A stretch of 64,000 bases of DNA. Origin: Shewanella sp. ANA-3 (GTDB lineage: Bacteria > Pseudomonadota > Gammaproteobacteria > Enterobacterales > Shewanellaceae). The DNA lies in the NCBI RefSeq assembly GCF_000203935.1, contig NC_008577.1, forward strand, positions 2,728,001 to 2,792,000, read 5' to 3'. This document shows positions 1 to 64,000 of the stretch, piece after piece; the stretch's first letter is position 1, and every line of letters starts with the position of its first letter. The notes under the pieces are model-generated. The model made no database searches, had not been told where the DNA came from, and was given only the letters and a program-made list of their open reading frames with translations. Position numbers and translations under genes: made by a program.

Positions 1-870
1 CAGGCCATTTTTGCCTGCCTTAATGCCTTCCTCACCAAGGGCGAGGTACTCCTGCACGAGCAGTACAGCTATCCCGGAGTGCGAATTTGCGCAAAACAAT
101 TAGGTATCAATAGCATTGGCGTGCCGTTAACCTCTGACGGGGTCGACCTCGCTAGATTCGAAGCCTTAGTGCAAATCCACCAACCTAAGCTGGTGTATTT
201 AACCCTTAACAATCAAAACCCTACCTGCATTGAATACAGTGAGCAACAGAGAGAAAAACTGTTAACACTCGCGGAGCAGTATCAGTTTTATATCATTGAA
301 GATGATGTGAATTATTGCCTCCCTGAAGAATGGCACCCTCCGCTGTGGCAGTTAGCACAGACGCTGAATTGCCCGAGGGTCATTTACATTTCAAGCCTGT
401 CTAAGCTGTTTTCAGGGGGCTTAAGGCAAGGTTTTATCCTCGTGCCCGAGCCGCTCATCGCGCCATTGCGCCTCGCCATTCATAGCCAGTGCTGGATGGT
501 TTCGCCACTCAATGTGGAGCTCGCCTGTCAACTGATCAAGCGCGGGCAAATCACCGCCAATCGCGATGCCATTGTTCGTTCGCGTCAACAGCAGTGCATG
601 GCATTGGGCGACAGGCTGGGGTTAACTCAACGCTGGCGTGGTTTAAATGGCTGGGTTCAGTTGCCCGAAGACATTAAAGCCCATCATCTGGTGACCGCCT
701 TAGCGGCGAAAGGTGTGCTGATCCGTAATGGGGATGACTTTAACTGCCATGATAACTTTATCCGTTTAAGTTTAGGTGGCGCCGAAAACGATACCCAATT
801 CCAGCTTGCGCTCGAATGTATCGAATCCACCTTTAATGCCCTCAAGCAAAACGCCTATTCAGTCGTTTAA
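1..870 (+). CDS. MocR-like PLP-dependent regulator, C-terminal part (5' end outside window)
   Basis: The frame is open from base 1, so the gene starts upstream of the window and only about 289 C-terminal residues are present. They form a fold-type I aminotransferase domain. A pyridoxal-phosphate lysine site is visible as SSLSKLFSGGLRQGF, and an IIEDDVNY motif before it supplies the cofactor aspartate. In the GntR/MocR family this domain follows an N-terminal winged helix and senses an amino-acid or vitamin B6 type ligand, so the missing part is probably DNA binding. A stand-alone aminotransferase of the same family is possible because the N terminus cannot be seen. The target is unknown. The gene ends in front of a strong hairpin. 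Confidence 0.75.
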   Translation, partial: QAIFACLNAFLTKGEVLLHEQYSYPGVRICAKQLGINSIGVPLTSDGVDLARFEALVQIHQPKLVYLTLNNQNPTCIEYSEQQREKLLTLAEQYQFYIIEDDVNYCLPEEWHPPLWQLAQTLNCPRVIYISSLSKLFSGGLRQGFILVPEPLIAPLRLAIHSQCWMVSPLNVELACQLIKRGQITANRDAIVRSRQQQCMALGDRLGLTQRWRGLNGWVQLPEDIKAHHLVTALAAKGVLIRNGDDFNCHDNFIRLSLGGAENDTQFQLALECIESTFNALKQNAYSVV

Positions 871-904
871 CGTTGCATTTTTATCGCGAGAAAGAAGCAA
901 AAAG

Positions 905-933
905 AAACGCCAGAGTGATGCTCTGGCGTTTTA
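905..933 (+). terminator. Rho-independent terminator after the MocR-like gene
   Basis: An 11-bp perfect stem (AAACGCCAGAG / CTCTGGCGTTT) with a 5-base loop lies 35 bases after the stop codon and is followed by a short T run. The facing gene on the minus strand ends at 1003, so the hairpin may also serve it. Confidence 0.8.
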
Positions 934-1002
934 AACTTGGTTAATCACAAGCATTTTAGGTGTCGAGATGTAACGTTATAGCACCTTGAACACAAACTAT
1001 GG

Positions 1003-2877
1003 CTATTGCACCTTAATCTGGTACACGCTGGTTGTGCCACTGACTTCATTGCCGATAATCAGCAGAGGTTGACCATTTGGACTCTTCTCTGTACTCACAA
1101 ACTTCATGCCTTCTGGCCCTAAATCTCCCGCCAAACTGGCATCGCCTTTCACTTCGCCAGTATCTGTATCTATGCTGAAATCCGCCTCAAAATCTCGGTT
1201 TACCACATAATCAACAAAATGCACGTCAAAGGGATTGGTCACATCGTAAATCATAAAACCAGAGGTACGTTCAAGCCCGATAAAGGCATAGAGTTTCTGG
1301 CCAATTTTGCCGAGGGCTAAGGCTTCAGGCTCGGGTCCCTTATCGTCACTGCGACTATCGCCTTTGTTTTCTTCGTTGTTATTGTTGAAGTTATTGCCTA
1401 ATAAGGCTGCGGTGATCCGCTCAAAATCGCTACCACTGTCAAACACCTGTTGACCATCAGCCGTCCAGATTGAGAAGGAGCGCGCGCCGAAGCTCACGAT
1501 TTTGTCATAATCGCCGTCGTTATCCTCATCCCCCATACTCTTAGTCACTTTCAAACGGGCTAATTGAGTCTTATCTTTCGCGGCGGCAAATTGTGGATGA
1601 TTAGGATCTAAGGTTAAGTCACCGGCGCGGGCTTCCTCCGAAAACCCAGCATAGTCGCGGGAATCCCCTTCGTTTGCGGTAACAATAAAATCAGCATTAT
1701 TCCAACGGTAACTCGCTACGGTATCAGGCTGATACATGCCATATACGCCCGCATAGGCCTGAAGGTTGATCATATCGTCCTTATCACTTGCATCAATTTT
1801 ATTCACATCAAGACCGTAATCCTTCAGTCCCAAAGGTAAAATCTTCGCCACTTTGGCATTGGCGATATCAATCACGGCGATGGCATTGTTCTCCTGCAAA
1901 CTCACGAAGGCACGGCTGTTATCGGGACTGACACTGATATACTCAGGCTCTAAGTCCTGCGCGACAGTGGCCATAGGGCCATTGATTTTAATGTCCTTGG
2001 TGATTTCATTATAGCGAGCATTGCCCTGATTGAACTCGGTGAATGTCACTAGCGTTGCCGTCGCTGCGGGTTTACCATCCGCAATGGCGATAATGGCCAC
2101 ACTGCCCTCAGGATCGACACTATAGTCTTGATTTGGTTCGCCTTCGTTGGCAACGAGTACCGTTTTACCATCATGACTAAACACCACGTTATCCGGTAAT
2201 GCACCAACTTCAACCGCGCTAAGATACTGCGGCGTGTCATTGCCGTTGAGTTGATAGAAAGCCACATAACCATTGGCTTGAGTCTTATTGCCCGCCGCAT
2301 CGCCGCGCTCAATGGCCGCCGCTAACAAGTTACCAGAAATACTGACGCTGTTAACGCTGCCCATAAAACTTAAGCCCACATCCTTGGCGACATCCAGCTC
2401 GCCGAGCTTATCAAGATTATTCAAGGCTAATGGCGCAGTTGCCGTGGTCGCATTACCAAGTAAGTGAGCATCGATAATGTCGACTTTACCGCTTCTCGCA
2501 TTAACCACAAAAATACGCTGAGAAGCACTGTGATATTCGACAATCTCAGCGGCACTCAGGCCATAAACGCCCGTTTGATGACGGCCAATCAGCTCAGCTG
2601 TGACTCCCGCAGCTTGAGGTTGGCAAATAAATTGTGTTTGCGCCGCATCGATTTCAGTTTCTTCCAACTCGCCATTACGATTCGCATCAAGCCCGGTATC
2701 GATACGTTGACCACTGGCGGGACAGTTCGCATCACCTATGGCGAGTGCGGTCACTTTAACTAATGAATTGAAGCCATTATCCCCCTGCTCACCATTGGTA
2801 CCGTCATCACCATTACAGGCACCAAGGAGTATACTTGCCAGTATCGCACCGGCCAGCGGCAGTCGTTTTGTGTTCAT
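1003..2877 (-). CDS. Choice-of-anchor I family lipoprotein, probable beta-propeller
   Basis: The 624-residue protein starts with a lipoprotein signal peptide (LLGAC lipobox, Cys at about residue 21), so it is probably exported and lipid-anchored. A short Gly/Asp-rich spacer follows, then a calcium-loop-like stretch (DANRNGELEETE). The rest has repeated blades of the LVIVD/choice-of-anchor I type, with phrases such as VSPDNSRAFVSLQENNAIAVIDI, SDDKGPEPEALALG and DLGPEGMKF. Database entries of this family are often labelled alkaline phosphatase, but I see no classical PhoA or PhoX catalytic signature. A three-repeat Pho box lies 82 bases upstream, which fits a phosphate-starvation role. The enzymatic activity is unknown. 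Confidence 0.75.
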   Translation of the reverse strand: MNTKRLPLAGAILASILLGACNGDDGTNGEQGDNGFNSLVKVTALAIGDANCPASGQRIDTGLDANRNGELEETEIDAAQTQFICQPQAAGVTAELIGRHQTGVYGLSAAEIVEYHSASQRIFVVNARSGKVDIIDAHLLGNATTATAPLALNNLDKLGELDVAKDVGLSFMGSVNSVSISGNLLAAAIERGDAAGNKTQANGYVAFYQLNGNDTPQYLSAVEVGALPDNVVFSHDGKTVLVANEGEPNQDYSVDPEGSVAIIAIADGKPAATATLVTFTEFNQGNARYNEITKDIKINGPMATVAQDLEPEYISVSPDNSRAFVSLQENNAIAVIDIANAKVAKILPLGLKDYGLDVNKIDASDKDDMINLQAYAGVYGMYQPDTVASYRWNNADFIVTANEGDSRDYAGFSEEARAGDLTLDPNHPQFAAAKDKTQLARLKVTKSMGDEDNDGDYDKIVSFGARSFSIWTADGQQVFDSGSDFERITAALLGNNFNNNNEENKGDSRSDDKGPEPEALALGKIGQKLYAFIGLERTSGFMIYDVTNPFDVHFVDYVVNRDFEADFSIDTDTGEVKGDASLAGDLGPEGMKFVSTEKSPNGQPLLIIGNEVSGTTSVYQIKVQ

Positions 2878-2958
2878 TGCATCATTCCTGAATGTGTTGT
2901 TATTAGTCGTAGGGTTAAGCTAAAGCCCATTAAACTAATCCGCATTCAAGACGGTTAG

Positions 2959-2987
2959 ATGACATACAGATGACACTGGAGTGACAA
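2959..2987 (-). promoter_or_regulatory. Pho box: three TGTCA repeats at 11-bp spacing
   Basis: On the minus strand three heptamers (TTGTCAC, GTGTCAT, ATGTCAT) are separated by exactly 4 bases, giving an 11-bp period. This is the layout of PhoB binding sites (CTGTCAT-type repeats). It points at the lipoprotein gene starting at 2877. The -10 hexamer is not obvious. Confidence 0.6.
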
Positions 2988-3358
2988 TCTCAGTCGAATG
3001 AATGACGCTCAGGCGTACATTGGTAAATTAATGCAATACAAGGACAGTAAAGCGATTTTGGTTACAATTTAAGTGTAAAGATATCGTCATCGAGATTGGC
3101 TTATTTGCCCGAGCGTTTTACTATGTTATGGCTTAATATCCTTATACTCGATGACAAGACCTCTCATTCAGTTCAACTGTTGGCTGAGTCTTCGCTGGTC
3201 ACTCATTTCTCCCCTATACTCCTCCAATGCTCATGGCGAGATACGCTATGGCAATCGAGGCGAAATGAGCCGCGAATAGGCAAAATTGTTACCCTACAAT
3301 TTTGTTTTTCGAGTGACATAACACTTTATATCGCCTTCTTTCGCCACCCGAGGTAACT
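2988..3358. other. Intergenic region without a supported gene
   Basis: This divergent spacer lies between the Pho-box promoter and the efflux gene. An 86-codon open frame (3096-3356, plus) has no ribosome binding site, no recognisable domain and atypical composition, so I do not call it. A ribosome binding site (GAGG) sits just before the GTG start at 3359. Confidence 0.4.
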
Positions 3359-4582
3359 GTGGACCCACAACCGTCAAGCTATCCGACTAAACCGAGCGAC
3401 ATTCCCCATTTGGCCCTGCTGATCCCTATGCTCGCCGCTATTGTTGCGATCACGCCGCTCGCGATCGACATGTATTTGCCCGCCATGGCAACCCTCGCCC
3501 ATAGTTTCCATACAGATATCACCCTAGTGCAACAATCCTTAAGTGTTTACTTGGGCGGCTACGCCTTGGGTATGCTGTGCTTTGGCCCACTTGCAGACCG
3601 TATTGGTCGTCGCCCCATGGTAATAATGGGTCTCTCGGGCTTTATGGTAGTCAGCCTGTTATTGGGCTTAGCCGAGCAGATTGAAGTGTTTTTAGGACTG
3701 CGCTTTTTACAAGCCTTTATCGGCGCTGCGGCCACTGTGGTCGTCCCTGGGTATATCAAAGAAGTCTATGGTGAAAACACGGCTAAGGGTATGTCTTATG
3801 TCAGTTTAATCATGATGTTAGCACCATTATTAGCACCCAGCATCGGTAGCCTTATCCTCGAGCTTGGCAAATGGCATTTGATCTTCTTTATCCAATCGGC
3901 CTATGCCATGTTGTTGCTGTTGTTGGTCATTACGTTGCTCAGAATGCCGAGCGATAAAGATCAGAGTAGCCGCAGTCAAAAATCCTTTTTAGGGGCTTAT
4001 GCTACTGTGTTTTCACGTCCCGGCGTCAAAATGAACATTGCCAGTGGCGTGCTTACCTCTTTTGCGTTTTTTTGTTATTTAACCGCGTCGCCCTTTGTCT
4101 ATATGGAGGTTTTTTCCCTAGATAAATCCTTATTCGCCCTGCTCTTTAGTACCAATGTGGGCGCACTGATGCTGGCAAATATTATCAATACCCGAATTGT
4201 GGGCCGTTATGGTTCGTTGAGGATGCTGCACGTGTCGACCTTTTTCGGTGCGCTGGCGGCGGTAGGTTTACTGGGAGTGAACTTACTGGGGCTCAGTTAT
4301 CATTTCACCGTATTGATGTTGATCCCGCTGATGGGGAGCCTTGGTATCATGTCGGTCAACGCCGATGCTATTGTGCTGATGAAATTCAAGCAGGAAACGG
4401 GCACTGCAACGGCAGTGATTGGCACCCTAAGATTCGGTTTTGGCGCCCTTGCTGGGCCATTACTCGCGCTGTTTTACAATGGCACCGCAGTGCCCTTCTC
4501 GGCATTAATGCTGACGGCGGTATTGTTGGTGGGATTCTGTCAATTTAACCGACCGACTCACCAAGCCAAGCCGAAGGAGTAA
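3359..4582 (+). CDS. Bcr/CflA-type multidrug efflux MFS transporter
   Basis: This 407-residue inner-membrane protein has about twelve hydrophobic segments. Family marks are AIDMYLPAMATLA in the first helix, as in Bcr/CflA drug:proton antiporters, and the MFS loop motif GPLADRIGRRPMV between helices 2 and 3. The protein probably exports drugs or other small molecules using the proton gradient; the substrate cannot be read from sequence. The chosen start is GTG with GAGG seven bases upstream. A start at the later ATG before LAAIVAITP would be closer to the E. coli length. The gene stands alone and is followed by a terminator. Confidence 0.85.
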   Translation: MDPQPSSYPTKPSDIPHLALLIPMLAAIVAITPLAIDMYLPAMATLAHSFHTDITLVQQSLSVYLGGYALGMLCFGPLADRIGRRPMVIMGLSGFMVVSLLLGLAEQIEVFLGLRFLQAFIGAAATVVVPGYIKEVYGENTAKGMSYVSLIMMLAPLLAPSIGSLILELGKWHLIFFIQSAYAMLLLLLVITLLRMPSDKDQSSRSQKSFLGAYATVFSRPGVKMNIASGVLTSFAFFCYLTASPFVYMEVFSLDKSLFALLFSTNVGALMLANIINTRIVGRYGSLRMLHVSTFFGALAAVGLLGVNLLGLSYHFTVLMLIPLMGSLGIMSVNADAIVLMKFKQETGTATAVIGTLRFGFGALAGPLLALFYNGTAVPFSALMLTAVLLVGFCQFNRPTHQAKPKE

Positions 4583-4670
4583 TCTGCATCTTTATGCCAC
4601 GTAAACAATGCAATTGTGGTATTCATCGCTTTTGTGGTTGATTTGTAACAAATTAAGTGTTTTCTAAATA

Positions 4671-4712
4671 AACGGCACTCAGGTTATATATAGAACCTTG
4701 AGTGCCGTTTTT
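4671..4712 (+). terminator. Rho-independent terminator after the efflux gene
   Basis: Arms AACGGCACTC-AGGTT and AACCTTGAGTGCCGTT pair with one bulged base around an 8-base loop, followed by TTTTTC. Confidence 0.8.
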
Positions 4713-5050
4713 CATTGTAAATCTGCTAACCCATTCTAATTAAAGCGATTAAATAAAATCACCATAAATAAAAACTCCCGTTTCATAAGCGTTTATCGCG
4801 TCTAAACATGAAATTGTTTCAAGTTGGTTATTTTTTACATAAAAGCCTTGAAATGTGTTCTTTTTTGAATATGATGAAATTCTGTTCATTGCAACAGCTG
4901 CTGCATCCAAAGGGATGAGCGCTTGAAATCGATGATTTCAAGCTCAGCAATCGGAGTCTGAATTACCCTTCAGGCTTATTTTTAGAGCGATTACCGTCGC
5001 TGTAACAAGATACTGTTTACCGTAACGGTACTATGCAATAGGAGTTTCAC
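4713..5050 (+). promoter_or_regulatory. Leader/promoter region of ilvIH with a perfect hairpin
   Basis: This AT-rich non-coding stretch precedes ilvI. It holds a perfect 10-bp stem with a 3-base loop at 4921-4943 (GCTTGAAATC / GATTTCAAGC), about 110 bases before the start codon. No run of Leu, Val or Ile codons in a leader peptide was found, so classical attenuation is not supported. In enterobacteria ilvIH is controlled by Lrp through AT-rich upstream DNA; that is inference here. The ribosome binding site is AGGAG before the ATG at 5051. Confidence 0.4.
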
Positions 5051-6769
5051 ATGGAGAAGTTATCCGGCGCCAGCATGATTGTGCGATCCCTTATCGATGA
5101 AGGTGTAAAGCACATATTTGGTTATCCTGGCGGCTCAGTGTTAGATATCTACGACGCCCTGCACCTTATCCCCGGTATTGAACATATTCTGGTTCGCCAC
5201 GAACAAGCCGCCGTACATATGGCCGATGGTTATGCCCGCGCCACGGGTAAAGTAGGCGTGGTACTCGTGACCTCAGGCCCAGGTGCCACCAATGCCATTA
5301 CCGGCATCGCTACCGCCTATATGGATTCAATTCCATTAGTGGTGTTATCCGGCCAAGTACCCAGCAATCTTATCGGTAATGATGCGTTCCAAGAATGCGA
5401 CATGATTGGGATTTCACGCCCAGTCGTCAAACACAGCTTTTTAGTACAAGATCCTACTCAAATACCTGAAATCATTAAAAAAGCCTTTTATATTGCTTCC
5501 ACGGGGCGCCCCGGCCCCGTCGTTGTCGACTTGCCAAAGGATTGCCTCAATCCTGCATTGCTGCACGACTATATTTACCCCGAGAGCATTAAAATGCGTT
5601 CCTATAATCCAACGACATCGGGCCACAAGGGGCAAATTCGCCGTGGATTACAGGCATTACTGGCGGCGAAAAAACCCGTGCTTTATGTGGGTGGCGGCGC
5701 CATTATCTCCAGCTGTGAAAAGCAAATCTTAGCCCTAGCGGAAAAATTAAATATCCCCGTTGTCAGCACCTTGATGGGCCTTGGCGCTTTCCCTGGCACC
5801 CATAAAAACAGCTTAGGCATGCTGGGGATGCACGGTCGCTATGAAGCCAACATGACCATGCATAACTGCGATCTTATCTTCGGGATTGGCGTGCGTTTCG
5901 ATGACAGAACCACCAACAACATCGAGAAATACTGCCCAAATGCCACTATTTTGCATATCGATATCGACCCTTCATCGATTTCAAAAACCGTCCGAGTGGA
6001 TATCCCCATCGTTGGCTCGGCAGACATCGTACTGGACAGCATGTTAGCCCTGCTGGAGGAGTCGAAGGAGAGCAACGATAGCGAGGCAATTAATCAATGG
6101 TGGCAAGAAATCACAGTATGGCGTAACCGCAATTGCTTGGCATACGATAAGGAAAGCAACCGGATCAAACCACAGCAAGTGATTGAAACTCTTTATAAAC
6201 TCACTAATGGCGAGGCCTATGTTGCCTCGGATGTGGGCCAGCATCAAATGTTTGCCGCGCTCTATTATCCCTTTGATAAACCTCGCCATTGGATTAACTC
6301 CGGCGGCCTTGGCACCATGGGCTTTGGTTTACCCGCTGCCATGGGAGTCAAAATGGCAATGCCTGACGAAACCGTTGTGTGCGTCACGGGCGATGGTTCG
6401 ATTCAAATGAATATTCAAGAGCTTTCAACCGCTCTGCAATACGATACGCCGGTTAAAATTATCAACTTAAACAACCGTTTCCTCGGCATGGTGAAACAGT
6501 GGCAGGATATGATCTACTCGGGTCGCCATTCCCATTCCTATATGGATTCGGTACCCAACTTTGCCAAAATTGCCGAAGCCTATGGCCATGTTGGCATGAC
6601 GATTAGCGATCCCGCTGAGCTTGAGTCTAAGATGGCCGAAGCCCTCGCCATGAAAGACAGACTGGTATTTATCGACATTATGGTGGATGAGACTGAGCAC
6701 GTGTATCCCATGCTTATCCGCGGCGGCGCGATGAATGAAATGTGGTTAAGCAAAACGGAGAAATGCTAA
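5051..6769 (+). CDS. ilvI: Acetolactate synthase (AHAS III type), large catalytic subunit
   Basis: The enzyme condenses pyruvate with pyruvate or 2-ketobutyrate, the first common step of valine, leucine and isoleucine synthesis, using thiamine diphosphate and FAD. The 572 residues match E. coli IlvI in length and nearly throughout. The catalytic glutamate is in [20 protein letters not shown] (about residue 50). The thiamine-diphosphate motif runs from [12 protein letters not shown] to [13 protein letters not shown] (about 445-480), and the FAD region contains [15 protein letters not shown] precedes the ATG. The stop codon overlaps the ATG of ilvH by one base, so the two subunits are translationally coupled. 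Confidence 0.96.
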
Positions 6770-7263
6770 TGCGTCGAATTATATCTGTATTACTCGAAAA
6801 CCAATCCGGCGCATTATCTCGTGTTGTCGGTCTGTTTTCCCAACGCGGTTACAACATCGAAAGTTTAACTGTGGCACCAACCGATGATAACACCTTATCG
6901 CGCCTCAATATTACCGTAGTGGCCGACGAAAAGGTGCTAGAGCAAATCGAGAAACAACTGCACAAGTTAGTCGATGTGCTCAAGGTGTCGAATGTCACCG
7001 AATCGGCTTATATTGAGCGGGAGTTGGCACTGGTTAAAGTCCGCGCTCAAGGGGAATTACGGGAAGAAATTAAGCGTACCGCCGATATCTTCCGTGGGCA
7101 GATTGTCGATGTCACTGCCAATCTCTACACCATTCAATTGGTGGGCACGACCGAAAAACTCGATGCCTTTATTCATTCCATGGGTGAAGTGACCAAAGTG
7201 GTTGAAGTGTCGCGCTCGGGCGTTGTGGGCTTAGCCCGCGGCGAAAAAGCGATGAGAGCCTAA
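6769..7263 (+). CDS. ilvH: Acetolactate synthase small regulatory subunit
   Basis: This 164-residue regulatory subunit binds valine and activates the IlvI catalytic chain. An N-terminal ACT domain (RRIISVLLENQSGALSRVVG, with NIESLTVAPT) is followed by the small-subunit C-terminal domain. The open frame extends 27 bases further upstream, but E. coli IlvH starts MRRI, and GGAG lies 8 bases before the ATG at 6769, so I use that start. It is placed directly behind ilvI with a 1-base overlap and ends before a bidirectional terminator. Confidence 0.96.
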   Translation: MRRIISVLLENQSGALSRVVGLFSQRGYNIESLTVAPTDDNTLSRLNITVVADEKVLEQIEKQLHKLVDVLKVSNVTESAYIERELALVKVRAQGELREEIKRTADIFRGQIVDVTANLYTIQLVGTTEKLDAFIHSMGEVTKVVEVSRSGVVGLARGEKAMRA

Positions 7264-7353
7264 TGGCGCTGAAATGCCCATCAACGCATGCGAACTTGCC
7301 ATCGCAATGCTTTGAAATAGCCAACATGGGATTTTAATTGGTGGGATAACAAT

Positions 7354-7380
7354 AAGGGGAGCACTAAGCTCCCCTTCTTT
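7354..7380. terminator. Terminator between ilvH and ibpA (convergent)
   Basis: A perfect 9-bp stem (AAGGGGAGC / GCTCCCCTT) with loop ACTAA is followed by CTTT on the plus strand. It lies between two convergent genes and could act in both directions, though the minus-strand T run is short. Confidence 0.75.
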
Positions 7381-7397
7381 ATCCGCGCAATTAAGGA

Positions 7398-7841
7398 TTA
7401 GGACTGACCATCTAATAGGCGCGAGGTGGTGATTTCAATCTTGCGTGGTTTTAACGCTTCAGGGATCTCACGCACTAAATCAATGTTCAATAAACCATTC
7501 TCTAAACTGGCACCCAATACTGTCACATAATCGGCCAGTTGGAAGGTACGCTCAAACCCGCGCTCGGCAATACCTTGGTATAGGTATTTACGCTCGGTTT
7601 GGCTTTCGGCCTTATTGCCTTTCACCAGTAATTTCTCACCTTCGCTACTGATCTCAAGCTCTTCCATCGAGAACCCTGCCACGGCCATAGTAATGCGATA
7701 ACGATTTTCGCCAAGGAGTTCAATGTTATATGGAGGATAACCTGAGTTGCCATTATTCGCGGCAGCGTGTTCTGCCATCTGGGCTAAACGATCAAAACCA
7801 ATAGCACTACGGTAAAGAGGAGTTAAATCATAAGTACGCAT
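7398..7841 (-). CDS. ibpA: Small heat-shock protein of the IbpA/Hsp20 family
   Basis: This 147-residue holdase binds aggregating proteins and hands them to DnaK and ClpB. The alpha-crystallin domain includes [36 protein letters not shown] and the [10 protein letters not shown] core, followed by a C-terminal tail. The N terminus [19 protein letters not shown] matches E. coli IbpA. An in-frame ATG two codons upstream (7847) is only two bases from the Shine-Dalgarno sequence AAGGAT. The ATG at 7841 has an 8-base spacing and matches the E. coli start, so I choose it. Control appears to be double: a sigma32-like promoter and an RNA thermometer in the leader. Confidence 0.93.
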
Positions 7842-7847
7842 ATTCAT

Positions 7848-7970
7848 ATCCTTGTCTTAAGCAATATGGAAAAATGGCGAACGTTTTTGAATTGAAAACG
7901 CATTTGTCTCGCCTAAATTAACTTCTGTCCTAGCGGCACAGAATCGATTGGGATCCTCATCGAGCGATCC
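7848..7970 (-). promoter_or_regulatory. ROSE-type RNA thermometer in the ibpA leader
   Basis: Read on the minus strand, the leader of about 125 bases folds into four hairpins: 7951-7970 (GGATC/GATCC and CTC/GAG), 7923-7943 (TTCTGT/ACAGAA), 7876-7913 (GGCGA/TCGCC enclosing CGTTTT/AAAACG) and 7848-7865. The last one pairs AUUGCUU with the Shine-Dalgarno AAGGAU around loop AAGAC, with one G of UUGCU left bulged. The UUGCU motif opposite the Shine-Dalgarno sequence with this bulged G is the hallmark of ROSE thermometers of small heat-shock genes. Melting at high temperature would free the ribosome binding site. Confidence 0.75.
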
Positions 7971-7978
7971 TGCAATAG

Positions 7979-8006
7979 ATATAAGGATAGGAAAGCGTAT
8001 TTCAAG
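7979..8006 (-). promoter_or_regulatory. Sigma32-like (heat-shock) promoter of ibpA
   Basis: On the minus strand CTTGAAA (-35, 8000-8006) and CCTTATAT (-10, 7979-7986) are 13 bases apart. This is close to the sigma32 consensus CTTGAAA / CCCCATNT. The expected start near 7972 places the first leader hairpin at the very 5' end of the transcript. Confidence 0.7.
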
Positions 8007-8101
8007 GCAGTTTTTTAAAATTTTTTAAAAGCTAAATAAAAAGAACAGGTTATTAGCATTAAAAACCTTGTATCAGGCGTGGTTAGTCGAATATCGCCAA
8101 T

Positions 8102-8123
8102 AAAAAAGGAGCCCTTAGGCTCC
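8102..8123 (-). terminator. Rho-independent terminator of ndk
   Basis: The stem GGAGCC / GGCTCC with a 4-base loop is followed on the minus strand by TTTTTT. It lies 22 bases after the ndk stop codon. Confidence 0.8.
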
Positions 8124-8145
8124 CTTCTTCGGTCTCACACTCAGA

Positions 8146-8577
8146 TTAACGAGTACGTGGACACAGTTCTTCAGCACTGAAGAAGTAAGCAATTTCACGC
8201 GCAGCAGATTCTAAAGCGTCAGAACCGTGAGCAGCGTTTTCGTCGATGCTTTCAGCGAAATCGGCACGGATAGTACCTGGAGCCGCTTGAGCTGGGTTAG
8301 TTGCACCTAAAATTTCGCGGTGAGCTAAAACAGCGTTTTCGCCTTCTAAAACTTGAACCATGATTGGGCCAGAAGTCATGAAAGCAACCAGAGCACCGAA
8401 GAAGCCACGCTCGCTATGCTCAGCATAGAAACCTTCAGCTTGTTCTTTAGTCAGGTGTAACATTTTAGCTGCAACGATCTTCAGACCAGCAGTTTCAAAA
8501 CGGTTGTAGATTGCACCGATGTGGTTTTTAGCAACAGCATCAGGCTTAATGATAGAAAATGTGCGTTCGATCGCCAT
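8146..8577 (-). CDS. ndk: Nucleoside diphosphate kinase
   Basis: The enzyme moves the gamma phosphate from ATP to other nucleoside diphosphates through a phosphohistidine, balancing NTP and dNTP pools in the cytoplasm. The 143 residues match the usual bacterial length. [13 protein letters not shown] is the N-terminal signature, and the catalytic histidine is in [12 protein letters not shown] (about residue 117). The ribosome binding site AAGGAAG precedes the ATG. The gene is monocistronic, with its own promoter and terminator. Confidence 0.96.
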
Positions 8578-8619
8578 AACAAGCTTCCTTTGTCAGCAAG
8601 TTTGAAAAAATTCGCGCGG

Positions 8620-8625
8620 ATTATA
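8620..8625 (-). promoter_or_regulatory. Probable -10 element of ndk
   Basis: A perfect TATAAT on the minus strand is followed by a GC-rich discriminator (CCGCGCG), as in growth-rate-regulated promoters. No good -35 was found at 16-18 bases, so only the -10 is called. Confidence 0.5.
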
Positions 8626-8798
8626 CGAAATTTAAAAACCAAATCCTATCTTTAAAGCAAATAAGTCTGAGATATTGCGCACATTGGCTGGATTTGTAAC
8701 CGGATTGTTCACACAAAAACGCCAGCCCATGTTTTCCACCGGACTGGCGAAAGGATAACAACACAACTAAATTGGCATATTTGCCAAAGACTCAGGGG

Positions 8799-8966
8799 TT
8801 ATTTTCTATTTTTTGCCCAAATACCCGCCCATGCAATCAAGGCAACTAAAATGATTGCAGGGGCTAAATCGAGTAGATGGTGGAATAAACCGACGCCGCC
8901 ATGACCAGGATGAGCCCATGCCAAGGCGGGTAACAGTGTGAATAACATAGCAAACAAAAGTTTCAT
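8799..8966 (-). CDS. Small exported membrane protein with His-Gly motif
   Basis: The 55-residue protein has an N-terminal signal peptide (KLLFAMLFTLLPALAWA, cleavage after AWA), then the motif HPGHGG, two more histidines (FHHLL) and one membrane helix (PAIILVALIAWAGIWA). The cluster of histidines near the predicted outer face suggests metal binding, but this is inference. The open frame extends 15 codons further upstream; MKLL at 8966 gives a proper signal peptide. It stands alone between ndk and iscX. I do not recognise a named family. Confidence 0.6.
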   Translation of the reverse strand: MKLLFAMLFTLLPALAWAHPGHGGVGLFHHLLDLAPAIILVALIAWAGIWAKNRK

Positions 8967-9161
8967 GTGAACATCCTTGCGTAGCGGAAATAACATTAAG
9001 CGATTAATCACTTAACTGATACATAACAAGGTACGTCATTCACTTAAAATGAATTTGATACTGATCAAACTCCTACAAAAATCCCATTTTAGGAGAGATG
9101 AAACGTGATCAATCTCACGTGACATCTTTTTCACTTGGACAAGATGCCCAAGTAGGCAAGA

Positions 9162-9359
9162 TTACTTCTCTTCAATCCAGCATTGCTGAATGGCTTCCAA
9201 TATCCGCTCATTGCAATGCTTAGGATCGTCGTCAAAATCATCGAGAGCCAACACCCACTCGTATAACTGAGTAAAATGCAGTTTGTGGGGGTCAACCTCG
9301 GAATGCTTTTCTAGCAATTCTAAGGCGATATCTAGTGAATCAATCCATTTTAACGACAT
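9162..9359 (-). CDS. iscX: IscX (YfhJ), accessory protein of the ISC system
   Basis: The 65-residue acidic protein aligns along its length with E. coli IscX: LKWIDSLDIA, HFTQLYEWVLALDDFDDDP and NERILEAIQQCWIEE. IscX binds the cysteine desulfurase IscS and iron and modulates cluster assembly. In E. coli it is the last gene of the isc operon. Here it is separated from fdx by rimK and a terminator, so it must be transcribed separately or with rimK (68 bases between them). Confidence 0.9.
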   Translation of the reverse strand: MSLKWIDSLDIALELLEKHSEVDPHKLHFTQLYEWVLALDDFDDDPKHCNERILEAIQQCWIEEK

Positions 9360-9427
9360 CCTCTCCCCCTTATGCCATCTGTAGCTAAACGTTGTTCTCC
9401 TGAGTGTAGCCTAATCGCGGCTTAACT

Positions 9428-10327
9428 CTACGCTTGAGTGGGCTTTTTTGCCTTGAGGGCATTCTTTTCAACAAACTCAATAATGGCACCGGCGACATCT
9501 TTTGCGGTTGCCCCTTCTATCCCTTCAAGGCCTGGCGAAGAATTCACTTCCATCACCACAGGGCCATGATTAGAACGCAATAAATCCACCCCAGCGACAT
9601 TGAGTCCCATGGTTTTGGCCGCACGAATTGCCACCGAACGCTCTTCTGGGGTCAATTTAACTAAACTTGCAGTACCGCCACGGTGTAAGTTTGAGCGAAA
9701 CTCCCCTGGCATAGCTTGGCGTTTCATTGCCGCAATCACTTTATCGCCCAGCACAAAGCAGCGAATGTCGGCGCCATTGGCTTCTTTAATGTATTCCTGC
9801 ACCATGATGTTGGCTTTTAATCCCATAAAAGCTTCAATCACACTCTCTGCCGCCTTGCGGGTTTCGGCTAACACCACCCCAATGCCCTGCGTGCCCTCAA
9901 GCAATTTGATCACTAACGGCGCGCCACCCACCATGTCGATGAGATCAGGAATATCACTCGGCTTATTGGCAAAGCCAGTAATTGGCAGACCGATACCACG
10001 GCGTGACATTAACTGCATCGAACGTAGCTTATCGCGCGAGCGAGAAATGCCGACAGAATCATTGAGCGCATATACGCCCATCATCTCAAACTGGCGCAGC
10101 ACAGCTGAGCCATAAAAAGTAATCGAAGCACCGATACGCGGAATAACCGCATCAAAAGGCGGTAACTCTTCCCCACCAATATGAATGCTCGACTGGCGCA
10201 TATTGATGTTCATATAGCATTCGAGCGGGTTGATCACTTTGACTTCGTGACCACGTAATGTCGCAGCCTCAACGAGTCGCTTTGTGGAATATAGCTCAGG
10301 CCCTTGCGATAGGATCGCGATTCTCAT
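9428..10327 (-). CDS. rimK: RimK-type alpha-L-glutamate ligase
   Basis: This ATP-grasp enzyme adds glutamate residues to the C terminus of ribosomal protein S6 in E. coli. The 299 residues match E. coli RimK closely: [51 protein letters not shown] and [15 protein letters not shown] (Mg/ATP-binding end). The frame stays open for eight codons upstream, but GGAG lies seven bases before the ATG at 10327 and E. coli starts there. No aspartic protease partner gene of the kind often found with RimK is adjacent; instead the gene lies between fdx and iscX. Confidence 0.9.
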
Positions 10328-10430
10328 TTTGGTCTCCGACAACCATTTCATTTTGAGCGCATCATACGCTCGGATTAGGATAAATCAATCATGGCAATTA
10401 TTGCTTGCGCAAATGCTGGGCGCCAGAAGC

Positions 10431-10459
10431 CAAAAACCAGTCACATGGACTGGTTTTTG
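10431..10459 (-). terminator. Rho-independent terminator closing the isc operon after fdx
   Basis: A perfect 12-bp stem (CAAAAACCAGTC / GACTGGTTTTTG) with a 5-base loop lies 24 bases after the fdx stop. On the minus strand the descending arm ends in TTTTTG. It separates the isc operon from rimK and iscX. Confidence 0.8.
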
Positions 10460-10482
10460 ACGATATTATCGCATCGGCTTGA

Positions 10483-10818
10483 TTAACCTTCGCTCACCAT
10501 ATTCACAGTGTACTTAGGAATTTCAATCACCAGATCGCTATCGACAACTTTAGCTTGGCAAGACAAACGGCTCTCAGGCTCGAGTCCCCAAGCCTTATCG
10601 AGCATATCATCTTCAAGCTCATCGCTTGGCTCTAGCTCATCAAAGCCTTCACGCACGATGCAGTGGCATGTGGTGCAGGCACAGGATTTTTCACAGGCAT
10701 GCTCGATATTGATGCCGTTACGCAGCGCCACATCGAGAATCGTTTCACCTACTTTGGCTTCCAACACTGCGCCATCGGGACATAACTCAGCATGGGGAAG
10801 AAAGACTAACTGGGGCAT
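10483..10818 (-). CDS. fdx: ISC-type [2Fe-2S] ferredoxin
   Basis: The 111-residue ferredoxin supplies electrons for cluster assembly on IscU. Cluster ligands are in CEKSCACTTCHC (CX5CX2C) and the later SCQAK. Length and sequence follow E. coli Fdx (PHAELCPDGAVLEA, DKAWGLEPESRLSCQA). A GTG directly precedes the ATG in frame; ATG at 10818 matches the family start. It begins only 8 bases after the hscA stop, so it is the last gene of the isc operon. Confidence 0.95.
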   Translation of the reverse strand: MPQLVFLPHAELCPDGAVLEAKVGETILDVALRNGINIEHACEKSCACTTCHCIVREGFDELEPSDELEDDMLDKAWGLEPESRLSCQAKVVDSDLVIEIPKYTVNMVSEG

Positions 10819-10826
10819 CACATCAC

Positions 10827-12689
10827 CTATATGTTGTCAATTGACTGACCCTTAAAGGCCACTCGAATAGAATTGTCCATACGCTTCGCGGCGAAATCCT
10901 GAGTATGTTCATCGAGGACTTCAATCGCTTGCTTAATCGCATCGGCATCATCACCACGGGCAATTTCAGCAAGCTGTGCCATGACCGCATCAATCTGCTG
11001 ACGCTCATCGCTTGTCAGCAGGTCGCCATCTTTTGCAAGCGCCGCATTTAACGACTCAAGTACCCTTGCCGCCTCTACTTGCTGCTCGGCCAGCATACGA
11101 CGACTGATGTCTTCCTTCGCATGCTTCATCGAGTCCTTGAGCATAGTCGCGATTTCGGTATCCGATAAACCAAACGAAGGCTTGACCTGAATGCTCGATT
11201 GCACGCCAGTGGATTTCTCCATTGCGGTGACGCTGAGCAGACCATCGGCATCGACTTGGAAGGTCACACGAATATGGGCAGCGCCCGCCGCTAAAGGCGG
11301 AATGCCTTTTAGGGTAAAGCGTGCGAGTGAGCGACAGTCATCGACTAACTCACGCTCGCCCTGCACCACATGAAAGGCCATCGCCGTTTGACCATCCTTA
11401 AAGGTGGTAAACTCTTGGGCGCGGGCCACTGGGATCGTGGTGTTACGAGAAACCACTTTCTCCACTAAACCGCCCATGGTTTCAATCCCTAATGACAAAG
11501 GGATCACATCGAGCAGTAATAATTCAGACTCGGGTTTGTTACCGACCAGAATATCGGCCTGAATCGCCGCACCAATGGCGACAACACGATCAGGATCGAT
11601 AGAGGTTAATGGCGCCTTACCAAAAAAGGCTTCAACCTGTTCACGCACTAACGGCACGCGGGTGGAACCGCCCACCATCACAGTTTCTAATACTTCATCA
11701 GCCGTTACGCCCGCATCACGTAGGGTGCGACGACAACTAGCGATGGTTTTCTTCACTAATGCGCTGATTAAGCAATCAAATTCAGCTTTGGTCACCAGTT
11801 GTTTGAGCACGGTGCCATCGGCAAGTGTCAGGCTCGCTTCGACTTCACTCGCATCGGTTAATGCTTCTTTCACGCGGCGCGCTTCAATCAATAACTGACG
11901 GCTGAGCTGTGAATCGATATTAGCTAATTGCCACACTTGCTGCATATGAGCCTGCAACAGATGATCAAAGTCATCGCCGCCCAGCGCCGAATCGCCGCCA
12001 GTGGCCAGCACTTCAAAGACGCCACGGTTTAAACGCAGAATAGAGATATCAAAGGTTCCGCCGCCGAGATCGTAAATCGCGATCACGCCTTCTTGCTTTG
12101 AATCTAACCCGTAGGCGATTGCCGCCGCGGTAGGCTCGTTGAGCAGGCGCAATACTTTCACACCAAGCAAAGACGCGGCATCTTTAGTCCCTTGACGCTG
12201 CGCATCATCGAAATACGCTGGCACAGTGATCACAACACCCTGCAGTTCGCCACCGAGGGTTTTCTCGGCGCGTTCAACCAGCGGACGTAAAATTTCCGCT
12301 GACACTTGCACCGGATTCACTTGCCCTTGAGGCGTGACAAACAGCGGTAAACCGTTTTCACTGGCTTCAAACTGGTATGGAAAAGCTTGCTCGCCGGATT
12401 GAATATCCGTGAGGCTGCGGCCCATAAAGCGCTTGACCGATACGATAGTGTTTTTCGGATCCTGCGCAGAACTTAACGCCGCGACTTGACCCACTTCAAT
12501 GCCATCTTGAGTGTAACGGACGATAGAAGGTAAAGAATGCTGGCCATTTTCATCGGGTAAGGTCGCCGTTACGCCGCTGCGAACGGCGGCCACGAGGGAA
12601 TTAGTGGTACCTAAATCGATGCCAACGGCAAGTCTATGTTGGTGCGGCGCGGCGCTTTGTCCGGGCTCTGCAATCTGCAAAAGGGCCAT
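10827..12689 (-). CDS. hscA: HscA, specialised Hsp70 chaperone for Fe-S transfer
   Basis: The 620-residue Hsp70 helps release the cluster from IscU to target proteins. The actin-like ATPase domain covers about the first 390 residues, with [26 protein letters not shown] and [12 protein letters not shown]. The substrate-binding domain and helical lid follow. It works with the J-protein HscB encoded upstream and recognises the LPPVK motif of IscU, which is present in the iscU product here. The gap to hscB is 67 bases and to fdx 8 bases. Confidence 0.96.
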
Positions 12690-12756
12690 ATGTATCCAAC
12701 TTAGTAGCGCCGACTCAGACCCGTCTGAATCGGCTAAATAACTGCAATAGGGAAAA

Positions 12757-13281
12757 TTAATCGAGCAGCGCGTCTTCGATACGCGTCAGCTCATCGTGTA
12801 ATTTTGCCATAAATTTAAGCTTGCGTACTTGATCTGCCGCTAACAAGGCATCATCTTCGCTGCCACTGCTTAGCTGGGCGGTGAGCAATTTCGTCAACTT
12901 AGTCCGGTAGGCCGCGAAAGAGTCGTATAACTCATCAATGCTTTCTTGGGGATCGGCACTATCGCGAATGTCTTCTAACGCCTCACGCCATTCCATCTGC
13001 TGCATTAAAAATGCAGTGTCTTTCACTGTGGTGGTTTCGTGGCTTAAATCGATACCACGTAGCGACAGCATATGCTCGGCACGGCGGATAGGATCTTTTA
13101 GGGTTTGATAACCGTCATTCACTTGCGCAGTGCGTTGCACCGACAATAAGCGTTGTTGCTCGGTATCGTTGGCAAACTTATCGGGATGCACCGCCCGTTG
13201 CAGTTCGCGGTAGCGTTCTGCAAGCACAGCGGTGTCAATATCGAAGGCAGGGGAAAACTTAAACAGCTCGAAATAATTCAT
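12757..13281 (-). CDS. hscB: HscB, J-domain co-chaperone
   Basis: The 174-residue protein stimulates the HscA ATPase and delivers IscU. The J domain lies at the N terminus with the essential HPD in [10 protein letters not shown] (about residue 33), preceded by [13 protein letters not shown]. The C-terminal three-helix domain contains [12 protein letters not shown], the usual IscU-binding region. The gene starts 15 bases after the iscA stop. Confidence 0.95.
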
Positions 13282-13296
13282 GCGTCAATTCGGCAA

Positions 13297-13620
13297 TTAA
13301 ACAGTGAAACTCTCACCGCAACCGCACTCACCTTTTGCGTTAGGATTGTTAAATTGGAAACCTTCGTTCAGGCCTTCTTTAACAAAATCCAACTCAATGC
13401 CCTGTAGATAGATGAAGCTTTTCGCATCGATAATGATTTTAACACCATCAATATCATACACTTCATCGTCATCATTCAGCGCATCAACAAACTCAAGCAC
13501 ATACGCCATACCCGAACAGCCAGAGGTCTTTAAGCCGAGGCGCAGGCCGATGCCCTTGCCTCGATTCGCTAAGAAAGATCTGACACGCTCAGTTGCCGCT
13601 GGGGTCATTGTAATCGCCAT
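13297..13620 (-). CDS. iscA: IscA, A-type Fe-S carrier
   Basis: The 107-residue A-type carrier receives clusters or iron and passes them to apoproteins. The three ligand cysteines are visible in [12 protein letters not shown] and GECGCGESF near the C terminus. It sits in the standard position between iscU and hscB. Confidence 0.95.
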
Positions 13621-13634
13621 CTTAACTCCAGATG

Positions 13635-14018
13635 TTACTTAGCTTGTTTCGATTTGTACTCGTCGATTGCCGCTTTAATGGCATCTTCTGCCAAAATGGA
13701 ACAGTGGATTTTCACCGGTGGCAAGGCTAATTCTTCCGCGATATCGGTGTTTTTGATTGCCGCCGCTTGCTCGATAGTCTTGCCTTTCACCCACTCGGTT
13801 ACCAGTGAGCTAGACGCAATCGCGCTGCCACAACCGTAGGTTTTGAACTTAGCGTCTTCGATGATGCCGTCTGCGCCGATTTTCAGCTGTAACTTCATCA
13901 CGTCACCACAGGCAGGTGCTCCCACCATACCAGTCACGACCGAAGGATCGTTCTTGTCGAAAGAACCAACGTTACGTGGGTTCTCATAATGATCTATCAC
14001 TTTTTCACTGTAAGCCAT
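13635..14018 (-). CDS. iscU: IscU, Fe-S scaffold
   Basis: The 127-residue scaffold assembles [2Fe-2S] and [4Fe-4S] clusters from IscS sulfur and iron. The three conserved cysteines occur in [21 protein letters not shown] and [11 protein letters not shown]. The LPPVK chaperone recognition motif precedes the last one. The N terminus [19 protein letters not shown] is typical. Confidence 0.97.
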
Positions 14019-14055
14019 GGTACTGCTCCAAAATTATCTATTGTAAACGGTCGAA

Positions 14056-15270
14056 TTAATGATGGGCCCACTGGACCTGATTCAGGTCGATGCCATCTTT
14101 GAACATCTCCCACAATGGAGACATTTCTCTTAATTTATCAATAGATTGTGTAATAGTTTCGATAGCGTGGTCGATTTCTTCTTCAGTGGTAAAACGACCG
14201 ATTGAGAAACGAATTGAGCTATGCGCCATTTCATCATTTAAACCGAGCGCACGTAACACGTAGCTTGGCTCGAGACTGGCTGAAGTACAGGCAGAACCCG
14301 ATGAAACCGCTAAATCTTTTAATGCCATCATCAGCGACTCACCTTCAACATAGTTGAAGCTGACGTTCAGGCTACCGCTCACACGGTGAGTCATGTCGCC
14401 GTTTACATACGTCTCTTCGATGTGCTTGATGCCATTCCATAACTTGTCACGCAGCTTGGCGATACGGGCGTTGTCCGTTGCCATTTCAGCTTTTGCGATT
14501 GCAGCCGCTTCACCTAAACCGACGATTTGGTGAGTCGCCAGTGTACCACTGCGCATACCACGCTCATGACCACCGCCGTGCATTTGGGCTTCTAAGCGAA
14601 TGCGTGGCTTACGGCGAACGTACAAAGCACCAATCCCTTTTGGACCATACATTTTGTGGCCAGAGATAGAGATCAGGTCGACCTTAGTCGTTTGTACATC
14701 GATAGGTAATTTACCCGCGCTTTGTGCCGCATCCATATGGAAGATAATGCCTTTTGAGCGGCATAACTCACCGATGGCATCCACATCATGGATCACACCG
14801 ATTTCGTTATTCACATGCATGATGCTGACAAGAATGGTGTCATCGCGCATCGCCGCTTCTAAACGTTCCATCGGAATAATGCCGTTGGCTTCTGGCTCTA
14901 AGTAAGTGACTTCAAAGCCTTCACGCTCAAGCTGACGGCAGGTATCGAGTACCGCTTTATGTTCAGTCTTACTGGTGATGATGTGCTTGCCTTTCTTATT
15001 GTAGAAATGCGCTACGCCTTTGATCGCCAGGTTGTTTGATTCGGTTGCACCTGAGGTAAACACGATTTCACGGTGATCGGCATTGATCAGATCAGCCACT
15101 TGGCTGCGTGCCACATCCACCGCTTCTTCCGCTTGCCAGCCATAACGGTGAGAACGTGATGCTGGGTTACCGAAGATGCCATCCATCGTCATGTATTGGA
15201 ACATTTTTTCCGCGACTCGCGGATCAACTGGCGTGGTGGCGGCATAATCTAAATAGATAGGAAGCTTCAT
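14056..15270 (-). CDS. iscS: Cysteine desulfurase IscS
   Basis: The PLP enzyme takes sulfur from cysteine as a persulfide and gives it to IscU and to tRNA thiolation proteins. The 404 residues match the E. coli enzyme. The PLP lysine is in [19 protein letters not shown] (about 206) and the persulfide cysteine in [16 protein letters not shown] (about 328). The gene follows iscR by 78 bases and is probably co-transcribed. Confidence 0.97.
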
Positions 15271-15348
15271 AACACACTCCGTACTTAGCAGTCTCTGCCG
15301 AGGCTACATACAACGTACAAAAATAATTTTTATCGTATAACAAAAAGC

Positions 15349-15810
15349 CTATAAGCTGACTCTTTGCTCCTTTTGCATAGTGTCTTGCTTAAGCGAGATA
15401 AACTGCACATCTCGTTTCTGCATTAAGCCAGCAAGACTGATACCATCTAAAAAATCTGAAATTTGTTTGCTTAAATCGCCCCAGAGCGAGTGCGTTAAGC
15501 AGCGAGTTCCACTCTGGCAATTGCCTAGTCCTTGACAACGAGTCGCATCGACAGACTCGTCAACGGCATGGACCACCATGCCAACAGAAATATCATTAGC
15601 TTCGAGGCCTAAGCGATAACCACCACCTGGACCACGGACACTGGCCACTAGGCCATGTTTACGTAACTTTGCGAAGAGTTGTTCCAGATAGGAAAGCGAA
15701 ATCCCTTGTCTTTCAGAGATATCCGCTAAGGGAACCGGTCCCGAAGCCGAGTGGATGGCCACATCGAGCATTGCGGTTACAGCATAACGACCTTTAGATG
15801 TAAGTTTCAT
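15349..15810 (-). CDS. iscR: IscR, Rrf2-family Fe-S sensing regulator
   Basis: The 153-residue regulator carries a [2Fe-2S] cluster and represses the isc operon when clusters are plentiful. A winged helix occupies the N terminus ([33 protein letters not shown]). The cluster cysteines are in [13 protein letters not shown]. The start MKLTSK at 15810 follows E. coli IscR; the frame is open for six more codons with ATG at 15819. Two IscR-type operators lie 40-90 bases upstream, so it is probably autoregulated. Confidence 0.95.
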
Positions 15811-15850
15811 AACTACCATAGCTCCCAAACAGGTATGGGGTTATTTCAAC

Positions 15851-15900
15851 ATACCCGAGTATTTCAGTCAAGTATAAAACCTAGTAAAACACTCAGGTAT
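15851..15900 (-). promoter_or_regulatory. Two abutting type-1 IscR operators at the isc promoter
   Basis: Two 25-bp sites lie end to end. The proximal one (15851-15875, minus strand) starts ATACTTGACT and ends CTCGGGTAT, close to the type-1 IscR consensus. The distal one (15876-15900) starts ATACCTGAGT and ends ACTAGGTTTT and is weaker in its second half. TTGACT inside the proximal site is also a good -35 (17 bases before TGAAAT), so bound IscR would block polymerase. E. coli iscR also has clustered sites of this type. Confidence 0.7.
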
Positions 15901-16160
15901 ATAAGCGTGCAGTGAACCAATACCCTTTCATCTTGGTGGGGTATTTAACCTTTTTCTGCCCTAAGATTCAATGCTAAAGGGGCAATTAATCGTCCTAATC
16001 GCCCCCATATCGGGATCTAACGCACTCTCTTAGAATGAATGCTAACCACCTAGGTCCACTCTGTTCAAAAACTGCCCAACCACAGTAGTGATTGAATGGC
16101 AATCATCGGTGGCAGAAGCATGTGGATTAATATCAACATGCCACTGCGCCAAACACCTTA
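15901..16160. other. Spacer between isc promoter and cysE, no gene seen
   Basis: No open frame with a start signal is present. A weak stem GCATGT / ACATGC occurs at about 16110-16133 without a T run. Confidence 0.4.
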
Positions 16161-16982
16161 TTAAATGCTGGGGTCAAACTCGTCGAGCGCACTCTGGCGC
16201 TTATCGGCAGCGGCTTTTTCCGCGTCGTTAAACTCACCCACATTCAGCTCTGGCAATCTTTCGGTGCAGACATCGCCACCTAAGCGCTGAATGGCTTGAC
16301 ACAATTCCTGCACTTTTGAATCCATTAAATGCATATGGTCCAGCATTTGCCCGATAGCGTTCGCGACGGGATCCGGATTATCGGGGGACACAGCATACGC
16401 ATCGAAACCATATTTCTTGGCCATGGCGCTGCGACGCTCAGACTTCTCTTTCGATTGTGGCGAAGGTGTGGCCACTACGCGCCCCGGGATCCCGACCACA
16501 GTCGTATCCTTAGGCACATCTTTCACCACCACAGAGTTAGAGCCGACACGCGCCCCATCATGCATAGTGATAGGACCTAAAATCTTAGCCCCTGCGCCCA
16601 CGACCACGTTATTACCCAGTGTTGGATGGCGTTTACCCGCTTGCCAGGTGGTGCCGCCCAATGTCACGCCGTGATATAAAGTACAATCATCGCCAATCTC
16701 GGCGGTTTCACCGATCACCACGCCCATACCATGGTCGATAAAGAAACGATCGCCAATGGTGGCACCGGGATGGATCTCCACTCCCGTCAACCAGCGCGAA
16801 AAAGTCGATAAACAACGGGCCATTAAGCGCCAATCACGCTTCCATAATTTATGGCTTATCCGGTGCAGCCAAATGGCGTGCATGCCAGGATAGTTGACCA
16901 AGATCTCAAAGGCGCTGCGCGCCGCGGGATCACGGTGATATATAGATTCAATGTCTTCTTTTAGCCTAGCTATCACACCCAT
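16161..16982 (-). CDS. cysE: Serine O-acetyltransferase
   Basis: The enzyme makes O-acetylserine from serine and acetyl-CoA, the committing step of cysteine synthesis. The 273 residues contain an N-terminal helical domain ([28 protein letters not shown]) and a left-handed hexapeptide-repeat helix ([30 protein letters not shown]-type turns). The chain ends in isoleucine (DPSI), as in enzymes that insert their C terminus into CysK to form the cysteine synthase complex. It lies downstream of trmJ (45 bases), next to the cysteine-consuming isc genes. This position is common in gammaproteobacteria. Confidence 0.95.
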
Positions 16983-17027
16983 GCTTCAATCCTTCGCGAT
17001 TAGCGTTATTTGCCAAATGTGCTTTGG

Positions 17028-17753
17028 CTATTTTTGTTTGTTACCCACCACTTTATCTATCGAGGTTAAAATGCCTCGAAGAATGTTCATCTCTTGGCTT
17101 TCGATACGTGCACGGCTAAACAGACGACGTAGCTTAGTCATCACTTGGCCGGGGTGGTTTTTAATAATAAAACCTGTCGATGATAAGGTGCTTTCTAAGT
17201 GCACAAAGAAACGCTCGAGATCGGCAGAAAGCGGATACTCTTCCTCCACTTGAGGCGCCTCAGTTTGCGCTAAGTGTGCCACACGCGTCTCATAACAAAT
17301 GATCTGCACTGCTTGCGCTAAATTCAATGAGCTGTATTCAGGGTTAGCAGGAATAGCCACATGATATGTACATTGCTGTAATTCTTCATTGGTCAAACCA
17401 TGATTTTCACGGCCAAAGACAATGGCGACAGGCCCTGTTAAGCCCTCAGTGACCAGCTTTTGCCCCGCTTCACGCGGGTCGAGCATTGGCCAATCTAAGG
17501 TACGGCTGCGGGCACTGGTGGCAATTACTAAACTGCAATCGGCGATGGCTTCCTCTAAGGAATCCACTTTCACCAAATGTTTTAAAATGTCCGATGCACC
17601 AGCGGCCAAGGCAATGGATTGACCATCCACTTCACATCTTGGTTCGGCAAGATACAGGGTCGATAACCCCATGGTCTTCATCGCTCTGGCGGTCGAACCA
17701 ATATTGCCGGGGTGCGATGTCCCCACTAAAATCACACGAATATTACTTAGCAT
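17028..17753 (-). CDS. trmJ: tRNA (Cm32/Um32) 2'-O-methyltransferase TrmJ
   Basis: The 241-residue SPOUT methyltransferase modifies position 32 in the anticodon loop of several tRNAs using S-adenosylmethionine. Motifs: [22 protein letters not shown] at the N terminus, then the knot regions [14 protein letters not shown] and [16 protein letters not shown]-terminal helical extension completes the chain. It is divergent from suhB, as in E. coli, with cysE downstream. Confidence 0.93.
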
Positions 17754-17835
17754 GAAACGACTTAATTTAATTCACAAAACACAGGGAGCAAATACTATCA
17801 CAGGCGTGCGTGAATGCTTATATGAAAATCGGTAT

Positions 17836-17863
17836 TTGATATAACATTCAAATCGAGTATAAT
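17836..17863 (+). promoter_or_regulatory. Sigma70 promoter of suhB
   Basis: TTGATA (17836-17841) and TATAAT (17858-17863) are 16 bases apart and followed by a GC-rich discriminator (GCCGCCCGC), as in growth-rate-controlled promoters. The expected start near 17870 gives a leader of about 38 bases. Confidence 0.75.
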
Positions 17864-17907
17864 GCCGCCCGCTATTTTTAACGTTCTTTAACATCCAGGG
17901 GATTGCA

Positions 17908-18711
17908 ATGCATCCGATGCTGACGATTGCTGTTCGCGCTGCCCGCGCGGCCGGCCAAACTATTATGCGCGCCTACACTGAACTTGACCGAGTTGAAGTC
18001 AGTGCTAAAGGTGTCAACGATTTTGTTACCAGTGTAGATAAGGAAGCAGAAGCCGCCATTACCTATCAAATTCGCAAATCTTACCCTGATCACACTATCG
18101 TGGGTGAAGAGAAAGGCGAAAACCGCGGCGAAAACAAAGACTATGTTTGGATAGTCGATCCTCTGGATGGCACTAACAACTTCGTTAGAGGCATTCCCCA
18201 CTTCGCGGTTTCTATCGCACTGCAACACAAAGGCAAAACTGAAGTTGCCGTTGTGTATGATCCTGTTCGTGAAGAATTATTTACCGCTATCCGTGGTAAA
18301 GGCGCCAAATTAAACGATTTCCGTATCCGCGTAACCAATGTGACTGAACTGGCTCCAACCATTATCGGTACAGGTTTCCCATTCAAAGCCCGTCAACATA
18401 CCGAAAGCTACATGGCAATCTTTGGCGAAGTGTTCGGTCAGTGTTCTGACTTACGCCGCGCTGGTTCTGCCGCATTAGATTTAGCCTATGTGGCGGCTGG
18501 CCGTTTAGACGGTTTCTTCGAAATCGGTTTAAAGCCATGGGATATCGCCGCTGGCGACTTAATCTGCCGCGAAGCGGGTGGCACAGTCACCGATTTCACT
18601 GGCGGTCATAACTACCTGATCTCTGGCAACATCGTTGCGGGTTCACCGAAAGTGACCACAGAATTAGTGAAAACCATGCGTCCTTTGCTGAACGAAGGTT
18701 TAAAGCGTTAA
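17908..18711 (+). CDS. suhB: Inositol-1-monophosphatase family protein SuhB
   Basis: The 267-residue protein hydrolyses inositol phosphates in vitro. In E. coli it also joins the rRNA antitermination complex with the Nus factors. Metal-site motifs are clear: GEEKGE (about 70), WIVDPLDGTNNFVRGIP (about 83-99) and KPWDIAAGDLICREAGG (about 212). It has a strong promoter upstream and a perfect palindromic terminator downstream, so it is probably monocistronic. Confidence 0.95.
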   Translation: MHPMLTIAVRAARAAGQTIMRAYTELDRVEVSAKGVNDFVTSVDKEAEAAITYQIRKSYPDHTIVGEEKGENRGENKDYVWIVDPLDGTNNFVRGIPHFAVSIALQHKGKTEVAVVYDPVREELFTAIRGKGAKLNDFRIRVTNVTELAPTIIGTGFPFKARQHTESYMAIFGEVFGQCSDLRRAGSAALDLAYVAAGRLDGFFEIGLKPWDIAAGDLICREAGGTVTDFTGGHNYLISGNIVAGSPKVTTELVKTMRPLLNEGLKR

Positions 18712-18739
18712 TCACACCCTGTAGGCAGTAACGCATATT

Positions 18740-18769
18740 AAAAAGGCCAGTGAATTCACTGGCCTTTTT
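18740..18769. terminator. Bidirectional terminator between suhB and lolE
   Basis: A 30-base perfect palindrome, AAAAAGGCCAGTGAA followed by its complement, gives T runs on both strands between two convergent genes. Confidence 0.85.
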
Positions 18770-18850
18770 ATTTGCTGCTTTCGTACTTTAGCTTTAGTTA
18801 TTCAGCTTTGGCTAATCTGCTTGGAACGCACTTGTTGGCTTAAAGACTTT

Positions 18851-20101
18851 CTATCTACCCGCCAACGCCTGTGCAGGGCCAATTTGGCTTGCCTTCCACG
18901 CGGGATACAGAGTTGCGATAAGACTCATCACAAATGCCGTAGCAATCACTAAACCAGCATCCGTCATATGTAGCTCTGACGGCAGAAAATCCACAAAATA
19001 CACATCGGCCGACAGGAGTTGAATACTAAGCAACTGCTCAATGCCACGGGCGATACCACTGAGATTAATCGCGGTCGCAATCCCAATCACGCCGCCGAGG
19101 GCACAACCCACAAGGCCATTTAACGCGCCTTGCACCATAAAAATCCCCATCACTGAAAGACGGCTTAACCCCATGGTCATCAGAATAGCGATTTCACTGG
19201 CTTTATCCCGCACCGCCATCACGAGCGTTGAGACAATATTAAAACAGGCCACACCAATCACTAATACCAACACGAGATACATGATAGTGCGAACCAATTG
19301 AATATCTTGATATAAATGCCCTTGGGTGCGCGTCCAATCACTGATATAAACGGACTGGTTTAAGGCATAACCCAACTCACGAATTTTCGCTGGCGCATCA
19401 AACACCTGCGCCACACTGATCCGCACTCCGGTAACACCTTGATGTAAATTCAGGATATTCGCCGCATAGCGCATCGGAATATACGCCGTGGTTAACTCAA
19501 GCTCGCCGCCTAAACGGTACACACCCGACACCACAAAACGATGGCTCTTGGCCGCCCGTAAACTGCCGGCATGTTCTGGATCAAGATCTTGCACATACAG
19601 AGCGAGGGTATCACCAACTTCGAGGCCTAACTTTTTCAGCAGGCTCTCGCCAAGGACGATGTGATTGTCATCCTCGCTCAAGCCTTGCCAAGTCTCTTTC
19701 GACATAAATTGCGCGAGGGTCGAGACTTTTGCCTCTTGCTCAGGGTCGATTCCTACAACGGCAAGCCCCTGAAAACCACCGGGCTTTTGCACTAATCCTT
19801 GCATCCGAATAAAAGGTGCCGCCGCCGTAATGCCTTCAATCTGCATAGCGGTTTGCTCAACGGCGCGCCAGTCCGCAATCGGCTCATTCACGCCAACCAC
19901 ATCGGCTTGGGAAATCACGCCTAACAAGCGCTGCTCTAACTCGCGCTCGAAACCATTCATGGCCGAGAGCACCACAATCAGCACCGCAACCCCGAGCGCA
20001 ATCCCCGCGGTCGATGCGAAGGAGATAAAGCTAATAAAACTATTGGATTGGCGCGCACGATAAAAACGCCAACCAATGGAGAGGGCTAATGGTCCTTTCA
20101 T
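18851..20101 (-). CDS. lolE: Lipoprotein-releasing ABC transporter permease LolE
   Basis: This 416-residue permease of the LolCDE complex extracts outer-membrane lipoproteins from the inner membrane and gives them to LolA. A first membrane helix (SFISFASTAGIALGVAVLIVVLSAMNGFERELEQRLLG) is followed by a large periplasmic domain and then three C-terminal helices of the FtsX type. Its start ATG overlaps the lolD stop codon (ATGA). Two permease genes flank lolD; this one occupies the LolE position, and the exact C/E naming rests on gene order. Confidence 0.9.
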   Translation of the reverse strand: MKGPLALSIGWRFYRARQSNSFISFISFASTAGIALGVAVLIVVLSAMNGFERELEQRLLGVISQADVVGVNEPIADWRAVEQTAMQIEGITAAAPFIRMQGLVQKPGGFQGLAVVGIDPEQEAKVSTLAQFMSKETWQGLSEDDNHIVLGESLLKKLGLEVGDTLALYVQDLDPEHAGSLRAAKSHRFVVSGVYRLGGELELTTAYIPMRYAANILNLHQGVTGVRISVAQVFDAPAKIRELGYALNQSVYISDWTRTQGHLYQDIQLVRTIMYLVLVLVIGVACFNIVSTLVMAVRDKASEIAILMTMGLSRLSVMGIFMVQGALNGLVGCALGGVIGIATAINLSGIARGIEQLLSIQLLSADVYFVDFLPSELHMTDAGLVIATAFVMSLIATLYPAWKASQIGPAQALAGR

Positions 20102-20793
20102 TGGGCGTGTTCCGCGACAGCTTGCAGATAACCATTCTTCATGGTGAGTTGTCTGTCCATCCGCGCCGCCAATTTAGGATCGTGGGTCACCACCACAAAC
20201 GCCGTTCCGAGTTGATTGGCTAATTCGCGGATCAGCTCATAGACCGCCTCGCCACTCTTGGCATCGAGGTTTCCCGTTGGTTCATCGGCCAGCACGAGTT
20301 TGGGTTTGTTGATCAGCGCCCGAGCAATTGCCACCCGTTGACGCTCACCGCCCGAAAGCTCGGCGGGAATATGGCTCATTCTGTGCCCAAGCCCTACTCT
20401 CTCGAGCAACACTTTGGCATCAGCCTGAGCCTGAGCGCGGTCTCTGCCTTGAATAAACGCCGGCATAGCCACGTTTTCCAGTGCGCTAAATTCGGGCAAA
20501 AGGTGATGGAACTGATAAATAAAACCTAAATCTTGGTTGCGGATCTGCGCCTGACGGGCACTGCTCACCTGATATAAATCCTCACCCGCTAACAAGACTT
20601 TGCCCGCGGAGGGTTTATCTAAGGTGCCCATAATATGCAGCAGCGTACTCTTGCCCGAGCCAGAGGTACCGACAATCGCCAGTTGCTCGCCCTTAAATAC
20701 CTGTAAATCCACCTCAGACAACACCTGAGTGGTCACATCGCCATCGTGATAACTCTTACTCACCGCCTGCACTTGCAGTAACACGTCTTGCAT
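20098..20793 (-). CDS. lolD: LolD, ATPase of the lipoprotein-releasing system
   Basis: The 231-residue ABC ATPase powers lipoprotein release. Walker A is GTSGSGKST, the signature is LSGGERQRVAIARAL and Walker B is KLVLADEPTGNLDA. FIYQFHHLLPEFSALENVAMP is the LolD-type stretch that meets the permease. The frame extends 22 codons upstream, but MQDVLLQV at 20793 matches the E. coli N terminus. Organisation is lolC-lolD-lolE, with a 4-base overlap to lolE. Confidence 0.95.
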   Translation of the reverse strand: MQDVLLQVQAVSKSYHDGDVTTQVLSEVDLQVFKGEQLAIVGTSGSGKSTLLHIMGTLDKPSAGKVLLAGEDLYQVSSARQAQIRNQDLGFIYQFHHLLPEFSALENVAMPAFIQGRDRAQAQADAKVLLERVGLGHRMSHIPAELSGGERQRVAIARALINKPKLVLADEPTGNLDAKSGEAVYELIRELANQLGTAFVVVTHDPKLAARMDRQLTMKNGYLQAVAEHAQ

Positions 20794-20890
20794 TGAGATT
20801 CTCGCTATTGATTCTAAATGACATGGATAAACTCCATGTCCAAACACGTCTCTCATCATGGGAGCGACGTTGTAATTTGTTACATCGCAG

Positions 20891-22123
20891 CTATTCGTAA
20901 CGCAGCGCCGTGGCAGGTTGCACCCGCGCCGCTCGCAATGCGGGGTAAAGGGTCGCCACTAAGGTCACGACTAAGGTGCCGACAATAATCATCGACAATT
21001 GGCCCAGCTCCAATTTAACTGGCAGCACTTGCCCAGTGCCTAAAATGGAAATCCCTAGGGTCGCCATAATGCCATTCAAATTAAGGGTGAGCAGAATACC
21101 GACCACCAGCCCCAGTACTAAACCTAATACCGCATTCAATAACCCTTGCACCACAAAAATGCCCATCACCGCCGAGGTACGTAAGCCTTGGGTTTTGAGT
21201 ACCGCCACGTCGGTGGTTTTATCCACCACCATCATCACCAGCGCCGACACTATATTAAACGCCGCCACGGCTACAATCAGGCTCAGCATCAGCGACATCA
21301 TGTTTTTTTCCATCTTCACGGCACTAAACAGATGACCATAGGTGTCGCGCCAGTCACTGGTTGTCGCCTCTATACCCTGCTGGGTAAGAACCTGCTTTAC
21401 ATCCTTAGCCAGTGCGGGGGCCATAAAAGGATCGCTCAGATACAGCCGTAACTGATTGATTTCATCGCTCGGTTGACGCATTAAGCGCTTGGCATCTTGG
21501 TAATGAATGTATGCGACGCCCGCATCCACCTGTGAGCCCATCTCAAACACGGCGGACACTAAAAACTTGCGTTGGCTAGGGACTGGGCCGAGCGGCGAAT
21601 ATACCACGCCATCGCCGCTTAACAGACGCACAGTATCACCTGGGCTCACCTTTAATTGGCGCGCAAGCTCGCTGCCTAAGATGACTTTATATTGGCCGCT
21701 AGTTAACTCGTTAAATGCGCCCGAATAGGTATGCTGCGCCACCATTGAGAGTTTTTCGGCAAGCTCAGGAAACACCCCAAACACTTGCACGGCGCGGATA
21801 TTCGCCGCCGATTGCACCATGGCTTGGGTCGACACGCTCGGCGTCACGCCCTGCACGCCCGGCAAGGCTTTGAGTTTGTCCGCAGGTATAGTCCAATCAC
21901 TTAAGGGCGCCTCAGTCACCACAGTCAATTGAGGTACTGCGCCTAAAATGCGCTGCTTTAATTGCCCTTCGAGGCCATTCATCACCGAGCTGACCACGAT
22001 TAAGGCCGCCACCCCTAAAAAAATGCCCGAAACGGCAAATAAGGTAATAAAAGAAGCAAAGGCGTTTGCTTTTCTGGCCCGCCAATAACGGTAACCAACG
22101 TAGAGAGGAAATCGAAGATCCAT
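20891..22123 (-). CDS. lolC: Lipoprotein-releasing ABC transporter permease LolC
   Basis: The 410-residue inner-membrane permease is first in the lol operon. One N-terminal helix with the sequence FASFITLFAVSGIFLGVAALIVVSSVMNGLEGQLKQRILG precedes a periplasmic domain of about 200 residues. The C-terminal FtsX helices include VMGIFVVQGLLNAVLGLVLGLVVGI. In E. coli LolC recruits LolA through a periplasmic hook. It is divergent from the PilZ-like gene. Confidence 0.9.
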   Translation of the reverse strand: MDLRFPLYVGYRYWRARKANAFASFITLFAVSGIFLGVAALIVVSSVMNGLEGQLKQRILGAVPQLTVVTEAPLSDWTIPADKLKALPGVQGVTPSVSTQAMVQSAANIRAVQVFGVFPELAEKLSMVAQHTYSGAFNELTSGQYKVILGSELARQLKVSPGDTVRLLSGDGVVYSPLGPVPSQRKFLVSAVFEMGSQVDAGVAYIHYQDAKRLMRQPSDEINQLRLYLSDPFMAPALAKDVKQVLTQQGIEATTSDWRDTYGHLFSAVKMEKNMMSLMLSLIVAVAAFNIVSALVMMVVDKTTDVAVLKTQGLRTSAVMGIFVVQGLLNAVLGLVLGLVVGILLTLNLNGIMATLGISILGTGQVLPVKLELGQLSMIIVGTLVVTLVATLYPALRAARVQPATALRYE

Positions 22124-22217
22124 TGAAAGAGGGCTGCGTCCTGTGTGCTGAACTTGCTAAATCATAAAGATGGGCACGATAATAGGGGTTTAGGTCCTAT
22201 AAATAAAGAGGCAAGCC

Positions 22218-22838
22218 TTGTTCACTGACACCAATCCGTATTTTAGTGTGCCTCATCCCTTTACCGCTTACTTAAGCCTTTGGGACGAAAACCAGCCACT
22301 ACCCAGTGAAATGGCTTTAAGATCAATGCAATCCCTAGGGATCCAGCTGCTAAGCGAAGTCAAAGCCCTCGAGGCCAGTTGCCTGCTGCAACTGCGGCAT
22401 TTAGACAACGAAGCCAAGGTGGTGGTGGACTTTCTCAAACTCCAATCCCGCAAGGTCGATTTAGTCCTGCAGCATGTGCTCGAAAAGGAAGTGCAAGAGG
22501 GCGATAAATTTAGCGGTTGTCAGTTTGGTGGCAGTGGCATTCGCCTAAATAGCCGTGAGGCCCTCCCCCTTGGGCGCCAATATAAGGTGACCTTATTTAT
22601 CCACGAAGAATTGGTCGCCATTTTATGTTTTGCCAAGGTCACGGCCTGCTTAGTTTCGCAGGAAGGCCAATCCGATGGGCAACAAGCACAACAACCCAAT
22701 GCCGCATCGCCCTATCTCGTCGACCTCGAGTTTAGTCAAATACTGGATGCAGATGTGGAGCAACTCGTCAAAGCGAGCCTCAATGTGCAACAAAAACAAC
22801 TTAAACTGCGTAAACAGGCCCGTGACGAGCGTCAATAA
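22218..22838 (+). CDS. PilZ-domain-like protein
   Basis: The 206-residue cytoplasmic protein starts with TTG, preceded by AGAGG at good spacing. The middle holds a PilZ-like beta-barrel: a basic LQLR...KLQSRKVDLVL region followed by KFSGCQFGGSGIRLNSREALPLGRQYKVTLFI, resembling the D/NxSxxG half of the cyclic-di-GMP motif. The RxxxR half is not clean, so binding of cyclic di-GMP is uncertain. The C-terminal end is a charged helix. It lies 86 bases before mfd. Confidence 0.7.
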   Translation: MFTDTNPYFSVPHPFTAYLSLWDENQPLPSEMALRSMQSLGIQLLSEVKALEASCLLQLRHLDNEAKVVVDFLKLQSRKVDLVLQHVLEKEVQEGDKFSGCQFGGSGIRLNSREALPLGRQYKVTLFIHEELVAILCFAKVTACLVSQEGQSDGQQAQQPNAASPYLVDLEFSQILDADVEQLVKASLNVQQKQLKLRKQARDERQ

Positions 22839-22924
22839 AGGCTAGCGTTTTTGCTGGCACCCTAGCGCCCAAGCCACTACAATGAACGCAACTTATTGTG
22901 AATGAATCAGTTTATCCCACGCCA

Positions 22925-25900
22925 ATGACACAAATTTCAGCCCTAACACCGCCCGTTGTCAAAAATGGAACTCAAATGCAAACCCTGTCGTGTCTCGCCG
23001 GGGTTGGTCAAGCTGTTACCCTCGCCAGCCTAGTTCGTCAACACAAGGGCACGACATTGATTGTGACCAGTGATACGCCGACGGCATTGAGTATCGAGTT
23101 AGAGCTCAACTATTTGTTGGCTAAAAGTGTGATTAAGGTGCGACTGTTCCCTGACCGTGAAACTCTGCCCTACGACAGTTTTTCGCCCCATCAGGATTTG
23201 ATTTCCCAGCGTTTAGAAACCCTGTCGCAAATCACCCAAGCCGAGCACAGCGTAGTGATTGTGCCGGTGACAACGCTGATGATGCGCCTACCGCCAAAAT
23301 CCTATTTAAGCTCCAATGTGTTTGTGCTTAAAAAAGGCGATAAATATCAGCTCCATGATGTGCGCCAACAGTTAACCGACACGGGTTATCACTTGGTCGA
23401 ACAGGTTTACGAACATGGCGAGTTTGCCATTCGTGGCTCGATTCTCGATATCTTCCCCACCGGCGTGAATATGCCGCTGCGTATCGAACTGTTCGATGAT
23501 GAAGTCGAGACCATTCGCCATTTCGATCCTGAAACCCAGCGCTCGTCCACTCCAGTCGATGCGGTGCGCCTGTTACCCGCCAAGGAATTCCCCACCGACA
23601 GCAGCGCCATCGAAGGTTTTAGGCAACGTTATCGCCGACGCTTTGAGGTCATAGTCAAAGAGCCTGAATCAGTTTATCAACTGGTGAGCCGCAATTTGAT
23701 GCCCGCAGGTATTGAGAACTATTTGCCACTGTTTTTCGATGAGGTCGCGACACTGTTCGATTACCTGCCGAAGGACACTCAATTAGTCACCCTAGGCGAT
23801 ATCGAAAAGTCCGCCCGCGCTCATTTGCAAGAGGTGGAAACCCGTTATGAGGACAGACGGGTCGACCCATTGCGACCACTGTTGGCACCCAAAGAGCTGT
23901 ATTTACTGATAGAAGAATTATTTGCCGCCTTTAAGCCACTGCCTCGCTATCAGTTTATTGCGCCGCAACCCGATGCCGTCGCTGGCGCAGTACAGATTGA
24001 TGCCAGTGTGTTGCCCGAAGTAAGCGCTAATCACAAGTTAAAGCAGCCACTGATTGCGCTGCAAGATTACGCCGAGCGTGCGCCGCGGATGTTGTTTAGT
24101 GCCGAATCGGAAGGCCGCCGCGAAGCTTTACTCGAACTCTTAAGTAAAATTCAGTTAAAACCGGTGTTATTCAGCCATTTCGATGAGTTTATTCAAAGTG
24201 ATGCCAAACTGGGTTTAATTGTATCTCCCCTCTCCCGTGGTTGTTTACTCGGGCTAGGAAAGCAAACCGCCGTCAGCATCATCTGCGAAACCGAACTCTT
24301 TGGTCATCGCATTTCCCAGCAGCGCCGCCGTGAAAAACAGCGCCAGATCAGCAACGATACTCTGATCAAAAACTTAGCCGAGCTCAAAGTCGGCCAGCCG
24401 ATTGTGCACTTAGAGCACGGTGTGGCGCTGTATCAAGGCCTAGTCACCTTAGATACCGGCGGATTAGTGGCCGAATACCTACAGCTGGAATACTCGGGCG
24501 GCGATAAACTCTATGTGCCCGTGTCTAACCTGCACATGATCAGCCGCTACAGCGTCGGCGCCGATGGCGAGGCTCACCTCAATAAACTCGGTAACGACAC
24601 TTGGGCCAAGGCAAAGAACAAAGCGATTGAGAAAATCCGCGATGTGGCAGCCGAGCTGCTCGATGTCTACGCCCGCCGTCAAGCACGCCCCGGCGAAAGC
24701 TGCGACATCAACGATGAAGAGTATGCGCAATTTGCCCAAGGTTTCCCCTTTGAAGAAACCGTCGATCAGGAAAGCGCAATTCATGCCGTGCTTGCCGATA
24801 TGCAATCCCCCGTCGCCATGGACCGCCTCGTCTGCGGTGATGTGGGCTTTGGTAAGACTGAAGTCGCGATGCGCGCCGCCTTTGTGGCGGTGAATGCGGG
24901 TAAACAAGTCGTTGTGCTAGTGCCCACCACGCTACTCGCCCAGCAGCACTACGAAAACTTTAAGGACAGATTTGCCGACTGGCCGGTAGTGATTGAGGTG
25001 ATGTCCCGCTTTAGAACCGCCAAAGAGCAAACCCAAGTGCTGAAACTACTCGAAGAAGGCAAAGTCGATATAGTGATTGGCACCCATAAGCTGCTGCAAT
25101 CCGAGGCAAAGTTTGAAAACTTAGGCCTGCTAATCATCGATGAAGAACATCGATTCGGCGTAAGACAAAAAGAGAAAATCAAGGCGCTGCGCGCCAACGT
25201 AGATATTTTGACCCTCACCGCCACTCCGATCCCCCGCACCTTAAACATGGCGATGTCGGGGATGCGCGACTTATCGATTATTGCGACTCCTCCCGCTAAG
25301 CGCTTGGCGGTGAAGACCTTTGTGCGCGAATCCGATCCCGCCACCGTGCGTGAGGCCATACTGCGTGAAATTCTCCGTGGTGGCCAAGTGTATTATTTGC
25401 ACAACAATGTCGAAACCATTGAGAAATGCGCCCAAGATATTAGTACCCTGCTACCCGAAGCGCGGGTGGTTGTGGCCCATGGCCAAATGCGTGAACGGGA
25501 TCTTGAGCGGGTGATGTCGGACTTTTATCACCAAAGATTCAACGTGTTAGTCTGTACCACTATTATCGAAACCGGTATCGACGTCCCTAGTGCGAATACG
25601 ATTATTATCGAACGTGCTGACACCTTCGGCTTAGCCCAGTTGCACCAACTGCGTGGCCGCGTCGGACGCTCTCACCATCAAGCCTATGCGTATTTGATGA
25701 CGCCGCATCCTAAACGCATGACCAGTGATGCCCGCAAACGTCTCGAAGCCATCGATGCCCTCGAAGATTTAGGCGCAGGCTTTATGCTCGCGACCCAAGA
25801 CTTAGAAATTCGCGGCGCGGGCGAGCTCTTGGGCGATGAGCAGAGCGGTCATATTTCTAAAATTGGCTTTAGTCTCTACATGGAAATGTTGGAGTCGGCG

Positions 25901-26407
25901 GTTAAGGCGCTCAAACAGGGTAAAGAGCCATCGCTGGCGCAAATGCTCAATCAGCAATGCGAGATGGAGCTAAGAATTCCTGCGCTATTGCCGGAAGACT
26001 ATGTCGGTGATGTGAATATTCGCCTGTCACTCTATAAGCGCATCGCCAGTTGTGACAGTGAAGAAACCTTAGATGAACTCAAGGTTGAGCTTATCGACCG
26101 CTTCGGTCTGCTGCCCGAGGCCACCAAAAACCTGATGGAAATGACTTTATATAAACATCAGGCAACTCGGCTGGGCGCGACTAAAATTGAGGTACATGCT
26201 AAGGGCGGCAGCATCGAATTTAGTGATGATCATGTGATTGATCCGGGCTTTATCATCGGATTACTGCAAAGTCAGCCACAAATCTATCGAATGGATGGGC
26301 CGAATAAGTTAAAGTTCATCCTCAATGCCGAAACGGCAAAAGATAGGCTCGCTTTGGTCAAACTCTTGCTCGAACAACTATCGCAACATCGTCTTGGAGA
26401 TAAATAG
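22925..26407 (+). CDS. mfd: Transcription-repair coupling factor Mfd
   Basis: The 1160-residue translocase removes RNA polymerase stalled at DNA lesions and recruits UvrA. Regions in order: UvrB-like N-terminal part (LIVTSDTPTALSIELELNYLL, RLFPDRETLPYDSFSPHQDL), polymerase-interaction domain (about 480-550, PIVHLEHGVALYQGL), RecG-like helicase with Walker A GDVGFGKTEVAMRAAF and DEEH box IIDEEHRFGVRQKEK, then the TRG motif and the C-terminal UvrA-masking domain. A GTG nine codons upstream (22898) is also possible; neither start has a clear ribosome binding site. Confidence 0.96.
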   Translation: MTQISALTPPVVKNGTQMQTLSCLAGVGQAVTLASLVRQHKGTTLIVTSDTPTALSIELELNYLLAKSVIKVRLFPDRETLPYDSFSPHQDLISQRLETLSQITQAEHSVVIVPVTTLMMRLPPKSYLSSNVFVLKKGDKYQLHDVRQQLTDTGYHLVEQVYEHGEFAIRGSILDIFPTGVNMPLRIELFDDEVETIRHFDPETQRSSTPVDAVRLLPAKEFPTDSSAIEGFRQRYRRRFEVIVKEPESVYQLVSRNLMPAGIENYLPLFFDEVATLFDYLPKDTQLVTLGDIEKSARAHLQEVETRYEDRRVDPLRPLLAPKELYLLIEELFAAFKPLPRYQFIAPQPDAVAGAVQIDASVLPEVSANHKLKQPLIALQDYAERAPRMLFSAESEGRREALLELLSKIQLKPVLFSHFDEFIQSDAKLGLIVSPLSRGCLLGLGKQTAVSIICETELFGHRISQQRRREKQRQISNDTLIKNLAELKVGQPIVHLEHGVALYQGLVTLDTGGLVAEYLQLEYSGGDKLYVPVSNLHMISRYSVGADGEAHLNKLGNDTWAKAKNKAIEKIRDVAAELLDVYARRQARPGESCDINDEEYAQFAQGFPFEETVDQESAIHAVLADMQSPVAMDRLVCGDVGFGKTEVAMRAAFVAVNAGKQVVVLVPTTLLAQQHYENFKDRFADWPVVIEVMSRFRTAKEQTQVLKLLEEGKVDIVIGTHKLLQSEAKFENLGLLIIDEEHRFGVRQKEKIKALRANVDILTLTATPIPRTLNMAMSGMRDLSIIATPPAKRLAVKTFVRESDPATVREAILREILRGGQVYYLHNNVETIEKCAQDISTLLPEARVVVAHGQMRERDLERVMSDFYHQRFNVLVCTTIIETGIDVPSANTIIIERADTFGLAQLHQLRGRVGRSHHQAYAYLMTPHPKRMTSDARKRLEAIDALEDLGAGFMLATQDLEIRGAGELLGDEQSGHISKIGFSLYMEMLESAVKALKQGKEPSLAQMLNQQCEMELRIPALLPEDYVGDVNIRLSLYKRIASCDSEETLDELKVELIDRFGLLPEATKNLMEMTLYKHQATRLGATKIEVHAKGGSIEFSDDHVIDPGFIIGLLQSQPQIYRMDGPNKLKFILNAETAKDRLALVKLLLEQLSQHRLGDK

Positions 26408-27432
26408 TGTTACGTCAACTCGCGGTCTCTATCGCTACACTTATTGCACTTTCACACAGTTCACTTGCCCGTGCTGAAGCTTGGTTCGAGGTTGAAGTCT
26501 ATATTTTTGAACGCCAAAGCCAGTCGACCGAACAATGGCCGATGGCGCCAATTGAGACCAAAACCAACCGCGCTATCGATCTGATTTCACCGGTTGTGGG
26601 TCAAGCTGTGCTCTCCATGAGCAATGAATCTGCGCCCTGCACCTTAGTGTATGACGCCGATGCTAATAGCCATTGCGCTGAAAATACCAGCACAGGTACG
26701 AATACGGACGCCACTCCCGAGATGAGTAACGGCGGTACTTTAGCCATTTCAGGCCCAAGCACTGCAAGCTCAAATGCGGTAACCAGCTATCGCTATCCGA
26801 GTGTGATCCCATCGGAAATCGGCAGTGGTAGCCAAGCCTACGCGTCTCAAGGCAGTGGCCCAGTATTACTCGCCAGCAGCCAAGGCCAATTTGCCAGCAT
26901 CATCAACAGCCTATCGAGAGAGCGTGGTAACCGCAGCTTACTGCATATGACATGGCAACAACCTATGATGGGCAAGAGTGGCTCAGTGCCCATTCGCCTG
27001 TTTGCGGGTAAAGATTATTCCGCCAGTTATCACTTCGATGGTCGTCAAATTGTGCAACAAGCCATGGCCACCTCAATGCAAGGTGCTAACGGCACGACTG
27101 GCATGATGGCTGAAACAGCGCCATTACAGCCCTCTCCCGTGTGGCAACTCGATGGCACGCTCAATATTTATCTTAGCCATTATCTGTATATCGAAACCGC
27201 GCTCAATTTGCGTAAAGAAGGCCGCAAATTGATGCCTGTGGCAGCCGATGAAGCGAGCATGAATACAGCAACAAGTACTGCCGTAACCCCAGCAAAAGTG
27301 ATGACACCTTATTTAATGTCTATTCCGTTGGAACAAAATCGTCGAGTGAAAAGTGATGAGATCCACTATCTCGATCATCCCGAAATGGGCATGGTGATCC
27401 AAATCCGTAAGATGGCGCAACCTAACGCTTAA
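26407..27432 (+). CDS. csiV: CsiV-like periplasmic peptidoglycan-associated protein
   Basis: The 341-residue protein has a cleavable signal peptide (LRQLAVSIATLIALSHSSLARA), then EAWFEVEVYIFERQS, the N-terminal mark of CsiV. A long low-complexity Ser/Thr/Ala-rich middle follows. The conserved end is LDGTLNIYLSHYLYIETALNLR and MSIPLEQNRRVKSDEIHYLDHPEMGMVIQIRK. In Vibrio cholerae CsiV activates the LpoA-PBP1A peptidoglycan synthase and is needed when D-amino acids are incorporated. Its GTG start overlaps the mfd stop by one base, so it is co-transcribed with mfd. Confidence 0.85.
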   Translation: MLRQLAVSIATLIALSHSSLARAEAWFEVEVYIFERQSQSTEQWPMAPIETKTNRAIDLISPVVGQAVLSMSNESAPCTLVYDADANSHCAENTSTGTNTDATPEMSNGGTLAISGPSTASSNAVTSYRYPSVIPSEIGSGSQAYASQGSGPVLLASSQGQFASIINSLSRERGNRSLLHMTWQQPMMGKSGSVPIRLFAGKDYSASYHFDGRQIVQQAMATSMQGANGTTGMMAETAPLQPSPVWQLDGTLNIYLSHYLYIETALNLRKEGRKLMPVAADEASMNTATSTAVTPAKVMTPYLMSIPLEQNRRVKSDEIHYLDHPEMGMVIQIRKMAQPNA

Positions 27433-27454
27433 AACCCATTAGCCCTAATCGAAT

Positions 27455-27488
27455 AAAAAAGCGGTCATGCAATGCATACCGCTTTTTT
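27455..27488. terminator. Terminator after csiV
   Basis: AAAAAAGCGGT and ACCGCTTTTTT pair, with an inner ATGC/GCAT extension. T runs are present on both strands, so it can also serve acyP from the other side. Confidence 0.85.
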
Positions 27489-27559
27489 ATTGCCTAAGTT
27501 TTTTTATTGCCTAAGGGGTGAACAGCCATTCAGGCGACGTTGAAAGTATAAAAATAAAA

Positions 27560-27832
27560 TTAGCGCACTATCGAGAAATCCAAATAAATATCATCACCTT
27601 GGTCTTCATTCACCGTCACCCTCAGTCCATCGGTACAAGGTACTCCGACCTCACACCACGCGATAAGACTATCCACCGCAGGATCACTGCCCTGGGCAAG
27701 AATTTCAACACTGCCATCGGCGCAGTTAGTCACATAACCTGTGACACCAAGCGTGCGAGCCTTTGTTAGGGTCGCATGTCTGCAGCCCACGCCCTGCACT
27801 TTTCCCGTTAATTGAATAAGCACCCGTTTCAT
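27560..27832 (-). CDS. acyP: Acylphosphatase
   Basis: This 90-residue ferredoxin-fold enzyme hydrolyses acyl phosphates such as carbamoyl phosphate. The phosphate loop GKVQGVGCRHAT carries the catalytic arginine. The catalytic asparagine is in GYVTNCADGSVEI. In most homologues the loop reads GVGFR; the Phe to Cys change is mild. A single gene, facing csiV. Confidence 0.88.
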   Translation of the reverse strand: MKRVLIQLTGKVQGVGCRHATLTKARTLGVTGYVTNCADGSVEILAQGSDPAVDSLIAWCEVGVPCTDGLRVTVNEDQGDDIYLDFSIVR

Positions 27833-28428
27833 TGCGCCTCCCCTGTAAGGTGAGCCTTGTTATTAGCATGCGGTTGTTATCATGCGGCTATTATCATGCG
27901 TCTTTGCGTCGCTCACGTAAAAACGATTCCAGCCTAAGCATAGCCGAGTTTTCAGCTGCGATAAGGGAGAGTTTTGCTAAGTAATGGATTTAAGAGTAAA
28001 AAAGCAAGTATAAAAAAACAGCTAACGAGACCGCTGTTAGCTGTGTCGGGCGACATACGCAAAAGGTTATCCATGAATGGACAAATTGGCATAAAAGTTT
28101 GTAGCATTTTGTAACAAACTATTAAGAGGGGCTACTTTACACAATTCATGATTAATTTCAACAAAATGATAGATAAAGCCATACAAATAGAGTGTATTTA
28201 ATGCTTTTTGCTGAAATAACCAGCTAAACCAGACACATATACCGTTGAGCATTCTAAATAACAGCATAACTTCATCTGAGTCTGGCTTCACTCATACAAG
28301 GTAACCAAACACCAACAGCTTGAAAATAGGATGCTTCTTGAAGGGGAAAACATGAACAGAGGCAAAGCGCTTATCGCCAGAATATTCCGCGATAAGCCTC
28401 TTTAACGAAAAGATAAGCGAATAACGAT
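27833..28428. other. Long intergenic region with an orphan minus-strand terminator
   Basis: No confident gene is found. A 74-codon frame (28067-28291, minus) starts with GTG, lacks a ribosome binding site and has no recognisable domain. It does end 23 bases before a convincing minus-strand terminator at 28011-28044, so a short protein or a small RNA may be transcribed here. A further stem (GCTTATCGC / GCGATAAGC, 28369-28397) lies just after ycfP but lacks a T run. Confidence 0.4.
28011..28044 (-). terminator. Rho-independent terminator, minus strand, parent transcript unknown
   Basis: A perfect 9-bp stem (ACAGCTAAC / GTTAGCTGT, 28018-28044) with a 9-base loop is followed on the minus strand by seven T. 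The nearest named minus-strand gene upstream ends 385 bases away. Confidence 0.7.
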
Positions 28429-28968
28429 TTAACTCAACTTAAAGGCTTTTATCTTAGGTAAATGGGCGGCTAACTGCGGGAATTTATGGGCCTGCGTCTC
28501 ATCCCATTCGATGGTGTAATAAGGCTTAAGCGCCTCGGCAGTAGCCTCACTGTCGAGCACTTCATCCACACGAGACAAAATACACATGGCTCTGTGGGTA
28601 TTCTTCAACCTGAATTCAGAGACACACTTATTGGCGATATCGGCATACTCTTCCGGGCGGTCAATTTTCCCTTGCATCGTCTCTTCGGGATGAAGATTGG
28701 GATTGATTAACACCGATTTTAATCCGTTTAAAAAGCCAATTCGCTCAGCCCAATACGCCCCTAGACCGACCCCGACCATTAACGGTGCGGGATCGGCGCA
28801 ATACTGCATTTGCTTGGCGACTTCTTTCAATAAATGCTGCATATCATGCTTGGGATGCAAAGTGCTGTAGCTGATAAGCCGCACATCTGGGTCAATAAAC
28901 TGCAACTGACGCATTTTTTCGTGATTACCAGGGCTAGTTGCATCGAATCCATGAAGATAAAAAATCAT
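28429..28968 (-). CDS. ycfP: YcfP family alpha/beta-hydrolase-like protein
   Basis: The 179-residue protein closely follows E. coli Ycf[50 protein letters not shown] and [21 protein letters not shown]. It is an esterase-like fold of unknown function; the usual nucleophile elbow GxSxG is replaced by GVGLGAYW, so catalysis is doubtful. The frame is open for 18 codons upstream, but MIFYLHG matches the family start. It lies downstream of nagZ, the same order as in E. coli. Confidence 0.88.
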
Positions 28969-29049
28969 ATTGAGACCTTTTAACAATCTGCCAAACACGG
29001 CGCATGCTACTAACCCTAGCAAATATTCATTGCAGAACCTTGCGCTACA

Positions 29050-30078
29050 TCAAACTTTTGCCTGTTGTGCGAGCTGGATTTGCTCAGCCAGCTGCTTGGC
29101 ATTTTCCCAACGGCTAGCATTTTCTAGTGCGATAGCTGTCTGCGCCGCATTGGGTTTGAGTAAACTCGCCGGATGTTGTGGCGCCGAGGCGGGCCATACA
29201 AAGCCATTTAACAGTGACATAACGCCCGGATTATCGTTACAGACCAAAATCATATCGCAACCCGCATCCAAGGCAGCTTGAGCGCGACCTAAATAATCCC
29301 CTGCAATGGAAGCGCCCTTCATCCCCAGATCGTCGGAGAAAATTACCCCGTTAAAGCCCAGCTCTTTGCGTAGGATCTGCTTTAACCAGTAGCTTGAAAA
29401 GCCCGCAGGATTCGGGTCAACTTTAGGGTAAATGACATGGGCTGGCATAATGCCCGATAATTTACCCATAGCAATCAAATCTTTAAACGGCAAAATATCT
29501 TGATTAAAAATCGCCTCAGCTTCACGCTCATCGATAGGTTGCGCAATATGGGAGTCCGCCGCCACGCTACCATGACCGGGGAAATGTTTACCCACAGCGC
29601 CCATGCCCGCCTCAGCCATACCCTCAATAAAACTCTGCGCTAATGCAATCACTTCCTCGGGCTTTGCACTAAAACTACGTTTGCCGATCACTTGGCTAAT
29701 GCCATTAAGATCGAGCACAGGCGCAAAGCTTAAGTCGATGTCACAGGCGAGTAATTCGATGGCCATTAAAAAGCCTAATTCACAGGCCCAACGTTTAGCG
29801 ATAACCATATCGCCCTTAGCCGCGGGTAAAATATCCCCCATGGCCGGGATCAGGGTAAATCCTTCACGGAAACGCTGTACTCGCCCGCCCTCATGATCAA
29901 CGGCAATCAAAATCTCGGGACGAATTTGGCGGATCTGTTGCACTAAGGCAATTAGCTGCTCACGGCTGGAAAAATTGCGGGAAAACAGGATCAAACCACC
30001 CACCTGCGGATGGCGCAGCATCTCGGCTTCAGCTTCGCTAACGTCTAAAGACAGCAGATCCAACATTAGATAACTCAT
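29050..30078 (-). CDS. nagZ: Beta-N-acetylhexosaminidase NagZ
   Basis: The cytoplasmic glycoside hydrolase family 3 enzyme removes N-acetylglucosamine from anhydromuropeptides during cell-wall recycling. In many gammaproteobacteria it thereby controls AmpC induction. The 342 residues include [17 protein letters not shown], the family signature [16 protein letters not shown] (general acid His) and the nucleophile in [12 protein letters not shown]. It precedes ycfP by 81 bases and is divergent from sdaA. Confidence 0.95.
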
Positions 30079-30462
30079 ATTTCTCCCTAAAAATTCTTAT
30101 TCATACTCAAAAAATAACCATAGCGATACTGACCACTGGGTTCACAAAAATCCCCGAAAAGCGAGCCATTCGCCGTCAGACTTTGCCACAAAGCAATTAT
30201 GTTGCCGATAAATTCGACATTCACCATAAGCTAATTAAGCTCAGCTTATCCGAAGTCTTTCTAATCAAAAAAACTAATGTGAATCTTGATACTAAACTGT
30301 GGGATACTGACCTTAAACGTATCACACAAGCACATTTTGTGTGGTTGATGCCTGCAGTTTGCCAGAGTTTACGACATAAAAACCAGCGTATTGGCGCGGT
30401 AACTGCAAAGATCTTCCACGCACAGACTAAAATAAAAATCGAGACACAACAGGACTTCAATC
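30079..30462. promoter_or_regulatory. Divergent nagZ/sdaA control region with a spaced palindrome
   Basis: No gene is supported; a 95-codon frame at 30183-30470 runs into sdaA and looks spurious. CACACAA and TTGTGTG (30323-30343) form an inverted repeat with a 7-base gap, about 120 bases before sdaA. It could be an operator or a weak hairpin; I cannot assign a factor. Confidence 0.3.
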
Positions 30463-31839
30463 ATGATTAGCGTATTCGATATGTTCAAGATCGGCATTGG
30501 CCCTTCGAGTTCACACACTGTTGGCCCAATGAAAGCGGGCAAAATTTTTATGCAGCACCTTGCTGATTCGGGCCAGATTGCCCAAGTGGATGAATTAAGA
30601 GCAGAACTGTTTGGCTCACTCGGTCAAACGGGTAAAGGCCACGGCACGGGGAAAGCCGTTATTTTAGGCTTAATGGGTGAAGATCCAGAAACCGTCGACA
30701 CCGACAGCATCGATGGCATTCTTGAGCAAGTGTCGAAAAACGAGACCCTCACCCTCAGCTGCGGCAAAGTAGTTAAGTTTACCCGTGAAGACGGCATTAC
30801 CTACCATAGACGCAAAACGCTCCCCGCCCATGCCAACGCCATGACACTGTATGCCTACAGCAAAGGCGAATGTATTTTTGAGCGCACTTACTACTCTGTC
30901 GGCGGTGGATTTATCTTAGACGAAGATGAAATCCATCAACGCAACGCCTCACCAGCATCACAAATTGAATCTGCACCTTACGATTTTAATAGCAGCGCCC
31001 AATTACTGGATTTATGTACTGAGCATGGCCTGAGCATATCTTCCCTAATGATGGCCAACGAGCTTAGCCTCGCCAGCGAAGAAGAAGTCAAAGCAAAACT
31101 GTGGAATATCTGGCAAACCATGAAAACCTGTATCGAACGGGGTTATCAGAAGGAAGGTATTCTGCCTGGCGGTTTAAAGCTGCGTCGCCGCGCACCTGCA
31201 CTCTATCGTCGTCTCAAAGCTGAAGGCCGTAACAACGTCGATCCGTTAACCGCAATGGATTGGGTCGATTTATTCGCCCTCTCGGTGAACGAGCAAAACG
31301 CTGCCGGCGATCGCGTTGTCACCGCACCGACAAACGGCGCTGCGGGCATTATCCCTGCCGTGCTGTGTTACTACGATACCTTCGTGCAAGAAGTCGATAT
31401 CGATGTTTGCGCCCGTTACCTGTTAACCGCTGCTGCTATTGGTATTTTGTACAAGAAAAATGCCTCGATTTCGGGCGCAGAAGTCGGCTGTCAGGGCGAA
31501 GTTGGCGTAGCCTGCTCAATGGCAGCCGGCGCATTGACCGAAATCATGGGCGGCACAGTCGAACATGTTGAAAACGCGGCTGAAATTGGCATGGAACATA
31601 ACCTAGGCTTGACCTGCGACCCAGTAGGCGGCCTAGTACAAGTTCCTTGTATTGAACGTAATGCGATGGGTGCAATCAAGGCGATTAACGCATCACGCAT
31701 GGCGCTGCGCGGCGACGGTAACCACAAGGTATCACTGGATAAAGTGATTAAAACCATGATGGATACAGGTAAAGATATGCGCAGTAAATACAAAGAAACC
31801 GCCAAAGGTGGCCTCGCGGTGAACATTGTTGAGTGTTAA
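30463..31839 (+). CDS. sdaA: L-serine dehydratase (iron-sulfur type)
   Basis: The enzyme deaminates L-serine to pyruvate and ammonia with an oxygen-sensitive [4Fe-4S] cluster. The 458 residues are of the single-chain bacterial type: the beta domain at the N terminus ([20 protein letters not shown]) and the alpha domain after it ([20 protein letters not shown]). Candidate cluster cysteines are in [18 protein letters not shown] and [20 protein letters not shown]. It could be named sdaA or sdaB. The start ATG follows an imperfect ribosome binding site. Confidence 0.93.
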
Positions 31840-31880
31840 TCCACTCATGCTGATAATCGACTTACCGATTTAACACTGTC

Positions 31881-31930
31881 ATGCCGCGCTTAACCGTTCA
31901 AACCGAAACGATTAAGCGCGGCATATGTTT
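31881..31930. terminator. Large hairpin between sdaA and the lipoprotein gene
   Basis: A perfect 13-bp stem (ATGCCGCGCTTAA / TTAAGCGCGGCAT) encloses a shorter CGTT/AACG stem. It lies between convergent genes and probably terminates sdaA, although the following T run is weak. Confidence 0.6.
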
Positions 31931-31950
31931 ATCTGAAAACGCGTTAAAGT

Positions 31951-32688
31951 TTAGTTCGTCGCCTTCATTGATGAATTCACATATTCGGCAATCACTCCCG
32001 CCCATGTTTTTTCAACTTCAGGAAGAAGCTGCGAAAACGCCTGTTTTTCAGTCACCCTACGCAAATCATCGACTGCATCAGAGGTGCTCCATACCGACGC
32101 GTTGCGACTCTCCTTAGCCGTCGACTCCGCTAATCCATACAAATATTCGGTGCGCACATCAAATAGAGCCGCCGATACGGTTGTCGTCACACTCACTTCT
32201 TTATTCTTTAATAGCCCAAGGGAAATGACATTTAACGGCGCAAATTGCTGCTCACCCGCATGGAAAGAGGTATCGAAGGTATAAATAAGTAAGATATCCG
32301 CCTTGAGCCTTGCCGCGGCTTCCCGCAGTGATTTGATAGAATCTAACTGCTCCGGCAATAAAATACGGTTTAACGGTGCAATCCCTGCCACCTGCGGCAT
32401 TTTGGCTAGCTGAGTAAAATCGGCTTCTGTTTCGACTTCACGGGTTGTCACCACACTGTAACGCCCAGTCCCAAAACTGCTTAAACGATAGGATGCATAA
32501 CCCGGCGCCTGAATACGTGCAACAGCAATATGTGCGGGGAATGTGGCAGCCGCTTGGACTGACATCAGCGTATTAATATCCGATTCCGCCAAACTACCAA
32601 TAACCACTCTGCCACCGGGCGTAGTGTAGGAAGCGCAGCCTCCCAACAAGATTAGACTCAGTAACGCCACTTGTTTTATCTTTCTCAT
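31951..32688 (-). CDS. Lipoprotein of unknown function
   Basis: The 245-residue precursor starts with a lipoprotein signal (LLSLILLGGCASYT, Cys about residue 19). No Asp follows the cysteine, so outer-membrane sorting by Lol is expected. The soluble part contains an alpha/beta pattern: HIAVARIQAPG, LREAAARLKADILLIYTFDTSF and VSAALFDVRTEYLYGLAES. Its layout resembles rhombotarget-type lipoproteins such as the one at 63.1 kb, but it lacks the C-terminal GlyGly-CTERM tail. The start at 32688 has an ideal AAGGAG; the open frame continues 11 codons upstream. Confidence 0.75.
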   Translation of the reverse strand: MRKIKQVALLSLILLGGCASYTTPGGRVVIGSLAESDINTLMSVQAAATFPAHIAVARIQAPGYASYRLSSFGTGRYSVVTTREVETEADFTQLAKMPQVAGIAPLNRILLPEQLDSIKSLREAAARLKADILLIYTFDTSFHAGEQQFAPLNVISLGLLKNKEVSVTTTVSAALFDVRTEYLYGLAESTAKESRNASVWSTSDAVDDLRRVTEKQAFSQLLPEVEKTWAGVIAEYVNSSMKATN

Positions 32689-32999
32689 CACAACTCCTTT
32701 ATGTGAACCGCTGTTTGGCAATCGCCACTAACGCCAATTAATCGTTTAAACCTCTCCATCAAGTATCACTAACTTACTGTTGATGAATGATTTTAACAAT
32801 CCTCACCTTGAATTATCTGTGCGGTACGGTAAATCCAAAGCGATATGTGTATCCGCTCAGCGTACAAGTTATTGGATAAACTATTCTTGAATAAAAGAAT
32901 CTGCCAGATTTAGAAATGTATATGGTGGTACATATACGATTAAAATGTATCCACTAAAGTAACCATTAGTACAGTGCAACAGCGGTTGATAACGACCAT
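32689..32999. other. Intergenic DNA left of the insertion sequence
   Basis: AT-rich DNA with no supported gene. It contains the promoter side of the lipoprotein gene and leads to the 33000 terminator. Confidence 0.4.
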
Positions 33000-33027
33000 A
33001 AAAAAGCCCTCGTTTGAGGGCTTTTTT
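33000..33027. terminator. Terminator cut off from its gene by the insertion sequence
   Basis: AAAAAAGCCCTC and GAGGGCTTTTTT form a perfect 12-bp stem with loop GTTT and T runs on both strands. No plus-strand gene precedes it. The nearest gene that would read into it is the minus-strand peptidase ending at 34417, with the insertion sequence now in between. Confidence 0.75.
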
Positions 33028-33035
33028 ATTGATGA

Positions 33036-33063
33036 TGACCCGTCCTAAATAGCGTTGACACTT
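33036..33063 (+). repeat. Left terminal inverted repeat of the IS3-family element
   Basis: The repeat begins TGACCCGTCC and ends GTTGACACTT; it matches the complement of 34313-34340 at most positions. Confidence 0.85.
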
Positions 33064-33087
33064 TTCAAACTCATTTTGGAGAGTGTA

Positions 33088-33480
33088 ATGACTTCAACAA
33101 TTAAACGAACTCAACGTGATTATTCCCTCGCTTTTAAATTGGCGGTTGTCGACCAAGTGGAAAAAGGCGAGCTGACCTATAAGCAGGCACAAGACAAGTA
33201 CGGTATTCAAGGCTGCTCCACCGTGTTAGTGTGGTTACGCAAGCATGGCAAACTGGATTGGTCCCTAGGGACGCCGCCTACATCAATGCGAGGACAGTTG
33301 ATGACTGAACCCACCACGCTCACCCCCGAGCAAAAGATAAAAGCCCTCGAAGCCGAACTTGAAGATACTCGCATGAAAGCCGCGTTCTTCGAAGCCATTG
33401 TCGAAAAACTCAGAACTGACTACGGGATATCCGTCGTAAAAAAGCCACCCGCGAAACGCTCCAAGAAAAAACGGCCATAG
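33088..33480 (+). CDS. IS3-family transposase OrfA (DNA binding)
   Basis: The 130-residue protein has a helix-turn-helix at the N terminus (RDYSLAFKLAVVDQVEKGELTYKQAQDKYGIQ) and a leucine-zipper-like coiled coil (EQKIKALEAELEDTRMKAAFFEAIVEKL) as usual for OrfA. GGAG precedes the ATG at 33088. Near the end the codons GTA AAA AAG contain the heptamer A AAA AAG (33438-33444), the standard -1 slippage site that fuses OrfA to OrfB. OrfA alone usually acts as a repressor of transposition. Confidence 0.9.
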   Translation: MTSTIKRTQRDYSLAFKLAVVDQVEKGELTYKQAQDKYGIQGCSTVLVWLRKHGKLDWSLGTPPTSMRGQLMTEPTTLTPEQKIKALEAELEDTRMKAAFFEAIVEKLRTDYGISVVKKPPAKRSKKKRP

Positions 33481-34304
33481 GTTATGGCGTCACCCAATGC
33501 TGTCGTTACCTTGGCATCAGTCGCCAGGCGTATTATCAACAATGCCAGCGGCAAATCGTCTCAGAGCTAAAGGAGCAAGAGGTGGTGCAAACGGTACAAT
33601 ATGAACGGTTATTTCAACCGCGAGTCGGTACGCGTAAACTGCAGTATTTACTCAACAAAATGCATCAAATAGTGATAGGACGAGACCGGTTATTTCGCTG
33701 TCTTAGGGCGCATCGTTTGTTGGTCACGCCGAAACGGGCGTACCATAAAACGACCCATAGCCATCATCGATTTAGGTGTCATCCCAACTTGCTTAAGCCC
33801 AGTGAGCAGCAAGTGGACATCAGCCGCTCAGAACAAGTCTGGGTGGCTGATATTACCTATCTGTCACTGCAAGATAATGAAGCCTATTTAAGCTTGGTGA
33901 CCGATGCCTGGTCACGAAAAATTGTGGGTTATCATGTTGATGATAATCTTAAAACAGACGGGGTGCTAACGGCTTACAAACGGGCACTGAGACAGCGACA
34001 AGATAAAAGTAAACCGCTGATACACCACTCAGACCGAGGGATACAGTACTGCTCAAACGCGTATCAAGCGGTTCACGCACAACATGGCGTGACATGCTCA
34101 ATGACAGACGGATATGACTGCTATCAAAATGCCTTAGCAGAGCGAGTGAATGGCATCTTGAAGCAGGAGTTTTTAACACATAAGCCCGCAACGCTGGAGG
34201 AGGCGCGACAAATGGTGGCAGAAGCGGTTGCCATCTATAATCAACGACGGCCACATTTGGCCTTAAAATACAAAACGCCCGATGAGGTTCATCGAGCGTT
34301 TTAG
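33444..34304 (+). CDS. IS3-family transposase OrfB part (DDE integrase domain), made by -1 frameshift
   Basis: This frame is one base back relative to OrfA and is entered at 33444 after slippage, giving an OrfAB fusion. It begins ATRETLQEKTAIGYGV. The HTH_21 region follows (YLGISRQAYYQQ), then the rve catalytic core with DDE residues in VWVADITYLSL, LIHHSDRGIQYCS and YQNALAERVNGILKQEF. It ends RRPHLALKYKTPDEVHRAF, the usual C terminus of these enzymes. A GTG at 33582 could start a shorter OrfB. Confidence 0.88.
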   Translation, partial: ATRETLQEKTAIGYGVTQCCRYLGISRQAYYQQCQRQIVSELKEQEVVQTVQYERLFQPRVGTRKLQYLLNKMHQIVIGRDRLFRCLRAHRLLVTPKRAYHKTTHSHHRFRCHPNLLKPSEQQVDISRSEQVWVADITYLSLQDNEAYLSLVTDAWSRKIVGYHVDDNLKTDGVLTAYKRALRQRQDKSKPLIHHSDRGIQYCSNAYQAVHAQHGVTCSMTDGYDCYQNALAERVNGILKQEFLTHKPATLEEARQMVAEAVAIYNQRRPHLALKYKTPDEVHRAF

Positions 34305-34312
34305 GTGGAAAT

Positions 34313-34340
34313 AAGTGTCAACTTATTTCAGGACGAGACA
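34313..34340 (-). repeat. Right terminal inverted repeat of the IS3-family element
   Basis: It reads AAGTGTCAAC to GGACGAGACA on the plus strand, imperfectly complementary to the left end, and is followed by the TGA target duplicate. Confidence 0.85.
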
Positions 34341-34416
34341 TGAAACTTAAGAAAAATCAATTGTTCACGCCATGCTAGCGTTACAATTGTTCAAGCCAAG
34401 TATCAAACAAACTCAA

Positions 34417-35352
34417 TTAGTTCAACGCTAACACATAGTCTATGGCACTGGTGATTGCGGCAACTTGGGCTAGATTGCACTCTGCGGGCGTGGCCGATGG
34501 ACTGTCGGGATAGACTTCGGTGGTGGTGTTATAAATACAGCCCGTCACACTGCTGCATAAACCTAGCGCTTTCAACGGGTAGTTGATCACCCCGTGTTGC
34601 ACCACTGTCGAGCCGATAATCTCGCCCTTTTCATCGGCGGGCGCGATGTGGGTGACTTTGCTTACCCCGTCGATAATCGCCTTTTGGAAAGCATCCTGCG
34701 GATTTTCGGTATCGCCTACGGCGTAAAATCCATCTGGAATCGTGCCGGGAATAAAGTCTTTACCATCACGCGCGGCCAAGGCTGGACGAAATTCATCCTC
34801 ATCCGAATCGGTGGTTTCATGTAAATCCACATGCACATCAAAACCTTGTGGGACACTTGCCACCAGTGCCATCAGTGCTGCCGACTCTTCAGCTGGGCTA
34901 TTGGCATAAAACGAGCGGTTTGGATCGATAGCTTTCGGGTTCCAGCGATTAATGGTCTCATAACCCCAAGGGCTCACACACACTGCCACCACTAAGTTTA
35001 CGCGCTCAGCATAGAGAGCCGCGTTGTTAGCCAAAAAAGCCAAGGCGCCATGCACGCCACTGGTTTCGTAGCCGTGTACGCCACCTGTGACTAAGACGGT
35101 TTTCTTGTTCGGATCGAACGTAGCAGTTCTAACCGCAAACAAGGGATAACGTGCAGAATCAATCGATAAGGCGCCATATTGCACCACACTCAGCCCTATT
35201 TCGGCCAGTTGTGACTCCATCGCCTTTAGTGGCGTGACTACATTATCTTGGTATGAACGCTTAATTTGCGTGTTAGCAAACCATGCGGCCTTTTCGGCAT
35301 CGCCCCATTTTTCACCGACAGTCCCGATTGGGTAAAAACTCACATTCGCCAT
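34417..35352 (-). CDS. M14-family metallocarboxypeptidase-like protein
   Basis: The 311-residue protein belongs to the M14 / succinylglutamate desuccinylase-aspartoacylase fold. The zinc ligands are seen as HGYE in VTGGVHGYETSGVHGAL (HxxE) and the later His in FDVHVDLHETTDSDEDEF. AFLANNAALYAERVNLVVAVCVSPWGYETINRWNPKAIDPNR is typical. No signal peptide is present, so a cytoplasmic peptidase or deacylase is likely; the substrate is unknown. The insertion sequence begins 74 bases beyond its stop. Confidence 0.75.
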   Translation of the reverse strand: MANVSFYPIGTVGEKWGDAEKAAWFANTQIKRSYQDNVVTPLKAMESQLAEIGLSVVQYGALSIDSARYPLFAVRTATFDPNKKTVLVTGGVHGYETSGVHGALAFLANNAALYAERVNLVVAVCVSPWGYETINRWNPKAIDPNRSFYANSPAEESAALMALVASVPQGFDVHVDLHETTDSDEDEFRPALAARDGKDFIPGTIPDGFYAVGDTENPQDAFQKAIIDGVSKVTHIAPADEKGEIIGSTVVQHGVINYPLKALGLCSSVTGCIYNTTTEVYPDSPSATPAECNLAQVAAITSAIDYVLALN

Positions 35353-35407
35353 AGGTTCTCTTCTTCTGATTTTATGTTTTGGTCTTATGGTTAAAGATCG
35401 TTATAGA

Positions 35408-35872
35408 TCAAAGCACGAGTTGCATTGGAATATCACGGATCCCACCGCGCTCACGAATATCACTTTGCGCAACAAAGCCAAAGTGCTGATAAACAGGCAG
35501 CGCGTTCACCGCCGAGTTAACGGTAAAAGTACCTGGATTCCCCTTGGCGAGACACTCAGCTTTGGCAAGCTCCCACAGCTGACGCGACAGGCCTTGCCCC
35601 TTGGCAATATCCGCCACAAATAGATGATAAAGATGACTGTTATCCTTCATCCCCACCACACCGACAAGTTCGCCAGTCTCATTAATTGCAACATGATATT
35701 GATAACCTAAGGCAAAATAATGAGCCACTGACTCAACAGACATGGCGTTGACTAAGGTTTCAGCACCCACATCAGTGCAGGTGGGAGCAATATAAACTTG
35801 TGTAAGCTGCGTGATTAATGCGCTTATCGCTTCAATATCTGTTGTAGTCGCTGCTCTGATCAGCATCTTCAT
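35408..35872 (-). CDS. GNAT-family N-acetyltransferase
   Basis: The 154-residue protein has the GNAT fold: IRAATTTDIEAISALITQL at the N terminus and the acetyl-CoA loop in HLFVADIAKGQGLSRQLWELAK (Q/RxxGxG/S type). C-terminal strands are FTVNSAVNALPVYQHFGFV. The substrate is unknown. It lies 55 bases upstream of the M14 gene on the same strand, so both may share a transcript. Confidence 0.85.
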   Translation of the reverse strand: MKMLIRAATTTDIEAISALITQLTQVYIAPTCTDVGAETLVNAMSVESVAHYFALGYQYHVAINETGELVGVVGMKDNSHLYHLFVADIAKGQGLSRQLWELAKAECLAKGNPGTFTVNSAVNALPVYQHFGFVAQSDIRERGGIRDIPMQLVL

Positions 35873-35922
35873 TCCTTGATAAGTCCAGTGTGTAACTGAC
35901 TTAGATTCACAATCCTAGTATT

Positions 35923-35949
35923 AAAAAGCCAGAACAGGGTTCTGGCTTT
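35923..35949 (-). terminator. Rho-independent terminator after the S9 peptidase gene
   Basis: An 11-bp stem (AAAGCCAGAAC / GTTCTGGCTTT) with a 3-base loop is followed by TTTTTAA on the minus strand. Confidence 0.8.
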
Positions 35950-36003
35950 GGCAACAGGTTAACGGGACTTAATACCCAGTGGATTTAAGTCCATCATCCT
36001 CGG

Positions 36004-38055
36004 TTACTTTTTCGTCCAGCTGTCCATCCAACGGAACACGTTCGCGTACCATTGTTCGAGGTTTTCTGGCTTTAAGATCCAGTGGTTTTCATCAGGGAAA
36101 ATCAGCAGCTCTGATGGAATCCCCTTGCGCTGCATATAGCTAAATGAGGCTAAACCTTGACCATAAGGCACACGGAAGTCCTTCTCGCCATGGATAACCA
36201 GCATTGGCGTCTTCCAGTTTTCCACATAGTTTACTGGGTTAAACTTCTCATATAAGGCTTTGTTATCTGAGTAAGTGCCGCCAAACTCATGCTCTGGGAA
36301 CCAGACTTCTTCGGTCACATAGTACATAGAGCGCATATCGAACAGACCCGCGTGGTTAACGAGGCACTTAAAGCCATCGTTCCAGTTACCTTGGATCCAG
36401 TTCATCATGTAGCCGCCGTAAGAGCCACCCAAGGCACAGGCATTTTGTGGATCGAGCCATTTTTGTTGTTGGCTCACCGCTGCCAGACCTTTTTGTAAGT
36501 CTTCTAATGGCTTACCGCCCCAATCTTGGCTGATAGAATCGGTAAAGGCTTGGCCGTAACCAGTTGAACCGTGGAAGTCCACCATCACAACGCCATAACC
36601 CGCGCCAGCCCATAACTGGGCGTTCCACCGACCACTGAAGGCGTTACCAAAGGAACCTTGTGGACCACCGTGGACTAGGTATGCAATCGGATACTTTTTA
36701 CCTTCTTGGTAGTTAGCAGGCTTGATCCAGTAACCGTAAACATCTTCGTTGTTCCAACCCTTAAAGCTAAATTGTTGGAATTCACCGAATTTGATTTCGG
36801 CCAGTTTGTCTTTGTTAACTTCAGTCAGACGTTTCAGGCCTTGGCCGTCGGTGTTGATGCGATACAGATCGCCCGGCTCAACTAAGGTTTTGCTGTCGAA
36901 GATTAGTTGATCGTCGGCGATCGCAATCAGGCTATTGCTGCCGTCGCTGTAGACAGACTGCACATCACCAAACTGAGTATTCACTTTGAAAATAGAGACT
37001 TGACCAATGTCTTGTGCCGTCACATACAGAGTACGGTTGTCCGGTGCAAACATCAGCGAGCTTGGGCTTCTGTCCCACAGTGGTGCCACTTCCTTCGACT
37101 GTCCAGTGCTGGTATCACGCAGCATAATGCGGTAACGGTCAGCTTCGAAGCCGGGTTTAGTCATCGCGAGGTACGCCATATAGCGACCATCGCTTGAGAA
37201 TCTTGGCTGGGCGTCCCAGGCGATGTTATCGGCGGTTAAGTTAGTGGCTTTGCCACCGTTTACACTCACCTGCCACAGATCGTAGTTTGTGGTCCAAGCT
37301 TGATCTTTGCTTGGCGCTTTGGCGCTGTACACCACAAATTTACCATCAGGAGTGAAGGTTACTTCTTCCATGCCTGAGAATGGCTTAGGTGGAGTTTCTG
37401 TGTCTAAACCTTGGGTGATGTCCACCACTTTGGTCAGCTTCTCGCCGTTAAGGGCACCCACAAATAAGTGGTTACGGGCATGATCTTCCCAGGTATCCCA
37501 GTGACGCACCATCAACTGCTTGTATTCACGGCCCGTCGATTTACGCTCTTCTTCGGCCTTAAATTTGTCTTTTGAACAAGCTAAGTCTTTACACTCTGGG
37601 AAGACACGCATGCTAAGCACGATTTGCTTACCATCGTTAGAGAGTTTGTAACCATCGATATCCAATGGCAGATCAGAAACTTGCTGCGCTTCACCGCCCG
37701 TTAATGGCAGTTGGAACAGTTGGCTTGAACCACTGCGGCTGGCGAGGAAATAAATCGATTTGTCATCGTTTGCGAAGCTGACATCGTGCTCAGTACCGGC
37801 GGCAGAAGTGATCTGCATCGGTTTAGCGTCCGCTTGCGTCAAATCGAGAATATATAAATCTGAGCTCGCCTCTCCCTTGTCATTAACGGTTTTCAGACCG
37901 TAGACCAATTTAGTGCCATCGTGGGACACCGCGGCTGAATGCAATTTGTTGAGTTTAACCAGCTGTTGCACAGTAAAAGGCTTAGGATCGGCCGCGTGGG
38001 ATGAGCAGGCCAAACCAGCCGCGCCAAGCGCCAATAGGAGAGGAGCTATTTTCAT
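36004..38055 (-). CDS. Exported S9-family (prolyl oligopeptidase / acylaminoacyl peptidase) peptidase
   Basis: The 683-residue precursor has a signal peptide (KIAPLLLALGAAGLACSSHAA). A seven-bladed WD40-like propeller occupies about residues 30-420. The alpha/beta-hydrolase domain follows with the serine in ALGGSYGGYMMNW (about 545), aspartate in IHGEKDFRVPYGQ and histidine in DENHWILKPEN. It cleaves oligopeptides in the periplasm or on the cell surface. The frame extends four codons to an ATG at 38067; MKIAP at 38055 gives a normal signal peptide and has GGAT at suitable distance. Confidence 0.9.
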   Translation of the reverse strand: MKIAPLLLALGAAGLACSSHAADPKPFTVQQLVKLNKLHSAAVSHDGTKLVYGLKTVNDKGEASSDLYILDLTQADAKPMQITSAAGTEHDVSFANDDKSIYFLASRSGSSQLFQLPLTGGEAQQVSDLPLDIDGYKLSNDGKQIVLSMRVFPECKDLACSKDKFKAEEERKSTGREYKQLMVRHWDTWEDHARNHLFVGALNGEKLTKVVDITQGLDTETPPKPFSGMEEVTFTPDGKFVVYSAKAPSKDQAWTTNYDLWQVSVNGGKATNLTADNIAWDAQPRFSSDGRYMAYLAMTKPGFEADRYRIMLRDTSTGQSKEVAPLWDRSPSSLMFAPDNRTLYVTAQDIGQVSIFKVNTQFGDVQSVYSDGSNSLIAIADDQLIFDSKTLVEPGDLYRINTDGQGLKRLTEVNKDKLAEIKFGEFQQFSFKGWNNEDVYGYWIKPANYQEGKKYPIAYLVHGGPQGSFGNAFSGRWNAQLWAGAGYGVVMVDFHGSTGYGQAFTDSISQDWGGKPLEDLQKGLAAVSQQQKWLDPQNACALGGSYGGYMMNWIQGNWNDGFKCLVNHAGLFDMRSMYYVTEEVWFPEHEFGGTYSDNKALYEKFNPVNYVENWKTPMLVIHGEKDFRVPYGQGLASFSYMQRKGIPSELLIFPDENHWILKPENLEQWYANVFRWMDSWTKK

Positions 38056-38165
38056 TGTTATATCCATCTTTTGTTAAACACATTCGGTAGTTGTACCGAA
38101 TGAACGGTCAAAACGATCATCAATCGTCTTTGTGAAGATAAGTTTGCCACACTAACGAAACAAAA

Positions 38166-38204
38166 ACGCTCAAGCAAGCCAAAAGGCATACTTGAGCGTA
38201 TTTT
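38166..38204 (-). terminator. Terminator after fumarase gene
   Basis: ACGCTCAAG and CTTGAGCGT (38166-38199) pair around a 16-base loop with T runs on both sides. Position fits the end of the minus-strand fumarase transcript. Confidence 0.65.
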
Positions 38205-38329
38205 TTTGTGACAAATTGTCAGTCAGCATCGAATGGCGTCATTGAGTGCCACTCGCCGCCCTTTCCCGCTCAAATCCCGCTTAAAAAAGCGACATTTTTG
38301 CAAGAAGGACATTCGCTTAGGCCATTTGC

Positions 38330-39874
38330 TTAGGCTTTGGCGTTAGCGATATTCACTTTCCAAATCGCAGGGCCAGTTTCATGGGCATTCACGCCGTTTG
38401 AATCCACCGCCACAGTAACTGGCATATCTTGTACGTCAAACTCGTAAATTGCTTCCATACCTAAGTCGGCAAAGGCCACCACGCGGGATTTCTTAATGGC
38501 TTTCGACACTAAGTAAGCCGCGCCGCCCACAGCCATCAGGTACACAGCTTTGTGCTTCTTGATAGACTCAACGGTCGCTGGACCACGTTCAGCCTTACCA
38601 ATCATGCCCATCAGGCCAGTTTTATCCAGCATCAGATCGGTGAACTTGTCCATACGGGTCGCGGTTGTTGGGCCAGCAGGACCCACGACTTCGTTACCGA
38701 CTGGGTCAACAGGGCCCACGTAGTAGATAAACTTGCCAGTAAAGTCGACGCCTTCTGGTAAGCCTTCGCCGCTTTCAATCAGGCTTTGGATACGTTTATG
38801 GGCAGCATCACGGCCGGTGAGCATTTTACCGCTTAACAGAATGGTTTCACCGCTCTTCCACTGCTCGATATCGGCTTGAGTGACTGTGTCTAAGTTAACG
38901 CGTCGCACATCGCTGCCCACTTCGCGGGTGATTTCTGGCCAGTCGCTGAGTGTAGGCGGCGCAAGATCAGCAGGGCCCGAACCATCTAAATGGAAGTGTA
39001 CGTGACGAGTTGCCGCGCAGTTCGGGATCATCACCACAGGTTTTGATGCTGCATGAGTAGGTGCAGATTTGATTTTCACGTCTAACACTGTGGTTAAACC
39101 GCCAAGACCCTGCGCACCAATACCAAGGTTGTTAGCACGCTCGAAAATGTCTAAACGCAGTTTTTCTTCGCTGGTTTCTGCACCGCGCGCCATTAACTCA
39201 TGGATATCCACGCTTTCCATCAGTGCTTCTTTCGCGAGTACGGCCGCTTTCTCAGCGGTGCCGCCAATACCGATGCCAAGCATACCTGGAGGACACCAGC
39301 CCGCGCCCATGGTTGGCAGCGTTTTTTCAACCCAAGCGGCGATATCGTCAGATGGGTTTAACATCACCATCTTGGCTTTGTTTTCACTGCCGCCGCCCTT
39401 GGCCGCGATAGCGACTTCAATGTGATTGCCTGGCACCATATCGATATGCACGACGGATGGCGTGTTGTCTTTGGTGTTTTTACGGCTACCCGCAGGATCG
39501 GCCACAATCGATGCACGCAGTGGGTTATCTGGATTGGTATAAGCACGACGCACACCTTCATCGACCATTTGTTGCACAGTCATATCGGTTTTGTCCCACT
39601 TAACCCCCATACCAATCTTAACGAAGGTGGTCACAATACCCGTGTCTTGACACAGTGGACGTTTACCTTCGGCAGACATACGCGAGTTAATCAAAATTTG
39701 CGCAATCGCATCCTTCGCCGCCGCACTTTGCTCACGCTCATAAGCTTCGCTCATGGCATCCACAAAATCTTTGGGATGATAATAGGAGATGTATTGCAGG
39801 GCATCGGCCACACTTTCAATAAAGTCGGCTTGTTTAATCACTACATTTTCAGACGTTTCATGGTGAGATGACAT
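38330..39874 (-). CDS. fumB: Fumarate hydratase, class I ([4Fe-4S])
   Basis: The enzyme interconverts fumarate and malate in the citric acid cycle and in the reverse path used for fumarate respiration. The 514 residues are of the class I iron-sulfur type. Cysteines lie in KRPLCQDTGIV and VVMIPNCAATRHVHF, and the C-terminal beta domain contains GPAGPTTATRMDKFTDLML and DLGMEAIYEFDVQDMPVTVAVDSNG. Choice between fumA and fumB cannot be made from sequence alone. It is divergent from pabB. Confidence 0.92.
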   Translation of the reverse strand: MSSHHETSENVVIKQADFIESVADALQYISYYHPKDFVDAMSEAYEREQSAAAKDAIAQILINSRMSAEGKRPLCQDTGIVTTFVKIGMGVKWDKTDMTVQQMVDEGVRRAYTNPDNPLRASIVADPAGSRKNTKDNTPSVVHIDMVPGNHIEVAIAAKGGGSENKAKMVMLNPSDDIAAWVEKTLPTMGAGWCPPGMLGIGIGGTAEKAAVLAKEALMESVDIHELMARGAETSEEKLRLDIFERANNLGIGAQGLGGLTTVLDVKIKSAPTHAASKPVVMIPNCAATRHVHFHLDGSGPADLAPPTLSDWPEITREVGSDVRRVNLDTVTQADIEQWKSGETILLSGKMLTGRDAAHKRIQSLIESGEGLPEGVDFTGKFIYYVGPVDPVGNEVVGPAGPTTATRMDKFTDLMLDKTGLMGMIGKAERGPATVESIKKHKAVYLMAVGGAAYLVSKAIKKSRVVAFADLGMEAIYEFDVQDMPVTVAVDSNGVNAHETGPAIWKVNIANAKA

Positions 39875-39995
39875 AGTAGGTGCGCTCCAGCAGCCTTTAG
39901 GGCCTTACTTGTTTTTTGTGTAATTCTTTCTGGGCCAATATGATACTCTTTCCCATCTTTTTGGGCTACATCACATTTTTAGATAGGGTTAATTG

Positions 39996-41399
39996 ATGGC
40001 AAATAGGGCGGCATTACCGCTGGCAGTACGCCAACTTGACTGGACTTTCAGCACAGCAGCAATCTTCGAATACTTTGCGGCAGAACCTTGGGCCATATTG
40101 CTCGACTCGGCCAATGCGCCCCATCAGGACGCTAAATTCGATATGATTTGCGCAGGTCCCATTGCCACCCTCATCACCCAAGGCGAACTGACTGACATTC
40201 AAGTTCATCAGCCTGAATTAACCAAACCGACTCACCTCTGCCCGCAGGATGACCCTTTTACCCTGGTCAAACAGCTGCTGCGCCATTGGTATCCACACTC
40301 TTTTGCCTGCGATTTGCCCTTTAGTGGCGGCGCCATGGGCAGCTTTAGTTATGACTTAGGCCGCCGGATTGAGCAGCTCCCGAGCACAGCAGCGCATGAT
40401 ATTCACCTCGGCGAGATGAATATTGGCTTTTACGACTGGGCATTGATTTTCGATTATCAGCAGCAAAGCTGGTTTATGGTGCACTATTTGGGGGATGCCG
40501 TCCTCGATACTCAATTGAAAATAATTGAAGCAAAAATAGCCAAACCCACAAAGCAGGCCGAATTTCGTCTCACAAGCCCTTGGTCGGCGCAGACCACCAA
40601 AGCCCAGTACGCCGCAAAATTTACTCAAGTACAGGCGTATCTGCATAGCGGCGATTGCTATCAAATTAATTTAACCCAGCGCTTTGAAGCAGAGTATCAA
40701 GGCGATGAATGGCGCGCTTACTGCAAGCTACGAAGTGCCAATCAAGCGCCCTTCTCCGCCTTTATGCGGCTTGATGCCAACGCGATTTTATCGATTTCGC
40801 CCGAGCGTTTTATTCAGCTACGCGGTGACGACATTCAAACCAAACCGATTAAAGGCACGCTGCCGCGCCATAGCGACCCGATGCTAGATAAGCAAGCAGC
40901 GCAAGCCCTTGCCCATTCGCCCAAGGATCGCGCCGAAAACGTGATGATTGTGGATTTACTGCGCAATGACATAGGTAAAGTCGCGGCGCCCGGCACTGTA
41001 CAAGTGCCACATCTATTTGCCGTTGAAAGCTTTCCTGCGGTGCACCATTTAGTCAGTACCGTCACGGCCAAACTCGACCCACATTACCACGCCTGCGACT
41101 TGTTGCGGGCGGCCTTTCCCGGCGGTTCAATAACCGGTGCGCCTAAAATCCGCGCCATGGAAATTATTGAAGAGCTGGAACCCTCACGCCGCAGTCTGTA
41201 TTGTGGCTCCATGGGGTATATCAGCCAAGATGGGCAAATGGACACCAGTATCACCATCCGCACTATCGTGGCAGAGCAAGGTAAACTCTATTGCTGGGCG
41301 GGCGGCGGCATAGTCGCGGACTCTAATGTCGATGCCGAGTACCAAGAAAGCTTCGATAAGATAAGCCGCATCTTACCCTTGCTCGATAGCCCTCAATAA
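39996..41399 (+). CDS. pabB: Aminodeoxychorismate synthase component I
   Basis: The 467-residue enzyme converts chorismate to 4-amino-4-deoxychorismate with ammonia from PabA, on the way to folate. The anthranilate-synthase-like N-terminal region is followed by the chorismate-binding domain: active-site lysine in TKPIKGTLPR, IVDLLRNDIGKV, PGGSITGAPKIRAMEIIEELE and WAGGGIVADSNVDAEYQES. The PIKGT lysine and the absence of the TrpE N-terminal feedback motif favour PabB. ATG at 39996 is used; a TTG precedes it. The next gene starts 25 bases later. Confidence 0.92.
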   Translation: MANRAALPLAVRQLDWTFSTAAIFEYFAAEPWAILLDSANAPHQDAKFDMICAGPIATLITQGELTDIQVHQPELTKPTHLCPQDDPFTLVKQLLRHWYPHSFACDLPFSGGAMGSFSYDLGRRIEQLPSTAAHDIHLGEMNIGFYDWALIFDYQQQSWFMVHYLGDAVLDTQLKIIEAKIAKPTKQAEFRLTSPWSAQTTKAQYAAKFTQVQAYLHSGDCYQINLTQRFEAEYQGDEWRAYCKLRSANQAPFSAFMRLDANAILSISPERFIQLRGDDIQTKPIKGTLPRHSDPMLDKQAAQALAHSPKDRAENVMIVDLLRNDIGKVAAPGTVQVPHLFAVESFPAVHHLVSTVTAKLDPHYHACDLLRAAFPGGSITGAPKIRAMEIIEELEPSRRSLYCGSMGYISQDGQMDTSITIRTIVAEQGKLYCWAGGGIVADSNVDAEYQESFDKISRILPLLDSPQ

Positions 41400-41424
41400 G
41401 CGTCAGGAAACGAATAGGAAGCCA

Positions 41425-42012
41425 ATGGATCAAGCGGAATTTAGACTCAGATTTAATCTGCATCCTTTAGCCACGCAAGATCCGGCGGCTATCCCTCACC
41501 TTGGGTTGCGTAAAGCCGCAGTACTCATTCCCTTGCAGGAAATCCAGGGCGAGCTCAGTCTGATTTTAACCCAAAGACCGATGCACCTTAGGGCGCACCC
41601 TGGGCAAATTAGCTTTCCAGGCGGCAAGATTGAGCCCAGTGATAGTAGCGCCATTACGGCCGCGCTGCGGGAAGCGGAAGAAGAAATTGGTCTTTGCCGA
41701 GAAAATGTAGAAGTGATAGGCACTTTCCCCGCCCATAACACCTTTACCGGTTTTGAAATCACTCCAGTGGTGGGCATGATTAAGCAGGATTTTGCCTTAA
41801 GGCTCGATCCCGGTGAAGTCGCCGATTGCTTTACCGTACCCTTAAGTTTTTTTATCGAACCGCAAAATCGCCACCGCAAACAGTTTTTACGCCAAGGGCG
41901 TTATTACAGCGTGCATTTTATTCCGTATCAGCAACGTTTTATCTGGGGCGCGACGGCGGCGATTATCGATCACCTCTGTCGGCATTTGAGTCTTCCCGAG
42001 GAGATGCTGTAA
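41425..42012 (+). CDS. nudL: CoA pyrophosphatase, Nudix family (NudL)
   Basis: The 195-residue protein contains the Nudix box GGKIEPSDSSAITAALREAEEEIGL in variant spacing. It also has the CoA-diphosphatase signature SLILTQRPMHLRAHPGQISFPGG, which separates NudL-type enzymes from other Nudix hydrolases. Predicted reaction: CoA to 4'-phosphopantetheine plus 3',5'-ADP. Pairing with pabB (25-base gap) matches the pabB-nudL order known in gammaproteobacteria. Confidence 0.9.
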   Translation: MDQAEFRLRFNLHPLATQDPAAIPHLGLRKAAVLIPLQEIQGELSLILTQRPMHLRAHPGQISFPGGKIEPSDSSAITAALREAEEEIGLCRENVEVIGTFPAHNTFTGFEITPVVGMIKQDFALRLDPGEVADCFTVPLSFFIEPQNRHRKQFLRQGRYYSVHFIPYQQRFIWGATAAIIDHLCRHLSLPEEML

Positions 42013-42036
42013 ACCCGCATTGCTCATTTGGATAAT

Positions 42037-42372
42037 TCAAATCACAAAATGCACATATAAGCCCGCCACTAACGAGGTTAGCAGCAGCAAGGGAATATTA
42101 AACCAATAACCCAGTTTGCTGTGGTGGGCGACATAGTAATTAAACGCCAGACTTATCAGGCTTATCGCACCGCAGCCCCAAATGATGTATTGCAGTAATT
42201 CGGTTTCGCTTGGGTCCCAATAGTGTCTGAAGGTTTCACCGCGACTCAAGTAGGATCCGACCTCTCGTTCGGGGCGAGCCTCGCCAAACACCATCAGCGC
42301 GTACACCGCCAAGGTCCAGCCCAGAATGGATAATGTGGCGAGGATCATCTGAAATATTTTGACTTTCCGCAT
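42037..42372 (-). CDS. Small inner-membrane protein of unknown function
   Basis: The 111-residue protein has about three membrane helices (IFQMILATLSILGWTLAVYALMVFG, IIWGCGAISLISLAFNYYVAH, FNIPLLLLTSLVAGLYVHFVI). A conserved-looking soluble loop (EARPEREVGSYLSRGETFRHYWDPSETELL) sits between helices one and two. GGAGG precedes the ATG at 42372, five codons inside the longest frame. It faces nudL, 24 bases from its stop. Family not recognised. Confidence 0.65.
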   Translation of the reverse strand: MRKVKIFQMILATLSILGWTLAVYALMVFGEARPEREVGSYLSRGETFRHYWDPSETELLQYIIWGCGAISLISLAFNYYVAHHSKLGYWFNIPLLLLTSLVAGLYVHFVI

Positions 42373-42444
42373 ACCGCCTCCCAAGTTTTAAGGCACCCTA
42401 TCACTCAATATTAGTAATATTAACCTCAGGATACCTTTTTCAGC

Positions 42445-42472
42445 TTGAGAAAAGCCACCAGCAAGGTAATAT
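42445..42472 (+). promoter_or_regulatory. Probable sigma70 promoter of asnS
   Basis: TTGAGA (42445-42450) and TAATAT (42467-42472) are 16 bases apart, about 50 bases before the asnS start. Confidence 0.5.
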
Positions 42473-42523
42473 AAACCTCCAAAAATTTTCATATAAAACG
42501 TTTCGTTGGAGAACTAAGCAACA

Positions 42524-43924
42524 ATGAGCATTGCATCGGTCGCTTCTGTATTTAAAGGTGAGCACGCAGTTGGTTCGACAGTCACAGTCCGTGGCTGGGT
42601 CAGAACCCGTCGTGACTCGAAAGCTGGCATCTCTTTTTTAGCTGTCTATGACGGCTCCTGCTTTAATCCTATTCAAGGTGTTGTGCCAAATAGCTTAGAA
42701 AATTACGACAACGAAGTGTTAAAGCTGACAGCTGGCTGCTCTGTGATCGTAACCGGTGAGATTGTGGAATCTCCTGGCGCTGGCCAAGCCTACGAGCTGC
42801 AAGTCACACACGTTGAAGTGACGGGTTGGGTCGAAGATCCAGACACTTACCCAATGGCGGCTAAGCGTCACTCAATCGAGCATTTACGCGAACTGGCCCA
42901 CTTACGCCCACGTACCAACATCATTGGTGCCGTTGCCCGCGTACGTAACTGTTTGTCTCAAGCGATTCACCGTTTCTACCACGAAAATGGTTTCGTGTGG
43001 GTATCTACACCGCTGATCACCGCATCAGACTGTGAAGGCGCGGGTGAAATGTTCCGTGTCTCCACACTGGACATGGAAAACCTGCCACGCACCAGCGATG
43101 GCAAAGTAGACTATGACAAAGACTTCTTCGGTAAAGAGGCATTCTTAACCGTATCGGGCCAGTTGAACGGCGAAACCTACGCCTGTGCCCTGTCAAAAAT
43201 CTATACCTTTGGCCCGACGTTCCGTGCTGAAAACTCAAACACCAGCCGCCACTTAGCGGAATTCTGGATGGTTGAGCCTGAAGTGGCGTTCGCGACCTTA
43301 AGCGATATCGCAAGCCTTGCCGAAGGCATGCTGAAATACGCCTTTAACGCCGTATTAGCTGAACGTATGGACGATTTACAATTCTTCGCCCAGCACGTGG
43401 ATAAAACCGTGATTGAGCGTCTGCAGTCTTTCGTATCGAGTGATTTCGCCCAGGTAGATTACACAGATGCAGTAGACATTCTGCAAAAATGTGGTCGTGA
43501 GTTCGAATTCCCAGTGTCTTGGGGTATCGACTTATCCTCTGAGCACGAGCGTTATCTGGCCGAAGAGCACTTCAAAGCCCCTGTGGTTGTGAAGAACTAT
43601 CCAAAAGATATCAAAGCCTTCTACATGCGCCTTAACGAAGACGGTAAAACCGTTGCCGCGATGGACGTGTTAGCCCCAGGCATAGGTGAAATCATCGGTG
43701 GTTCACAACGTGAAGAGCGTTTAGACGTGCTGGATATGCGTTTAGAAGAAATGGATCTGAATAAAGAAGATTACTGGTGGTATCGCGATCTGCGCCGTTA
43801 CGGCACAGTGCCACACTCAGGTTTCGGTCTGGGCTTCGAGCGTTTGGTGTCTTACGTAACGGGCGTATCGAACATCCGTGACGTGATCCCATTCCCACGC
43901 GCGCCACGCACTGCGAACTTCTAA
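42524..43924 (+). CDS. asnS: Asparaginyl-tRNA synthetase
   Basis: The 466-residue class IIb synthetase charges tRNA-Asn. The N-terminal OB fold binds the anticodon ([26 protein letters not shown]). The catalytic core has motif 2 in [25 protein letters not shown] and motif 3 in [29 protein letters not shown]. Length and end match E. coli AsnS. Monocistronic, with promoter and terminator. Confidence 0.97.
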
Positions 43925-43952
43925 TTTGTCCGTTAACAGACACATCCTTTAA

Positions 43953-43974
43953 AACGCGCCTCGGCGCGTTTTTT
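43953..43974 (+). terminator. Rho-independent terminator of asnS
   Basis: AACGCGCC and GGCGCGTT with a 2-base loop are followed by TTTT, 28 bases after the asnS stop. Confidence 0.85.
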
Positions 43975-44188
43975 ATTGCCCTGTAAAAATGCGTTAAAAT
44001 TCATCACTCGGTCAAACTCCTTCGCCTGAGTCCTTGCACTTTAGGGGGCAAGAAATCTAAGATGGCTGCGGCTAACTTATGTGCTTAGCGCAGATAACAG
44101 CCCTTGTTGCAGGAAGTGACGAAGTTGTCGTTAGTAAGCGAGTTGCAAAAGGCAACTCAACAGCATTTTGCTCAATCGAGGAATCATA

Positions 44189-45199
44189 ATGTCAAAAATC
44201 AATTTACTTTTGCTGTGCGGCGGTGGAAGTGCGGAACACGATATTTCCCTACTGTCGGCTAATTATTTTGAAACCTCATTAGCAAAATCCGAGCAGTTTA
44301 ATGTACTGCGCGTGGTACTGGATAAATTTGGCCAATACCAAACCGCCGCAGGCGATGACTGTGAACTGACCAATAACCGCGAAATTCGCTTCCGTGATGA
44401 GACCAAGCCCGCATGGCCTGTGGATTATGTCATTCCTTGTATTCACGGCTATCCGGGGGAAACGGGCGACATTCAGTCTTACTTTAATCTTATCCAACTG
44501 CCCTACTTTGGTTGCGAATCCGAAGCCAGCAGCAACTGCTTTAACAAGATCACCGCTAAGATGTGGTTCAGCGCCTTAGGCATTCCTAACACACCTTATA
44601 TCTTCTTAAATCAATACGATGATGACGCGATTGCCCAAACCCAAGCAGCGCTCGAAAACTGGGGGTCGATTTTCGTTAAAGCCGCATCCCAAGGCTCATC
44701 GGTCGGTTGCTATAAAGTCGATGACAGCAGCAAAGTGGCTGACGTGTTAAAAGATGCCTTTGGCTACGCGCCCTATGTGATCGTCGAGAAAACCATTAAG
44801 GCCCGTGAGCTGGAAGTCGCGGTCTATGAGTATCAAGGCGAAGTGGTTGCGACCCTGCCGGGCGAAATCATCTGTGATAGCAATACCTTCTACACCTTCG
44901 ATGAGAAATACGCCAAGAGCAGTAAGGCACGCACCGATGTGGTCGCGCAAAATGTGCCAACTGACATTAGTGAGCAGATCCGCGCCTATGCGATTAAAGC
45001 CTTTAAGGGCATGAAGCTGCGCCATCTGTCACGCATCGACTTTTTCTTAACCCAAGATAATGAAATTCTACTCAACGAAATCAATACCTTCCCGGGTTCG
45101 ACGCCGATTTCAATGTTCCCTAAGATGTTGCAAAACCATGGTCATGATTTTACCGAATACTTAAGTTTGGTGATTAACGGCCAGTTAGCGGCTAAGTGA
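44189..45199 (+). CDS. ddl: D-alanine--D-alanine ligase-like ATP-grasp enzyme
   Basis: The 336-residue protein joins two D-alanines for peptidoglycan precursors. Ddl motifs are [21 protein letters not shown] at the N terminus, [23 protein letters not shown]-grasp [14 protein letters not shown] and [22 protein letters not shown] at the C terminus. The INTFPGST end differs from the usual N-T-x-PGFT, so this is a divergent member and ligase specificity should be treated as probable. GAGG precedes the ATG at 44189; the frame is open for seven further codons upstream. Single gene with terminator. Confidence 0.85.
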
Positions 45200-45229
45200 T
45201 AGACCGAGTGATAGGCTAAATAAACTGAA

Positions 45230-45259
45230 AAGCGCGCCTATATAGCGCGCTTCTTTTTT
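45230..45259 (+). terminator. Rho-independent terminator after ddl
   Basis: AAGCGCGC and GCGCGCTT pair around a 7-base loop, followed by CTTTTTT. Confidence 0.85.
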
Positions 45260-45277
45260 GAGGTTGGTTTGAACTCA

Positions 45278-47536
45278 TTATGAATGGTGATGAGCCGCAG
45301 CCTGCTCGGCAAGTAACTCAAAAAATGCCGCCTTGGGCATGGGCTTATAAAAGATATAGCCTTGAATTTCTTGAATATGGTTTTCCATCATCACCTTAAG
45401 CTGCGCCTGGGTTTCGACCCCTTCTGCCGTCACACTCAAATTCAGCGCATGACTTAAGCGCACAATCGCCTCTATCAATGCGAGATGGCGCTCCCCTTCA
45501 TCTAACCTATCGATAAAACTCTTATCGATTTTGATTTGATCGATAGGAAAATTCGCCAAATAGGATAAGGAAGAATAACCGGTACCAAAGTCATCGAGGG
45601 AGATTTTAATGCCTCGTCCGCGTAACTCGTTCAGCACTTGGATTAAATGCACATGCTGTTTCATCAACAGCGATTCAGTGATTTCTAAGGTGATAAGCTC
45701 GTAGGGAAACTCAATTAACCCCAGCTCTTCGATAATATCGGCAAAGGAGTCACAAAACGCATCCTGCAACTCGTGGGACCAAAACTCAAAGGTCGACACG
45801 TTCACCGCTAAATTGATTGGCCAGCCTAGAACTTGCATATCGATGATGGTTTGCATCACGGCTTTGCGTACATAGCGACCAATGTTAACGATTAAACCGC
45901 TGTTCTCGGCGATGGGAATAAACTCATCGGGGGAAATAAACTGCCCCTCGTGCTGCCAACGCAGTAGCACTTCGGCGCGCTGAACAAGCCCTGTTGTCGC
46001 ATCCACAATCGGCTGAAAATATAGCTCGAAGGCTTCTTGTTCTAAGGCTTGTTTCAGCAGTGTATGCAAATTCGCAATGCGCTCGGCATTTTGCTGCATT
46101 TGCTCGGTGAAAAAATGGTAACGGTTACGGCCATCCGCCTTGGAGATATACATGGCCTGATCGGCGCAGTTCAACAGCTGCTCCAGATCCAACGCATCCT
46201 CGGGAAAGCGCGCGATCCCAATACTCACCGAGCTATATACGCCCTTATCATGGGACAATTCATAACGTTGATACACACGTTTATTAATCTTATCAGCAAG
46301 CTGTGACAATTCTCTTTGTGTCACAAGGCCCGGAAGCAACAGCGCAAACTCATCGCCCCCTAAACGGGCAAATACCGCTTGCTCATTCAAACAGGTCTTA
46401 ATCTGCTCCACGACCTGCACCAGCAGCGCATCCCCTTTGTCGTGACCATAGGTATCGTTCACTTGTTTAAAGTTATCTAAATCCATCAGCATAAAGCTAA
46501 AACCAGGGGTTAAGCTGTCGGCGGATATCAGCTCTTGGATTTGTCTAAACAAGGCATTACGGTTTGCCAAGCCAGTGAGGGGATCATTGTTGGCTTGATA
46601 CTTAATTAACTGCGCCGCCTTTTTACGCTCACTGATATCGGAAAATAACCAAGCAAAACTATTCTCGTTGCTATGGGGCTCGCGAAACACGGTCACGGTT
46701 AAATCGAGGTAAAAGGTTTCACCGTTATTACGCAGGCCAATCAACTCACCCTGCCACATTTTCCCCTCGGACAGATGTTGAAACAGGGAATCGATTTCGT
46801 GGGGCTCAGAGGGAGAGAAAAAGTGTTCAGGGCAAAAATCATGAATATCAGTGGTTTTAGGATAAACCATCTGGGTAAACGCATCGTTTGCATAGAGCAC
46901 GGAATGGCTGGCATTGGTGATGACTAACGACAGAGGTAGGCGATCAAATATTTTCACCGCAAGGCGCTGAAACTCGAGTGACCGACTGCGCTCTACCGCT
47001 AAACTCGCCAGCCTTGCCGCCTCAGAAATCAAGGTTAAATCCGCGGCCGTCGGTACTTTTACGGTTTCATAATACATGGCAAAGGTGCCGAGGACCTTGC
47101 CTTGAGTATCTTTGATAGGCTCAGACCAACAGGCCCTCAGCCCGTGGGTTAATGCAAACTCTTTGTACGGCGCCCAATAGGGATGATGTTCAATGTCATC
47201 GACAATCACCCGCTGCCCCGTAAACGCCGCGGTACCGCAGGAGCCAACCCCAGGACCAATTTCGACCCCATGAATGACTTGGTTATAACTGACGGGTAAA
47301 TGGGGCGCGGCGCCCGTGAGCAGCTTTTTGCCGTCTTCGCTGAGTAGCAATACGGAGGCATGCGTGCCTAAACGCTGATCTTCAATTTTTAAGACTAGAG
47401 CATGGAGGATTTCTGCTAATGGCGCGCCATTGAGCAGCATAGACAAGATGCCGTTATAACATTCTAAGCTAACACTTTGATTAAACTGAGCATTAATCTC
47501 GCCGATAGTGCCCGTAACCGCAATTCCTTCGTCCAT
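45278..47536 (-). CDS. GAF-PAS-GGDEF-EAL cyclic-di-GMP signalling protein
   Basis: The 752-residue protein is built of a GAF domain (about 25-180), a PAS domain (about 195-310), GGDEF (about 320-485) and EAL (about 500-745). No membrane segment is seen, so it is cytoplasmic. The cyclase motif is intact (ARLGGDEFALLLPG). In the phosphodiesterase domain the signature reads EVLLRW rather than EALLRW; LEITES, DDFGTGYSSLSYL and EGVETQAQ are present, so activity is likely. The net direction is unknown. Start at 47536 has AAGGG at 5 bases; an ATG five codons upstream has none. Confidence 0.9.
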   Translation of the reverse strand: MDEGIAVTGTIGEINAQFNQSVSLECYNGILSMLLNGAPLAEILHALVLKIEDQRLGTHASVLLLSEDGKKLLTGAAPHLPVSYNQVIHGVEIGPGVGSCGTAAFTGQRVIVDDIEHHPYWAPYKEFALTHGLRACWSEPIKDTQGKVLGTFAMYYETVKVPTAADLTLISEAARLASLAVERSRSLEFQRLAVKIFDRLPLSLVITNASHSVLYANDAFTQMVYPKTTDIHDFCPEHFFSPSEPHEIDSLFQHLSEGKMWQGELIGLRNNGETFYLDLTVTVFREPHSNENSFAWLFSDISERKKAAQLIKYQANNDPLTGLANRNALFRQIQELISADSLTPGFSFMLMDLDNFKQVNDTYGHDKGDALLVQVVEQIKTCLNEQAVFARLGGDEFALLLPGLVTQRELSQLADKINKRVYQRYELSHDKGVYSSVSIGIARFPEDALDLEQLLNCADQAMYISKADGRNRYHFFTEQMQQNAERIANLHTLLKQALEQEAFELYFQPIVDATTGLVQRAEVLLRWQHEGQFISPDEFIPIAENSGLIVNIGRYVRKAVMQTIIDMQVLGWPINLAVNVSTFEFWSHELQDAFCDSFADIIEELGLIEFPYELITLEITESLLMKQHVHLIQVLNELRGRGIKISLDDFGTGYSSLSYLANFPIDQIKIDKSFIDRLDEGERHLALIEAIVRLSHALNLSVTAEGVETQAQLKVMMENHIQEIQGYIFYKPMPKAAFFELLAEQAAAHHHS

Positions 47537-47687
47537 ACATCCCTTAGTCATTTAGCGCTTAAGTTAACGACCTTACTAAGATGAACAATCTTTGTAAATC
47601 AGGGGTGAATTTTAGGTATTTAGTCGCACTAAAGCAACTTTTCAATGATGGATGAAAACCTGCTTTAGTGGCGAGTAAAATGCGGGT

Positions 47688-48902
47688 TTATTCTTGAATT
47701 CGCTCAAGTTTTGCTAAATAAAACCCATCGAAACCCGTTTCGGCGGGGCTGATGGTTTCATCTTCGAGTAAACGGAAATTGGGGTTTTCCGCTAAGAAAG
47801 CATCCACTTGGCCGCGGTTTTCACAGGGGAAAATTGAGCAGGTCGCGTACACCACAATGCCACCCACCTTCACCATGCGACTATAGCTGCTTAAGATATG
47901 CTTTTGCAGCTCCATCAGTACTGGCAAACGTTCGGCAGTATCACGCCATTTGGCATCGGGATTGCGCTTTAATACCCCAAGGCCTGAGCAAGGCACATCG
48001 AGCAGCACACGATCGGCACTGAGCTTTAAGCGTTTGATGGTTTTTGAGCCGACAATTAATCGGGTTTCGATATTGTGGGCACCATTACGGCGAGCGCGTT
48101 CTTTAAGGTTGTCGAGTTTCCATTGCTCCACATCCATCGCCAATAAACGGCCTTTGCCCTGCATCTGCGCGGCGATATGTAAGGTCTTGCCCCCTGCGCC
48201 AGCGCAGGCATCAATCACTCGCATGCCCGGTTTGGCATCGAGCGCCGCGGCCACACGTTGCGAGCCCGCATCTTGCTGCTCAAATAATCCATCTTTAAAG
48301 CAGTTAGTGCGAAACAGCGCGGAATCAGAGGTCACTTCAAGGGCTGAATCAACGCCCTCGACCGCTTGGGTGGTGACAAACTCGGCCGCCAGTTTTTGCG
48401 CTAAATCATCACGAGTCACTTTAAGGCCATTGACCCGCAGGAAACGCTTTGGCGGAGTGCTTAAGGCGGCGCGCTCCTTCTCCCAGGATGCCGCAAGTTG
48501 GGCTTGACCCATTGCATCTAACCATTCTGGGCAACCGTCCCAAAGCACAGGTTGGTTCTTAGCCTGTTCGATACGCTCGGCTAAACGCTCGGCATCGACC
48601 GGCAACGAATACTGCATTTTAGGCAGTTCTAAGTTGTGGAATAAGTGCCACACATTAAGCAGCTTAGAGCCTAAGCGCTCCATTTCTTCCGGCTTAATTT
48701 CGGCTAAGAAACAATACAGATTTAACCGGCGCAGAATATCGCCGGTCACAGTGGCAATACGCGCCTGTTCGGCGGGTACTAACTTTAATCCCGAAAAATG
48801 CTGAGAATAGGCCCGGTCTAAGGGTTTTCCTTCGCTTAGCACCATAGCTAAGATACTGATCACTAATTCATTCGAGCTGGCAGAAAGCGGAGAATTCAAC
48901 AT
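47688..48902 (-). CDS. RsmB/RsmF-type RNA (cytosine-5) methyltransferase
   Basis: The 404-residue protein has an N-terminal helical RNA-binding part (about 1-150) and a NOL1/NOP2/Sun catalytic domain. S-adenosylmethionine is bound in VIDACAGAGGKTLHIAAQM. Two catalytic cysteine motifs are DVPCSGLGVLKRNPDAKW and VYATCSIFPCENRGQV. It probably methylates rRNA; it is neither a full RsmB (no NusB domain) nor a typical RsmF (no C-terminal PUA). The stop lies 137 bases beyond the signalling gene start. Confidence 0.88.
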   Translation of the reverse strand: MLNSPLSASSNELVISILAMVLSEGKPLDRAYSQHFSGLKLVPAEQARIATVTGDILRRLNLYCFLAEIKPEEMERLGSKLLNVWHLFHNLELPKMQYSLPVDAERLAERIEQAKNQPVLWDGCPEWLDAMGQAQLAASWEKERAALSTPPKRFLRVNGLKVTRDDLAQKLAAEFVTTQAVEGVDSALEVTSDSALFRTNCFKDGLFEQQDAGSQRVAAALDAKPGMRVIDACAGAGGKTLHIAAQMQGKGRLLAMDVEQWKLDNLKERARRNGAHNIETRLIVGSKTIKRLKLSADRVLLDVPCSGLGVLKRNPDAKWRDTAERLPVLMELQKHILSSYSRMVKVGGIVVYATCSIFPCENRGQVDAFLAENPNFRLLEDETISPAETGFDGFYLAKLERIQE

Positions 48903-49007
48903 TTACAGGTCACCGTGAGTAATAAAACCGGGGGATCATAGGAGGTCAGGCACTAATACGCAAGTAAACAGATGCGCTGTTGCCTTTTAGAGGCAAAAAA
49001 GTCCAAT

Positions 49008-49035
49008 AAAAAAGCGATCCATGGGGATCGCTTTT
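49008..49035 (-). terminator. Terminator after the sugar transporter gene
   Basis: AAAAGCGATCC and GGATCGCTTTT with loop ATGG; the minus strand continues with T residues. It lies 20 bases after the transporter stop. Confidence 0.85.
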
Positions 49036-49054
49036 CTCGCATCGGCCAATGCCG

Positions 49055-50326
49055 TTACATTTTAGAACCTTTCGCGCCGTAGAACAGGATAAAACCGTAA
49101 CACACCACAGGCAGAATAAAGGCCAATTGAATGCCTAAATTATCGGCTAATACGCCCTGTAATAATGGCACAATCGCACCACCGACAATGGCTAAACACA
49201 GAATACCGCTACCCTGAGACGTGTGTGGACCAAGGTCACGCAGCGCTAGGCTGAAAATGGTCGGGAACATAATTGAGTTAAACAATCCCACGCCCAAAAT
49301 CGCCCACATGGCGACACTGCCACTTGTGGTCATGGCCACCAACACCAACAATGCCGCCATAAAGGCATTGAAGGCAAGCACAGTACCTGCGGGGATTTTT
49401 TGCATTACCGCCGAACCGATAAAGCGTCCGACCATAGCGCCGCCCCAATAATAGGCGATGTAATGGGCCGCTTGCTCTTCTGGCATGCCGACGATGTGTG
49501 CTTCGCCGAGGAAGTTAACTAAGAAGCTACCAATCGAGACTTCTGCGCCCACATAGACAAAAATCCCCACCGCACCTAACACCAAATGCATGCTTTGCAG
49601 CGCACTGGTCTTGCCTAAATGGGTTTGTACTTCCTCTGCCGCGGCTTGGCTGTGTTCACGGATCACGGGCAAATCTAACTTAGCGAAAATGATCGCCAGT
49701 ACCGCAAGCGCCGCAGCCAGCAATAAGTAAGGCAACTTAACCACTTCCGCTTCGGCATTGGCTTGGGCTAATTCAGAAGATACTGACGCGGCAACGGATA
49801 AGATCAGAATCGAGCCAAAAAATGGCGCAACAGTGGTCCCAAGTGCGTTAAAGGCTTGTGTCAGGTTCAAGCGGCTCGATGCGGTCTCGCTGCTACCAAG
49901 CGCGTTAACATAGGGGTTAGCCGCCACTTGTAAAATAGTGATCCCTGATGCCAATACAAACAAGGCGCCGAGGAATAAACCGTAGGTCGCAAAGGAGGCT
50001 GCTGGGTAGAACAAACCACAGCCGATACTCGCAATCACTAAACCAGTGACTATGCCCTTTTGATAACCGAGTCGTTTCACCAGCTGTCCCGCCGGGATCG
50101 ACACCAGAAAATAAGCGCCAAAGAAGCAAAACTGGATCAACATCGCTTGGGTGTAATTGAGTGAAAACACCGCCTTAAGATGGGGGATCAGAATATCGTT
50201 CAGACAAGTAATAAAGCCCCACATAAAAAACAGTGAGGTCAATGAGACTAACGCAAAACGATAATTACCGTTTCCCGCCTCGCTCACGCTGCTCGTGTGG
50301 CTGCTGGTGTTTATAGATGACGCCAT
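49055..50326 (-). CDS. Sugar MFS transporter (glucose/galactose, FucP/GluP type)
   Basis: The 423-residue inner-membrane protein has about twelve helices. The N-terminal signature [31 protein letters not shown] marks the fucose/glucose-galactose:H+ symporter group. It probably imports glucose or maltodextrin breakdown products. It lies 125 bases downstream of the GH13 glucosidase gene on the same strand and closes the minus-strand half of the maltodextrin locus. Confidence 0.88.
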
Positions 50327-50451
50327 AGTTGTGCTCTCTAATCATGTTTTTATTATCTAAAGGGAATGTCCCTTAGGCGTTTTCGTACTACGACAGGCAG
50401 CCACAATGAAATTGTGCTGCCCATCCGAAGTGGTGTTATGCCGAGTCGAAA

Positions 50452-52074
50452 CTAGTTCAACAACGCATAAAAGCAGGCATAGGCCGAAAATGTCAATGTG
50501 TCGGCGATCCTTTGCGCAGTTTTCAAACCGTGACCGGTAATTTCTTGCTGGATGCTGAGTGCATCCAGTGATAATGCCTGCTCTGTATCTTGTAGGTTAA
50601 AGCACACCAGTAGCTTTTGCTCCCCGGACGTACGCACAAACACCAACAAGGGTTCTGGCGCATCGAGGAATTCAATTTCCCCTTCAACCAAAGCGGGATA
50701 GCCTTTGCGCCATGCGAGGAACTGACGATAGCCATGTAACATCGATTGGCTATCGGCTTCCTGCACATCAACCGCCAGTGCTCTGTGCGCCTGCGCGATA
50801 GGCAACCAAGGTGTCACTTGGCTAAAGCCGCTAAAATCTGCATTTTGCTCCCACGGCATAGGTGTACGGCAGCCATCACGGCCCTTAAACATTGGCCAGA
50901 AGGTTTTGCCGAAGGGATCCTGCAACTCGTGGTATTCAATCGGCGCTTCGGTTAAACCCAGCTCTTCTCCTTGATAGCTACAGACACTGCCTCGCAGTGA
51001 GTTAACCATGGCATTGAGCATTTTCACCATGTCGGATGTTTGCTTACCACGTCCCCAACGGCTGGCGACGCGCTGTGCATCGTGATTACCTATCGCCCAG
51101 CAGGGCCAACCATCACCAATACTCGCTTCCAGTGCTTCTACCGTTTGGCGAATATAAGCGGCGCTATAGTCATCGGTCAGCAGCTCGAAACTGTAGGCCA
51201 TATGTAAGCGGTCTTCGCCCTTGGTATAGGCGGCCATCACCGCAAGTGAATCCTCGGCGGAGACTTCCCCTAAGGTCACAGCACCTGGATAGCGATTGAT
51301 TAACTGGCGTAATTCTTCAATAAATAGAATCGTTTGCGGTCTATCGTTATTGTAGTAATGGTACTGATAGGCATAGGGATTATCTTCACTGAATCCGCGC
51401 CCTTGGCGTTTATCCTTGGGTTTGGGCGGATTATCCCTAAGCTGTTCATCATGATAACAGAAGGTAATGGCATCTAAGCGGAAACCATCGACGCCCTTCT
51501 TCAGCCAAAACTCCACATTATCTAACACGGCTTGACGCACGTCGGGATTGTGGAAGTTGATATCGGGTTGGCTGCGTAAAAAGTTGTGCAGATAATATTG
51601 TTGTCTGCGCGGCTCCCACTCCCAGGCGCAACCGCCGAAAATCGCTAACCAGTTGTTTGGCGCCGTACCATCTTCCTTTGGTTCGGCCCACACATACCAA
51701 TCTGCCTTGGGATTGGTGCGGCTCTCGCGACTCTCACAAAACCACGCATGTTGATCTGAGGTATGGCTTAGCACTTGGTCGATAATGACTTTAATGCCAC
51801 GTTGATGGGCTTTTTCAATCAGTTCATCAAAATCCTGCATAGTGCCAAACAGAGGATCCACCTCGCGGTAGTCACTGATATCGTAACCAAAGTCGGCCAT
51901 CGGGGATTTAAAGAATGGCGAAATCCAAATCGCATCCACATTCAGGCTGGCAATATAGTCCAACTTAGTGATAATACCGCGCAGATCGCCAACGCCATCA
52001 CCATTAGTATCCAAAAGGCTACGTGGATAGATTTGATAGATCACGGCTCCACGCCACCAAGTTAACTCACTCAT
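50452..52074 (-). CDS. Cytoplasmic GH13 alpha-glucosidase (oligo-1,6-glucosidase/maltase type)
   Basis: The 540-residue enzyme lacks a signal peptide and splits glucose from alpha-linked oligosaccharides in the cytoplasm. GH13 regions: I DQVLSHTSDQHAWF, II GVDGFRLDAITF (nucleophile Asp), III VTLGEVSAEDS (acid/base Glu), IV WAIGNHDAQRVASRWG. WWRGAVIYQIYPRSLLDTNGDG at the start and the SHTS variant of region I are typical of GH13_23. Two operators lie between this gene and the TonB receptor. Confidence 0.92.
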   Translation of the reverse strand: MSELTWWRGAVIYQIYPRSLLDTNGDGVGDLRGIITKLDYIASLNVDAIWISPFFKSPMADFGYDISDYREVDPLFGTMQDFDELIEKAHQRGIKVIIDQVLSHTSDQHAWFCESRESRTNPKADWYVWAEPKEDGTAPNNWLAIFGGCAWEWEPRRQQYYLHNFLRSQPDINFHNPDVRQAVLDNVEFWLKKGVDGFRLDAITFCYHDEQLRDNPPKPKDKRQGRGFSEDNPYAYQYHYYNNDRPQTILFIEELRQLINRYPGAVTLGEVSAEDSLAVMAAYTKGEDRLHMAYSFELLTDDYSAAYIRQTVEALEASIGDGWPCWAIGNHDAQRVASRWGRGKQTSDMVKMLNAMVNSLRGSVCSYQGEELGLTEAPIEYHELQDPFGKTFWPMFKGRDGCRTPMPWEQNADFSGFSQVTPWLPIAQAHRALAVDVQEADSQSMLHGYRQFLAWRKGYPALVEGEIEFLDAPEPLLVFVRTSGEQKLLVCFNLQDTEQALSLDALSIQQEITGHGLKTAQRIADTLTFSAYACFYALLN

Positions 52075-52221
52075 ATTGCCCCTTTATCCTTATTCTTCAG
52101 CGCGCTAACCCAAAAACTCTCACATGAGCAGTTACAATCATGTTACTGCGGAGTAAAGGCGCTACGGCTTGTATTAGTGGCAACGAGCATACGTGAACAG
52201 GGAAATAAGGTTCAATACGCC

Positions 52222-52235
52222 TGCATACGTATGCA
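52222..52235. promoter_or_regulatory. LacI-family-type operator 1 (perfect palindrome)
   Basis: TGCATACGTATGCA is a perfect even palindrome with a central CG, the usual form of LacI/GalR-family operators. It is likely the site of a maltose-responsive repressor encoded elsewhere. Confidence 0.7.
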
Positions 52236-52370
52236 AAACAGGCTATCATTAGACTTGTCAGATTAAGATTAAATTAACCCTTTACTAACATAAGGTTGCG
52301 TTGAATTACTCGGAGATAAAATCGGAGTTTTTTTGGCCGAAATCCCCGTTTTGGCAGGCCTCTGACCTAT

Positions 52371-52384
52371 TGAATACGTATGCA
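52371..52384. promoter_or_regulatory. LacI-family-type operator 2
   Basis: TGAATACGTATGCA differs from operator 1 at one position. Spacing to operator 1 is 149 bases, which would allow DNA looping. Confidence 0.7.
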
Positions 52385-52572
52385 CAATATTGTGAGGCCA
52401 AGATCCTCGGGAGTAGTATCTTCACCGTTGCATAACAATTTGGTCATAAACGCAGCACTTATGCAGTCAATTAAGCGCCGAAATACCAAAAAAAGGCCGC
52501 AAAAACAATGCGGTAATAACGATAAAACGCTCTACATAAGCGGTAAAAAGCGACTTCAAGGGGAAGATAGAA

Positions 52573-55398
52573 ATGATGCGATTTAAACCCAGCTTGCTGA
52601 CCTTAGCACTCGTTGCTGCTGGCGCCAGTATGCACTCCTACGCAGCAGATGATGTAAAAGAAAAAGACCTAAAAGCCAAAGATGCCGAAATTGAAGTAAT
52701 CCAAGTTAAAGGCTTCAGAACCAGTGTGATCAAATCGCTTAATGAAAAACGTTTTGGCGATACCGTATCTGAATCTATCTCTGCCGACGATCTCGGCGCC
52801 CTGCCCGACCAATCTATCGCCGATGCGTTAACCCGTTTACCGGGCGTGACCGCTGTTCGTACTGGCGGTCAAGCCAGTGGGCTGAATATCCGTGGTCTGG
52901 ATGGCGATTTCGTGTTTGCCACCCTCAATGGCCACGAACAAGTGACCACTGGCGGTAAACGCGCCATTGAGTTTGACCAATATCCATCTGAATTAATCAG
53001 TCAAGCGGCAGTTTATAAAACCCCGAAAGCCTCGCTGATCGAAGGCGGCGTGGCCGGTACGGTTGAATTAAAAACCGCCGATCCGCTAAAGAATGACAAA
53101 GACCAATCATTCAATATCAATGCCCGTGGCAGCTTTAACGATCGCGCCGATGAAATCTCCGATGCCGAGCAATACGGCAATCGTTTAAGTCTTGCTTATC
53201 AAGGTAAATTCCTCGAAGACACCTTAGGGGTTGCAGTGGGCTATGCTCACCTGTATCAACCTTATGTTGCGAGCCAATTCATTGGCTTACGTTTTAATGA
53301 TGACAAAAAAGACGTTAACGGTGACGGTGTAACCGAAGCGATCAGTGAAGGTTTTGAACTGCAACAAAAAGGCGGCGACGACACCCGTGATGGCTATATG
53401 GCGGCTATTCATTGGCAACCGAGTGATAGCCTGAGTGTGAAAGGCGATCTGTTCCACTCTAAATTTACCTCTGAAAACTTTGCCCGTGGTTTCCGCGTGA
53501 AATCATTGAAAAATGGCACCATCAGTGATGCCGTTGTCGAAAATGGTTCTATGACTGGTGGTACTGTTTCTGTAGGTACCGATAGTACTGATGACTTTTC
53601 TATTTTCGTAATAAACGATAATGACTCCAAGTACTCAGAATTGACTTCAGGCTCTATAAACCTTGAGTGGAATAATGGCGGCGCACTGACAGTGGCGGCC
53701 GATGTCAGCTATTCCAAAGCCGATGGTGAATTCGTTAACGGTGGCACCCGCGCTATATTATACGATGACATTGGTAATGAAGTACGCTCAGCTGAATCAG
53801 TTACTTATCAACTGAATGGCTTAAGTCCTGCGGATGTCAGCTTTACTAACGACTACACCAATACCTCGACCCTAGGTCTAAAAGAAGTGGGTATGTGGCC
53901 CTATAATCAGCAAAACGATCTGATTGCCTACAAACTCGATTTTAACTATGTCCTAGACACCAGCTTTGTCTCTTCTGTTGATTTTGGTGTGCGTTATGCT
54001 GAGCGCGAGTTTAATGCCCAACGTTCACAGGCAGGTTACGGTTTTGAATATGATAAAAATCCAAGTAACCAACCAGTCCTCGCACTTAACGGCGATATGG
54101 CCAAAGTGGTTGATTTTGGAGGAGAACTCTCAGGTTACCCAAGTTTCCTCGCCATTGACTTTAATAAAGCACTTGAGTTGGTAAATGCACAACTGGCAGC
54201 AACTGGCCAATCACCCTTCACCCCCACGGCGAACTGGTCAAATAACTGGACCATGATCCAAAGCGGCGCGGTCAATGAAGATGTATTAGCTGGCTACGTG
54301 CAGGCAAATTTAGACTTTGATATTGGTGACGTTAAAGTCACAGGTAACCTGGGTGTGAGAGTGGTACACACAGATCAAAGCAGTACAGGTCTGCAACAGG
54401 TAGGTTATGGTTTAGGTGAAGCTATTACCGATGAGCAAGGTGTCGTGAGCACGGATTATATCCGCAATGAAGTTGGTCAAACCTATACCGATTACCTGCC
54501 ATCACTGAACTTGACCTTCCACCTGACTGAAAACGATCAACTGCGTTTTGCTGCAGCCTCTGTGATGTCACGTCCTCCGATTAACAAGTTAAAGTCGGGT
54601 ATGGGATCTTGGTACGATAATGCCTCCACAGAAGGATATAAAAAGTACAATGCATGGGGTAACACCAGTCCGTTATTAGATCCTTTCTATGCGGATCAAT
54701 ATGACTTGTCCTACGAGCACTACTTTGAAGAGTCTGAAGGTGCGGTCGTTATTGCCTTGTTCTATAAAGATATTAAATCTTTCATCAACGACTTCACCAT
54801 TCAAAACTACGATTTTGAAGCGAATGGCTTTATCGTGCCCGATACCATTATCGACAATGGCGTTGAATTCCCAGTTGTAAAAAATGAAGGGCAATATCAA
54901 ACAGCCATCAACAATGACAACGGCGGTTATATCCGTGGTATCGAGTTAGGCTATACCCAAGTGTTTGATTTCCTACCGTCACCTTTAGATGGTTTAGGTT
55001 TCACTGGTAGCTATTCCTATTCAGACAGCGAAGTCGAATTCACCACAGACTTAAGCGGTTCTAACCTGACCATTCCATTACCAGGTCTGTCTGAAAACGT
55101 GCTGAACACTACCCTGTTCTACACCTTGGATGGTTTCGATACCCGTGTGAGCATGAGATACCGTAGTGGCTATGTATCAGAGCAAGTGGCGGTTGAATCT
55201 CAACTGGCATTCTTCGATGCGGAAACGATTGTGGATTATCAGGCCTCTTATGCGCTGGATAATGGCCTAAAGTTCCTGTTCCAAATCAATAACCTCACCG
55301 ATGAACCGAGCAAAACTTACTTTGGTGAAGAGCATCAAACCGGGACAATTCAATACTTCGGTAGACAATATTTCCTTGGTTTAACCTACTCTCTGTAA
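52573..55398 (+). CDS. TonB-dependent receptor, probable maltodextrin uptake
   Basis: The 941-residue outer-membrane protein has a signal peptide (PSLLTLALVAAGASMHSYA) and a TonB box (EVIQVKGF, about residue 37). The plug domain follows (SISADDLGALPDQSIADALTRLPGVTAVR). The rest is a 22-strand barrel ending in FGRQYFLGLTYSL. Its plug resembles the large sugar-type receptors known from Caulobacter and Xanthomonas. The neighbouring exported GH13 enzymes suggest maltodextrins as substrate; this is inference. Confidence 0.9.
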   Translation: MMRFKPSLLTLALVAAGASMHSYAADDVKEKDLKAKDAEIEVIQVKGFRTSVIKSLNEKRFGDTVSESISADDLGALPDQSIADALTRLPGVTAVRTGGQASGLNIRGLDGDFVFATLNGHEQVTTGGKRAIEFDQYPSELISQAAVYKTPKASLIEGGVAGTVELKTADPLKNDKDQSFNINARGSFNDRADEISDAEQYGNRLSLAYQGKFLEDTLGVAVGYAHLYQPYVASQFIGLRFNDDKKDVNGDGVTEAISEGFELQQKGGDDTRDGYMAAIHWQPSDSLSVKGDLFHSKFTSENFARGFRVKSLKNGTISDAVVENGSMTGGTVSVGTDSTDDFSIFVINDNDSKYSELTSGSINLEWNNGGALTVAADVSYSKADGEFVNGGTRAILYDDIGNEVRSAESVTYQLNGLSPADVSFTNDYTNTSTLGLKEVGMWPYNQQNDLIAYKLDFNYVLDTSFVSSVDFGVRYAEREFNAQRSQAGYGFEYDKNPSNQPVLALNGDMAKVVDFGGELSGYPSFLAIDFNKALELVNAQLAATGQSPFTPTANWSNNWTMIQSGAVNEDVLAGYVQANLDFDIGDVKVTGNLGVRVVHTDQSSTGLQQVGYGLGEAITDEQGVVSTDYIRNEVGQTYTDYLPSLNLTFHLTENDQLRFAAASVMSRPPINKLKSGMGSWYDNASTEGYKKYNAWGNTSPLLDPFYADQYDLSYEHYFEESEGAVVIALFYKDIKSFINDFTIQNYDFEANGFIVPDTIIDNGVEFPVVKNEGQYQTAINNDNGGYIRGIELGYTQVFDFLPSPLDGLGFTGSYSYSDSEVEFTTDLSGSNLTIPLPGLSENVLNTTLFYTLDGFDTRVSMRYRSGYVSEQVAVESQLAFFDAETIVDYQASYALDNGLKFLFQINNLTDEPSKTYFGEEHQTGTIQYFGRQYFLGLTYSL

Positions 55399-55409
55399 GC
55401 TGTCATCGT

Positions 55410-55446
55410 AAAAGCCTGTTTCACTGTGAAGCAGGCTTTTCTTTTT
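55410..55446 (+). terminator. Terminator after the TonB receptor
   Basis: AAAAGCCTGTTTC and GAAGCAGGCTTTT pair (one G-U) around a short loop, followed by CTTTTT. Downstream amylase genes would then depend on read-through or their own promoter. Confidence 0.8.
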
Positions 55447-55527
55447 ACCCATAATAATAGTGAGATGATACGCCGCTCTTTATTTCTAAAGTCACACTTA
55501 ACACCTCACCCGATAAAGGCCCATAGT

Positions 55528-57525
55528 ATGATACGTCACAGTCTACTCTTCGCCCTTGTGTTAACCGCCTCTTCTCCCTTATATGCTCTAGCACAGGCCA
55601 GTCATAGCCCCGTCAGCAGTACAGCATCTTTGCATCTCGAGCCGCTCTCTTGGTGGGCGGGCATGCATAATCCTAAGCTGCAATTAATGCTCCACAGTGA
55701 TGCCCTGCCCACGGATGCTGCGCAGCTTAAGGTTGAGATTACTGGCCAAGATGTGTTGTTTGAAGGGATTGAACAGACGGATAATCCCCATTATTTGTTT
55801 ATCAATTTAGACTTGCGCCAAGCCAAACCCCAGACCTTTGATATCCGCATTCTCGCTGGCGATAAGCAGCTCTTACAACTGCCCTACACTTTAGCGACAC
55901 GGGCAGAAGGTAGCCGCGAACGCCAAGGCTTCAACAATAAAGATGTAATTTACCTTATCACTCCAGACAGATTCGCCAATGGCAACCCAAGCAATGACAA
56001 TCAGAGCGATATGCTCGAGCATGCGGCGCCTGATAATTCCGATGGTCGCCATGGCGGCGATATCGAAGGTATACGCCAGCACTTAGACTACTTAGCTAAA
56101 CTGGGCGTCACTCAGTTGTGGATCAACCCACTGCTTGAAAACAACCAAGCCCAATACTCCTACCATGGTTACGCCATGACCAATCTTTATCGGGTCGACC
56201 CGCGTTTTGGCAGTAATCAGGATTATCAAAGGTTAGTCACAGAGGCCAAACAGCATGGTCTTGGGGTGATTAAAGACGTGGTGCTTAACCATATCGGCTC
56301 AAACCATTGGTGGCTAAAAGATTTACCGAGCAGTGACTGGCTCAATGTCCCGCAGCAGCCCAATGCAACTGACACCCAAACGGCTCCTGCGGCCAGTTCT
56401 ACCAGCCTCAGTTCTACCAACCTGGGCTTTACCAGCCATAGACGCACCACAGTGCAAGATCCCTACGCCGACATGCAGGATAAAAGAGATTTTGTTGACG
56501 GTTGGTTTGTCGATTCGATGCCCGATCTTAATCAACGCAACCCAAAGCTTGCCACTTATCTTATTCAAAACAGCATTTGGTGGGTGGAATACGCGGGGCT
56601 TTCGGGCATTCGTGAAGACACCTACTCCTACGCCGATAAAGCCTTTTTAACCCAATGGACTAAGGCATTAATGGCAGAGTACCCACATTTTAATATTGTC
56701 GGTGAAGAGTGGACCGCCAATCCCATAACTGTCTCCTATTGGCAAAAAGGCAAAATCAATGCCGATGGCTATAGCTCGGATTTACCGAGCCTGATGGACT
56801 TTCCACTCTATGAAAAGCTGCTTGAAAGCCTGAACGAGCCTGAAGGCTGGGATACAGGTTTTATCAAGCTTTACGAGATGTTAGCTAATGATGTGGTGTA
56901 TGCGACCCCAAGCCAGTTAGTCCTCTTTGAAGGCAACCACGATACCAATCGGATTTATAGTCTGCTGAAAGAAAACCTGCCGCTGTACCAAATGGCCCTC
57001 ACCTATGTGTTAACGGCCAAACGCATTCCACAGCTGTTTTACGGTACCGAAGTGTTGATGACCAGCCCGACCGAAGGCCGCCACGACGGTGTAGTGCGTA
57101 GCGATTTTCCGGGTGGCTTTGCCAATAACAAGGTCAACGGTTTTAGCGGTAAAGGGCTAAACGCAAAACAGCAGCAAGCGCTTGCGTTTGTGCGTACTCT
57201 ACTCAATTACCGTAAGCATTCAACCGCACTGCAAACAGGCGATTTACTGCACTTTGTGCCGCAAAACGGCATTTATGTGCAATTTCGATGCGTTGCCAAA
57301 CAGGCTGCAGCGGGCAATGCCTGCTACCAAGCCGATACGGATAAAGTGATGGTGATTTACAACAAGAATGACCAAGCACAAACCCTGGATTTAAGCCGCT
57401 TTAGCAAGGTATTGGCAGGCAATACTTCGGCTAACTCAGTCCTCTCTGGTGATAAGTTAAAGCTGAATCAATCACTTGTTCTGCCCCATGCTGGCGTTAT
57501 GCTGCTTGAACTCAATCATCAATAA
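55528..57525 (+). CDS. Exported GH13 enzyme of the cyclomaltodextrinase type
   Basis: The 665-residue precursor has a signal peptide (RHSLLFALVLTASSPLYALA). An N-terminal cyclomaltodextrinase-like beta domain contains LEPLSWWAGMHNPKLQLML. The catalytic barrel has region I VIKDVVLNHIGSNHWW, II GLSGIREDTYSYAD (nucleophile Asp), III NIVGEEWTANP (Glu) and IV LFEGNHDTNRI. The C-terminal beta domain carries VMVIYNKNDQAQTLDLSRF. A Ser/Thr/Ala-rich insert near residue 290 is unusual. The start at 55528 is chosen for its signal peptide and AAAGG; the frame is open for 34 codons upstream. Confidence 0.88.
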   Translation: MIRHSLLFALVLTASSPLYALAQASHSPVSSTASLHLEPLSWWAGMHNPKLQLMLHSDALPTDAAQLKVEITGQDVLFEGIEQTDNPHYLFINLDLRQAKPQTFDIRILAGDKQLLQLPYTLATRAEGSRERQGFNNKDVIYLITPDRFANGNPSNDNQSDMLEHAAPDNSDGRHGGDIEGIRQHLDYLAKLGVTQLWINPLLENNQAQYSYHGYAMTNLYRVDPRFGSNQDYQRLVTEAKQHGLGVIKDVVLNHIGSNHWWLKDLPSSDWLNVPQQPNATDTQTAPAASSTSLSSTNLGFTSHRRTTVQDPYADMQDKRDFVDGWFVDSMPDLNQRNPKLATYLIQNSIWWVEYAGLSGIREDTYSYADKAFLTQWTKALMAEYPHFNIVGEEWTANPITVSYWQKGKINADGYSSDLPSLMDFPLYEKLLESLNEPEGWDTGFIKLYEMLANDVVYATPSQLVLFEGNHDTNRIYSLLKENLPLYQMALTYVLTAKRIPQLFYGTEVLMTSPTEGRHDGVVRSDFPGGFANNKVNGFSGKGLNAKQQQALAFVRTLLNYRKHSTALQTGDLLHFVPQNGIYVQFRCVAKQAAAGNACYQADTDKVMVIYNKNDQAQTLDLSRFSKVLAGNTSANSVLSGDKLKLNQSLVLPHAGVMLLELNHQ

Positions 57526-57542
57526 CCCATATTCAATTAAGC

Positions 57543-57590
57543 AGCTAAGCATGCTTAGCTAACAGCGCGGCCAAACCATAGTTTGGCCGC
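57543..57590 (+). other. Two perfect hairpins between the two exported amylase genes
   Basis: AGCTAAGCATGCTTAGCT (57543-57560) is a perfect palindrome. Right after it, GCGGCCAAAC and GTTTGGCCGC (57567-57590) form a 10-bp stem with a 4-base loop. No T run follows, so this is not a typical terminator. It may set mRNA stability or partial termination between the genes. Confidence 0.5.
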
Positions 57591-57612
57591 CAAGTCAGTA
57601 AAGGAACCTAGG

Positions 57613-59742
57613 TTGAATTTTCTATTATCTAACAACAGCAAACGTGGCACTTATCGCTGGCATCAGGGATTAACCCTACTGGCACTCAGCAGCATTAGCA
57701 CCTTTAACGCCATGGCCGCTCAAGCAATCACTACTCAAGCAACGGCGTTACAGGCAGTAGCGGCTAAAACTATGGCTGCCAATCCAAATGTAGGCGAAGG
57801 CGAAATGCTGCCAGCCCATCACCATGGCGAGCAAGCAAATAAGTTTAAACCCGTTGTTTATCAAATTTTTACCCGACTCTATGGCAATAAAAACACCACC
57901 AATAAACCTTGGGGCACGATTAGCGAAAACGGTGTGGGTAAATTTAATGATATTGATGATACTGCACTCAAAAGTATCAAAGACTTAGGTGTTACCCATG
58001 TGTGGTATACGGGTGTACCCCACCACGCCCTAATTGGCGATTACAGTGCTATTGGCGTAAGTCACGATGATCCCGATGTGGTTAAGGGCCGCGCTGGCTC
58101 GCCCTATGCGGTTAAAGATTATTACAACGTAAACCCCGATTTAGCGGTCGATCCCGCAAAGCGTTTACAGGAGTTTCAGGCACTTATCGAGCGCACCCAC
58201 AAGCAAGGCTTAAAGGTGATTATCGATATAGTGCCCAACCATGTGGCGCGTAATTACCATTCCATCACTAAGCCCGAGGGTGTGCACGATTTTGGTGAAG
58301 ATGATAATCAAACCCTTGAATATGCAAAGCATAATAACTTTTACTATGTGATTGATAAAAAGCAATCCTCAGGCTTTCAAGTGCCCGATTTGCCTGAGAG
58401 CCTCAAACCGTTAGGCGGTGAATCGCATCCCCTAAGTGATGGTCAATTTAAGGAAATCCCCGCCAAATGGACGGGCAATGGCTCACGCCTTGCTAAGCCG
58501 GATATGAACGACTGGTATGAAACCGTTAAAATCAATTACGGTGTCCGCCCCGATGGCAGCCATGATTTCCCCGCACTGCCACCAGGTTATGCCACTCTCG
58601 GCGCCGAGCAGCACTACGCATTTTGGCAGCAACATAGTCATGAATTGCCTAACTCTTGGATCAAATTCAATCAAATTGCCCAGTATTGGTTAGCGATGGG
58701 AGTCGATGGATTTCGTTACGATATGGCCGAAATGGTACCAGTCGAGTTTTGGAGCTATTTAAATAGTCATATAAAACATAGCCATCACGAAGCTTTTATC
58801 TTAGCTGAGGTCTATAACCCCGCACTGTATCGCGACTATATTCAGCTCGGCAAAATGGACTACCTCTACGACAAGGTCGATCTTTACGACACCCTCAAAG
58901 CCATTATGGCAGGGCAAAAAAGTACCGCGCAGATCGCCGCGGATCAGGCCAAAGTACATGATATCGACACGCATATGCTGCATTTTTTAGAAAACCACGA
59001 CGAGCAGCGCATCGCCAATGCCGCCTTTTTAGGTAGTTTAAGTGGTAATGCCTCTACGGATGCGGTCGATCCCCGCTACGCCCTGCCCGCAATGGTGGTG
59101 TCAGCAACCTTAAGTACCTCACCCACCTTGATTTATTTTGGTCAAGAAGTAGGAGAAGCGGCGACGCAAAACCTAGGCTTTGGCCATGCTTCGCGCACCA
59201 GTATTTTTGATTATGCGGGTGTTCCCGCCCATCAGCGCTGGATGAATCAAGGTAAATTTGATGGCGGCCAATCAACCACGGCAGAAGTCGCGCTGCGCAC
59301 CTACTATCAAAAATTATTGAACCTCAGCACAGGGAAAAATGCGCCCGCGCTCTTAGGACAATATGACTCGCTAGATGCTGCTAACCGCAGCGCGGTATCG
59401 GCCGCAAAGGCTAGCAATAAGGCTAACAATAAGACAAACAATGGCAGCGCAACGGGTTATGATGACTCAACCTTCGCCTTTGTCCGCTTTGAGGCTAATA
59501 CCGCCAATAACAAAGGTCAAAAGCTGATTATTGTCAGTAACTTTAGTCAAACCCAAGCCAAGTTATTTTCACTTAAACTGCCCCAATCTCTGATTGCGCA
59601 ATGGCGGTTAACCGATGCCACCTATCCGCTTAAGGATTTGCTGGAAGACCATGAGGCGCAGTTGGTTGTCGAACAAGGCGAAGGACAAGTTAAATTGCAG
59701 CTAGCGCCTCTCTCCACAGCCATTTTTGAACTCGCCCATTAG
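57613..59742 (+). CDS. Exported GH13 alpha-amylase
   Basis: The 709-residue precursor has a long signal peptide (WHQGLTLLALSSISTFNAMAAQA) and an Ala/Thr-rich linker. GH13 regions: I VIIDIVPNHVARNYH, II GVDGFRYDMAEMVP (nucleophile Asp), III FILAEVYNPALY (Glu), IV HFLENHDEQRIANAA. A large insert between strands 3 and 4 (about 235-330) and a short C-terminal beta domain are present. The TTG at 57613 has AAAGGA at 8-base spacing; an earlier TTG at 57583 sits inside the hairpin arm and is less likely. Confidence 0.88.
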   Translation: MNFLLSNNSKRGTYRWHQGLTLLALSSISTFNAMAAQAITTQATALQAVAAKTMAANPNVGEGEMLPAHHHGEQANKFKPVVYQIFTRLYGNKNTTNKPWGTISENGVGKFNDIDDTALKSIKDLGVTHVWYTGVPHHALIGDYSAIGVSHDDPDVVKGRAGSPYAVKDYYNVNPDLAVDPAKRLQEFQALIERTHKQGLKVIIDIVPNHVARNYHSITKPEGVHDFGEDDNQTLEYAKHNNFYYVIDKKQSSGFQVPDLPESLKPLGGESHPLSDGQFKEIPAKWTGNGSRLAKPDMNDWYETVKINYGVRPDGSHDFPALPPGYATLGAEQHYAFWQQHSHELPNSWIKFNQIAQYWLAMGVDGFRYDMAEMVPVEFWSYLNSHIKHSHHEAFILAEVYNPALYRDYIQLGKMDYLYDKVDLYDTLKAIMAGQKSTAQIAADQAKVHDIDTHMLHFLENHDEQRIANAAFLGSLSGNASTDAVDPRYALPAMVVSATLSTSPTLIYFGQEVGEAATQNLGFGHASRTSIFDYAGVPAHQRWMNQGKFDGGQSTTAEVALRTYYQKLLNLSTGKNAPALLGQYDSLDAANRSAVSAAKASNKANNKTNNGSATGYDDSTFAFVRFEANTANNKGQKLIIVSNFSQTQAKLFSLKLPQSLIAQWRLTDATYPLKDLLEDHEAQLVVEQGEGQVKLQLAPLSTAIFELAH

Positions 59743-59776
59743 CCAGATAAGGTAAGATAAAGATCAGAGATCAGCA

Positions 59777-59811
59777 CCAGAGTCACACACCGTTGTGACT
59801 CTGGCTTTTTT
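59777..59811 (+). terminator. Terminator at the end of the amylase genes
   Basis: A perfect 11-bp stem (CCAGAGTCACA / TGTGACTCTGG) is followed by CTTTTTT. Confidence 0.88.
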
Positions 59812-59857
59812 AAAACACACTAGCGTAAACATCAGTTAAACATCACAAAGGCAAGCC

Positions 59858-60286
59858 ATGTTACTCGGCATTCACCATGCAGCGATTATTTGCAGTAACT
59901 ATCAAAAGTCCAAACACTTTTATGTGACGATTCTTGGCCTTAGCGTGCTGGCAGAGCATTATCGTGAGGCGCGCCAGTCCTATAAACTCGATTTACAACT
60001 GCCGGATATGAGCCAAATCGAGTTGTTTTCCTTCGAGAATCCTCCCAAGCGCCCAAGCTATCCCGAGGCCTGCGGTCTTAGGCATCTCGCCTTTCGCGTT
60101 GCATCGATTGAAACGGCGATCGAGCATCTTACGGCCCATGATATCGACGTCGAACCCGTCCGCATCGACGAATACACTGGCAAAAAGTTCACCTTCTTTA
60201 GCGACCCCGACGGCTTACCCTTAGAGTTATATGAGCTATACCTGAATCCTCACTGTATTAAAAATGTAAATAAAACAGCGCACTAA
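59858..60286 (+). CDS. gloA2: VOC-family (glyoxalase I-like) protein, YaeR/GloA2 type
   Basis: The 142-residue metalloprotein belongs to the vicinal-oxygen-chelate fold. It matches E. coli YaeR closely: HHAAIICSNYQKSKHFYVTILGLSVLAEHYREARQSYKLDL, ELFSFENPPKRPSYPEACGLRHLAFRV and FTFFSDPDGLPLELYELY. Candidate metal ligands are His in HHAA and HLAF and Glu in LELYE. A glyoxalase-like role is assumed for the family but the substrate is unclear. Independent of the amylases behind the terminator. Confidence 0.87.
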   Translation: MLLGIHHAAIICSNYQKSKHFYVTILGLSVLAEHYREARQSYKLDLQLPDMSQIELFSFENPPKRPSYPEACGLRHLAFRVASIETAIEHLTAHDIDVEPVRIDEYTGKKFTFFSDPDGLPLELYELYLNPHCIKNVNKTAH

Positions 60287-60448
60287 AATAGCGTATTCAT
60301 GTTGCGAATAAGATGAATAAAGCTTAATTACGCCAAGGGAGTTTTAGCAGTAGACTCAATGAAGCGGTGCAGCACTAGCCCATCGTTTGACCAATATGAC
60401 AGAGTAAAAGGCTGGAGCTTACCAAGGCTAATCACAGAGGAGCTCAAG

Positions 60449-60658
60449 GTGTTTGATAACCCAACATTATTGTTATGGAGTTTAGTCTTTGGCCTCTTTG
60501 GTCTTGGCTTTTTCACCTACGGCAAGCGCCAAGCCGCCCCCATCCCTTTGGCCGTCGGCCTCACCCTGATGATTTACCCTTATTTTGTCACCAATCTCAC
60601 GCTACTTATCGCTATCGGCATCGCCCTTATCGCACTCCCCTATTTTGTAAGAATATGA
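60449..60658 (+). CDS. Small hydrophobic membrane protein
   Basis: The 69-residue protein starts with GTG, preceded by GAGGAG at ideal distance. Two or three membrane segments are seen (PTLLLWSLVFGLFGLGFFTYG, PLAVGLTLMIYPYF, LTLLIAIGIALIALPYFV), with the basic turn GKRQ between. The start is internal to a longer frame that opens at 60359 without a ribosome binding site. Function unknown. Confidence 0.65.
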   Translation: MFDNPTLLLWSLVFGLFGLGFFTYGKRQAAPIPLAVGLTLMIYPYFVTNLTLLIAIGIALIALPYFVRI

Positions 60659-60756
60659 TTTTAATATATGAAGCTCTAAAAACTAGGAATACGTTGAGAT
60701 AAGAAAAGAGAAAATTTTTGAGTGACGGGCAAACATGCTGTTCCTACGAATGAGTA
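60659..60756. other. AT-rich spacer before the inverted-repeat element
   Basis: No gene or clear signal seen. Confidence 0.3.
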
Positions 60757-60906
60757 AGCCATGGCATTTGCTCGACGACGCGCAGCGAGTCCATCCGTGG
60801 ATCTAGGGCCGCCCGTCTGATGTGAATGGATTCACGAATGCCGCGATGGCATTTATATCAAAAAACAGCCATGGAGCGGACGGTCGTCTCGCTAATCACC
60901 ATGGCT
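60757..60906. repeat. 150-bp element with imperfect terminal inverted repeats
   Basis: The ends AGCCATGG (60757) and CCATGGCT (to 60906) are perfectly inverted, and similarity continues inward for about 25 bases (TT-GC-GACGAC shared). An inner stem AATGCC / GGCATT is also present, and there is no coding capacity. It looks like a MITE or interspersed palindromic element, but I cannot count copies elsewhere. Confidence 0.45.
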
Positions 60907-61018
60907 CACCTGTTTAGCAGCGGCGTAATCTGTATGTTTTAAAGAAAATATGTGTCTCGTTTTGGGGTAAAAGTGAGTTAGATTCCTAACTATAATTTTC
61001 GAATTAAAACTTCTATTG

Positions 61019-61150
61019 AGATAACGCCGTGCTCAACGGCAGTTTGTAAGTCGTGGCTTTGTGGATTACTTTTGCGCAGCAAAACCACAAACCTGCGACT
61101 TACAAACTGCCCAGCGCACGCAGTGCGCGTATTGCAGCACTTTGTTATGT
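61019..61150 (-). repeat. attC recombination site of cassette B (132 bp)
   Basis: R'' is ACATAAC and R' is GTTATCT (minus strand). The L boxes GTGCTGCAA and TTGAGCAC pair with a single extrahelical G, the feature that sets strand choice by the integrase. Between them lies a 27-base arm pair (61038-61064 and 61085-61111) with two mismatches and a 20-base loop. Confidence 0.85.
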
Positions 61151-61151
61151 T

Positions 61152-61604
61152 CTATGACCAAACTAAGCCAACCTCAAAATTTTCAGTAGAACAACAAAAC
61201 AATAAGCTGCGACCATGACTACTCTGCAATGCAATTAGCTCCCTCATTTCTTCCAACGCATGAACCATATTCAAATAGAAGTCAGGCAATACAACTTTTC
61301 GTGGAACATCAATTTCGGATGCATTTACAAGGGCAAAATCTCCAAGTGAGAAGCTTCTGCCTCCATTTGCTTTCCAGTTCCCAGCTGACTCCAGTTCACC
61401 TTTTTCGATTGCTTTAAAAAAATATTTTTTCGTGAATTCATTGCTTGACATGACCGACCGTTTAGATGATTCAATTGTATCAATGCAAACTGTCGCAACA
61501 TGCGATTCATGATCATGGTAAAGAGCTATAGTGAATATATCCAAGTTTCTGGATTTAGCTTTACGTAAACCCTCATAAATAAGCTTTTTGAAATCTTCTT
61601 TCAT
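61152..61604 (-). CDS. Cassette-borne protein of unknown function (possibly DUF4303-like)
   Basis: The 150-residue protein has mixed alpha/beta character: FKKLIYEGLRKAKSRNLDIFTIALYHDHESHVATVCIDT, then FSLGDFALVNASEIDVP and a C-terminal LLFCCSTENFEVGLVWS. The overall pattern resembles DUF4303 proteins, but this is a weak impression. GGAG lies six bases before the ATG at 61604; an ATG at 61631 lies inside the attC boundary and lacks a binding site. The stop is two bases from the R'' box of attC, typical for cassettes. Codon use is more AT-rich than in the neighbours. Confidence 0.65.
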   Translation of the reverse strand: MKEDFKKLIYEGLRKAKSRNLDIFTIALYHDHESHVATVCIDTIESSKRSVMSSNEFTKKYFFKAIEKGELESAGNWKANGGRSFSLGDFALVNASEIDVPRKVVLPDFYLNMVHALEEMRELIALQSSHGRSLLFCCSTENFEVGLVWS

Positions 61605-61627
61605 ACGACTCCGATAGCGCCAATAAA

Positions 61628-61705
61628 ACATAACGCCCCAATAACCGGCGCGCGGCTTTTTGCGCGTCCGGCGCCGTAGGCGCGAAGTTGATTGGCTTGT
61701 TAGAG
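61628..61705 (-). repeat. attC recombination site of cassette A (78 bp)
   Basis: On the minus strand it begins CTCTAACAAGCC (R'') and ends GGGGCGTTATGT (R'). The L boxes CCAATCAAC and GTTATTGG pair with one extrahelical C. The centre is a GC-rich stem (GCGCC/GGCGC region). The stop codon of the preceding gene lies within R''. The form is close to class 1 integron attC sites. Confidence 0.88.
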
Positions 61706-62071
61706 ATCACCTTCTCCTCGAGTGATGTGATGAAACTCAACACACTCGTATGCTTTTGCGTACTCTCGGCACACGTTTGTCCACTGATGGTTAGCATAAA
61801 ATGCGATGATAATGCTTTTTACTGTCTGGTAGCCTATAGAGAATTCCTCCCGCAACTTATGCTCAAACTCATGCCAGTTGACGGCTTCTCCTGCTTCGAG
61901 TTTCTCATCGTACTTTTCAAAAACATCGTGTGCCCGGTTTAAATCGCTATCATCCCAGTCCATTTGGATTACTAGCGCCGGGATAGGATGCTCTCGATAA
62001 TCTACGCTTTCGGCAAGCATTTTTACGTGATAGCGGAGCTTATCGATTTGTTCTTGTAGCTCAATACTCAT
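61700..62071 (-). CDS. Second gene of cassette A, small soluble protein
   Basis: The 123-residue acidic protein starts with a helix (ELQEQIDKLRYHVKMLAESVDY), followed by ALVIQMDWDDSDLNRAHDVFEKYDEKLEAGEAVNWHEFEHKLREEF and a C-terminal helix pair. The layout slightly resembles DUF1878/YhaI proteins; the match is unproven. Its ATG overlaps the stop of the upstream gene (ATGA), with GGGGAAA as ribosome binding site, so both products are made together. Function unknown. Confidence 0.7.
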   Translation of the reverse strand: MSIELQEQIDKLRYHVKMLAESVDYREHPIPALVIQMDWDDSDLNRAHDVFEKYDEKLEAGEAVNWHEFEHKLREEFSIGYQTVKSIIIAFYANHQWTNVCREYAKAYECVEFHHITRGEGDL

Positions 62072-62541
62072 TGAGATTTCCCCTCTAGACGAAGATACCG
62101 CCCATTCAGTCTGGACACGGAATCCTGCACAAATGATTGAAGTTCAGAAGTAAGACGATTGCAGACCTCTTGGTCCGTCTCCGAACGAAGGGAGAGAAGA
62201 CGCATTTGGGCCTCCACAACTAGCCCACGAACATCAGCATCTGGTCCATCCAGGTCAATTTGCATTAACGCCGAATCAAATTGAGCTTGAATTGAATCAA
62301 TCAATGACACACGACCTCTCCCACGAGCGCTTGAAACCGGCTCAACTAAAAGTTTTCTGACTTCACCGAGAGTCCTTTCCAAGCTCCGACTAGCATTGGT
62401 CAGATTTAACCTCCGAATGTCTAGAGAAATCTGATCTTTGGTTTTCTTCACGCGAAGAGCAGCGATGAGCGTTACCCCCATGCTTAATATGGTAACCACC
62501 GTAGAGGCCAGAGAAATTGTTGCATCAGTTGATAGAGGCAT
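62068..62541 (-). CDS. First gene of cassette A, membrane-anchored coiled-coil protein
   Basis: The 157-residue protein has one N-terminal membrane helix (ISLASTVVTILSMGVTLIAALRV) and then a charged, mainly helical cytoplasmic part (KKTKDQISLDIRRLNLTNASRSLERTLGEVRKLL and SELQSFVQDSVSRLNGRYLRLEG). The start at 62541 is the first ATG wholly inside the cassette; in-frame ATGs at 62562 and 62577 straddle or precede the recombination point. It is coupled to the next gene by a 4-base overlap. No family recognised. Confidence 0.6.
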   Translation of the reverse strand: MPLSTDATISLASTVVTILSMGVTLIAALRVKKTKDQISLDIRRLNLTNASRSLERTLGEVRKLLVEPVSSARGRGRVSLIDSIQAQFDSALMQIDLDGPDADVRGLVVEAQMRLLSLRSETDQEVCNRLTSELQSFVQDSVSRLNGRYLRLEGKSQ

Positions 62542-62559
62542 AGTTCTTGTGATCTCTAA

Positions 62560-63093
62560 CATTCTATTCGTGTGCATGCGCGTTTACCTCGTTGGACCAG
62601 TGAAAGCGCGCACGGTTAACTTTCTGTATGCAAAGAACTTATCAGCTTTCTGGCAAATACACCATCTGGAAAAACGCGCATGCGCGTTTTACAACCCTAT
62701 TAACTAAAAGTATTACATTATAGTCAATTGATTTTATAGAGTTTTACTTGTTGAAGATGGAATTGGTGCGCACTGACTTCGTCTTAAAATCATACAAAAT
62801 AGCTAATTTTATATATGACTGTATACCCATACATTGTTAGTCGATTTCTGGTTGGGCCAAACTTAGGCAAATAGATAAGAATTTGTATGTCAGCAGGAGT
62901 GGGAATTTTCGATAGAACTAACGAGCCGAAACTCGTAATGGGGCAAAAAGCTTTTACCCGGATGAACAGTTCAATAGTCGTTAAGATTGCCATCATTACA
63001 GCTGTGATCTTAACAGGATGAACATTGTTCTAACTAACCTTCCCTACCCCACCTTACCTATCTGACTAAATAGGCTCAAACCAATCAACTCAA
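62560..63093. other. Non-coding flank beyond the cassettes, with repeated GCATGCGCGTTT
   Basis: No gene is supported here. A perfect 20-base palindrome, AAAACGCGCATGCGCGTTTT, lies at 62671-62690. Its right half (GCATGCGCGTTT) recurs at 62574-62585, 104 bases away and next to the cassette boundary. Whether this is an attI remnant, a degenerate attC or an unrelated repeat cannot be decided. The 68-codon frame at 62790-62996 looks random. Confidence 0.4.
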
Positions 63094-63942
63094 CTATTCT
63101 CGGCAGATAGTTATACGGCGAAGTGCAAATATGCCCAGTAGCGAAAGGATTAATAGGGATAAACTGCCACCACCGCTATAACCTTGTTTATGTTCAATGG
63201 TTGCAATATGTTCTTCTTTCACGCGGGTTTTAAAGCGGGCTAATTCGGCGTCTAAATTAGTGATCATATCGTTTACCGCGAGCTCAAAGCCTTCGGTGGA
63301 TTTTTCACGTAACACATTGGTGACGCTCACCGCGGTTGACGTGTCGGTAAGTTGATTAATACCGGGCGCTCTGAACAACATCTTTTGGCTGCGCATATCA
63401 AATACGGCGGTATCGACAAAGGTTTGGATCGCGTTTTCATTACCGGGCACCATATACATGCCGACTATAGTCCAATACAGCAGTGAAGCCTTATTCTCGC
63501 TGCTTTGTAACAGTTGATCGTAAGACACTAGCGCCATCACATCGACATCGTGCAAGCGGGCGACCTGCTGCAAGGTACTAAAACCTTTGCCATTTTTAAG
63601 GTAAGTGCTGGGGATTAATTCGATACGATCAATAAAGTCATATTTAACAAAGGATTGTTTCACTTTATCCAGCAAGGCGATTTGCGAGCTGCTATCGAGG
63701 GCTTCGAATTGCCAATGGGTGGAAGGTAAAAAGGCAATGCCGACCGTGATGGGAAGACGCAGCACAGGGATACTGGGTTGCTGCGCCTCACGTTGTTTAT
63801 CGTCGGGATAGAGATATTCAACCAGACTGCTGGACACCACATTTTTTTCGGTGGTGTTACCGTTGAAAAAGGCACTGCAACCACCAAGCAAAATGCTAAT
63901 CGATGCCAGCGCGCCCACAAGTGCTATGAATTTTGTCTTCAT
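63094..63942 (-). CDS. Rhombotarget lipoprotein (GlyGly-CTERM)
   Basis: The 282-residue precursor has a lipoprotein signal (GALASISILLGGCSA, Cys about residue 22). A soluble domain follows (VGIAFLPSTHWQF, LLDKVKQSFVKYDFIDRIELIPSTYLKNG, ARLHDVDVMALVSYDQLL, DTAVFDMRSQKMLF). The C-terminal tail is YSGGGSLSLLILSLLGIFALRR: a Gly motif, one membrane helix and arginines. This tripartite GlyGly-CTERM tail is the sorting signal cut by rhombosortase, a rhomboid protease. A lipoprotein carrying both signals fits the rhombotarget lipoprotein family. GGGAAG precedes the ATG at 63942. Confidence 0.85.
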   Translation of the reverse strand: MKTKFIALVGALASISILLGGCSAFFNGNTTEKNVVSSSLVEYLYPDDKQREAQQPSIPVLRLPITVGIAFLPSTHWQFEALDSSSQIALLDKVKQSFVKYDFIDRIELIPSTYLKNGKGFSTLQQVARLHDVDVMALVSYDQLLQSSENKASLLYWTIVGMYMVPGNENAIQTFVDTAVFDMRSQKMLFRAPGINQLTDTSTAVSVTNVLREKSTEGFELAVNDMITNLDAELARFKTRVKEEHIATIEHKQGYSGGGSLSLLILSLLGIFALRRITICRE

Positions 63943-63961
63943 CTGCTTCCCTACCGTATCC

Positions 63962-64000
63962 TTACTGCGCACAGGCCATGCAACCCGTGCATATTGCCGC
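63962..64000 (-). CDS. C-terminal end of an upstream gene (window edge)
   Basis: An open frame enters from base 64000 and ends with TAA at 63962-63964. It gives only about 12 residues with the pattern CTGCMACAQ. The stop is 20 bases before the rhombotarget lipoprotein start. Because rhombotarget genes often neighbour rhombosortase genes this could be one, but twelve residues cannot show it. Confidence 0.3.
   Translation of the reverse strand, partial: AAICTGCMACAQ

Follow-up and report, generated by a model that had tools for sequence, protein, structure and literature searches.

An integron platform lacking an integrase gene probably accounts for a two-cassette array in Shewanella sp. ANA-3 and recurs around its chromosome

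The window, that is the whole 64,000-nucleotide stretch of the Shewanella sp. ANA-3 chromosome analysed here, contains two gene cassettes, read on the minus strand and enclosed by a left and a right arm (Table 1). The base-exact ends that the original prediction gave to both cassettes can be read directly from the sequence: cassette 1 starts with GTTAGAGATCAC, which pairs over 12 bases with GTGATCTCTAAC at the R'' side of its own attC site (GTTAGAG against CTCTAAC), and the start of cassette 2, GTTATGT, complements the R'' box ACATAAC of attC A. This copy of the unit currently contains these two cassettes and no others. Seven matches on the two strands of the window were returned by a finder that requires, in order, R'', a 3-6 nt spacer, L'' carrying one unpaired base, a middle part, L', a second 3-6 nt spacer and R', with full 8/8 pairing of the L boxes in attC A and attC B only; a looser form of the rule, as used for the genome stretches described below, added one further match (42747-42818). 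Both sites have the spacings AAC-3 nt-L'' and L'-3 nt-GTT, and within the paired L boxes each carries the single extrahelical base expected of it, C in attC A and G in attC B (in the plus-strand reading, which is the attC bottom strand). Their expected sizes and coordinates also agree with those found.

Table 1. Coordinates of the features of the cassette array and its arms within the window.
Feature	Position (strand)	Length	Basis or remark
Left arm (attI and putative former intI promoter region)	62561..62949 (-)		outer end is the TTTTTGCCCCA motif, 62939-62949
LexA-like box	62819..62834 (+)		one mismatch, CTGT-N8-ACAT; offset 259 bp from junction
Shewanella-type attI	62561..62709 (-)		repeat copies, intI-linked copies, published motif; ends at recombination point GTT, 62558-62560
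Cassette 1	61634..62559 (-)	926 bp	starts TTAGAG after the G of the attI GTT; R'' of attC B is CTCTAAC
Cassette 1, first ORF	62068..62541 (-)	about 157 aa	starts at in-cassette ATG; no family
Cassette 1, second ORF (DUF1878 family)	61700..62071 (-)	123 aa	overlaps first ORF; Pfam PF08963
attC B	61628..61705 (-)	78 bp	attC geometry finder; covariance model
Cassette 2	61025..61633 (-)	609 bp	starts TTATGT; R'' of attC A is ACATAAC
Cassette 2 ORF	61152..61631 (-)	159 aa	no family; ATG within recombination site
attC A	61019..61150 (-)	132 bp	attC geometry finder; folding versus shuffles
Right arm	60963..61018 (-)		ends in TTTTACCCCA (60963-60972); end placed by eye

The first reading frame of cassette 1, a longer form of which runs to 62577 and would start inside attI, has no Pfam match over cut-off and no PADLOC match. 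Its second frame matches PF08963 (26.7 bits, cut-off 23) and has relatives in six plasmid records, at identities of up to 47.5% and with four of them annotated as DUF1878. For the cassette 2 frame, searches returned no Pfam family, no PADLOC match and no plasmid relative of its protein.

The two attC sites were supported by different lines of evidence. When the two sites were folded, attC A was far more stable than its shuffles (z -7.3 and -7.6), whereas attC B was no better than shuffled sequence (z -1.5 and -1.0). A covariance model built from 25 trimmed attC sites of other platforms, mostly of the same genome and with the two window sites left out, recovered attC B (36.2 bits, E 6e-7) but missed attC A, even with filters off. 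Because attC A is longer than any site that the model returned, the longest being 90 bases, this miss is read as a limit of the model and not as a rejection; rejection of both sites by such a model, which the original prediction had named as grounds for abandoning the cassettes, was not observed. The finder itself demands pairing, so that pair covariation among the sites it finds is partly circular. An Rfam search of 60300-63100 gave only five sub-threshold microRNA and snoRNA look-alikes. The two or more attC sites that characterise a CALIN are thus present by geometry, with model support for attC B and none for attC A.

On its left, cassette 1 directly adjoins a block which, by its sequence alone, is identified as the attI component of an integron, because it is repeated at cassette junctions, precedes intI in relatives and contains a motif that has been printed as Shewanella attI. 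The full-length block lies just 5' of intI in 6 of the 30 intI loci of the genus, with a partial match in another 5, and is present at the intI integrons of the relatives G015 and G110. The published motif is AAACGCGCATGCGCACTAATAAAATGTT, which PMC9892861 prints as a Shewanella-type attI, one base off that of S. oneidensis. The earlier statement that no attI is visible in the window was therefore wrong. A scan of 62540-63093 for the cassette promoter Pc, which covered sigma-70-type promoters and no other type, found no site in the arm.

The attI block occurs at 18 places in this genome, 17 of which have a readable junction; the junction triplet is GTT in 16 of these and GCT in one, with different sequence beyond each. 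An unrelated mobile repeat, devoid of any recombination function and ending at cassettes by chance, would also be dispersed and seem mobile, but the coincidence of its inner end with the recombination triplet, the changing sequence beyond and the presence of the same block before intI leave this reading with next to no credibility. In the 18 genome stretches scanned, of which 17 span 8 kb and one spans 10 kb, and which include the surroundings of the junction-less copy, the cassette strand bears 23 strict attC sites and the opposite strand bears none. By these scans attC is found on the cassette side of 13 of the 17 junction copies, comprising 11 with a convincing strict site and two recognised through the covariance model (L195, with a doubtful strict match only, and L198, with a weak model match at E 0.026). 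No convincing attC was returned for the remaining four, L189, L196, L199 and L200; in L189 a site was seen by eye, and in the other three none was found by scan or eye.

Cassette ends at these junctions obey the same rule as in the window: the junction 7-mer and the R'' box of the first strict attC are perfectly complementary in 10 of the 17 copies, with agreement by eye at the model matches of L195 and L198. In a looser test, which accepts any matching R'' with L pairing of at least 7 within 4 kb, 11 of the 17 junctions pass, compared with 6 of 204 arbitrary GTTR starts, a control set that may include true internal cassette starts. Across the whole genome the covariance model found at least 18 attC sites (150 of 1669 first-look candidates being scored), nine of which lie outside the training set and are independent. 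Sixteen of the 18 sit on the cassette side of an attI copy, and the remaining two (4631781 and 2526453) immediately precede a right arm, and no attI was found in the roughly 14 kb upstream of them. Judged from these sites, most attI copies in the genome are occupied platforms. As a separate observation, the stretch 4627000-4646000 (L332) carries a prokaryotic Argonaute gene, after which come attC and a right arm, beside a type I-F TniQ, both genes being recognised by PADLOC; with neighbouring tns and cas genes named by eye, this group apparently lies inside a CRISPR-associated transposon.

Integration at attG sites is one way in which cassettes come to lie away from intI. Off-target insertion at such a non-classical genome site, with the flank being ordinary chromosome, is a known route to integrase-less cassettes (PMC12444791, in its accessible text), and it would fit a genome with no intI over cut-off. 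An attG target is neither attI nor attC, whereas the target here is the attI repeat, present at 17 junctions of this genome and before intI in relatives. Cassettes are remote from intI in both cases, but the site in the window is an attI and not a chance genome sequence, and off-target insertion is accordingly considered very improbable.

Beyond attI and cassettes, the unit has recognisable outer parts and extends in the window over about 60963-62949. Left ends begin at TTTTGCCCCA or similar sequence (by eye), and when 25 copies are compared with one from Xenorhabdus, the common stretch extends to 360-396 bp from the junction in 19 and stops short of this in 6. Right arms from 17 loci mostly diverge after TTTTGTCC or AAAATGTCC (again by eye), some of them running into a second repeat. 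In comparisons with related genomes, homology breaks near the right end, at 60947-60969, in G098, G110 and G042, and restarts near the left end, at 62940-62955, in G045, G082 and G110. The right arm, GTTATCTCCATAGAAATTTTAATCCGAAACT and variants thereof, is present in the stretches of 9 of the 16 other copies, where it directly follows a strict attC in L188, L192 and L194 and an attC seen by eye in L186, L189 and L197, the site before it being unclear in L193, L196 and L199. It is found in other genera as well, and closes the array of an intI-bearing integron in G015. The outer portion of the left arm is found on the 3' side of intI in G061. For the LexA-like box, sought with a LexA-type pattern, the intI loci of G061 and G015 have a perfect counterpart at 260 bp from the junction, and in 8 of the 16 other copies one with a single mismatch lies at 259-261 bp; the background, counting boxes with at most one mismatch on either strand of the window, is 52. 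The simplest reading of these shared parts is that the window unit was an integron that lost intI and then dispersed.

A direct TTTTGYCCCA-like motif is seen by eye at both ends of the unit, and a direct core of this kind would suit site-specific integration of the unit; no recombinase acting at the unit ends was identified. MITEs and integron mobilization units are non-autonomous mobile elements, and the present unit resembles them in lacking an enzyme of its own and in being dispersed in many copies, but it differs in the direct motif at both ends, with no inverted ends shown. A MITE is defined by terminal inverted repeats and target duplication; at the ends placed by comparison and by eye a direct-type motif was seen, and no empty site was available from which a duplication could be read. 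Comparison of related strains for empty sites yielded none: in 17 orthologous stretches (from G015, G024, G039 and G098) the flanks met in no case, the right flank not being reached in L310 and L311. The queries were drawn from the flanks prepared, 5 of 16 on the left and 0 of 9 on the right. G002, considered as an empty locus, was rejected as it has unrelated DNA at that place. Next to the right arm, here and at several other copies, lies a palindromic repeat (60720-60947 in the window) containing GCGAGACGACCGTCCGC, which occurs once in the window; it looks like a separate repeat beside the unit.

The observation that no intI is in view extends to the complete genome, in which no gene exceeds the family cut-off (TIGR02249, best 80.6 bits against 265); judged by size, the two top-scoring places are probably XerC and XerD. 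The left arm itself has no significant IntI match (best E 1.7). The locus thus has no nearby integron integrase, as is characteristic of a CALIN, and does not contain the intI gene of a complete integron. The original prediction had left the choice between an attC cluster without an integrase and the far end of a longer array; the first part stands, the cluster being by definition a CALIN, but the second does not, the array being whole, from its own attI to a conserved right arm. Six of the 13 copy-bearing genomes counted below have no intI over the cut-off (G000, the window's own genome, and G039, G042, G070, G083, with a broken intI, and G100). In relatives that retain the gene, its open frames start late in G015 (L202) and G098 (L203), and it is late-starting or split in Shewanella sp. 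HN-41 (L259), as if the integrase were decaying in these relatives while the platforms remain. With no intI over cut-off in G000 and late-starting frames in G015 and G098, the platforms may be idle now. In G061 a 287 aa tyrosine recombinase gene of IntI-like or Xer-like type (L096 236-1099), with similar genes at 2657766, 2322470 and 2277688, stands right across the attI junction at three of its four places, and may be part of an IS91-like element.

Comparison of the same locus in related genomes gives a further view of the cassette boundaries. In 6 of 14 related loci (G015, G098, G039, G061, G075 and G094) homology breaks at 62554-62558, adjoining the predicted boundary of cassette 1, with other DNA beyond, and in the other eight it breaks elsewhere; the region is hence not an ordinary conserved operon devoid of cassette boundaries, the outcome that had been named as fatal to the cassette interpretation. 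G015 keeps cassette 2 and has, in place of cassette 1, a different cassette with matching start and R'', which makes the separate origins earlier suggested for the two cassettes plausible. G098 has three attC sites, which belong to other cassettes. In G039 the DNA beyond is again different and begins with a segment whose start and R'' agree over 12 bases by eye, although the strict attC search was negative at this locus in both G039 and G042. The coding part of cassette 2 is identical to that of G015 at 466 of 467 bases, compared with identities of 93% for attC A, 92% for the adjoining 0.7 kb of flank and 94-95.5% for the wider flanks. This excess over attC A and flank suggests recent movement of the cassette, with ordinary recombination being possible too.

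These comparisons also bear on the possibility that the copies are dead remnants of duplicated integrons, their cassette differences reflecting old losses and not exchange. The missing intI, its late-starting, split or broken state in several relatives, the imperfect LexA-like box and the 4 of 17 copies for which the scans gave no convincing attC all favour such a fossil, but cassette ends are still exact at 10 of the 17 junctions, sister species hold different cassettes at one locus, and the near-identity of the cassette 2 coding part suggests recent movement; on balance, the fossil reading is considered less likely than not. A tree of 29 arms, 28 of them different (the G015 arm at the window's locus entering twice) and with 10 of 25 inner branches starred, groups the window arm with that of G015 (100/100) and next with a Xenorhabdus copy (98/94). 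Among the other arms at the window locus, that of G094 clusters with a G098 copy located elsewhere in that genome (99/93), those of G061 and G075 fall together (100/99) and that of G039 is unresolved. Because of these groupings across loci, the unit at the window locus has apparently undergone replacement or insertion on more than one occasion, the alternative being exchange between copies. At this locus G024 (L072) and G045 (L148) carry an ATPase-like gene (by eye) between about the same two edges, and the locus may thus accept other elements too.

The unit is widespread. The window segment 62561-63060 is matched in 71 of 117 genomes sampled from the genus, and in 16 genomes, chosen and not randomly sampled and including the window's own, copies were counted as 17, 17, 13, 12, 11, 11, 10, 10, 10, 7, 4, 4 and 3 in 13 genomes (129 in total) and as none in three. 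The own-genome count of 17 in this survey includes the junction-less copy at 2614409 and omits a short junction copy at 4131362, and a weak 66-base match (E 0.03) was left uncounted. In public collections, scanned with records near the window's genome left out, the junction motif was found in 61 stretches, 51 of Shewanella and 10 of other genera (Vibrio, Pseudoalteromonas, Marinomonas, Maribrevibacterium and Xenorhabdus), the Marinomonas and Maribrevibacterium stretches being matched by the short motif alone. When five viral stretches are added, 44 of the 66 have a strict attC at the cassette side and 10 contain pieces of intI.

The attI block is also present in 19 plasmid records. In the IncC plasmid pN069_1 of Enterobacter hormaechei, fosG and an acetyltransferase gene stand at attI, each followed by a strict attC, the start of the first cassette differing from R'' at one of 7 bases; the gene table, which is incomplete, lists no integron integrase within 8 kb and does list another recombinase. 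On a Moellerella plasmid the trimethoprim resistance gene dfrA1 lies beside a Shewanella-type attI (L331 5513-5983), and the similarly incomplete gene table lists no integron integrase within 6 kb. Three genes abut the left end of the platform in pN069_1 (L298 8870-11332), encoding a tyrosine recombinase of 634 aa and proteins of 132 and 184 aa with no family, the 184 aa gene ending near an insertion sequence; the end sequence where they abut is similar by eye. As a general mover of the platform this trio was rejected, having matches in 10 of 117 genomes, one of them close, and none in G000.

The usual description of an integron is a single platform that has one intI and one attI. The chromosomal integron of Shewanella, with the S. 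oneidensis type of IntI and attI, was reportedly described by Drouin et al. in 2002, and the window shares with it the attI motif, the style of attC and the order attI, cassettes, right arm (as in G015), but there a single platform has intI, whereas here many copies are without it. Integrase-less cassettes in Shewanella (PMC9229058) and one CALIN with its own attI (PMC9892861) are already in print, as far as the accessible text of these papers goes. The latter concerns the Shewanella prophage M16-3, which carries an attI-headed CALIN and a complete integron; this is likewise an intI-less cassette cluster starting at a Shewanella-type attI, but it is a single case in one prophage, and the accessible text describes no genome-wide family. 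PMC9229058 reports CALINs in 59 Shewanella genomes and 115 SALINs in 41 genomes, a number it calls peculiar. These too are many scattered cassettes without integrase, but no attI or common repeat at those sites is mentioned in the text accessible to us, and the attI repeat found here could explain many of them. Our literature search found no report of attI platforms that are dispersed in some 3-17 copies per genome, share their arms and occur in other genera and on plasmids as well.

Taken together, the array in the window is, with good probability, carried by an integrase-less integron platform, a unit derived from a Shewanella integron minus intI and copied to about 17 chromosomal sites, where it would serve as a landing site for cassettes. 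A whole Shewanella chromosomal integron would have lost intI, leaving the attI-bearing left arm and the short right arm, and the resulting unit would have been copied around the chromosome. Joining of a folded attC to attI by the integrase is the established rule of integrons. By this rule an integrase supplied in trans would join the folded attC bottom strand of a circular cassette to attI at GTT; cassettes would be added next to attI and later exchanged, the platform supplying only the site. Such an IntI, resident once or visiting, would have been lost from the genome or have come from elsewhere, and the unit itself may move, perhaps by site-specific recombination at its TTTTGYCCCA-like ends. 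More tentatively, and at somewhat less than even odds in our view, the unit could be a mobile non-autonomous integron of less than 0.5 kb that spreads by site-specific recombination at its TTTTGYCCCA-like core and so seeds many attI sites, is served by one integrase in trans as an integron distributed across the entire chromosome, and is exported to other genera and to resistance plasmids.

If the proposed platform is correct, the genome has acquired many scattered capture sites, its integrase being absent or located elsewhere, and one enzyme could reach many places in the chromosome. This offers a concrete cause for the abundant scattered cassettes reported in Shewanella. It also shows that attI can be detected without intI across genera, including on enterobacterial plasmids beside a fosfomycin or trimethoprim resistance gene, where a search keyed to intI would overlook it.
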